Shown piece by piece: positions 1 through 32,662 of a stretch of DNA of 32,662 nucleotides. Both the position numbers and the translations under genes were made by a program. Numbering within the stretch: position 1 is the stretch's first letter; every line of letters starts with the position of its first letter. The notes beneath the pieces were generated by a model, which was not told where the DNA came from, made no database searches, and was given only the letters and a program-made list of their open reading frames with translations. Origin of the DNA: Clostridiales bacterium (GTDB lineage Bacteria > Bacillota > Clostridia > Lachnospirales > Lachnospiraceae); NCBI GenBank assembly GCA_021202015.1, contig JAJQDV010000043.1, positions 1 through 32,662 of the forward strand, in the 5' to 3' direction.

Positions 1-672
1 TGGAAAAAAGAAGTCGCCGACCTGCAGAAGAGATACCCGATGATCTACACGGAGCCCGGATTGACCGGACCGTTTATCATGGAGGAGATCTACCGTCAGA
101 CGGCGGGAGAGGCAATCATTGTGACGGAGGTGGGTCAGCATCAGATGTGGGCGGCTCAGTATTACCGGTATAAAAATCCCCGTACCTTCCTTTCGTCCGG
201 CGGCCTGGGAACCATGGGCTACGGACTGGGCGCGGCGATCGGCGCGCAGGTGGCGAATCCGGAGAAACAGGTGGTCAATATCGCCGGAGACGGATGCTTC
301 CGGATGAATATGATCGAGATCATGACGGCGGTTCGTCAGCGTCTGCCTCTGATCCAGGTGGTGATCAATAACAGCGTGCTCGGCATGGTACACCAGTGGC
401 AGCAGCTGTTTTACGGCGGACGTTACTCCAGCACGGTATTTTCCGACGGTGCGGATTTTGTGAAGATTGCCGAGGGTATGGGCGCCGAAGGAACGCGTGT
501 GACGAACCGGGAGGAGTTTGCGGAGGCTTTCGCCGCCGCGCTGAAAAAGGATACGCCGTTTTTGATCGACTGTATGATCGGAAGTGATGATAACGTATGG
601 CCGATGGTCGCCCCGGGGGCGCCGATCAGCGATGCGTTTGACAAGCAGGATTTCGAATCCCGCGAACAATAA
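1..672 (+). CDS. ilvB: Acetolactate synthase large subunit, C-terminal part (5' end outside window)
   Basis: The open frame enters at base 1 and stops at 670-672, so about 223 C-terminal residues are visible. Acetolactate synthase is a thiamine-diphosphate enzyme that condenses two pyruvates (or pyruvate and 2-oxobutyrate) in branched-chain amino-acid synthesis. The diagnostic TPP/Mg motif is present: GDG (in AGDGCFRMN), followed after the usual spacing by the NN of VINNSVLGMVHQWQ. The GYGLGAAIGAQVA stretch is also typical of the family. The IlvB assignment over other TPP enzymes rests on the MVHQWQ and NVWPMVAPGA segments near the end, which are characteristic of the catalytic subunit. serC follows after about 30 bases, suggesting co-transcription. 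No regulatory subunit gene (ilvN) follows. Confidence 0.9.
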   Translation, partial: WKKEVADLQKRYPMIYTEPGLTGPFIMEEIYRQTAGEAIIVTEVGQHQMWAAQYYRYKNPRTFLSSGGLGTMGYGLGAAIGAQVANPEKQVVNIAGDGCFRMNMIEIMTAVRQRLPLIQVVINNSVLGMVHQWQQLFYGGRYSSTVFSDGADFVKIAEGMGAEGTRVTNREEFAEAFAAALKKDTPFLIDCMIGSDDNVWPMVAPGAPISDAFDKQDFESREQ

Positions 673-701
673 ACATAAACGAGTAACAGGAGGATATGAA
701 A

Positions 702-1796
702 ATGAAAAGAGTTTATAATTTTTCGGCCGGCCCGGCGGTTTTGCCGGAGGAGGTTTTAAAAGAGGCCCAGGAGGAGATGATGAACTACCGCGGATGCGGC
801 ATGTCCGTCATGGAGATGAGTCATCGGTCCGCGATGTTCAAGGAGATCATCGATGAGGCGGAGGCCGACCTGAGAGAACTCATGGGTATTCCGGACAATT
901 ATAAGGTGCTGTTTTTACAGGGCGGCGCGGCGCTTCATTTCGCGACGATCCCGATGAACCTGATGAAAAACGGCGTTGCGGATTATATCGTGACGGGTCA
1001 GTGGGCGAAAAAGGCTTACGTGGAAGCGCAGAAATACGGTAAGGTCAATAAGATCGCGACCTCCGAGGATAAGACGTTTTCTTATATTCCGGACTGCTCC
1101 GACCTGCCGGTTTCCGAGGATGCGGATTATGTCTATATCTGCCAGAATAATACCATCTACGGCACGACCTATCATACGCTGCCGAACACAAAGGGCAAGA
1201 CCCTGGTGGCGGATGTATCCTCCTGCTTCCTTGCGGGACCCATTGATGTCGAGAAATACGGCGTGATCTACGGCGGCGTGCAAAAAAACATTGGGCCCGC
1301 GGGCGTACAGATCGTCATCATCCGCGAGGATTTGCTCCGCGACGACCTGCCGGCCTATGTTCCGACCATGCTGAACCTCAAGGTGCAGGCGGACAACGGC
1401 TCCATGTACAACACACCGCCGTGCTACGGCATCTATATCTGCGGCAAGGTATTTAAGTGGATCAAGAGCATCGGCGGACTCGAGGCGATGCAGAAGCGCA
1501 ACGAGGAGAAGGCGGCGATCCTCTATGACTATCTGGACAACAACAGCATGTTCAGAGGTACCGTGGTGAAGAAAGACCGCTCTCTGATGAATGTTCCCTT
1601 CATTATCGGCGACAAGGATCTGGAGGCGAAGTTCGTCAGCGAGGCGAAAGCGGCCGGATTTGAGAATCTGAAGGGACACAGAACGGTCGGCGGTATGCGC
1701 GCGTCCATCTATAACGCGATGCCGATCGAGGGTGTAAAAGCGCTTGTGGAGTTCATGAAAAAATTTGAAAAAGAGAATGCTGCGAATCCCGGTTGA
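702..1796 (+). CDS. serC: Phosphoserine aminotransferase
   Basis: SerC is a PLP-dependent cytosolic enzyme converting 3-phosphohydroxypyruvate and glutamate to phosphoserine, the second step of serine synthesis. The N-terminus MKRVYNFSAGPAVLPEEV is the classic SerC signature. The PLP lysine lies in GGVQKNIGPAG (K195 counted from base 702), and the C-terminal GHRTVGGMRASIYNAM motif is also typical. The 364-residue length is normal. An in-frame ATG at 696 exists, but the AGGAGG at 688-693 is only 2 bases from it and 8 bases from the ATG at 702, so 702 is preferred. serA follows 60 bases downstream, consistent with a serine operon. Confidence 0.95.
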   Translation: MKRVYNFSAGPAVLPEEVLKEAQEEMMNYRGCGMSVMEMSHRSAMFKEIIDEAEADLRELMGIPDNYKVLFLQGGAALHFATIPMNLMKNGVADYIVTGQWAKKAYVEAQKYGKVNKIATSEDKTFSYIPDCSDLPVSEDADYVYICQNNTIYGTTYHTLPNTKGKTLVADVSSCFLAGPIDVEKYGVIYGGVQKNIGPAGVQIVIIREDLLRDDLPAYVPTMLNLKVQADNGSMYNTPPCYGIYICGKVFKWIKSIGGLEAMQKRNEEKAAILYDYLDNNSMFRGTVVKKDRSLMNVPFIIGDKDLEAKFVSEAKAAGFENLKGHRTVGGMRASIYNAMPIEGVKALVEFMKKFEKENAANPG

Positions 1797-1856
1797 TTCC
1801 GTGAGGGTCGGGAAACCGGAAACTGCAGATCAGAATGAAGAAAGAAGGATAATGGA

Positions 1857-3020
1857 ATGACGAAATATACCTGCCTGAATCCGATCGCGGCCTGCGGTCT
1901 GGATATATTTTCGGATAGTTATGAGAAAACAGAGGATTTTGCGTCCGCGGACGTTGTCCTGGTTCGGAGTGCGGCGATGCATGAGCTGGATCTCCCGGAT
2001 TCCATGCTCGCGGTGGCCCGTGCGGGCGCCGGCGTGAACAATATCCCGCTTGATAAATGCGCGGAGAAGGGAATCGTCGTGTTCAATACGCCGGGCGCGA
2101 ATGCGAACGGGGTGAAGGAACTGGTGATCGCCGGCATGCTTCTGGCCTGCCGCGATATCGCCGGGGGTATAAACTGGGTAAAAGAAAACAAAGAGGACGC
2201 CGGGATCGCGAAGTCCACGGAGAAGGCGAAAAAGGCGTTTGCCGGGACGGAACTGATGGGCAAGACCCTCGGTGTGATCGGGCTCGGCGCGATCGGCGTG
2301 AAGCTTGCGAACGCGGCGGTCGATCTCGGCATGAATGTCATGGGGTATGACCCGTATCTCTCCGTGAATTCCGCATGGAATGTCTCCACGCAGGTAAAGC
2401 ATGTGTTTTCTGTGGATGAGATCTATAAGAACTGCGATTTTATTTCCATTCATGTCCCGCTGATGGATTCCACAAAGGGCATGATCAGCGCGGAGGCCAT
2501 CGCGTCCATGAAGGAGAACGCGGTCGTCCTGAACTTCGCCCGCGATACCCTGGTGGACGAGGAAGCTATGGTCGAGGCTCTCGCGGCCGGGAAGATCCGC
2601 AGATATGTCGTGGATTTCCCGAATCCGACCACGGCCGGCAAAGAGGGCTGCATCGTGATTCCCCATCTCGGTGCTTCCACGGCGGAGTCCGAGGATAACT
2701 GCGCGGTCATGGCGGTCAATGAGCTGATCGATTTTGTGGAGAACGGAAACATCACACATTCCGTCAACTATCCGGACTGCAATATGGGCGTCTGCAAAGG
2801 CGCCGGACGGGTCGCTATCTGCCACAGGAATGTAAAAAATACGATCAGCCAGTACACGGCGGTCTGCGGCGACGCGGGCATCAACATCTCCGATATGACG
2901 AACAAGAGCCGCGGGGAGTATGCTTACTCCATCCTGGATATTGACGTTCCGGCGACACCGGAGGTGATCGCAAAGCTGTCCGCGATCGAGGGCGTGCTGA
3001 AGGTCAGAGTCGTCAAATAG
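1857..3020 (+). CDS. serA: D-3-phosphoglycerate dehydrogenase
   Basis: SerA oxidises 3-phosphoglycerate to 3-phosphohydroxypyruvate with NAD, the committed step of serine synthesis. The 387-residue protein has the 2-hydroxyacid dehydrogenase layout. The N-terminal substrate region includes VARAGAGVNNIPLD, the Rossmann nucleotide-binding loop is LGVIGLGAIGVKLANAAVDLG, and the catalytic His lies in IPHLGASTAESEDN. The last 60 or so residues (INISDMTNKSRGEYAYSILD onward) resemble an ACT domain, which in this family usually gives serine feedback control; that regulation is inferred. It is the short form without the extra ASB domain. AGAAGGA at 1843-1849 precedes the ATG. It sits directly after serC. 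Confidence 0.95.
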   Translation: MTKYTCLNPIAACGLDIFSDSYEKTEDFASADVVLVRSAAMHELDLPDSMLAVARAGAGVNNIPLDKCAEKGIVVFNTPGANANGVKELVIAGMLLACRDIAGGINWVKENKEDAGIAKSTEKAKKAFAGTELMGKTLGVIGLGAIGVKLANAAVDLGMNVMGYDPYLSVNSAWNVSTQVKHVFSVDEIYKNCDFISIHVPLMDSTKGMISAEAIASMKENAVVLNFARDTLVDEEAMVEALAAGKIRRYVVDFPNPTTAGKEGCIVIPHLGASTAESEDNCAVMAVNELIDFVENGNITHSVNYPDCNMGVCKGAGRVAICHRNVKNTISQYTAVCGDAGINISDMTNKSRGEYAYSILDIDVPATPEVIAKLSAIEGVLKVRVVK

Positions 3021-3040
3021 ACGCGAAAGAACGATTTTTG

Positions 3041-3086
3041 ACGGGGATTATGGCTGCTGCATACAGTATCCGTAATCCCTGTTTTT
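3041..3086 (+). terminator. Rho-independent terminator or attenuator after serA
   Basis: Arms 3041-3053 and 3070-3082 can pair over 13 positions, including two G-U pairs, around a 16-base loop. A run of five T follows (3082-3086). It lies just 21 bases after the serA stop and before the ribosome binding site of the DUF1015 gene. It should therefore either end the ser transcript or reduce read-through into the next gene. Confidence 0.8.
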
Positions 3087-3107
3087 AAGAGATGAGGAGG
3101 ACAGATC

Positions 3108-4346
3108 ATGGCAGTGATCAGGCCATTTGCAGGGATCCGTCCGTGCCGGGAGAAGGCGGCGCGGATCGCGGCTTTACCCTATGATGTTTATAACCGCCGG
3201 GAGGCGAAAGAGGAGGTTTTGCGGGAGCCGGAGTCTTTCCTGCGTATCGACCGGGCGGAGACACAGTTTGACGATTCCGTGGACACCTATGCGCCGGAGG
3301 TCTATCAGAAGGCGCACGATCTGCTGTGGGAGATGATCGGCCGCGGCGATTTCATCACGGAGGAAAAGTCCTGTTACTATATTTATGAACTGACGATGGA
3401 CGGTCGGACGCAGACGGGAATCGCCGCCTGTGCCTCGATCGACGATTATCAGAACGGCGTTATTAAAAAGCATGAAAATACACGCGCGGAGAAGGAACAG
3501 GACCGGATCCGGCACGTCGACACCTGTGACGCGCAGACCGGGCCGATCTTTCTGGCCTATCGCGCACATCCGGTGATCAGTGAGATCGTCAATCGGACGA
3601 AACAGAAAACGCCGGAGTACGACTTCACCGCGCCCGACGGCGTCACGCATCGCGTATGGGTCGTCGCGGATACTGCGGATATCGACGCCCTGCAAGCCGC
3701 TTTTTCCGGGATTGATCAGATCTACATCGCGGACGGACATCACCGCGCGGCTTCCGCGGTGAAGGTGGGCTTAAAACGCCGTGCGGAGTATCCGGACTAT
3801 GACGGATCGGAGGAGTTCAACTATTTTCTCTCGGTTCTTTTCCCGGATGAAGAGTTATACATTATGGATTATAACCGCGTCGTGAGGGATTTAAACGGCA
3901 TGGACGCCGGAACGTTCCTTGCGAAAATGAAGGAGATCTTCGAGGTTTCCGTGTTAAAGGACGAGGAGAGAAGACCGCAGGAGAAGGGCAGCTTTACCAT
4001 GTATCTGGATGAGCAGTGGTACCTGTGCAGGTTCCGGGAATCAGACCTGTCGGACGACCCGGTGGACGGACTGGATGTGTCCCTGCTGCAGAGCCTTCTC
4101 CTGACCCCTGTGCTCGGCATCACGGATCCGAAGGTCGACGCCAGGATCGACTTCGTCGGCGGCATCCGCGGCATGGATGAGCTTGAACGCCGCTGCCACG
4201 CTGACGCCAAGGCAGCCTTCGCCATGTATCCGACCTCGATTCAGGAGCTTTTCGCGGTCGCCGACGCCGGCCGTCTCATGCCGCCGAAATCCACCTGGTT
4301 CGAGCCGAAGCTGCGCAGCGGCCTTTTCATCCACGCGCTGTCCTGA
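3108..4346 (+). CDS. DUF1015 family protein (possible serine-metabolism enzyme)
   Basis: This 412-residue soluble protein has the hallmarks of the DUF1015 family: an N-terminal IRPFAGIRP and AALPYDVYNRREA, a central HENT (H122) with downstream EKEQDR, and IADGHHRAASA (D209-G-H-H-R213). Families of this kind are often encoded beside serA/serC in Firmicutes. The DGHHR motif resembles the signature of the ParB/Srx-like fold used by free-serine kinases such as SerK and SbnI. A role in serine phosphorylation or salvage is therefore a reasonable guess but is not demonstrated. The start has AGGAGG at 3095-3100, 7 bases upstream. There are no membrane segments or signal peptide. The gene follows a terminator, so it may depend on read-through or on a promoter I could not identify. 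Confidence 0.85.
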   Translation: MAVIRPFAGIRPCREKAARIAALPYDVYNRREAKEEVLREPESFLRIDRAETQFDDSVDTYAPEVYQKAHDLLWEMIGRGDFITEEKSCYYIYELTMDGRTQTGIAACASIDDYQNGVIKKHENTRAEKEQDRIRHVDTCDAQTGPIFLAYRAHPVISEIVNRTKQKTPEYDFTAPDGVTHRVWVVADTADIDALQAAFSGIDQIYIADGHHRAASAVKVGLKRRAEYPDYDGSEEFNYFLSVLFPDEELYIMDYNRVVRDLNGMDAGTFLAKMKEIFEVSVLKDEERRPQEKGSFTMYLDEQWYLCRFRESDLSDDPVDGLDVSLLQSLLLTPVLGITDPKVDARIDFVGGIRGMDELERRCHADAKAAFAMYPTSIQELFAVADAGRLMPPKSTWFEPKLRSGLFIHALS

Positions 4347-4355
4347 TAGGATACG

Positions 4356-4460
4356 GATGTATTTTCAGCGTACGTCGGCGATTGCGAAACACCAGTTGAG
4401 GCTCACTGCATTCGGTTATCAGATGTATTTTTACAAAAACGTCGGCGATTGCGAAACACC
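4356..4460 (+). repeat. Pair of direct repeats downstream of DUF1015 gene
   Basis: The 22-base sequence ACGTCGGCGATTGCGAAACA plus CC occurs identically at 4372-4393 and 4439-4460. Each copy is preceded by GATGTATTTT (4356-4365 and 4422-4431), so the full unit is about 38 bases repeated at a 67-base offset. The gap between the two conserved blocks differs by one base, so any reading frame shifts between copies. This argues for a nucleotide-level repeat rather than a coding one. Confidence 0.8.
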
Positions 4461-4578
4461 GTCGATTCCATCGGCAGCCTGAACAGAAGAAACAATTCAT
4501 AAGCAGACACTCCTTGTGGCTGCGTTGAATTCGTTTCTTCTGTTTAGGCTACATCACCCCGGCCGGAGTTTCGCAATC
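4447..4578. repeat. Long nested inverted repeat (MITE-like or structured RNA)
   Basis: The outer arms GATTGCGAAAC (4447-4457) and GTTTCGCAATC (4568-4578) are perfect inverse complements. Nested inside, 4476-4493 and 4533-4550 form an 18-base stem with one G-T pair, followed by AATTCA (4494-4499) with TGAATT (4526-4531) and shorter inner pairings. The left outer arm is part of the second direct repeat. There is no T-run, so it is not a simple terminator. It may be a non-autonomous palindromic element or a structured RNA ahead of the mscS gene. Together with the direct repeats it accounts for most of the 258-base gap 4347-4604, where I see no convincing gene. Confidence 0.65.
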
Positions 4579-4604
4579 TTCACCACATAAAAAGCGAGGC
4601 ACCC

Positions 4605-5522
4605 ATGTTTTTCTTATTTACAGGCGTCCTCTCGCAGGACGTGGCGGACACGATCTCGGATGTGATCTCCGATAATGTTGATGTGGTTACCTGGGATGTC
4701 CTGACGCAGTATCTGCAGGATTCCCTGCCGACCGTCCTGGATTTCCTGGTGAAGCTCATCATCGCGATCATCGTCCTTCTGGTCGGCCGCAGGATCATCC
4801 GGTTTGTCCGGAAGTGTCTGCGGCGTTTTATGGACAAGTCGAATCTGGATACGGGCCTGAAGCAGTTTTTTGACAAGTTTGTCAATGTGGCCCTTCATTT
4901 TGTCCTGGTTCTGGCGGTGCTCGGAAGGTTCGGCGTCACGGCGAGTTCCGTGATCGCGATCATCGGTTCCGCCGGGCTTTCCATCGGACTGGCCCTGCAG
5001 GGCACGCTGTCCAATTTTGCCGGCGGAGTGCTGATCCTGATGCTCCGTCCGTTCAAGGTGGGGGATTATATCAAGGAGGACACCAGCGGGAACGAGGGGA
5101 AAGTCATGGAAATCCAGCTTTTTTATACAAAGCTGGTCACCCTGGACAATAAAGTCGTCGTCGTTCCGAACGCGAATCTGACGAGCTCGAGCCTGACGAA
5201 CCTGACGAATCAGGACAGGCGGCGGGTGGATATCAAGGTGGGGATTTCCTACCACGCGGATATCCGCGTGGCGAAGCGGGTCATCGAGGAGGTGCTGGAA
5301 GCGGAGGAGAAACGCATTACGGAGGAGCCTTATAAAATCTACGTTGACGAGCTTGCGGAGAGCTCCGTCGTGATCGGAACCATGGTATGGGTCCGGACGG
5401 AAGATTATTATGAGGTGAAGTGGCGTCTCACCGAGAATATCAAATACGCGCTTGACGAGAATCACATCGAGATTCCCTTCCCTCAGGTTACGGTTACATA
5501 CGAAAAAAATAAGGATGAATAA
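4605..5522 (+). CDS. mscS: Small-conductance mechanosensitive channel (MscS family)
   Basis: This is a 305-residue inner-membrane channel that releases osmolytes on hypo-osmotic shock. Three hydrophobic segments are visible: about residues 44-65 (LVKLIIAIIVLLVG), 85-108 (FVNVALHFVLVLAVLG), and the pore helix TM3 region GSAGLSIGLALQGTLSNFAGG, rich in Gly/Ala as in MscS. It is followed by the typical beta-domain entry LRPFKVGDYI and VVVPNANLTSSSLTN. The length matches minimal MscS proteins. A weak GAGG (4595-4598) precedes the ATG. The gene stands alone, with a repeat-rich region before it and a hairpin after it. Confidence 0.93.
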   Translation: MFFLFTGVLSQDVADTISDVISDNVDVVTWDVLTQYLQDSLPTVLDFLVKLIIAIIVLLVGRRIIRFVRKCLRRFMDKSNLDTGLKQFFDKFVNVALHFVLVLAVLGRFGVTASSVIAIIGSAGLSIGLALQGTLSNFAGGVLILMLRPFKVGDYIKEDTSGNEGKVMEIQLFYTKLVTLDNKVVVVPNANLTSSSLTNLTNQDRRRVDIKVGISYHADIRVAKRVIEEVLEAEEKRITEEPYKIYVDELAESSVVIGTMVWVRTEDYYEVKWRLTENIKYALDENHIEIPFPQVTVTYEKNKDE

Positions 5523-5528
5523 CCGCCG

Positions 5529-5554
5529 ACTGTGTGGGAAACGACAGTTTTTTT
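5529..5554 (+). terminator. Short hairpin with T-run after mscS
   Basis: ACTGT at 5529-5533 and ACAGT at 5544-5548 can form a 5-bp stem, followed by an uninterrupted T-run to 5554. The stem is short, so the call is moderate. Confidence 0.5.
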
Positions 5555-5605
5555 GAATATTTTTTACAAATTTTACCTGACTGTCCGCAACATTTTTTTA
5601 TGTTA

Positions 5606-5634
5606 TTGACAAATTCAATTTACTGTGTTACTTT
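5606..5634 (+). promoter_or_regulatory. Putative promoter of the cold-shock gene
   Basis: A perfect TTGACA (5606-5611), a 17-base spacer and TACTTT (5629-5634) sit in AT-rich DNA about 75 bases before the csp start codon. Transcription would begin near 5641, leaving a leader of about 70 bases. Long leaders are usual for cold-shock genes. Confidence 0.5.
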
Positions 5635-5710
5635 TATGGAGTAAGTGCGCATATTTATGCGGATGCAGTTTAAGAAAATTGCAAATGAAGCTTGCAGAAG
5701 GGAGTCAGGT

Positions 5711-5914
5711 ATGCAACAGGGAACGGTGAAATGGTTTAATGCCAAAAAAGGGTATGGGTTTATTTCCGATGCCGAAGGCAATGACATATTTGTTCATTTT
5801 TCCGCAATCGCCATGGACGGCTTCAAAGAGCTGAAGGAAAATGAAGCTGTAGAGTTTGAAGTTGTAGAGGGCGATAAGGGTGTACAGGCTGCGAATGTCA
5901 GAAGGATCGATTGA
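5711..5914 (+). CDS. csp: Cold-shock domain protein (CspA/CspB type)
   Basis: This 67-residue single cold-shock (OB-fold) domain binds single-stranded RNA/DNA and acts as an RNA chaperone. It begins [19 protein letters not shown] (RNP1 KGYGFI) and continues with DIFVHFSAI (RNP2), ending [10 protein letters not shown], a full-length canonical Csp. The frame is open upstream to an earlier ATG at 5645, but family homology begins at 5711. GGAG at 5701-5704 lies 6 bases before that codon, so 5711 is the start. It is monocistronic between its own promoter and terminator. Confidence 0.95.
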
Positions 5915-6018
5915 TTCTGTCATTGCAGTCGATGTGCTGACTTGTCTGGTTTTGGGGTTTTTGTTTGTTTCAGAAAGGCGGCATATAGTTACATAGACAG
6001 GTAAGACATTGATCTGTG

Positions 6019-6043
6019 GGGCTGTCCGAAGGGACAGCCCTTT
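6019..6043 (+). terminator. Rho-independent terminator of csp
   Basis: GGGCTGTCC (6019-6027) and GGACAGCCC (6032-6040) form a perfect 9-bp GC-rich stem with a GAAG tetraloop, followed by TTT. The region 5915-6018 between csp and this hairpin holds no other recognisable feature. Confidence 0.85.
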
Positions 6044-6097
6044 CCCATAGCATGCGCAGGACTGCAAATAAAGTAATAATATCCGGAGGGAAAGAAT

Positions 6098-9019
6098 TTG
6101 AAATTGGATTTAAAAAATTTAGAGGCTTATGAATTACTGCAGGAGAGACCGCTCGGGGATATTCACTCAGAGGGAGCGTATCTCATCCATAAAAAAAGCG
6201 GCGCGCGGGTGGTCGTGGTGTCGAATGATGATGAAAACAAGGTTTTTTACATCGGTTTCCGCACCCCGCCGAATGACAGCACCGGGATTCCTCATATTAT
6301 TGAGCATTCCGTTCTCTGCGGCAGTGAAAAGTTTCCGGTAAAGGATCCTTTTATTGAGCTGGTAAAGGGTTCTATGAATACGTTTCTGAACGCCATGACG
6401 TATCCGGACAAGACGGTATACCCCGTGGCGAGCTGCAATGACCGGGATTTTCAGAACCTGATGGATGTATATATGGACGCCGTCCTTCATCCGAATATTT
6501 ATAAGGAGCCTTATGTTTTTCGTCAGGAGGGCTGGCATTATGAGATGGATTCCACGGAGGATTCGCTTTCGGTAAACGGGGTGGTCTACAATGAGATGAA
6601 GGGTGCGTATTCCGTCGCCGATTCCGTGGTGGAGAGGAGCATACAGACTTCTCTTTATCCGGATACGCCCTACAGATACGATTCCGGCGGAGATCCGGAG
6701 GTGATCCCGGAGCTGACACGGGAACAGTATCTTTCCTTCCACAGTACGTATTACCACCCGTCCAATTCCTATATCTATCTGTACGGAAACATGGATGCGG
6801 AGGAAAAACTGAACTGGCTCGACGAGGCGTATCTCTCCGGATATGACCGGATCGACCCGCACTCGGAGATCGCTCTGCAGCCGGCATTTGACGAGCCTTT
6901 GAGGGAGGACGGCTTTTATTCGATCTCCAGCGAGGAGAGCGGGAGAGACCAGACGTTTCTCTGTTATAACTGGTCGGTCGGGACGAATCTGGAGCCGGTG
7001 CAGTATGTCGCTTTTGATATTCTGAGCTATGCCCTGCTGACCAGCGACGGCGCGCCCGTGAAGCAGGCGCTGGTCGACGCGGGGATCGGGGACGACATTT
7101 ACGGCGGATATGACAGCAGTATTTATCAGCCGGTGTTTTCCGTGATCGCGAAAAACGCGAATCCGGAGGACCTTGACAGGTTCTGTGAGATTGTCCGGGA
7201 GGTATTGTCCGCACAGGTAAGGGACGGGATCAATAAAACCACGCTGCTGGCGGCGATCAACGGCGCGGAGTTTAAGTTCCGCGAGGCGGATTTCGGCCGT
7301 TTCCCGAAGGGCCTCATATTCGGCCTGCAGCTGATGGACAGCTGGCTCTACGACGAAGATCAGCCCTTCCTTCATATGGACGAGATCCGTGTATATGAGG
7401 AACTGAGGGAGAAGCTCTCCGGCGGATATTTTGAGGATCTGGTTCAGAAATATCTGCTGGATAATCGTCACGCCTCCATTCTCCGTGTGATGCCGGAAAA
7501 AGGATTGAATGCCGGAAAGGAACAGGCGCTTAGGGAGAAGCTGGACGCGTACCGGGAGTCCCTTTCGGAGAGTGAAGTACAGGCGCTTGTCCGGGAGACG
7601 AAGGCACTGGCGGATTATCAGGAGACGCCTTCCTCCAGAGAAGACCTGGACCGGATTCCCCTGTTGTCGAGGGCGGATATGAAGAAGACCTCCGAACCTT
7701 ACAGCAACAGGGAGGAGACCGTGGACGGGATTCCCGTTCTCCGGCATGAATATGACACGAACGGGATTATTTATCTGGATTATCTGTTTGACGCGCATCA
7801 TATCCCGGAGGAGCAGGTCCCTTATCTCGAGATCCTGAGCCTGCTGATGGGCCGTCTGGATACGGAGGAATATTCGTTCCTGGATCTGACAAATGAGATC
7901 AATCTCTACACCGGCGGAATCAGCACGGAGGCCAATGTGACAGCTGTCGTCGAGGGAGAACGGGAATATGAGGTGAAGTTCGAGGTCCGGATGCGGACGC
8001 TCGACGCGAATCTGACAAAGACGATGGAACTGGCCCGAAGCATGATGCTCCATACGCTTTTTTCCGATGAAAAAAGGATTTATGAGCTGCTCGCCCAGGC
8101 GAAATCCCGTATGCTGACGCAGCTTCGGGAGACCGGAAACAGCGCGGCGGCGGGCCGGGTGCTGTCCTACACTTCCCGCAGAGCCAGGTATAACGAACTT
8201 CTTCACGGGATCGCGCAGTACCGTGTGCTGGAGCGGCTGGTGTCCGATTATGAAAGCAGGAAGCGTGAGCTGAGAGACCTTTTACAGGGGCTGGTCGCCT
8301 CCCTCATGCAGCCGTCCGGCCTTCTGGTCAGCTTTACCGGAAACGACAGGGAGTTCGGACTGGTGAAGGAAAACGCGGCGCTGTTCTCGGAAGGGCTTTA
8401 CCCGGATACGGATAAAACGGATGCGGAGGTTTCTCTTCCGGATCGGATCGACGAGGGTTTTTCGGACGCCTCGCAGATCCAGTATGTCGCCCTCGCGGGG
8501 AACTTTAAAAAGGCCGGGCTGCCGTTTCGCGGCTCGCTGCGTGTTTTCCGCTCGATCATGAATTATGAATACCTTTGGCAGAATATCCGCGTCCGGGGCG
8601 GCGCTTACGGCTGCAGCTGCAATGTGGGGCGTACCGGGGATATTTATTTTTCTTCCTACCGGGATCCGAATCTGAGCCGGACGCTCGACGTTTACCGCGG
8701 CGTGACGGAGTATCTGAGGGATTTTGACGCGGATGAGCGGGATATGACGCGGTATGTCATCGGTACCTTCAGCGATATGGACGCGCCGCTTTCCCCGGCA
8801 GCCATGGGGCGGCGTTCCCTGCTGGCCCGCCTGAACGGGACGACGTTTGAGATGATCCAGAGGGACAGGGACGAGGTGCTGGCCGCCGATTGTCAGAGCA
8901 TCCGCGATCTGGCGGAGTGGCTGAAGGCGGTACTCTCCGACGCCCGTATCTGCGCGATCGGAAATGAGGAAAAACTGAAGCAGGAGTCCGATATTTTTCA
9001 GCACACGGAGGTATTATGA
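6098..9019 (+). CDS. M16C (insulinase/presequence-protease-like) zinc metalloprotease
   Basis: This 973-residue protein resembles the PreP/M16C peptidases, clam-shell zinc proteases that degrade unstructured peptides. The inverted zinc motif HxxEH is at H66-I-I-E69-H70 (GIPHIIEHSVLCGS), with the third ligand Glu expected in VVYNEMKGAY (E166). The rest has the usual second catalytic-like half and inactive C-terminal half (for example LRVFRSIMNYEYLW and VRGGAYGCSC). No signal peptide is seen, so it is probably cytosolic. The start is a TTG at 6098 with GGAGGG at 6085-6090, 7 bases upstream; no better ATG lies nearby. Its stop overlaps the era start (ATGA at 9016-9019), implying translational coupling. 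Confidence 0.9.
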   Translation: MKLDLKNLEAYELLQERPLGDIHSEGAYLIHKKSGARVVVVSNDDENKVFYIGFRTPPNDSTGIPHIIEHSVLCGSEKFPVKDPFIELVKGSMNTFLNAMTYPDKTVYPVASCNDRDFQNLMDVYMDAVLHPNIYKEPYVFRQEGWHYEMDSTEDSLSVNGVVYNEMKGAYSVADSVVERSIQTSLYPDTPYRYDSGGDPEVIPELTREQYLSFHSTYYHPSNSYIYLYGNMDAEEKLNWLDEAYLSGYDRIDPHSEIALQPAFDEPLREDGFYSISSEESGRDQTFLCYNWSVGTNLEPVQYVAFDILSYALLTSDGAPVKQALVDAGIGDDIYGGYDSSIYQPVFSVIAKNANPEDLDRFCEIVREVLSAQVRDGINKTTLLAAINGAEFKFREADFGRFPKGLIFGLQLMDSWLYDEDQPFLHMDEIRVYEELREKLSGGYFEDLVQKYLLDNRHASILRVMPEKGLNAGKEQALREKLDAYRESLSESEVQALVRETKALADYQETPSSREDLDRIPLLSRADMKKTSEPYSNREETVDGIPVLRHEYDTNGIIYLDYLFDAHHIPEEQVPYLEILSLLMGRLDTEEYSFLDLTNEINLYTGGISTEANVTAVVEGEREYEVKFEVRMRTLDANLTKTMELARSMMLHTLFSDEKRIYELLAQAKSRMLTQLRETGNSAAAGRVLSYTSRRARYNELLHGIAQYRVLERLVSDYESRKRELRDLLQGLVASLMQPSGLLVSFTGNDREFGLVKENAALFSEGLYPDTDKTDAEVSLPDRIDEGFSDASQIQYVALAGNFKKAGLPFRGSLRVFRSIMNYEYLWQNIRVRGGAYGCSCNVGRTGDIYFSSYRDPNLSRTLDVYRGVTEYLRDFDADERDMTRYVIGTFSDMDAPLSPAAMGRRSLLARLNGTTFEMIQRDRDEVLAADCQSIRDLAEWLKAVLSDARICAIGNEEKLKQESDIFQHTEVL

Positions 9020-9924
9020 GCGAACAGTTGAAATCCGGCTTTGCCACGCTGATCGGCAGGCCGAACGTAGGAAAATCCACGCTGATGAACCGGATCATCG
9101 GCCAGAAGATCGCGATCACTTCCGCGAAACCACAGACGACCCGCAGCCGGATCCAGACGGTTTACACGGACAGCGGGCGGGGACAGATCATTTTTCTGGA
9201 CACGCCGGGCATCCACAAGGCGAAAAACAGGCTGGGCGAGTATATGGTAAATGTGGCTGAACGGACGTTTGACCAGGTGGATGTGATCCTCTGGCTCGTG
9301 GAGCCGGGCACCTTTATCGGCGCGGGGGAGCGCCATATCGTCGAGCAGCTTTCAAAGGTACAGGTTCCGGTCATCCTGATCATCAATAAGACGGACACCG
9401 TCAAAAGGGATGAGATCCTGGCCTTTATCGACGCGTACCGGAAGATTTATGATTTTGCAGAGATCATTCCCGCGTCCGCCCTGAAGGGGGATAATATCGA
9501 TGTAATCCTGGACATGATTTTTCAGTATCTTCCTTACGGACCGATGTATTATGACGAGGATACGGTCACGGATCAGCCGGAGCGGCAGATCGTCGCCGAA
9601 CTGATCCGGGAAAAGGCGCTCCGCAGTCTGAGCGAGGAGATTCCACACGGCATTGCGGTCACGATCGAGTCCATGAAGGAGAGGCCTAAGGGGGATCTCG
9701 TTGACATCGAGGCGACGATCATCTGCGAGAAGGATTCCCACAAGGGCATTATCATCGGAAAGAACGGCGCGATGCTGAAAAAGATCGGCAGCAATGCCCG
9801 GAAGGATATTGAGAAAATGCTGGACTGCAGGGTAAACCTGCGGCTCTGGGTGAAGGTCCGGAAGGGATGGCGCGACAGCGACGTCCAGATGAAAAATTTT
9901 GGATATAATCCTAAGGATGTATAA
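9016..9924 (+). CDS. era: GTPase Era
   Basis: Era is an essential GTPase that binds the 3' end of 16S rRNA and helps 30S subunit maturation. All marks are present: G1 GRPNVGKST (residues 14-22), G2 region KPQTTRSR, G3 DTPGIH, G4 NKTD and G5 SALKG. A C-terminal KH domain follows, with the loop IIIGKNGAMLKKIG and the closing LWVKVRKGWRDSD. The 302-residue length is normal. GGAGG at 9007-9011 serves the ATG, which overlaps the stop of the M16C protease gene. The YqzL-like gene and recO follow, the common Firmicutes order. Confidence 0.97.
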   Translation: MSEQLKSGFATLIGRPNVGKSTLMNRIIGQKIAITSAKPQTTRSRIQTVYTDSGRGQIIFLDTPGIHKAKNRLGEYMVNVAERTFDQVDVILWLVEPGTFIGAGERHIVEQLSKVQVPVILIINKTDTVKRDEILAFIDAYRKIYDFAEIIPASALKGDNIDVILDMIFQYLPYGPMYYDEDTVTDQPERQIVAELIREKALRSLSEEIPHGIAVTIESMKERPKGDLVDIEATIICEKDSHKGIIIGKNGAMLKKIGSNARKDIEKMLDCRVNLRLWVKVRKGWRDSDVQMKNFGYNPKDV

Positions 9925-9961
9925 CGATTTTTCAATTGCATAACCTAACATCAGCCGGAAA

Positions 9962-10002
9962 CGGCGAGCGTGTTTTGCGGGTGCGGTGAGCGTGCTTTGC
10001 GG
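9962..10002 (+). repeat. Short tandem duplication between era and the YqzL-like gene
   Basis: CGGCGAGCGTGTTTTGCGG (9962-9980) is repeated as CGGTGAGCGTGCTTTGCGG (9984-10002) with two mismatches at a 22-base period, immediately ahead of the ribosome binding site at 10011-10017. Confidence 0.6.
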
Positions 10003-10024
10003 ATACTGCAAAGGGGGAAATGCG

Positions 10025-10219
10025 ATGAAAGAGAAAGAGTGGCTCAGCTTTGAAAAGAGCGGGAGGGTCTCGGACTATCTGACTTACTGCCAGAGCAGTG
10101 CCGGGAAATTCAGCGAATTCGGGGCAGAGGATTCAGAAAGATGTGAGAGACAGGATGGGGCAGACTTGTATTCTGACGGGAATGATACTGAAGGCTGCGC
10201 CGGCGGGCGAGTACGATAA
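10025..10219 (+). CDS. Small YqzL-like protein
   Basis: A 64-residue ORF starts at an ATG with AAGGGGG at 10011-10017, 7 bases upstream. Its N-terminus (MKEKEWLSFEKSGRVSDYL) matches the pattern of YqzL, the roughly 47-residue protein of unknown function encoded between era and recO in Bacillus (Trp, then F-x-x-[ST]-G-x-[IV]-x-x-YL). Both position and sequence therefore agree. The C-terminal half is acidic and polar and unlike YqzL, and its last 65 bases overlap the recO start in another frame. Function unknown; the overlap suggests coupling to recO translation. Confidence 0.65.
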   Translation: MKEKEWLSFEKSGRVSDYLTYCQSSAGKFSEFGAEDSERCERQDGADLYSDGNDTEGCAGGRVR

Positions 10220-10895
10220 GAGAATTACGTTACTTACCGGGGAACGGGGGAAGGTTACCGCCTTCGCACGGGGCGCCAGACGGCCGAAGAGCTCCATGCA
10301 GGCGGCGACGAACCTGTTCTGTTTCGGGAAATTTGAGGCTTATGAGGGTCGCGACGCTTATACGGTCGTCCGGGCGGATATTCAGGATTATTTTCAGGAG
10401 CTGTATACCGATCCGGATCGAATGTACTACGGATGTTATTTTCTGGAACTGGCGGATTTTTTTACGCAGCCGTACAGCGACGGGCTGCAGCAGCTGAAGC
10501 TTCTGTATCAGACGGTACGCGCGCTGGGCGTCCGGAGTCTGGAACCCCGCCTCGTGCGGCGGATCTATGAGCTGAAGACGCTTGTTTACTACGGCGTATC
10601 CCCGCAGGTGTTCTCCTGTGTCAGATGCGGAAAAAAGGAAAATCTGTCCGCGTTTTACATAGAAAACCGCGGGACTCTGTGCGGGGACTGCGCGGGCAAT
10701 CCGGGGGGAATCACACTGGATGAGGCTTCCCTGTACACGTTGCAGTACATTGTTTCTTCATCCGTCGCGAAGCTGTATACATTCAGGGTGACGGAGCCTG
10801 TGTACCGTACGGTCAGCGAAGTGATCGACCGCTATTTGAAATTGTATGTGGACAGGGAGCTGAAGACACTCTCTTTTTTGCCGCAGGACGCTTAG
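10155..10895 (+). CDS. recO: DNA repair protein RecO
   Basis: RecO loads RecA onto SSB-coated single-stranded DNA together with RecR and anneals strands in recombination repair. The N-terminal OB fold begins TCILTGMILKAAPAGEYDKR and continues LLTGERGKVTAFARGARRPKS, the family signature. A zinc finger follows with C155, C158, C176 and C179 (CVRCG and CGDC). The start at 10155 gives 246 residues, the usual length. A GTG at 10143 and the ATG at 10098 are also in frame, but the homology begins at about 10155. The coding start overlaps the end of the YqzL-like gene. Confidence 0.93.
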   Translation: MGQTCILTGMILKAAPAGEYDKRITLLTGERGKVTAFARGARRPKSSMQAATNLFCFGKFEAYEGRDAYTVVRADIQDYFQELYTDPDRMYYGCYFLELADFFTQPYSDGLQQLKLLYQTVRALGVRSLEPRLVRRIYELKTLVYYGVSPQVFSCVRCGKKENLSAFYIENRGTLCGDCAGNPGGITLDEASLYTLQYIVSSSVAKLYTFRVTEPVYRTVSEVIDRYLKLYVDRELKTLSFLPQDA

Positions 10896-11002
10896 GAACT
10901 GTCTCAAAATAATATGTACATCCTGCACTGCCTGATACGCAAATCACAGACTTTAAAAGCCTCGCCGTCAGGAGCTGCCAGAGTACGACAGGAGAAAGAA
11001 AG

Positions 11003-12142
11003 ATGCTTACATTCGGAATCGACTGGGATGATGTGATCGCTCCGTTCAATGACCGCGCGATTGAAATGGCGAATGAGGAATACGGATTTGACCCGCCGCT
11101 GACGCTGGAGGATATCACTTCGTGGGAAAATACGGACCGGGCGTCCGTGATCAAAAAATATTATGACGACCCGAGACTGTATGACCGACAATATGTGCCG
11201 GAGGAATCCAGAGCATTTATCCGGAAGCTGATGACGAAGGGGATTGTGTATATCGTGACGGCGGCCTATCCGAAGTATATGACGAGGCGGATGGAGCAGA
11301 TCCGGGAGGCTTTTCCGGATTTTCCGGAGGATAACATTATCATGGGTGTTCAGAAGTCCATGATTCATGTGGATATCGCTCTGGATGACGGGCCGAAAAA
11401 TATATTAAAAAGTAATGCCCGGTTTCCTGTCCTGATGAGAAAACCATGGAACACAGAGCTGACAGGACTGCTGGCGGTGAACAATTTCGAGGAGTTTTTC
11501 GTGCTCCTGGATCAGATCAAATCCTCCATGATCGAGGACCGCGTGGAGGTGAAACCGCCTGCTGTGGTGGCGCTCGTCGGCCCGAGCGGTTCCAATAAAA
11601 ACAGTATCACGAAGGAACTCTGCAAAAACGATGCTTTCCTCGTGCCGAAGGCCTACACGACGAAGCCGGTGACCGACGGGATACATACACAGATTTCACC
11701 GGAGGAGTTTATACGGGACAGGGAATCTTTTATCGAGACAACGATGTACGCGGGATATGCCTACGGGACAAAATGGGCGGATATCTTGGCGTTGATGGCG
11801 CAGGACCGCTACATCGTCATGCCGATCGACTTAAGCGGCGCGATCGCCATGAAGCGGCACTATCCGACGGTGATCATTTTCTGCAAATGCAGCCGGGAGC
11901 GGATGATCGCTTCTATTCTGGAGAAGGACATGAGTAACAGGGAGAAGACGCTGCGGCTGATTTCTCTGGAAAATGAGCTGAAAAACGCGGCGCTGTGCGA
12001 TTATGTCGTGAATACCGGGAAGGACGACGCGGTGCGGAGGATTCTGGAGATATGCGGCTGCATTGATGAGCAGCCTCTTGGAAGGGAGCATTATGGAGGA
12101 AAATCGTCTCCGGCGGCAGCTGGACTTTATTCTGGAGATTGA
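11003..12142 (+). CDS. HAD-family nucleotidase fused to guanylate-kinase-like domain
   Basis: This 379-residue two-domain protein has an N-terminal part (about 1-180) that resembles the HAD 5'-nucleotidase (NT5C/deoxyribonucleotidase) group. Its nucleophile motif is D7-W-D9-D in FGIDWDDVI, the second motif is IVTAAYP, and the acidic motif is IALDDGPKN. The C-terminal part (about 188-360) resembles guanylate kinase, with P-loop G193-P-S-G-S-N-K199-N-S201, then AYTTKPVTDG and YAYGTK in the places of the GMP-binding TTR and YGT motifs. The P-loop is unusual: N replaces the second glycine and N follows the Lys. Likely a nucleoside-monophosphate enzyme, substrate unknown. The ribosome binding site AGGAGA precedes the ATG. 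The end overlaps the next gene by 50 bases. Confidence 0.75.
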   Translation: MLTFGIDWDDVIAPFNDRAIEMANEEYGFDPPLTLEDITSWENTDRASVIKKYYDDPRLYDRQYVPEESRAFIRKLMTKGIVYIVTAAYPKYMTRRMEQIREAFPDFPEDNIIMGVQKSMIHVDIALDDGPKNILKSNARFPVLMRKPWNTELTGLLAVNNFEEFFVLLDQIKSSMIEDRVEVKPPAVVALVGPSGSNKNSITKELCKNDAFLVPKAYTTKPVTDGIHTQISPEEFIRDRESFIETTMYAGYAYGTKWADILALMAQDRYIVMPIDLSGAIAMKRHYPTVIIFCKCSRERMIASILEKDMSNREKTLRLISLENELKNAALCDYVVNTGKDDAVRRILEICGCIDEQPLGREHYGGKSSPAAAGLYSGD

Positions 12143-12686
12143 CAGGGAAAAACAGATACGGCGTCAGACCTATCTCTCTGACGGGGAGCACAGGGAAAAT
12201 GACGCTGAACATGCCTGGCATATGGCGATCATGGCAATCCTGCTGGCGGAGTATGCCGCTGAACCCATCGACGTGCTGCGGACGGTGCAGATGCTGCTGA
12301 TCCACGATCTCGTGGAGATCGACGCGGGGGACACCTATGCCTACGATGAGGAGGCGAAAAAGTCTCAGGCGTCGCGTGAACAGCGTGCGGCGGAGCGCAT
12401 TTACGGCCTGCTTCCGGAGGATCAGGGCTGTATGCTGTATGAGGCCTGGCGGGAGTTCGAGGAGCAGAAGACGCCGGAGGCGCGGTTTGCAAGGACGCTG
12501 GACAACTTCCAGCCGATGATGCTGAACGCGGCGACGGACGGTAAGGCATGGAAAGAGCACGGCGTACATATCGATCAGATCCTGAACCGCAACCGGAACA
12601 CACATCTGGGTTCCGAGACGCTCTGGGAGTACGCAAAGGAACACTTTCTGAAACCAAATCTGGAGAACGGCCATATCCTCCGGTAA
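12093..12686 (+). CDS. HD-domain phosphohydrolase (YfbR/HDDC2-like 5'-deoxynucleotidase)
   Basis: This 197-residue metal-dependent phosphohydrolase carries the HD signature H40-A-W-H43, H71-D72 (LIHDLVEID) and D137 (ARTLDNFQP). ENDAEHAWHMA is typical of the YfbR/HDDC2 group, which removes phosphate from deoxynucleoside monophosphates; the substrate here is inferred. The ATG at 12093 has GGGAG 4 bases upstream and is preferred over the in-frame ATG at 12063, which lacks one. The gene begins 50 bases inside the preceding HAD-guanylate-kinase gene, so the two are probably translated together and act in nucleotide turnover. Confidence 0.85.
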   Translation: MEENRLRRQLDFILEIDREKQIRRQTYLSDGEHRENDAEHAWHMAIMAILLAEYAAEPIDVLRTVQMLLIHDLVEIDAGDTYAYDEEAKKSQASREQRAAERIYGLLPEDQGCMLYEAWREFEEQKTPEARFARTLDNFQPMMLNAATDGKAWKEHGVHIDQILNRNRNTHLGSETLWEYAKEHFLKPNLENGHILR

Positions 12687-12747
12687 ATAAATTTGCCGTC
12701 TGCCGGACAGCAACTGCACAGGTGGAATAGATTTGCCGTCTGCCGGA
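12686..12747 (+). repeat. 22-base direct repeat after the HD-domain gene
   Basis: AATAAATTTGCCGTCTGCCG plus GA (12686-12707) recurs as AATAGATTTGCCGTCTGCCG plus GA (12726-12747) with one mismatch, at an exact 40-base offset. The first copy overlaps the stop codon of the HD gene. No hairpin-plus-T-run terminator is seen here. Confidence 0.65.
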
Positions 12748-12804
12748 AAACGGGAATGCTTCCGGGTGTTCCGCATAGGATATAAAAAAACCGTAAGGCT
12801 TTTT

Positions 12805-14550
12805 ATGGAAAACGAAAAACTCGATAACCTTTTAAATCTTGCGCTGGAAGCGACGGAGGAGGAACGGGAGAAATCAGAGGAGCTGAACACCGGATATCAT
12901 GCCGCGGATAAATCCTGGCAGCTGATCGTGAAAACTTCCGGCAGTATCGAAGCGCTGTCGGAAATCCATCCGGACATGGAAATCCATGCGCTGCTGAACG
13001 GATATGCTGTTTTAAGGGTTCCGCAGGATCTGATCGCGGAGCTCTCTCAGAGACCGGAAATTGAATATATTGAAATGCCGAAGCGCCTGTTCTTCGCCGT
13101 AAACGAAGGCAGGCGCGTTTCCTGTGTCAATTTTCTGCAGCAGCCGGGGGCGGCGGGCGGAGCTTGGGAGGGCGGCGTCCCTCCGCTGTACGGTACCGGT
13201 GTCCTTACGGCCGTGATCGACTCCGGCATCGACTATGCTCATCCCGATTTTCGAAACGCAGACGGGACGACAAGGATCGTGGAGCTGTGGGATCAGACGA
13301 CCGGCGAGGTTTACGACAGCGCCCGGATCAATGAGGCGCTGGCACAGCCGACGGAAAGCGAACGCTACCGGATCGTCCCGAGCCGCGACATGAGCGGACA
13401 CGGGACACATGTGGCCGGCATCTGCGCCGGAAACGGCCGCGCGTCCGGCGGACTTTACCGCGGCGTCGCGCCGGAGTCGCCGCTTCTCATTGTAAAAATG
13501 GGAAACGCGGATCCGGACGGTTTTCCGCGGACGACGGAACTGATGCTCGCAGTGGATTATGTGCTGCGAAAAGCGAGGGCGCTCGCGTTGCCGACAGCTG
13601 TCAACATAAGCTTCGGCAATAATTACGGCTCCCATAAGGGTACGTCCCTGCCGGAGACATATTTGAACGGGGTTTCCTCTTTCTGGAAATCTGTCATTGT
13701 GACCGGAACCGGAAACGAAGGGGCGTCCGGAATCCATACATCCGGATTCCTGTCCGATGCCCCGGGCGCCGTGAACGCGGCGGAAATCTCCTTTTCCGTG
13801 GGCGAATATGAGCCCGCTCTTAATCTGCAGCTCTGGAAATCCTATGAGGATCAGTTTGAAATCGAGCTGCGGGATCCGCGGGGAAACCGGATCGGCCCGC
13901 TTTTGCCCGACCGCCGGACGCAGCGTTTTCAGGCTGCGGGGACGGAGCTTCTGATTTATTACGGAGAACCGCGTCCCTACAGTGCCGACCAGGAGATCTA
14001 TATTGATTTTATTCCGAACGGTTCCTATATTGATGCCGGAATCTGGGAGATATTCCTGACGCCGCAGAAGATTGTCACCGGACGTTATGACCTCTGGTTC
14101 CCCGGACAGTCGGTTCTTTCCGCCGGTACCGGATTCCTGACCCCAGCCGCGGACAATACGATCACCGTTCCGGCCACGGCTGAAAAGGTAATCTCCGTGG
14201 GCGCGTATGACGCGGCCTTTGACAGTTACGCGTCGTTTTCGGGCCGCGGAGCGGGATTTCCTTTATCACCGGCAAAACCGGACCTGGCGGCGCCGGGCGT
14301 CGGCGTAGTCTCCTGCGCGCCGGGCGGCGGATACACGGCGAAGAGCGGCACCTCCATGGCGGCGCCCTTTGTCACGGGCGCGGCGGCCCTGCTCATGGAA
14401 TGGGGCGTCCGCTTAGGGAACGATCCTTACCTGTACGGAGAAAAAGTAAAGGCGTATCTGCGCCGCGGCGCGAAAAAAATGCCGGGTTTTGCGGAGTATC
14501 CGAATAACCGTGTGGGTTACGGGGCGCTGTGTGTGCGGGATAGTCTGTAA
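12805..14550 (+). CDS. Subtilisin-like serine protease (S8, CspABC-like)
   Basis: This 581-residue S8 protease has the complete triad D139 (AVIDSGIDYAHPDF), H199 (SGHGTHVAGICAG) and S517 (SGTSMAAPFVTG), with the oxyanion region in GTGNEGASG. The roughly 90-residue N-terminal part ends in a segment typical of the propeptide/chaperone region (YAVLRVPQDLIAELSQRPEI). The roughly 200-residue jellyroll-like insertion between the oxyanion Asn and the Ser is the layout of the clostridial CspA/B/C germination proteases. No secretion signal is seen, so it may act in the cell or spore; a spore role is only inferred. The ATG at 12805 (AAGG upstream) is preferred over the longer frame from 12733. Confidence 0.85.
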   Translation: MENEKLDNLLNLALEATEEEREKSEELNTGYHAADKSWQLIVKTSGSIEALSEIHPDMEIHALLNGYAVLRVPQDLIAELSQRPEIEYIEMPKRLFFAVNEGRRVSCVNFLQQPGAAGGAWEGGVPPLYGTGVLTAVIDSGIDYAHPDFRNADGTTRIVELWDQTTGEVYDSARINEALAQPTESERYRIVPSRDMSGHGTHVAGICAGNGRASGGLYRGVAPESPLLIVKMGNADPDGFPRTTELMLAVDYVLRKARALALPTAVNISFGNNYGSHKGTSLPETYLNGVSSFWKSVIVTGTGNEGASGIHTSGFLSDAPGAVNAAEISFSVGEYEPALNLQLWKSYEDQFEIELRDPRGNRIGPLLPDRRTQRFQAAGTELLIYYGEPRPYSADQEIYIDFIPNGSYIDAGIWEIFLTPQKIVTGRYDLWFPGQSVLSAGTGFLTPAADNTITVPATAEKVISVGAYDAAFDSYASFSGRGAGFPLSPAKPDLAAPGVGVVSCAPGGGYTAKSGTSMAAPFVTGAAALLMEWGVRLGNDPYLYGEKVKAYLRRGAKKMPGFAEYPNNRVGYGALCVRDSL

Positions 14551-14591
14551 AATCAATGACGCGCAGAGGAATCCTGACAGAAAATTCGCAG

Positions 14592-14620
14592 TTGAGAAAA
14601 CAGGGAGATAAGGTTATAAT
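14592..14620 (+). promoter_or_regulatory. Strong sigma-A-like promoter abutting the debranching-enzyme start
   Basis: TTGAGA (14592-14597), 17 bases, then perfect TATAAT (14615-14620). The start codon is at 14627, so transcription would begin at or within a base of the ATG, giving a leaderless message. The alternative is that the true start is the in-frame ATG at 14642. Confidence 0.6.
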
Positions 14621-14626
14621 GGGATC

Positions 14627-16855
14627 ATGAAAAAAGAACAGATGCTTTCAAACCGGATACAGCTGCCGGAGCCGATCGATGAGATCGGCGGTTTCCGGGT
14701 CAGACCCGGAAACTACAGGATGTACGGCGCAATGGCCGTCCCGGGCGGCGTTAATTTTACCATTCATACACAGAAGGCGGAGTCCGTCGAGCTCCTTTTG
14801 TTTCATCGAAAGGAGGAGGAGCCTTACGCCGTGCTGCGGTTCCCGGACGACTACCGCATCGGGCATGTGTATTCGATGATCGTGTTTGATCTGGACATCG
14901 CGGATTTTGAGTATGCCTACCGTCTGGATGGTCCCTGGGAGCCGGAGAAGGGACTCCTGTTTCGCAGGGAGAATATTCTGCTGGACATTTACGCGAAGGC
15001 GGTCACCGGACAGAGCGTGTGGGGGCAGAAGAAGGCGGAGGGCTCCTTTTATAAAGCCCGGGTCGTGACGGATACTTTCGACTGGGGAAAGGATCGGAAT
15101 CCGCAGATACCCATGGAGGATCTGATCATTTACGAGCTTCATGTCCGCGGTTTTACGAAGCACGCTTCCTCCGGCGTGAGCCACCCCGGCACTTTTTCGG
15201 GGATTATGGAGAAGATTCCCTATCTGAAAGAGCTGGGCGTCAATGCCGTGGAGCTGATGCCCGTATTTGAGTTTGACGAGGTGAAGGACGACCGGCGGTA
15301 CCAGGGCAGACAGCTTCCGGATTACTGGGGCTACAATCCGATCAGTTTTTTTGCTCCCAATACCGGTTATGCCGGAGAGACAGAGTACAACCACGAGGGA
15401 TACGAGCTGAAGACGTTGATCCGTGCCCTGAATGAGAACGGGATCGAGTGCTTCCTGGACGTGGTGTTTAACCACACGGCAGAGGGGAATGAGAACGGCC
15501 CGGTGATCTCTTTCAAGGGATTTGACAATCAGATCTATTACATGCTGACGCCGGAGGGTTATTACTATAATTACAGCGGCTGCGGCAATACGCTGAACTG
15601 CAATCATCCGATCGTAAGACAGATGATCATGGACTGCCTGCGTTACTGGACTTCGGCTTATCATGTGGATGGGTTCCGTTTTGATCTGGCGAGTATTCTG
15701 GGGCGGAATCAGGACGGCACGCCGATGAACCATCCGCCGCTTCTGGAGAGCCTGGCCAATGATCCCGTCCTCGGCGACGTCAAGCTGATCGCGGAGGCCT
15801 GGGACGCGGGTGGGCTGTATCAGGTCGGCAGCTTTCCCGCGTGGAAGCGCTGGGCGGAGTGGAACGGACGGTACAGGGACGACATGCGCGATTTCCTGAA
15901 GGGGGACTGCGGACTTTCCCATACGGCCGCACTCCGGATCACCGGTTCGCGCGACATCTACGATCCGCAGTACAGAGGGGAGAATGCCTCCGTCAATTTT
16001 CTGAACTGCCATGACGGATTTACGCTCTGGGATATGTATTCCTACAACGAAAAACACAATGAGGCAAACGGCTGGGACAATACGGACGGAAGCAATGACA
16101 ACCGCAGCTGGAACTGCGGGGCGGAGGGCGAGACGGATTCGGAGGAAATCCTGACGCTGCGACGGAGGATGGCCAAAAACGCGCTCACCGTATTAATGCT
16201 GAGCCGGGGAACGCCGATGTTTTTCGCGGGGGATGAGTTTCTGAATACACAGTTCGGCAACAACAACGCCTACTGCCAGGACAATGAGATCTCCTGGCTG
16301 GACTGGACATATCCGGAGAAAAACCGCGGCCATTTTACATACACGAAGCATCTGATCCGTTTCAGGAGAGAGCACGATGTGATCCGGAAATTTTCCGGGA
16401 ACTGTTCGCTCGGACTGCCGGAGATACAGGTGCGGGAGCCGGATGAGAGGACGAAGGTGCTCTGCGTCACCTATGCCGGCCGTCCGAACGGGCAGGACGA
16501 CGCGGTGTGCCTCGCGGTCAATGTGTTCTGGGAGAGGCAGGCCTGTATATTGCCGGATCTGCCGGGGAACTGTCCGGCCGGGAAAGATCACCCCGAAGCG
16601 GCGCAGACAATCCGCGAAGCCGAACCCGGCTGTGCAGGATCGGAAGAATCGAAAGCAGCGGGCGCCGCGGAAAAGACTCGCGGGATCGGAGCCGGTTTCA
16701 CGTCCGGAGTCTGCAGATGGCGGATCGAGGCGGATTCTTCCGGCCGTTATCTGGAAGAAGGGATTCCTTCGGAAACAGACCCCTGTTTCGCTGAAGCTCC
16801 GGAGATTGAGATGGAGCCGCGATCGGTTCTCGTTTTCGTCATGCAGAAAATATAA
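14627..16855 (+). CDS. glgX: GlgX-type glycogen debranching enzyme / isoamylase (GH13)
   Basis: This 742-residue GH13 enzyme should cleave alpha-1,6 branches of glycogen or related glucans. An N-terminal CBM48-like domain (FRVRPG to about 125) is followed by the TIM barrel. Region I is DVVFNHTAEG; nucleophile D353 is in VDGFRFDLAS; acid/base E390 is in LIAEAWDAGG; the third Asp D463 is in NCHDGFTL. LPDYWGYNPISFFAPN is typical of GlgX/TreX. The C-terminal region carries a polar segment (about residues 645-700) with Gly, Ala, Glu and Ser bias that looks like a lineage-specific insertion. No secretion signal, so it acts on internal glycogen. The gene symbol is by family; no other glg genes are nearby. 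Confidence 0.85.
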   Translation: MKKEQMLSNRIQLPEPIDEIGGFRVRPGNYRMYGAMAVPGGVNFTIHTQKAESVELLLFHRKEEEPYAVLRFPDDYRIGHVYSMIVFDLDIADFEYAYRLDGPWEPEKGLLFRRENILLDIYAKAVTGQSVWGQKKAEGSFYKARVVTDTFDWGKDRNPQIPMEDLIIYELHVRGFTKHASSGVSHPGTFSGIMEKIPYLKELGVNAVELMPVFEFDEVKDDRRYQGRQLPDYWGYNPISFFAPNTGYAGETEYNHEGYELKTLIRALNENGIECFLDVVFNHTAEGNENGPVISFKGFDNQIYYMLTPEGYYYNYSGCGNTLNCNHPIVRQMIMDCLRYWTSAYHVDGFRFDLASILGRNQDGTPMNHPPLLESLANDPVLGDVKLIAEAWDAGGLYQVGSFPAWKRWAEWNGRYRDDMRDFLKGDCGLSHTAALRITGSRDIYDPQYRGENASVNFLNCHDGFTLWDMYSYNEKHNEANGWDNTDGSNDNRSWNCGAEGETDSEEILTLRRRMAKNALTVLMLSRGTPMFFAGDEFLNTQFGNNNAYCQDNEISWLDWTYPEKNRGHFTYTKHLIRFRREHDVIRKFSGNCSLGLPEIQVREPDERTKVLCVTYAGRPNGQDDAVCLAVNVFWERQACILPDLPGNCPAGKDHPEAAQTIREAEPGCAGSEESKAAGAAEKTRGIGAGFTSGVCRWRIEADSSGRYLEEGIPSETDPCFAEAPEIEMEPRSVLVFVMQKI

Positions 16856-16922
16856 TTGGATTTTCATCGGACAGCGGGAACCGGAAGAAAAATAAGTCCG
16901 ACAGACAGGATCTGGTATTATT

Positions 16923-19637
16923 ATGGAAAATAAATCTGAGAAAAAAACGGATCATACATATAAGAAGATAACCGTGGGATTTCTGGCGCATGTCGACGCG
17001 GGGAAGACCACGCTCTCCGAGAGCCTCCTGTACACCGCGGGCAGCATCCGCAGACTCGGAAAGGTGGATACGAAGGACTCCTTTCTGGACACGGATGAGC
17101 GGGAGAGAGCCCGCGGCATCACGATTTTTTCCAAACAGGCAATCCTGACCCGGGGAAATGCGCGGATTTTTCTTCTGGACACGCCGGGACATGTCGATTT
17201 CTCCGCGGAGACGGAGCGCACATTGGGCGTGCTGGATTATGCCGTCCTTCTCATCAGCGGAGCGGACGGGGTGCAGGGCCATACGCGGACCCTGTGGGAG
17301 CTTCTCGAGAGATACGATATCCCTGTTTTTCTGTTTGTCAATAAAATGGATCAGCCGGGGACGGACCGGGAAAGGCTGATGTCGGAGCTGAAAACCCGTC
17401 TCGACAGCTCCTGTGTGGATTTCACGGATATCATTTCCGAACCGATTCTGGAGGATATCGCTTCCTGCGATGAGGAGGCGATGGAGAGGTATTTCGAGAC
17501 GGGAGAGATTCCGGAAGAGCAGATTCGCGACCTGATCTGGAAGCGGCGCCTCTTTCCGTGTTTTTTCGGCTCGGCGCTGAAAATGACGGGCGTGGAGGAG
17601 TTCCTTGACGGATTTGTCCGCTATACGCTGGAGAAAGTCTGGCCGCGGGAGTTCGGAGCGAAGGTTTTTAAGATCACGAGGGATGCGCAGGGGAACCGTC
17701 TGACGCATATGAAGATCACCGGCGGTGTCCTGAGAACCAGAGACGTGCTCACGACGGACGCCGGAACCGATCCCTCGCGGAGGAAGGATGTCCGGGAGGA
17801 GAAGGTCAGCCAGATCCGCGTCTATCACGGAGAGAAGTTCGAGACTCCTTCCGAGGCGCGGGCGGGTGAGATCTGTACGGCCGCCGGTCTGTCGGCGACC
17901 TGGCCGGGGCAGGGGCTCGGTTTTGAGTCCGGAACCGGCGCGCCCGTTCTGGAGCCGGTTCTGTCCAGGCAGATCGTTTTGCCGGAGGGCGTGGACGCCG
18001 GCGTCATGCTGCCGAAGCTGCGCATGCTGGAGGAAGAGCAACCGGAACTGCGCATTGCCTGGGAGGAGCGCCTGCAGGAAATACGGGTGCAGGTGATGGG
18101 CGAGGTACAGATCGAGGTGCTGAGCAGCCTGATCGAGGAGCGCTTCGGGGTGAAGGTCGGTTTCGGGCCGCCGCATATCGTGTACCGCGAGACGATCGCG
18201 GCTCCGGTGGAAGGTGTCGGCCATTTCGAGCCGCTGCGGCATTACGCGGAGGTTCATCTCCTGATGGAACCGCTGCCGGCGGGGAGCGGTCTGAAGTTCG
18301 CGGCGGAATGCAGCGAGGATCTCCTGGATAAAAACTGGCAGCGGCTGATTCTGACGCATCTCGGAGAGCGGACGCACCGCGGCGTCCTGACCGGTTCTGC
18401 GATCACCGATATGAAGATTACCGTGATCGCGGGGCGGGCGCATCAGAAGCACACGGAGGGCGGCGATTTTCGCCAGGCGACGTACCGGGCGGTCCGGCAG
18501 GGGCTGATGGAGGCGGAGAACCGGCTGCTGGAGCCCTTTTATAATTTTCGCCTGGAGATTCCGGAACGGACGGTCGGCAGGGCCATGACGGACATTGAGA
18601 AGATGAACGGCCGCTGCGATCCGCCTTATACGGACGGCGAGGTCTGCGTCCTCACCGGATACGCGCCGGTGTCGACGATGCAGGATTACAGGCGGGAGGT
18701 GAGCGCATACACGAGGGGGTTCGGACGCCTGTCCTTTTCCCTGCGCGGGTATGAGGCCTGCCATAACCCGGACGAAGTCGTGGCGGCGAGAGGATATGAT
18801 CCGGAGGCGGATCCGTTTCATTCCCCGGATTCGGTGTTCTGTTCCCACGGTTCCGGCGTGATCGTGCCCTGGCATGAGGTGAAGAAATACATGCATGTGG
18901 AGAGCCCTCTGGCGCAAAGGGAATCTGCGGATCAGCAGGATGTAAAATCGGCGTCCCGGCCGGAAAAGAGCGCGGAGGATCCCTGGCTCGGTACGGATGA
19001 GATCGATGAGATTCTGGAAAAGGCGTATTTCGCGAACCGCGGAAAGCATTCCGCATCCGGAAAGGGCGTGGTAAAAAGGAGCCGCACCGAGCGCATCGAA
19101 CCGGTGAAAAGATCCTTTCGTCATGAGGAGAAGCAGGGAGAATACCTGCTTGTGGACGGCTACAATGTCATCTTTGCCTGGGAGGAGCTGGCCGGGCTCG
19201 CGCGGGAAGATATGGACGCGGCGCGCGGGAAGCTTCTGGATGAGATGTGCAATTATCAGGGTCTGAAGGGGATGCAGCTGATCGTCGTATTTGACGCCTA
19301 CCGCGTGGCGGGGCATCAGACCGAGATCCTGGATTACCACAATATCCATGTGGTCTTTACGAAGGAGGCAGAGACCGCGGACCAGTATATTGAGAAATTT
19401 GCCCATACGAACGCGAAAAAATACCGGGTGACCGTGGCGACGTCCGACGGTCTGGAGCAGATCATCATCCGGGGAGAAGGATGCCGACTCCTGTCCGCGC
19501 GTGACCTGCGGGCGGAGATCGAAGAGATGAAGCGTGAGATCCGGTCGGGTTACACGGAAGGGGCGGCTCCCCGGGGGAACGGGGAATTCAGAAAGGCGGT
19601 GGAGTCGGCGCTCCCGTCGAAACCGGCGAAAGAATAA
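16923..19637 (+). CDS. TetM/EF-G-like translation GTPase fused to a YacP/Rae1-type NYN nuclease domain
   Basis: This is a 904-residue fusion. Residues 1 to about 665 match ribosomal-protection/EF-G-like GTPases: G1 AHVDAGKTTLSESLL, G2 RGITI, G3 DTPGHVDF, G4 NKMD, then domains II-V ending SFSLRGYEACHN and HEVKKYMHV. A charged linker follows. Residues 740-880 form a NYN domain of the YacP/Rae1 type, with the acidic residues kept: D745 (LLVDGYNVI), D791 (VVFDAYRV), E815/E817 and D820 (TKEAETADQYIEK), D842 (ATSDGLEQ). Rae1 in Bacillus cleaves mRNA in the ribosomal A site, and TetM-like factors enter the same site. A GTPase-delivered mRNA cleavage factor is therefore a sound inference. Tetracycline resistance should not be assumed. 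A weak AGG precedes the ATG. lon follows after 115 bases. Confidence 0.88.
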   Translation: MENKSEKKTDHTYKKITVGFLAHVDAGKTTLSESLLYTAGSIRRLGKVDTKDSFLDTDERERARGITIFSKQAILTRGNARIFLLDTPGHVDFSAETERTLGVLDYAVLLISGADGVQGHTRTLWELLERYDIPVFLFVNKMDQPGTDRERLMSELKTRLDSSCVDFTDIISEPILEDIASCDEEAMERYFETGEIPEEQIRDLIWKRRLFPCFFGSALKMTGVEEFLDGFVRYTLEKVWPREFGAKVFKITRDAQGNRLTHMKITGGVLRTRDVLTTDAGTDPSRRKDVREEKVSQIRVYHGEKFETPSEARAGEICTAAGLSATWPGQGLGFESGTGAPVLEPVLSRQIVLPEGVDAGVMLPKLRMLEEEQPELRIAWEERLQEIRVQVMGEVQIEVLSSLIEERFGVKVGFGPPHIVYRETIAAPVEGVGHFEPLRHYAEVHLLMEPLPAGSGLKFAAECSEDLLDKNWQRLILTHLGERTHRGVLTGSAITDMKITVIAGRAHQKHTEGGDFRQATYRAVRQGLMEAENRLLEPFYNFRLEIPERTVGRAMTDIEKMNGRCDPPYTDGEVCVLTGYAPVSTMQDYRREVSAYTRGFGRLSFSLRGYEACHNPDEVVAARGYDPEADPFHSPDSVFCSHGSGVIVPWHEVKKYMHVESPLAQRESADQQDVKSASRPEKSAEDPWLGTDEIDEILEKAYFANRGKHSASGKGVVKRSRTERIEPVKRSFRHEEKQGEYLLVDGYNVIFAWEELAGLAREDMDAARGKLLDEMCNYQGLKGMQLIVVFDAYRVAGHQTEILDYHNIHVVFTKEAETADQYIEKFAHTNAKKYRVTVATSDGLEQIIIRGEGCRLLSARDLRAEIEEMKREIRSGYTEGAAPRGNGEFRKAVESALPSKPAKE

Positions 19638-19673
19638 AACATATGAAAGTTTTGTAAAACCTTTATTTACCTC

Positions 19674-19702
19674 TTGCAAAAAGACAGAAAGTGGTTTATG
19701 AT
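19674..19702 (+). promoter_or_regulatory. lon promoter
   Basis: TTGCAA (19674-19679), a 17-base spacer and TATGAT (19697-19702) predict transcription from about 19709, at the first base of the CIRCE element. Confidence 0.7.
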
Positions 19703-19709
19703 ACCCATA

Positions 19710-19736
19710 TTAGCACTCAGGAGAATAGACTGCTAA
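19710..19736 (+). promoter_or_regulatory. CIRCE element (HrcA operator) upstream of lon
   Basis: TTAGCACTC (19710-19718), nine bases, GACTGCTAA (19728-19736). The CIRCE consensus is TTAGCACTC-N9-GAGTGCTAA, so only one position differs. It overlaps the predicted transcription start, the right place for repression by HrcA with release on heat shock. Confidence 0.88.
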
Positions 19737-19752
19737 CAAACAGGAGGGACAA

Positions 19753-22059
19753 ATGATAGTATTACCGATTTATGATATGTTGCTTTTGCCAGGCGTTAAT
19801 TTTTATTTTCGTAAGGATGTGCTTTCCTCCATGCCGGTGAAGGAGTTTCCGGATGGAGAGGATGTCCTGTTCCTGGTTCAGAACACAGACAAGAAAAAAT
19901 CAGAGCTGCAGCCTCAGGATTTTTATGAGAAAGGCCTGATCGGAAAGGTCGACAGTGTCGACGACGAGGGGAATGTCAGCATCCGCGTGACGGACCGTGT
20001 CCGCATTTCCGATATAGAAAATGAGGGGGACGTTTTTTCCGCTTCCGGGAGCATCTGCCCGCTGGTGGAGGATATTTCCGAGGAGGAACGGCGGGAGAAG
20101 TATCAGGAGACGCAGAGAAGCCTGCTCCGGTTCGTTCAGCATTTTCAGTGGGGGATCGTGGCGCGCACCTTTATCCAGCACTGGCACTCGCTTTCCGAGA
20201 TGATCTGTGCGATTTCCGCTTATATGAATCTGACGCCGGAAGATAAATACGAGATTCTTGCGACGGATTCACACCGGGAACGGACCGATCTGATCCAGAA
20301 TTCCATTTTTGAGTTTATTGAGATGGTGAAGATCAGCGGGGAGGCGGAGCATGCCCAGCGCGAGACGCATGAGAGGGCCTACCGCGAGACGGCGCTGAAA
20401 AAGCAGATCTCTATCCTGGAGCAGGAGCTGGACGAGATGCACCCGGAGAATATTTCCGACGTGCGGAAGTTTGAAAAGAAGATCGACGAGGCGGGGATGA
20501 ATCCGGAGGCAGAGGCGGAGGCGAGAAAGGTCTTAAACCGCATGAAACAGGAGGGGAAGGACAGCCATGAGTACGGCATGCTCTACGATTATCTGGATTT
20601 TGTCACGACCCTCTCGTGGAAGAAGGCGGAGCCTGAGCCGATCGACCTGCGGGAAGCGGAGGATATCCTGAATGAGGATCACTACGGGCTCGATAAGGTC
20701 AAGGACCGGATCATACAGCAGATCGCCGTGATGGCGCTGAAAAAGCAGCAGTCCGGTTCCATCCTTTTGTTTGTGGGCGCTCCGGGTACCGGCAAGACGA
20801 GTATCGGACAGAGCATCGCAAAGGCGCTCCACCGCGAATATGTCCGGATCAGCCTGGGCGGCATCCGGGATGAGGCGGAGATCCGGGGACACCGCAGGAC
20901 CTACATAGGCGCCATGCCGGGGCGGATCATGGAGGGCATGAAGCGCAGCGGCGCTTCGAATCCGGTCATTGTCCTCGACGAGGTCGACAAGCTGGCGAAC
21001 GAGTACCACGGCGACCCGGCCAGCGCCCTGCTGGAGGTGCTGGATCCGGAACAGAATTTCAGCTTTACCGATCATTATATGAATGTCCCCTATGACCTCT
21101 CCGACGTGCTGTTCGTCTGCACGGCCAACACGGCGGACACCATACCGGAGCCGCTTTTAAACCGTATGGAGATGATCCAGTTCCCCGGCTACACGGCGGT
21201 GGAAAAGTTCCAGATCGCGAAGAAGCACCTGCTCCCGAAGGCGATGGAGAGCATGGGCATTAAGAAATCCTCTCTGAAGGTGACGGACGACGCGCTGCGG
21301 ATGATCATCAGCGAGTATACGGCCGAGTCCGGCGTGCGCGGACTGAAAAAACAGATGGATATCCTTTGCCGCCACGCGGCGGTGAAGCTGGTCCGCGGCG
21401 ACCAGAAGAGCATCACGGTCAATGTAAAGAGAATACGGGATTATCTGGACGGCAGAGGCATCCGCCACGATTCGCGGATGGAGCATGCGCTTCCCGGTGT
21501 GGTGACCGGTCTGGCCTGGACGCAGGCGGGCGGCGATATTCTGTTTATCGAGACCTCTGTCACGGAGGGCAGCGGGAAACTCAATGTGACCGGACAGCTC
21601 GGGGATGTGATGAAGGAGTCCGTCCAGATCGCGCTGACGCTCACCCGGTCCATGTTCCCGGAGGAGACTCGGGAATGGGAGAAGAAAAACATCCATGTGC
21701 ATGTCCCCGCGGGCGCTGTCCCGAAGGACGGTCCCTCCGCGGGCGTCACGATCACGACGGCGCTGGTGTCCCTGGCACTGCAGCGGCCGGTGCCGACCGA
21801 TATCGCCATGACGGGCGAGATATCCCTGCGCGGCGGCGTGATGCCGATCGGCGGCCTGCCGGAGAAGCTGATGGCGGCGCAGCGCGCCGGACTGAAGCGG
21901 ATCTTTATCCCGTATGAAAATGTCGAGGATCTGGAGGACGTCGCGGGGGAGGTAAAGGATGATCTGGAGATTATTCCGGTAAAACGCGTGGAGGATGTGC
22001 TTGAGGCCGCGGGTTTGATTGGAGAGGAAACGGAGGCTGAAAAGGCGGATGTGGCCTGA
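19753..22059 (+). CDS. lon: ATP-dependent protease Lon (LonA)
   Basis: Lon is a homo-oligomeric cytosolic AAA+ protease that removes misfolded and regulatory proteins. The 768 residues contain, in order, an N-terminal LAN domain (VLPIYDMLLLPGV to about 185), a helical linker rich in Glu/Lys, an AAA module with Walker A G342-APGTGKT and Walker B VIVLDEVDKL, and a Lon protease domain with the Ser-Lys dyad S662 (PKDGPSAGVT) and K705 (IGGLPEKL). The dyad spacing of 43 residues equals that of E. coli Lon. AGGAGGG at 19742-19748 precedes the ATG by 4 bases. The CIRCE element upstream places it in the heat-shock regulon. It is monocistronic, with a terminator directly after. Confidence 0.97.
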   Translation: MIVLPIYDMLLLPGVNFYFRKDVLSSMPVKEFPDGEDVLFLVQNTDKKKSELQPQDFYEKGLIGKVDSVDDEGNVSIRVTDRVRISDIENEGDVFSASGSICPLVEDISEEERREKYQETQRSLLRFVQHFQWGIVARTFIQHWHSLSEMICAISAYMNLTPEDKYEILATDSHRERTDLIQNSIFEFIEMVKISGEAEHAQRETHERAYRETALKKQISILEQELDEMHPENISDVRKFEKKIDEAGMNPEAEAEARKVLNRMKQEGKDSHEYGMLYDYLDFVTTLSWKKAEPEPIDLREAEDILNEDHYGLDKVKDRIIQQIAVMALKKQQSGSILLFVGAPGTGKTSIGQSIAKALHREYVRISLGGIRDEAEIRGHRRTYIGAMPGRIMEGMKRSGASNPVIVLDEVDKLANEYHGDPASALLEVLDPEQNFSFTDHYMNVPYDLSDVLFVCTANTADTIPEPLLNRMEMIQFPGYTAVEKFQIAKKHLLPKAMESMGIKKSSLKVTDDALRMIISEYTAESGVRGLKKQMDILCRHAAVKLVRGDQKSITVNVKRIRDYLDGRGIRHDSRMEHALPGVVTGLAWTQAGGDILFIETSVTEGSGKLNVTGQLGDVMKESVQIALTLTRSMFPEETREWEKKNIHVHVPAGAVPKDGPSAGVTITTALVSLALQRPVPTDIAMTGEISLRGGVMPIGGLPEKLMAAQRAGLKRIFIPYENVEDLEDVAGEVKDDLEIIPVKRVEDVLEAAGLIGEETEAEKADVA

Positions 22060-22073
22060 AAAGTGAAAAAACA

Positions 22074-22110
22074 GGGAGGGCGGGGTTCTTCAACCCCGGC
22101 TCTCTTTTTT
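22074..22110 (+). terminator. Rho-independent terminator of lon
   Basis: CGGGGTT (22081-22087) pairs with AACCCCG (22092-22098) around a CTTC loop. After a small internal loop, GGGAG (22074-22078) pairs with CTCTC (22100-22104), and a run of six T follows. Confidence 0.88.
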
Positions 22111-22150
22111 GCTTCAAAGCGTTGCAATTTGAAGCAAAATGGTGTATGGT
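22111..22150 (+). promoter_or_regulatory. Promoter and operator palindrome of the relB/dinJ-like gene
   Basis: A perfect inverted repeat, GCTTCAAA (22111-22118) and TTTGAAGC (22128-22135) with a 9-base centre, covers the -35 box TTGCAA (22122-22127). The -10 TATGGT (22145-22150) follows after 17 bases. Ribbon-helix-helix antitoxins normally repress their own promoter through such palindromes, so this is a likely autoregulatory operator. Confidence 0.65.
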
Positions 22151-22175
22151 GATAGATGAAAGGAGTTGATATTTT

Positions 22176-22445
22176 ATGACAACAATCAGTATTCGTCTGG
22201 ACGAATCAGAAAAATCAGAGCTCGAATGTATTCTTGCAGAGATGGGAATGAATTTATCTACATTTTATATGTTATATACAAAAAAGGTACTCAGGGACAG
22301 AAAAATTCCTTTTACGATTGAAGCATCACTGGATCCCTTTTATTCTCGCGAAAATGTCAGTCAGATTTTAAAAGCGGATCGTCAGGTCAGGGATGGTTGT
22401 GTAGTGGAAAAGTCCATGAAGGAGCTGGAGGATTTGGATCAATGA
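22176..22445 (+). CDS. RelB/DinJ family antitoxin (orphaned)
   Basis: The 89-residue protein begins MTTISIRLDESEKSELECIL, a ribbon-helix-helix DNA-binding start of the RelB/DinJ type, continues with MGMNLSTFYMLYTKKVL, and ends in an acidic toxin-binding tail (EKSMKELEDLDQ). AAGGAG at 22160-22165 lies 10 bases upstream. The composition is more AT-rich than the flanking genes, suggesting acquisition. Its stop overlaps an ATG as in normal antitoxin-toxin pairs, but the toxin gene that follows is reduced to its 3' end. The protein should still be able to repress its own promoter or neutralise related toxins elsewhere. Confidence 0.85.
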   Translation: MTTISIRLDESEKSELECILAEMGMNLSTFYMLYTKKVLRDRKIPFTIEASLDPFYSRENVSQILKADRQVRDGCVVEKSMKELEDLDQ

Positions 22446-22524
22446 AAAAGACCGTCTGGTATATCGAATAGAAGATGGAGCGGTTATTGTAGAACAGTGC
22501 AGAGGACATTATGGTGAAAAGTAA
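22442..22524 (+). pseudogene. Remnant of a Txe/YoeB/RelE-type toxin gene
   Basis: The ATG at 22442 overlaps the antitoxin stop and opens a frame that dies after 9 codons. In the neighbouring frame, 22450-22524 encode DRLVYRIEDGAVIVEQCRGH followed by YGEK and a stop. This is the characteristic C-terminal strand of Txe/YoeB-type mRNA interferases (RLVYRI...CRYHY). The first 55-60 residues are missing, so an internal deletion with frameshift has destroyed the toxin. Confidence 0.8.
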
Positions 22525-22536
22525 AAAGGAGCGTGT

Positions 22537-24414
22537 ATGGCAATGAGCAGGAAACTTATAAAAAGGCTTACGGCGGCTGTGGTATCTCTGAGCCTGATAC
22601 TGAGTCTGACGATAAGCGTGGGGAGCCTCTCTTCGTTTGCCGCGGAGACAGATACGGAGATCCATGTGAGCATCATTCATACTAATGATATCCACGGAAG
22701 AGTACAGTCGGATGATTCCAGTCAGATCCTCGGTCTGGAGCGCGTCCGGACGGTGGTGGAGCAGAAGAGCAGCACGGCGGACGGGACGCTGGTCCTGGAC
22801 GCGGGCGATTATTATCACGGGCAGTCCATCGCCACCATTGATCAGGGCGCTTCCGTGGCGAAGCTGCTGGCGGCCGTCGGCTATGACGCCATGGCCGCGG
22901 GAAACCACGACTGGAACTACGGAAAGGACCGGCTGAAAGAACTGGAGGAATTATCGGGCGTTCCGGTGCTGGCCGGGAATGTGGTGGATGAGGACGGAGA
23001 CGCCTTTTTTGAACAGGAGTATCTCATCAAAGAGATCGAGAAGGACGGAGTTACCCTGAAGATCGGCGTGTTCGGCGTGATCGACCCGGAGATTTACAGC
23101 GCTACGGCGCCGGCGAATGTGGAGGGGCTTACGTTTACGGATATGGCGGAATATGCCGCGGAGGCCGAGGCTGAGCTGAGAGCGCAGGGATGTCAGGTCG
23201 TGATCGGCCTGGCGCACTGCATCGCGCCGGCTTCCCTTGCCGCGTCGGTTGACGGCGTGGATCTGTGGATTGCCGGACATGAGCATTATGAGATCAACAC
23301 GGAGGTCACGACCCCGAACGGCGGCACGTCTCTGGTCGTGGAGACCGGCTATTATCTCTGGACGATCGGGGATGTGGAGCTGGACTGCACACTGGATGAG
23401 GACGGCAGCCTCGTATCCCTTTCCCTGGATGAGCAGCTGATCTCCTACGAGGAGGGTGTGGAGATCGAAAAGGATGAGGATATCGTGAATCTTCTGGAGG
23501 AGATCACGGAGGAACAATCGCCCATTTTAGATGAGGTAGTAGCGACGATCTCAGAGGATCTGGACGGCGTGTGGGAGCACACCCGGATCGGGGAGACGAA
23601 TCTGGGGCGCGCGATCACCCACGGATATATTCTGGCGACCGGCGCGGATGTGGCATTTGAGAATGCGGGCGGCATCCGTGACAGCATTGCGGCCGGCGAG
23701 GTGACCTACGGGGATATCCTGAATGTATCGCCCTATGGGAATTATGTAGTTACGAAATATCTGACGGGAGCGGAGATCGTTTCCATGATGGAGACCTCGC
23801 TCGATATCATGAAATCCAATATCGCTTCGAATGAGGCGGGAGATTATGACGGCTGGGTATCCAACAGCGGAAATGTCCTGCAGCTCGCGGGCATGCAGGT
23901 CACCTATGACATGTCTCAGGAAAAGGGAAGCCGCGTCGTCTCCTGCACGATTCAGGGGGAACCGGTAGAGACGGACCGGGAGTATCTCGTGGCGATGAAC
24001 AATTATCTGGCGACGGATACGGCGGATTATCCCGAGCTTGAGGGGAAGTCCAATGTCAATGAGTACGGCGCGTGCGAGGATATTCTGACCGCATATCTGA
24101 ATCAGGACGAATCGATCATACTTACGGATATCTATACGGTCGGGCTGATCGAGGCGACGGATGATGATGAGGACGACTCCTCCGCGACGGACGGCACGAC
24201 GAGTGATACAGAGGATACATCGGGAACGGATGCGGACGACGGGACGGACAGTACGGAATCCGACGCCTCTCAGACATCATCTTCAACCGTAACCGCGGCG
24301 ACGACCGCGAAGACGGGGGATGAGGATTTCGCTTACCTGTTCGTGCTTCTGGCGGGCGCGGCCGTTGTCGTTTCCGTAACCTGCAGGAATCGGATGAAAC
24401 CGCAGAACAGATAA
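22537..24414 (+). CDS. Secreted, surface-anchored 5'-nucleotidase / bifunctional phosphoesterase
   Basis: This 625-residue UshA-type metallophosphoesterase releases phosphate from extracellular nucleotides. A signal peptide is evident (KRLTAAVVSLSLILSLTISV, cleavage near SSFAA, residue about 36). The metal motifs are HTNDIHGR (D51, H53), DAGDYYHG, AAGNHDWNYG and IAGHEHYEIN. The C-terminal nucleotide-binding domain has NAGGIRDSI and SPYGNYVV. A long Asp/Ser/Thr-rich linker (about 540-588) leads to AKTG (591-594), a hydrophobic stretch and a basic tail. This is a cell-wall sorting-like end with a degenerate motif in place of LPXTG, so it may be sortase-anchored or simply membrane-held. AAGGAG at 22526-22531 precedes the ATG by 5 bases. 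Confidence 0.9.
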   Translation: MAMSRKLIKRLTAAVVSLSLILSLTISVGSLSSFAAETDTEIHVSIIHTNDIHGRVQSDDSSQILGLERVRTVVEQKSSTADGTLVLDAGDYYHGQSIATIDQGASVAKLLAAVGYDAMAAGNHDWNYGKDRLKELEELSGVPVLAGNVVDEDGDAFFEQEYLIKEIEKDGVTLKIGVFGVIDPEIYSATAPANVEGLTFTDMAEYAAEAEAELRAQGCQVVIGLAHCIAPASLAASVDGVDLWIAGHEHYEINTEVTTPNGGTSLVVETGYYLWTIGDVELDCTLDEDGSLVSLSLDEQLISYEEGVEIEKDEDIVNLLEEITEEQSPILDEVVATISEDLDGVWEHTRIGETNLGRAITHGYILATGADVAFENAGGIRDSIAAGEVTYGDILNVSPYGNYVVTKYLTGAEIVSMMETSLDIMKSNIASNEAGDYDGWVSNSGNVLQLAGMQVTYDMSQEKGSRVVSCTIQGEPVETDREYLVAMNNYLATDTADYPELEGKSNVNEYGACEDILTAYLNQDESIILTDIYTVGLIEATDDDEDDSSATDGTTSDTEDTSGTDADDGTDSTESDASQTSSSTVTAATTAKTGDEDFAYLFVLLAGAAVVVSVTCRNRMKPQNR

Positions 24415-24456
24415 CTGGCATATTATTGATGTAAAATATTCCCGCAGCAGAGAATC

Positions 24457-24510
24457 ATGAAACAGGAGACAGCGAACATAACAGAGAGTTATGAAACAGG
24501 AGACAGCGAA
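24457..24510 (+). repeat. 20-base direct duplication in the aroB leader
   Basis: ATGAAACAGGAGACAGCGAA occurs identically at 24457-24476 and 24491-24510 (34-base offset); the similarity extends a few bases further left. Each copy contains an AGGAGA ribosome-binding core, and the second one serves aroB. Confidence 0.8.
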
Positions 24511-24512
24511 AA

Positions 24513-25625
24513 ATGGCGAAATTTCAGGTAGAGCTTAAAAAAGTGGTGGACGACTCATATGAGATTGAGATCGGTTACGGACTGTCCGACCGGCTGATTG
24601 CCGATATTTCGGACGGCCTGGTCGGAAAGATTCACAAGTTTGCGGTGATCTCCGATACGAATGTATCCGGCCTCTATGCGGAGCCGATCGCGGAAAAGCT
24701 GCGCGCGAAGGGATATCAGGCGGATCTGTTCGTGTTCGAGGCGGGCGAGAAGAGCAAGACCCGCGAGACGAAGGCGATGATCGAGGACGCGATGCTCGAG
24801 GCGTCTTACCGCCGGGATTGCTGTATTCTGGCTGTGGGCGGCGGCGTGGTGACCGATCTGGCCGGTTTTGTGGCGGGTACCTACGGACGGGGCGTTCCCT
24901 TTCTCAATTACGCGACCACCCTTCTGGCGGCGGCGGATGCTTCCGTCGGCGGGAAGACCGCGGTGGATACCCCGCTCGCCACGAATCTCATCGGATTGTT
25001 CAATCAGCCGGAGAAGGTGTATCTGGATCTGGATACCTGGAAGACGCTCCCGCGGCGGGAGATCATAAGCGGTATGGCGGAGACCATCAAGCACGCCTGC
25101 ATGGCGGACGCGGATTTTTTCGCTTATCTCGAGGAGCATATGGATGAGATCCTGCGTCTGGAGCAGGCGCCGTGCGAACATATGGCGGAGATGAACTGTC
25201 AGATCAAATACCATGTGGTTATGGAGGATGAACGGGAGAGCGGGCTCCGCGAGATCCTGAATCTCGGACATACGGTCGGCCGGGCGATCGAGACGGTCAG
25301 CGATTATCGTCTGCTGCACGGGGAGGCGGTGTCCATCGGACTTGCGGCACAGACGCATCTTTCACGGCGCCTCGGATTCCTGAGCGGCGCCGATGTGGAT
25401 CGGATCGCCGCCCTGCTCGCGCGTGCCGGTCTGCCGACGGGGATCCCGGATTACATCGACCGGGAGACGCTGGTGAAAAAGCTGTATACGGATAAGAAGG
25501 TGCGCGACGGGAAGCTGCGTTTTGTCGTTCAGAGCGCCATCGGAGAGATCGCTTCCTTCGGGGAGAATGTGTACGCGACGCCGGTTTCGGAGGAGACCGC
25601 CAGGGAGATTATATTCGAACTGTAA
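24513..25625 (+). CDS. aroB: 3-Dehydroquinate synthase
   Basis: AroB converts DAHP to 3-dehydroquinate, step two of the shikimate pathway, using NAD and a divalent metal. The 370-residue protein has the NAD-binding GGGVVTDLAGFVAGTYGRG, the family motif TTLLAAADASVGGKTAVD, PEKVYLDLDTW and SGMAETIKHA, and metal ligands expected in the LNLGHTVGRAIE and LLHGEAVSIGL segments. The length is normal. The start is set by AGGAGA in the second copy of a duplicated leader. No other aro genes are in the window. The MNT gene follows 21 bases after the stop. Confidence 0.95.
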   Translation: MAKFQVELKKVVDDSYEIEIGYGLSDRLIADISDGLVGKIHKFAVISDTNVSGLYAEPIAEKLRAKGYQADLFVFEAGEKSKTRETKAMIEDAMLEASYRRDCCILAVGGGVVTDLAGFVAGTYGRGVPFLNYATTLLAAADASVGGKTAVDTPLATNLIGLFNQPEKVYLDLDTWKTLPRREIISGMAETIKHACMADADFFAYLEEHMDEILRLEQAPCEHMAEMNCQIKYHVVMEDERESGLREILNLGHTVGRAIETVSDYRLLHGEAVSIGLAAQTHLSRRLGFLSGADVDRIAALLARAGLPTGIPDYIDRETLVKKLYTDKKVRDGKLRFVVQSAIGEIASFGENVYATPVSEETAREIIFEL

Positions 25626-25646
25626 TATCAGCTGAGGGAGAAAGGG

Positions 25647-25937
25647 ATGAGATATAATATTCCGGAAAGGGTATTCAGGGACATCGTTCGATTCGCAGAG
25701 GATCACGGCATGGAGAAGGTCATTCTCTTCGGATCCAGGGCAAGAGGAGATTACACGGAGAGAAGTGATATTGATATTGCCGTATCGGGTGCGGATTTTG
25801 ACGGTTTTTACTGGGATATTAGAGAAAAAACGCATTCGCTCCTGATGTTTGATGTGATAGACCTGAGCAAAAATATTTCGGAAGAGCTTGGCAATGAAAT
25901 AGAGAGAGAAGGAATTTTAATCTATGAAAAAACTTGA
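25647..25937 (+). CDS. MNT-type minimal nucleotidyltransferase (antitoxin/AMPylase of HEPN-MNT pair)
   Basis: This 96-residue minimal nucleotidyltransferase carries the complete GSRARGDYTERSDIDIAV motif (GSx-RG-...-SDIDxxV), plus a further Asp in LMFDVIDL for the third metal ligand. In characterised HEPN-MNT toxin-antitoxin modules, the MNT partner (MntA) silences the HEPN RNase by adding AMP to a Tyr. The gene overlaps the following HEPN gene by 14 bases, the normal arrangement. It lies 21 bases after aroB with its own ribosome binding site, and may be read through from aroB. Confidence 0.9.
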   Translation: MRYNIPERVFRDIVRFAEDHGMEKVILFGSRARGDYTERSDIDIAVSGADFDGFYWDIREKTHSLLMFDVIDLSKNISEELGNEIEREGILIYEKT

Positions 25938-26325
25938 CAATTTTTCAAATTGCCTCTCTGTACTGAAGGGAGCGGATTTCGAAGCGGCAAATGCGGATGA
26001 AATATACAGAATGGGTGTGATCGGCCAGTTCAACCTGACCTTTGAGCTTGCCTGGAAGGCTCTGCAGGCAGCGCTTCGTCTGCACGGCGTCGGGGACGCT
26101 CAGACAGGATCACCCAGAGAGATCCTGCAGCTGGGCTATAAATATGGATTTCTGGATGATGCGGAGGTGTGGATGCTCATGCTGAAAAAGCGAAATACTT
26201 CCATTCATATTTACGATGAAGATGAAGCGGATGAGATGATCATTTTTGTTCGAGACAGCTTTATTCCCGCTTTTGAGAAGCTGGAAAAAATATTATCGGA
26301 GAAGATAAAAGAGAATTCGGACTGA
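25924..26325 (+). CDS. HEPN-domain toxin / nucleotidyltransferase partner (HI0074-like), intact motif
   Basis: This 133-residue all-helical protein of the HI0074/HepT-like group contains FELAWKAL (typical helix) and the catalytic RNase motif R90-N-T-S-I-H95-I-Y97, an RX4HXY signature. The Tyr of this motif is the AMP acceptor in characterised HEPN-MNT modules. The start overlaps the MNT gene by 14 bases. It is predicted to be an RNA-cleaving toxin held inactive by the MNT protein. A highly similar second copy follows 93 bases after its stop. Confidence 0.87.
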   Translation: MKKLDNFSNCLSVLKGADFEAANADEIYRMGVIGQFNLTFELAWKALQAALRLHGVGDAQTGSPREILQLGYKYGFLDDAEVWMLMLKKRNTSIHIYDEDEADEMIIFVRDSFIPAFEKLEKILSEKIKENSD

Positions 26326-26418
26326 GAATCTTCATTCCGATCATTTTGATGTTAAAATCGGTTACGCCGGATAGAACATTCGGTAGTACCGTAAAATATA
26401 AAGAAAGAAGGTTTTATT

Positions 26419-26814
26419 ATGAAGATGTTTCAGGATTTTTCAAATTGTTTAGGAGTGCTCATAGGAGCGGACCCTGCAATGGCAAGGGAGAATGAGATTT
26501 ATCGCATTGGTATCATCGCACAGTTCAATCTGACGTTTGAGCTTGCGTGGAAAACGCTGCGGGAGACGCTTTGCACGCATGGGGAAGAGAACGCCTGGAC
26601 GGGTTCGCCGAGGGAGATTTTCCGGATGAGCTGTAAATACGGATTTACTGATAATCTGGATGTATGGCTGGCCATGCTGAAAAAGTACAATGAACCGATC
26701 CATATTTATGGCGAAAATGAGGCGGACGAGCTGATCCATTACATTCGCGACACGGCGGTTCCCGCTTTTGATAAGCTGGAGAAGACATTGCCGGAGAAGA
26801 CAAAAGTAAATTGA
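26419..26814 (+). CDS. Second HEPN paralogue with altered catalytic motif
   Basis: This 131-residue protein is clearly a duplicate of the preceding HEPN protein (shared FSNCL, QFNLTFELAWK, TGSPREI, KYGF, LKK, IHIY, NEADE and VPAF). The motif position reads Y90-N-E-P-I-H95-I-Y97, so the catalytic Arg is replaced by Tyr while the His and acceptor-like Tyr remain. It has its own ribosome binding site (AAGAAAGAAGG before the ATG) and no MNT gene of its own. It may be an inactive partner, a decoy substrate for the MNT enzyme, or a decaying copy. Its stop overlaps the TTG start of the PepD gene. Confidence 0.85.
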   Translation: MKMFQDFSNCLGVLIGADPAMARENEIYRIGIIAQFNLTFELAWKTLRETLCTHGEENAWTGSPREIFRMSCKYGFTDNLDVWLAMLKKYNEPIHIYGENEADELIHYIRDTAVPAFDKLEKTLPEKTKVN

Positions 26815-28583
26815 GAGTGCGGGATTTAGAACCGAAGGATGTATTTGCCTACTTTGACGATATCTGCGGCATCCCGCACGGTTCCGGGAACACGCGGCAG
26901 ATCAGCGACTACTGCGTTCGGTTTGCGCGCGCGCATGGCCTGAGATACCGACAGGAGCCCTGCGGCAACGTTATCATATGGAAGGACGCCTCGCCCGGCT
27001 GTGAGGACGCGCCGGTCGTGATGCTGCAGGGACATATGGATATGGTGGCTGTCCGGACGGATGAATGTACGATTGATCCGGAGACGGAGGGGATCCTGCC
27101 CGCTGTTACGGAGGACGGACAGTGGGTATATGCCGAAGGTACTTCGCTCGGCGGGGACGACGGTATCGCGATTGCGTATGCGCTTGCGATTCTGGCCGAC
27201 GACAGTCTGCGGCATCCGCCGCTGGAGGCCGTTTTTACCGTGGATGAAGAGATCGGTCTGCTCGGTGCGGCCGCGTTGGACGCATCCGACCTGCACAGCC
27301 GGATTCTGCTGAATATGGATTCCGAGGACGACGGTATTTTTCTGACGAGCTGTGCGGGAGGGGCGACTGTGGAGTGCTTCGTTCCCGCGCCCCGTGAGGA
27401 GAAAATCGTGGAGCCTTCCGAAAGATCGTTCTCTGCGTCTGTGGATGTCAGGCGCTCTTTCTGCGAGAAGGGAAACGACCTTCCCGGAGATCCTGCGGGA
27501 GAGAAAAAGAAGGACTGTCGTACGCTGCCCGGCGGAGAGAAGAACATCATGTATGAGTGGAAGGTCAGCGGCCTGCGCGGCGGACATTCCGGCACAGAGA
27601 TCCATCTGGAACGGGCGAACGCGAATCTGCTGTTCGGCCGTTTTCTGGCACAGGTCGGTGAGAAAGTGTCCTTTTCCGTTGCGGATTTATCCGGCGGTGA
27701 GAAGGATAACGCCATTCCGAACCGGTGCCGGGCTGCGCTGGTTGTTTCCGCGGAGGAGGCGGCTGCGCTCGAGTGTGCCGCGTCGGAGTTTTCCGAGATC
27801 ATCCGCGCGGAGTACGGGACGATCGAGCCGGATATGGAGATGGGGCTGACGCGGATACACGGCATTTCGGAGACAGATGGCTGTTCCGACCGACATTATA
27901 TTTTATCTGATTCGTCATCCGATCGACATGAAATTTTATCCGATCATTCATCCGGTCGGCATGATATTTTATCCGGTGCTGCATCCGGAAAAATGTTCAG
28001 GCCGGATTCGGCTGATTTTTGCGGGAAGGATGACACGAAGGAATTTTTCTGCGAGAGGGTTCTTACCCGGGAGGCGATGCGCAGTCTCACCGCGCTGCTG
28101 GAGCACCTGCCCTCCGGGATTCAGCGTTGGATGCCGGAGATTCCCGGCATGGTGCGCACATCCCTGAATCTGGGAGTATTGAAACTGACAGGGGATGAGA
28201 TATCCATCACATTTTCCGTTCGAAGCGCCTCCCGCACGGAGAAAGAGTGGCTGATCCGCCGGATCCGGGATATGACAGAACTGGTTGGCGGACGCTGCGC
28301 GGTGAGCGGCGATTATCCTGCCTGGGAGTATCGGGCGGATTCACGGATTCAGAAGATCATGGCTGAGACCTGGGAGGAGATTACGGGAGAGGAACTGGTG
28401 CTGACCGGCATCCATGCGGGTGTAGAGTGCGGGATCCTCAGTGAGAAGCTGCCGGGTATCGACTGTATTTCCTACGGACCGCAGATGGAGGATATCCATA
28501 CGGTGCGGGAGAGGCTGAACATCGCGTCAGTGGAGAGGAATTATGTGCTGACCGTGCGCGTGCTGGAGAAGCTGACGAAATAA
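26811..28583 (+). CDS. pepD: Aminoacyl-histidine dipeptidase PepD (M20 family) with insertions
   Basis: This 590-residue M20 metallopeptidase should hydrolyse Xaa-His (carnosine-like) and other dipeptides in the cytosol. The family marks are IPHGSGN, metal ligands in LQGHMDMV, SLGGDDGIAIAYALAI and DEEIGLLGA, then NMDSEDDG, GLRGGHSG and the C-terminal HAGVECGIL and PGIDCISYGPQMEDIH. It is about 100 residues longer than usual PepD (around 490), through a polar insertion near residues 200-245 and a tandem-repeat insertion near 355-415. The start is TTG at 26811 with GGAGAA upstream, overlapping the previous stop (TTGA). The GTG at 26817 is an alternative. Confidence 0.88.
   Translation: MRVRDLEPKDVFAYFDDICGIPHGSGNTRQISDYCVRFARAHGLRYRQEPCGNVIIWKDASPGCEDAPVVMLQGHMDMVAVRTDECTIDPETEGILPAVTEDGQWVYAEGTSLGGDDGIAIAYALAILADDSLRHPPLEAVFTVDEEIGLLGAAALDASDLHSRILLNMDSEDDGIFLTSCAGGATVECFVPAPREEKIVEPSERSFSASVDVRRSFCEKGNDLPGDPAGEKKKDCRTLPGGEKNIMYEWKVSGLRGGHSGTEIHLERANANLLFGRFLAQVGEKVSFSVADLSGGEKDNAIPNRCRAALVVSAEEAAALECAASEFSEIIRAEYGTIEPDMEMGLTRIHGISETDGCSDRHYILSDSSSDRHEILSDHSSGRHDILSGAASGKMFRPDSADFCGKDDTKEFFCERVLTREAMRSLTALLEHLPSGIQRWMPEIPGMVRTSLNLGVLKLTGDEISITFSVRSASRTEKEWLIRRIRDMTELVGGRCAVSGDYPAWEYRADSRIQKIMAETWEEITGEELVLTGIHAGVECGILSEKLPGIDCISYGPQMEDIHTVRERLNIASVERNYVLTVRVLEKLTK
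27885..27983 (+). repeat. Three 33-bp tandem repeats inside pepD
   Basis: Units at 27885-27917, 27918-27950 and 27951-27983 each encode 11 residues (SDRHYILSDSS, SDRHEILSDHS, SGRHDILSGAA), residues 359-391 of PepD. The invariant DNA core is CAT-NNN-ATTTTATC. The period is a multiple of three, so the frame is kept. Confidence 0.9.
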
Positions 28584-28606
28584 CAGGGGCAGAGAGGAGT
28601 TCGAAA

Positions 28607-30199
28607 ATGGGGAAATATTTAAATCCCGGAAACAGTGGTTTTCAGGCAATCCGAAATGGTTTATACGTGGATAAGACCGGGTTGATCGAGTATGTAAACA
28701 GTACCATCAATATTTCCCCGAATCGTCTGACCAGCTTCAGCCGCCCGAGACGATTCGGAAAATCCTTTGCGGCAAAAATGTTATGTGCTTATTATGATAA
28801 GAGCTGTGATTCGAGATCACTTTTTGAAGGACTTGAAATTTCAAAAAAACCGTCCTTTGAAACTTATCTTAATAAATTTGATGTGATTTATCTGGATATC
28901 ACCTGGTTCCTTTCAACAGTCAGGGATCGAAAACAGATTGTAATTGATTTGCAGGACAGTGTGATTCGGGAACTCAGGGATGCTTTTTCGGATTGCATAG
29001 ATGAGGATGAAAGATCACTGCCGGGCGCTCTTTCCGGTGTTGCAGAGAAATCAGGGAAAAAATTTATCATTATTATAGATGAATGGGATGCACTTTTCCG
29101 GGAAACAAAGGACGATAAAAATCTTCAGAAGGAGTATGTACAGCTGTTGCGCGGACTTTTTAAGGGAGGACCCGTGACAGACAACACGATCGCGGCCGCT
29201 TATATGACGGGTATCCTGCCGATCAAGAAATACGGGACGGAGTCCGCCCTGACGGATTTTCAGGAGTTTACAATGGCGTATCCGGATGAACTGACAGCTT
29301 ATGTCGGTTTTACAGAATCAGAAGTCCGGAAATTGTGTGATCACACCGATATGGATTTTGATAAAATGAAATGTTGGTATGACGGTTATTCTTTTCAGGA
29401 CATGGCTTCTGTTTACAGTCCGAATTCTGTCATGTCTGCGATTCGAAGAAAACGGTACAGAAGCTACTGGACATCCTCGGAGACTTTTGAGTCATTAAAG
29501 GATTATATTACCAGAGATTTTTGCGGGTTAAAAGATGCCATTGTATTTATGCTGGGCGGACAGAGAATGCGTGTGGACATAAGCACTTTTCAAAATGATA
29601 TTACATCTTTTGAAAACAGTGACGATGTGTTGACGCTGCTGATTCATCTCGGATATCTGGCGTATGACGAGGAAAAAGCGGAAGCATATATTCCGAACCT
29701 TGAGGTTGCGGAAGCTTTCAAATCTGCGGTAAAAAATACAGACTGGAGAGCGGTAAATAAATCTTTGTCTGATTCGGAAAAACTGCTGAACGCTACGATT
29801 AGCGGGGATGCCGACAGCGTTTCCGCTGCACTGGAACTGGCTCACGAGACCTGTACATCAAGCCTGGAATATAATGATGAAAATTCTCTGAGCTGCGCGA
29901 TTTTACTGGCCTATTATACGGCACAGAATTATTACGAAATATTTCGTGAGCTTCCCGCGGGAAAAGGATTTGCGGATTATGCGTTTGTTCCCCGAAAGAA
30001 TACGGATAAGCCTGCGATGATCCTGGAGTTGAAATATAATCAGTCAGCGGACAGTGCCATAAAACAGATTCACGACAACCGTTATGATGGGAAATTAAAA
30101 GGATTCAACGGCCGCCTGCTTCTTGTCGGAATAAATTATGATAAAGATGCAAAGGGAAAAGCGAGAAAGCATCATACGTGTGTGATCGAGGAGGTATAG
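28607..30199 (+). CDS. AAA-ATPase-like protein with C-terminal PD-(D/E)XK nuclease-like domain (DUF1703 type)
   Basis: This 530-residue protein belongs to the widespread family with an AAA-ATPase-like N-terminus and a PDDEXK_9 end. The N-terminal signature FQAIRNGLYVDKTGLIEYV and the nucleotide-loop FSRPRRFGKSFAAKML are diagnostic, with a Walker-B-like FIIIIDEWDALF. Near the C-terminus, FADYAFVPR and MILELKYNQ provide the D...E-x-K core. The family is often multi-copy in Clostridia and Bacteroides; its function is unsettled, with mobile-element or defence roles proposed. The gene is more AT-rich than its neighbours, suggesting transfer. It is convergent with the FUSC gene across a shared hairpin. 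Confidence 0.87.
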   Translation: MGKYLNPGNSGFQAIRNGLYVDKTGLIEYVNSTINISPNRLTSFSRPRRFGKSFAAKMLCAYYDKSCDSRSLFEGLEISKKPSFETYLNKFDVIYLDITWFLSTVRDRKQIVIDLQDSVIRELRDAFSDCIDEDERSLPGALSGVAEKSGKKFIIIIDEWDALFRETKDDKNLQKEYVQLLRGLFKGGPVTDNTIAAAYMTGILPIKKYGTESALTDFQEFTMAYPDELTAYVGFTESEVRKLCDHTDMDFDKMKCWYDGYSFQDMASVYSPNSVMSAIRRKRYRSYWTSSETFESLKDYITRDFCGLKDAIVFMLGGQRMRVDISTFQNDITSFENSDDVLTLLIHLGYLAYDEEKAEAYIPNLEVAEAFKSAVKNTDWRAVNKSLSDSEKLLNATISGDADSVSAALELAHETCTSSLEYNDENSLSCAILLAYYTAQNYYEIFRELPAGKGFADYAFVPRKNTDKPAMILELKYNQSADSAIKQIHDNRYDGKLKGFNGRLLLVGINYDKDAKGKARKHHTCVIEEV

Positions 30200-30203
30200 C
30201 GCA

Positions 30204-30229
30204 GGAATCCCGCAAAGCGGGATTCTATT
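30204..30229. terminator. Hairpin between convergent genes
   Basis: GAATCCCGC (30205-30213) and GCGGGATTC (30217-30225) form a 9-bp stem with an AAA loop, extendable by a G-T pair. It lies between the plus-strand ATPase stop and the minus-strand FUSC stop, which it overlaps. The T-run is weak on both strands, so termination may be inefficient. Confidence 0.6.
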
Positions 30230-31895
30230 TCGCAAAGTGCCCCGTCAGAAACTCCGCCATAATATTCATATGCTTTTTCTCAAAATTCCTGTAGTTGAAG
30301 TGCTGCTCTTCCGGCGGCAGTGATTCGCACATGCCCTCGAGCCGTTTTGTCAGCAGATAGGACTTCACGATCCGCTGATCCACCTCCCATTTCGGGAAAT
30401 TCTCATCGTGTGGCGCATTCCGGTCGATCTCCACCAGTTCACTGCGGATGGAACGGATCATCTCCGCCAGATATTCGATCTGATATTTAAACCGGATCGG
30501 GAAGATCCATTTATTGGCAATGAGCGCGATGACCGCGCCGATCAGGGTATACAGGAGCCGCTGACCCAGAACAATCGCAACTGCGCCGTCCAGCGTCTGC
30601 AGCGCCAGGGCGGAGCAGGTGATATAGGCGACCGTGGCACCGTATCCGCTGGCGCCGTAGATCAGGAAGTTCGCGACCGTCATGATCGCGACATGGGAGG
30701 CAAATCCGTCAAACAGCGAGAACAGGACCAGGCAGAGCACAATGCCGACGATGGTGCCGGTCACGCGCTGCCGGATCCGCTGCATGGTGTGATCCGTAAA
30801 CGGGATCATCATAAAAAACACGGAGATCACCAGCCAGTAGGCGTTCGGCAGGCCGGACGCCCAGGCAAGGACCAGGCAGGGAGTGACCGTGATCACCTGA
30901 CGGAGCGCGAAGCGCAGCCGGAAACTGCGGATATCCGGTTTTTTCAGACGGAAGTTCAGCCGGTGGTAATCCGGCGTCGGTTCTTCGGTCTCGAATCTTG
31001 TCAGGAACTCCTGATACAGGGTTTCCGCTTTTTTCACATTCTGATTTGTATTAAAATTCAGCGTCAGGTAGTTGACAAGCTGAAAGAGCAGGACAAACTG
31101 GCAGTACCAGTTTGTCTTTCCTCTCGGAAACAGGCTGGCGCGGTTCCGGGCGTAGATCTCGCTGCTGATCTTTTTATTGATGTCGGCGAGTTCACGATGG
31201 AGCCGTTCGAGATCGCTGAAGGAGGGAGCGGTATCCGGAGCGGGATCTGTGTCACGGGCTTGGACATTCGGAACGGATGCGATTCTGTCGTCACTCGTCC
31301 GTGATGGGTGCTCTTTGAAAAAACGGCACAACTCCAGCTGCTGCCGGCTGTTTTCAAATCCCTCCCGTATATAGTCCGGGAGCGAACGATCCTTTTTTTC
31401 GATCTTCGATAGAATAAAAACGAAGAGGAATACCAGTACAAAGGTGGCTGCCAGTGCGGCCAGGCGGTTCAGCAGCGCGGTGGGCGCGGATACCGGCGCG
31501 ATCTGAAAGAAGATCAGCGCCATGCCGGACGGAAAGTAGTTCATCGGGTTATATTCATCGATCAGGATGTTCGCGATCCAGAACAGCGCCAGCGCGTTGA
31601 TGATGATGCACAGCGGCAGGTTCATAACCGCAAAGAAGGCCAGAAAAGCCATGGCGAAATAAATCCCGAAATTTTTGATCATGCACTCATAATGGTTGTG
31701 CATCGTTCGGAAGCGCAGGAAGGAGAGCGTCGCGAAGGGGCCGATCATGGTGTTTTCCGTGCCGAAAAAATAATAGGTCATGAAAAAAATCAGGGTCGCT
31801 ATGATGGTCGGCGCGATCGCTTTTTTTATATCGGGTTTTATATTTTTAAACTTTTCAGTAATGATAGCGGCACGCAACAATATATATTTTCCCAT
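30225..31895 (-). CDS. FUSC/YccS-type membrane protein (aromatic-acid-exporter-like)
   Basis: This 556-residue membrane protein has the two-block layout of FUSC family transporters. A first hydrophobic block of about six helices (residues 25-165) is followed by a charged soluble region with coiled-coil character (about 165-330). A second hydrophobic block (about 335-470) contains ITVTPCLVLAWASG and the family-like QRVTGTIVGIVLCLVL, and a soluble tail ends the protein. FUSC proteins are proposed to export aromatic acids or other toxic compounds; the substrate here is unknown. The proposed ATG at 31895 lies 41 bases inside the upstream yoeB gene and has no clear ribosome binding site, so a downstream TTG start is possible. 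It is probably co-transcribed with yefM-yoeB. Confidence 0.8.
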   Translation of the reverse strand: MGKYILLRAAIITEKFKNIKPDIKKAIAPTIIATLIFFMTYYFFGTENTMIGPFATLSFLRFRTMHNHYECMIKNFGIYFAMAFLAFFAVMNLPLCIIINALALFWIANILIDEYNPMNYFPSGMALIFFQIAPVSAPTALLNRLAALAATFVLVFLFVFILSKIEKKDRSLPDYIREGFENSRQQLELCRFFKEHPSRTSDDRIASVPNVQARDTDPAPDTAPSFSDLERLHRELADINKKISSEIYARNRASLFPRGKTNWYCQFVLLFQLVNYLTLNFNTNQNVKKAETLYQEFLTRFETEEPTPDYHRLNFRLKKPDIRSFRLRFALRQVITVTPCLVLAWASGLPNAYWLVISVFFMMIPFTDHTMQRIRQRVTGTIVGIVLCLVLFSLFDGFASHVAIMTVANFLIYGASGYGATVAYITCSALALQTLDGAVAIVLGQRLLYTLIGAVIALIANKWIFPIRFKYQIEYLAEMIRSIRSELVEIDRNAPHDENFPKWEVDQRIVKSYLLTKRLEGMCESLPPEEQHFNYRNFEKKHMNIMAEFLTGHFAK

Positions 31896-32109
31896 CTTCT
31901 ACAGCATAAATCAGCCGGTGTTCTCCCGATATCCTCCGACTCCAGTAACCTGATAAGTCATGCTTCAGCGGTTCCGGTTTTCCTATGCCGGCAAATGGTG
32001 TTCGTTCTATATTTTTGATCAGGTCGTTAATCTTTTTCTGCATCTTTTTGTCGGTTGTCTGCCAGTACAGGTAATCGTCCCAACCGGTTTCTGAAAAGAC
32101 CTTCAGCAT
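31855..32109 (-). CDS. yoeB: YoeB/Txe family mRNA interferase toxin
   Basis: This 84-residue ribosome-dependent mRNA endonuclease of the YoeB group begins MLKVFSETGWDDYLYWQ and has the family PFAGIGKPEPLKHDLSGYWS segment, RRISGEHRLIYAV and the C-terminal CRYHY with the catalytic His and Tyr. Both length and motifs are complete, so the toxin should be active. The ATG overlaps the last 7 bases of the antitoxin gene, the usual coupling. Its 3' end overlaps the FUSC reading frame, which is unusual. Confidence 0.95.
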   Translation of the reverse strand: MLKVFSETGWDDYLYWQTTDKKMQKKINDLIKNIERTPFAGIGKPEPLKHDLSGYWSRRISGEHRLIYAVEDGKIYIVACRYHY

Positions 32110-32354
32110 AGATCCTGTACCTCATGGATTTTTCCTGTTTCTATCTGGCGTATACCTTCCAGAATGTGTGCGTAGTTGTTTTCACTCTTCCTGATATGCA
32201 TATTTTCTAACAGGTTATTGTATTCTTCCAGTGACATCATAATGATATTATCATTCTTTTTTCTTGTAACGATGACAGTCTCGGAGTTTTGTGTGATTCT
32301 GTCACAGATGGATTTAAAGTTATTTCTTGCGTCCGAATAGTTTACAGCAAACAT
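32103..32354 (-). CDS. yefM: YefM/Phd family antitoxin
   Basis: This 83-residue antitoxin has an N-terminal DNA-binding fold MFAVNYSDARNNFKSICDRI and TVIVTRKKNDNIIMMSLEEY typical of YefM/Phd, followed by a disordered acidic C-terminal part that wraps the toxin. AGGAGG (32362-32367 on this strand) is 7 bases upstream of the ATG. It overlaps yoeB by 7 bases. It is likely autoregulated through the TGTACA palindrome at its promoter. Confidence 0.93.
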   Translation of the reverse strand: MFAVNYSDARNNFKSICDRITQNSETVIVTRKKNDNIIMMSLEEYNNLLENMHIRKSENNYAHILEGIRQIETGKIHEVQDLC

Positions 32355-32377
32355 GCCTTCTACCTCCTTTTACTGTT

Positions 32378-32406
32378 ATTCTATAGTATCTCTTTTTTTT
32401 TGTCAA
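32378..32406 (-). promoter_or_regulatory. yefM-yoeB promoter
   Basis: Read on the minus strand: TTGACA (32406 to 32401), a 17-base spacer rich in A, then TAGAAT (32383 to 32378). Transcription would start near 32371, about 17 bases before the yefM ATG. Confidence 0.7.
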
Positions 32407-32410
32407 TATT

Positions 32411-32418
32411 TTGTACAA
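32411..32418. promoter_or_regulatory. TGTACA-core palindrome, likely YefM operator
   Basis: TTGTACAA, a perfect 8-base palindrome directly upstream of the -35 box. YefM-family repressors are known to bind palindromes with a TGTACA core at their own promoters. Only one copy is seen here, whereas the E. coli operator has two palindromes. Confidence 0.6.
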
Positions 32419-32450
32419 TAACAAAAAATTCACTTTAAATCAGAAAAAAA

Positions 32451-32479
32451 GTGACCGATCACAGAAAATGTGTTACACT
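32451..32479 (+). promoter_or_regulatory. Possible rightward promoter divergent from yefM
   Basis: GTGACC (32451-32456), 17 bases, TACACT (32474-32479); four of six positions match the consensus in each box. It would produce a transcript from about 32486 toward the window end, with a leader of about 115 bases before the mini-ORF at 32601. Confidence 0.3.
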
Positions 32480-32491
32480 ATCAATGATATG

Positions 32492-32527
32492 CTGCGCTTC
32501 CACCGGTATCGTTATGCGGAAACGCAG
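32492..32527 (+). other. Stem-loop in the rightward leader
   Basis: CTGCG (32492-32496) pairs with CGCAG (32523-32527). After one mismatch, TTCC (32498-32501) pairs with GGAA (32518-32521), leaving a 16-base loop. It has no T-run, so it is not a terminator. It may be a leader structure. The rest of 32355-32600 shows only the promoters and palindrome listed here. Confidence 0.4.
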
Positions 32528-32600
32528 TCAAAAGCCGGTTTGTTTTGCGGGCAGTTACAATTGATCGGCAGAATATAACAGGAACAGGACGGAGGTTTGT

Positions 32601-32630
32601 ATGAGAACCCGTCTTCCGTCGAAGTACTAG
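32601..32630 (+). CDS. Nine-codon mini-ORF, possible leader peptide
   Basis: ATG at 32601 with GGAGG at 32591-32595, 5 bases upstream, encodes MRTRLPSKY and stops at TAG. The ribosome binding site is better than that of several real genes in the window. The window ends 32 bases later, so whatever follows is unseen. It could be a leader peptide, the start of a repeat element, or chance. Confidence 0.3.
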   Translation: MRTRLPSKY

Positions 32631-32662
32631 GAAATTTCCGACGTTTGGCGATTACGATCTTC

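Follow-up and report, generated by a model that had tools for sequence, protein, structure and literature searches.

Rae1 of Bacillus subtilis is described, in the portions of three articles available to us, as an endonuclease of the ribosomal A site; its proposed sites of action are ribosomes that have paused or stalled (PMC6613710, PMC12320835, PMC10100781). Nuclease domains of this YacP-like NYN type are also found joined to GTPases. As far as the accessible part of the article extends, Atkinson (2015) reported this architecture in ten Clostridiales, filed the proteins as 'Tet' and guessed at an RNase-based resistance (PMC4342817). Among the matches listed from a search of open-licence PubMed Central, covering titles and abstract openings, there was no later work on the fusion, and the part of PMC1780047 that was available holds nothing on it.

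Here we describe such a fusion in a 32,662-nucleotide stretch of DNA from a Clostridiales bacterium of the family Lachnospiraceae (hereafter the window, meaning the whole stretch that was analysed). By architecture, the window protein belongs with the 'Tet' plus YacP-like NYN proteins in the 2015 article, as far as its accessible part describes them, so the initial annotation overstated its novelty (PMC4342817). The architecture is already known; what is new is the separation of the GTPase from Tet, the extent of the family and the apparent replacement of rae1. Compared with the set in that part of the 2015 article (ten species, assigned to Tet), the GTPase described here falls outside the Tet rows of our tree, and the fusion is spread over 104 of 293 sampled genomes.

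An EF-G-like GTPase carries an in-frame NYN domain

An intact open reading frame at 16923–19637 on the (+) strand encodes a 904-aa protein made up of an EF-G/TetM-type GTPase and a C-terminal YacP/Rae1 NYN domain in the same frame, as the initial annotation had proposed, and the GTPase motifs that it quoted are present. Four Pfam models match the protein above cut-off, namely GTP_EFTU (residues 16–234), EFG_IV (417–531), EFG_C (534–615) and NYN_YacP (742–881). The G domain (16968–17624, +) contains AHVDAGKTT, RGITI, DTPGHVDF and NKMD, and the G1, switch I, G3 and G4 motifs together with the EF-G domain order place the protein in the translational GTPase superfamily. Domains II and III (residues 244–325 and 344–415; 17652–18167, +) were recognized by Pfam matches slightly below the curated cut-offs. 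Domain IV (18171–18515, +) bears at its tip the sequence HQKHTEGGDFR (residues 507–517; 18441–18473, +), and domain V (18522–18767, +) leads into a family-specific C-terminal extension (residues 606–660; 18738–18902, +) with C613 and C640 in all 98 aligned fusion rows. This extension is common to 19 unfused relatives and was not seen in the aligned Tet and EF-G rows.

Between the two halves lies a flexible linker (residues 661–739; 18903–19139, +), in which pLDDT falls below 50 at residues 673–690 and 702–735. It includes a short helix at 691–702 where E693 and I697 are each present in 95 of the 98 rows, and its last 40 residues have a mean net charge of +6. The NYN nuclease domain (residues 742–881; 19146–19565, +) lies within residues 735–885, where a NYN_YacP match had been predicted, and is a member of the family (PF05991; E 7.7e-49, 166.3 bits against a curated cut-off of 24.6). 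The only solved relatives of this part at E ≤0.01 were the chains 5mq8 and 5mq9, both YacP (E 1.9e-26). B. subtilis Rae1/YacP, to which these chains correspond, is of the same NYN family and has the same conserved acids as the fusion. In the predicted structure, residues 8–637 superpose on EF-G chains (VIA-align; the matches listed were GTPase chains), and the nuclease has no fixed placement against the GTPase (pTM 0.63).

Both halves retain conserved active sites

The fusion is not an accident of assembly, since in 36 other genomes, as well as in 61 loci of a second collection, relatives can be aligned over roughly residues 14 to 870; identity to the window protein is 45–60% in the 36 genomes. 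These 36 loci were hand-picked from fusion genomes for family spread. A search of that second, genome-contig collection with profile A3 gave at least 599 stretches, of which the best 80 were kept; their titles were mostly Lachnospiraceae, the others including Desulfosporosinus, Anaerovorax, Fusibacter and Clostridium. Of these loci, 17 were dropped because they were incomplete or lacked a usable ATG upstream, and two for long extra sequence (L128, L191), which left the 61 fusion loci, with 51–74% identity. The nearest relative among the matches listed was in a Lachnospiraceae MAG (L113; 79% over the query stretch). The alignment used below has 98 fusion rows representing 96 distinct sequences (L179 is the same as L051, and L127 the same as L032).

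All 98 rows share the GTPase residues H23, D25, K28, T29, G65–T67, D86, G89, H90, N140, K141 and D143, and the domain IV tip residues H507, H510, T511 and G513–R517. The nuclease residues D745 (19155–19157, +), N748, D791 (19293–19295, +), D820, S841 and D842 (19446–19448, +) are likewise invariant. From the acidic positions listed in the initial annotation, D745, D791, D842 and E815 (92/98) hold up, whereas E817 does not, being E in 73 rows and Q in 25; two conserved acids, D820 and E824 (97/98), were absent from that list and belong to a TADxxIE motif (D820 to E824 at 19380–19394, +). Five of these acids, D745, D791, D820, E824 and D842, also occur in every one of 26 standalone Rae1/NYN sequences. 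Counted along the alignment, D745 and D820 pair with D7 and D81 of the 5mq9 chain, which we take to be catalytic residues of Rae1.

In close pairs both domains are under purifying selection, with dN/dS low in each and higher in the linker. Values for GTPase, NYN domain and linker were 0.12, 0.10 and 0.36 in one pair (L063 and L035) and 0.16, 0.17 and 0.28 in another (the window gene and L113); owing to saturation at synonymous sites, several pairs lacked a value for one part or another. The standalone proteins differ from the fused domains at their C-terminus: an LEK(L/I/W)R-type tail, a pattern chosen after seeing the data, was present in 20 of 26 standalone NYN sequences and in none of 96 fused ones, and a relaxed version, chosen in the same way, in 22 of 26 and 13 of 96, respectively. 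It is as if docking had moved to the GTPase.

The GTPase lies beside the Tet proteins, not within them

In the domain order of its first 615 residues and in its G-domain motifs, the fusion is like TetM and TetO, but it shares only ~29% identity with them, lacks the Tet tip motif and has the family-specific extension and the nuclease. Against the tet_protect model (NF012153, cut-off 775) the window protein scored 405.8 bits, the four fused proteins compared (this one included) 398–448 and three unfused relatives 401–458. A Tet(M) control scored 876; scores of 675 for a Tet(B(P))-like protein and 688 for Otr(A) were themselves below the cut-off. Loop 3 of domain IV reads SPVST or GPLST in all five Tet rows, a motif that is presumably the tetracycline-displacing tip, versus H.KHT.GGDFR in six fused and 19 unfused rows. 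Loop 1 reads GH(F/Y)EPL.HYAEV in the family rows as against VPPNPFWAS in TetM/O/W. A more distant unfused relative, from a Limosilactobacillus fermentum record, keeps HT.GGDFR alone.

The protein is not EF-G either by the model for that factor (TIGR00484; 281.5 bits against a cut-off of 659.4), and the window genome has a separate EF-G-like gene adjoining an EF-Tu-like gene, both labels having been assigned in this analysis. The fusion resembles EF-G in domain order, and its H507 aligns with the domain IV tip histidine of that EF-G-like gene.

A tree of 63 GTPase parts gathered the 37 fused rows into one clade (bootstrap 93, SH-aLRT 86; recovered in 94% of 200 bootstrap trees), with the 19 unfused rows as its sister clade (97/87). 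The five Tet rows (100/99) stood apart from the 56 family rows (100/99), outside both the fused and the unfused clades. The bootstrap of this tree is not fully settled, the fused clade is below the 95/80 mark, Otr(A) sits on a long branch, and L090 was omitted. By score, tip motif and position relative to the five Tet rows, the protein is not TetM, contrary to the TetM naming in the initial annotation, and its GTPase belongs to a lineage beside the Tet proteins.

These results bear directly on whether the fusion is a Tet ribosomal protection protein with an added RNase, that is, a variant resistance mechanism. Among the rows of the GTPase tree, no group of known function lies closer to the family than Tet, and, in the accessible part of the 2015 article, such proteins were grouped with Tet (PMC4342817). 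Annotation is divided: a tetracycline-resistance label had been anticipated, and the Agathobacter rectalis record does assign its own copy to the TetM/TetW/TetO/TetS family, but the Monoglobus record has 'translation factor GTPase family protein'. Against a resistance role stand the tet_protect scores, which lie beneath even those of the distant Tet(B(P))-like and Otr(A) proteins, and the replaced tip in the fused and unfused rows. There is also little sign of mobility: only two of 1363 matching plasmid records cover at least 80% of the query, and the two fusion records inspected (A. rectalis and Monoglobus) are large and typed as non-mobilizable. Within the host's own family, moreover, 12 of the 13 genomes sampled have the fused form. 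We consider a resistance mechanism very improbable, and the fusion is probably a translation quality-control factor instead.

The fusion is widespread in the class

To delimit the family, a profile of the family-specific stretch (A2, residues 590–668) was cross-tabulated with NYN_YacP over 293 sampled genomes of the class, giving A2 matches in 125 genomes and NYN_YacP matches in 192. The fused gene was present in 104. A gene counted as fused when the frame open around the A2 match reached 840 aa or more (96 genomes; frame length serves as a proxy, with an NYN match in each genome), and eight cases with short frames were added; in six of these the two matches share a contig and have frames that are equally long, in one (G235) the gene is split between frames, and in one (G071) the NYN position was not listed. 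Four of the 104 fusion genomes had a second NYN match, and the window's own genome (91% complete) had no other NYN_YacP match. NYN without the fusion was found in 88 genomes, 14 of which also had a match to the unfused GTPase (in G206 a remnant only). Seven genomes had an unfused GTPase and no NYN match at all (in G203 the frame is short); the GTPase must therefore have a use without the nuclease. Neither part was found in 94 of the 293 genomes, and the function is therefore dispensable at the level of the class.

In the host's own family the GTPase was found in 13 of 13 sampled genomes, 12 of them fused; the remaining one (G209) has an unfused GTPase and a standalone NYN elsewhere. At the level of the phylum, 21 of 299 genomes matched, 18 with frames of 857–913 aa and three with frames of ~650 aa, the GTPase match alone being scored. 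The best match in a phage collection is flanked by an MraW-type methylase and a class I tRNA synthetase, and its setting looks bacterial.

The fused domain appears to stand in for a separate rae1 gene

The single fused clade in the GTPase tree (93/86) makes one fusion event at the origin of these proteins likely. In a tree of NYN domains, which omitted L019 as a copy of L069, 38 fused domains grouped with two standalone NYN sequences from the host's own family and order (L069 and L070; SH-aLRT 99). This tree does not by itself recover the fused domains as a single clade, and roughly one in two of its inner forks is left open. Both standalone sequences are basal, L069 being weakly placed. Fission of a fused gene as their source is not favoured, given this position, the lack of a linker motif by eye and the setting of L070 in an mrnC-rlmB-NYN-sigH arrangement.

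Standalone rae1 has the context mrnC-rlmB-rae1-sigH, and a standalone NYN adjoins a SpoU methylase in five further genomes (G140, G146, G180, G230 and G284). Rae1 is thus a single domain encoded after rlmB (167–192 aa in ten standalone sequences), whereas in the fusion it forms the C-terminus of a GTPase of 904 aa, lacks the tail motif and is encoded elsewhere in the genome. We examined the usual place of rae1 in 20 SpoU-methylase loci from 17 fusion genomes. In ten of these loci (ten genomes) rlmB could be identified together with sigH, and none of the ten had an NYN match between the two genes, whereas all three standalone comparison loci did. The gap between RlmB and SigH matches was 18–248 bases in nine of these fusion loci and 604 in one (L198), compared with 550–711 in the three standalone loci. 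The other ten SpoU loci comprised four with RlmB and no SigH and six with a distant paralogue, and there was no NYN match in any of the 20. In the window's own genome, one of the ten, rlmB is followed by sigH at a distance of 159 bases between matches, and there is no NYN; judged by this locus, the window gene is not rae1 as an orthologous gene. The free-standing gene has thus been lost from its usual position in these ten loci, and the NYN domain is carried on the GTPase; on this comparison of loci, the fusion appears to stand in for rae1. The loss at the usual place strengthens the mRNA-surveillance idea put forward in the initial annotation.

The same observations weigh on a reading in which the nuclease targets rRNA, the protein being a ribosome-turnover or rRNA-maturation factor whose GTPase recognizes defective ribosomes or subunits. 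The disordered linker would give the domain a wide reach, the positive charge of its last 40 residues fits such a role, and a test for rRNA RNase ability was suggested in the accessible part of the 2015 article (PMC4342817). However, the domain keeps the residues of standalone Rae1, which is described as an A-site mRNA endonuclease, and loci of genomes with the fusion lack the separate rae1 at its usual position. An rRNA target strikes us as distinctly unlikely.

A candidate GTPase-borne nuclease for stalled ribosomes

EF-G-type GTPases enter the ribosomal A site, and domain IV of EF-G and of TetM enters the decoding site. We somewhat favour the view that the fusion is a relocated, GTPase-borne Rae1 that would cut mRNA on stalled ribosomes. 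The architecture, the conserved active sites in both halves, the single fused GTPase clade and the absence of rae1 from its place are the observations behind it, and from them we infer ribosome binding, an mRNA substrate, a stalled-ribosome trigger and the order of steps. The EF-G-like factor in its GTP form would bind the factor site of paused ribosomes, and domain IV, with its KHTEGGDFR tip, would enter the A site where this is empty or blocked. A flexible, basic linker of ~80 residues ties the NYN domain to the end of domain V, and this domain could then cut the mRNA in the A site or slightly ahead of it; the cleaved end would be left for trans-translation rescue and mRNA decay to clear. 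Domain IV and Rae1 should not share the A site, so the cut would come after GTP hydrolysis and withdrawal of the tip, or be made at the mRNA entry side.

More tentatively, the protein may represent one-chain, GTP-gated mRNA surveillance in bacteria, in which a GTPase senses a ribosome unable to accept tRNA and thereupon permits the nuclease tethered to it to cleave the mRNA, and this may be the usual form of Rae1 in many Clostridia. Eukaryotes split such a task between an Hbs1-type GTPase and a separate nuclease.

The GTPase could instead have an unrelated job, such as that of a back-up or stress translocation factor, with Rae1 riding along on a loose tether and the cut not gated by GTP. The seven genomes with an unfused GTPase and no NYN match are the main argument for this, joined by the unfused relatives with the same tip and extension and by the predicted disorder of the linker. 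An earlier operon partnership of unfused GTPase and standalone Rae1 was considered and rejected: 13 genomes have a standalone NYN as well as an unfused GTPase that looks intact, and in all of them the two genes are far apart or on different contigs, so that there is no operon link for a prior partnership. Yet the one fused clade in 104 of 293 genomes, the missing separate gene and the conserved linker helix suggest more than convenience, and we regard the loose tether as unlikely.

If the proposal of a GTPase-borne Rae1 is right, a widespread and sometimes mislabelled protein would be an enzyme of translation quality control instead of a resistance gene, a distinction with consequences for resistome counts. 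The fusion would also offer a clean system in which to study the gating of mRNA cleavage on the ribosome by a translation GTPase, and its unfused sisters would be a second group of candidate translation factors now filed near Tet.

Gene neighbourhood of the fusion

The quality-control setting first ascribed to the gene through a neighbouring heat-shock-controlled lon does not hold. A CIRCE element with one mismatch lies at 19710–19736 (no match in 100 shuffles), 3' of the fusion stop and 5' of lon, and is preceded by a weak promoter-like consensus match at 19674–19702, of which there are four in the stretch against 1.4 expected. With the window lon as query, 119 fusion-family loci (flanks of varying length) gave one match, ~4.4 kb from the fusion in L045; with the element downstream of the fusion and lon nearby in one locus of 119, a heat-shock link through lon was discarded. 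The window amylase as query found no match at E 1e-20 in the same 119 loci, neither a tRNA nor an Rfam match at gathering level was found in the window, and no neighbour was conserved across 117 fusion loci (flanks of up to 5 kb, shorter at contig ends). The commonest flanking cluster occurs in 25 of these 117 loci, on both sides and on both strands. A 946-aa open reading frame runs antisense to the fusion gene.

Genes flanking the fusion

Downstream of the fusion gene, lon (window 19753-22059) is preceded by a CIRCE heat-shock operator with one mismatch (window 19710-19736), which is accompanied by a weak promoter-like match at window 19674-19702. On the other side, two genes upstream of the fusion, lies a germination-protease-like subtilase with a CspB-type prodomain (window 12733-14550), and an alpha-amylase-type gene adjoins it.

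Related GTPases and NYN genes in other records

The unfused relatives (L072-L089, L091 and L109; ~620-725 aa) terminate directly after the motif of the family-specific C-terminal extension, and they constitute a putative translation-GTPase group beside the tetracycline ribosomal protection proteins. L109 comes from a Limosilactobacillus fermentum (lactobacillus) record, and its match is split in two pieces. Two plasmid-collection records, L110 and L111, hold the same fusion architecture under two different product names: the Agathobacter rectalis copy is labelled a TetM/TetW/TetO/TetS resistance protein, the Monoglobus copy a translation factor GTPase family protein. In the phage collection, a complete 869-aa fusion is found on an unverified 'Bacteriophage sp.' scaffold (L112, MT835514.1) and is flanked by bacterial housekeeping-type genes; this scaffold is probably bacterial DNA filed in a virus record.

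The fusion gene L090 (genome G190) has a single in-frame TAG in its GTPase half, the matched frame being otherwise open, and this may reflect sequencing error, decay or recoding. Genome G206, which has a standalone NYN gene, also contains a short piece of the family extension (G206:C2:56001-56168) that is interrupted by two in-frame stops and looks like the remnant of a decayed copy. Four genomes (G120, G174, G208 and G284) each have two matches to NYN_YacP, the nuclease family of Rae1. G120 and G174 have no NYN at the rlmB-sigH site, where standalone rae1 usually lies; the second match of G284 adjoins a SpoU methylase gene.
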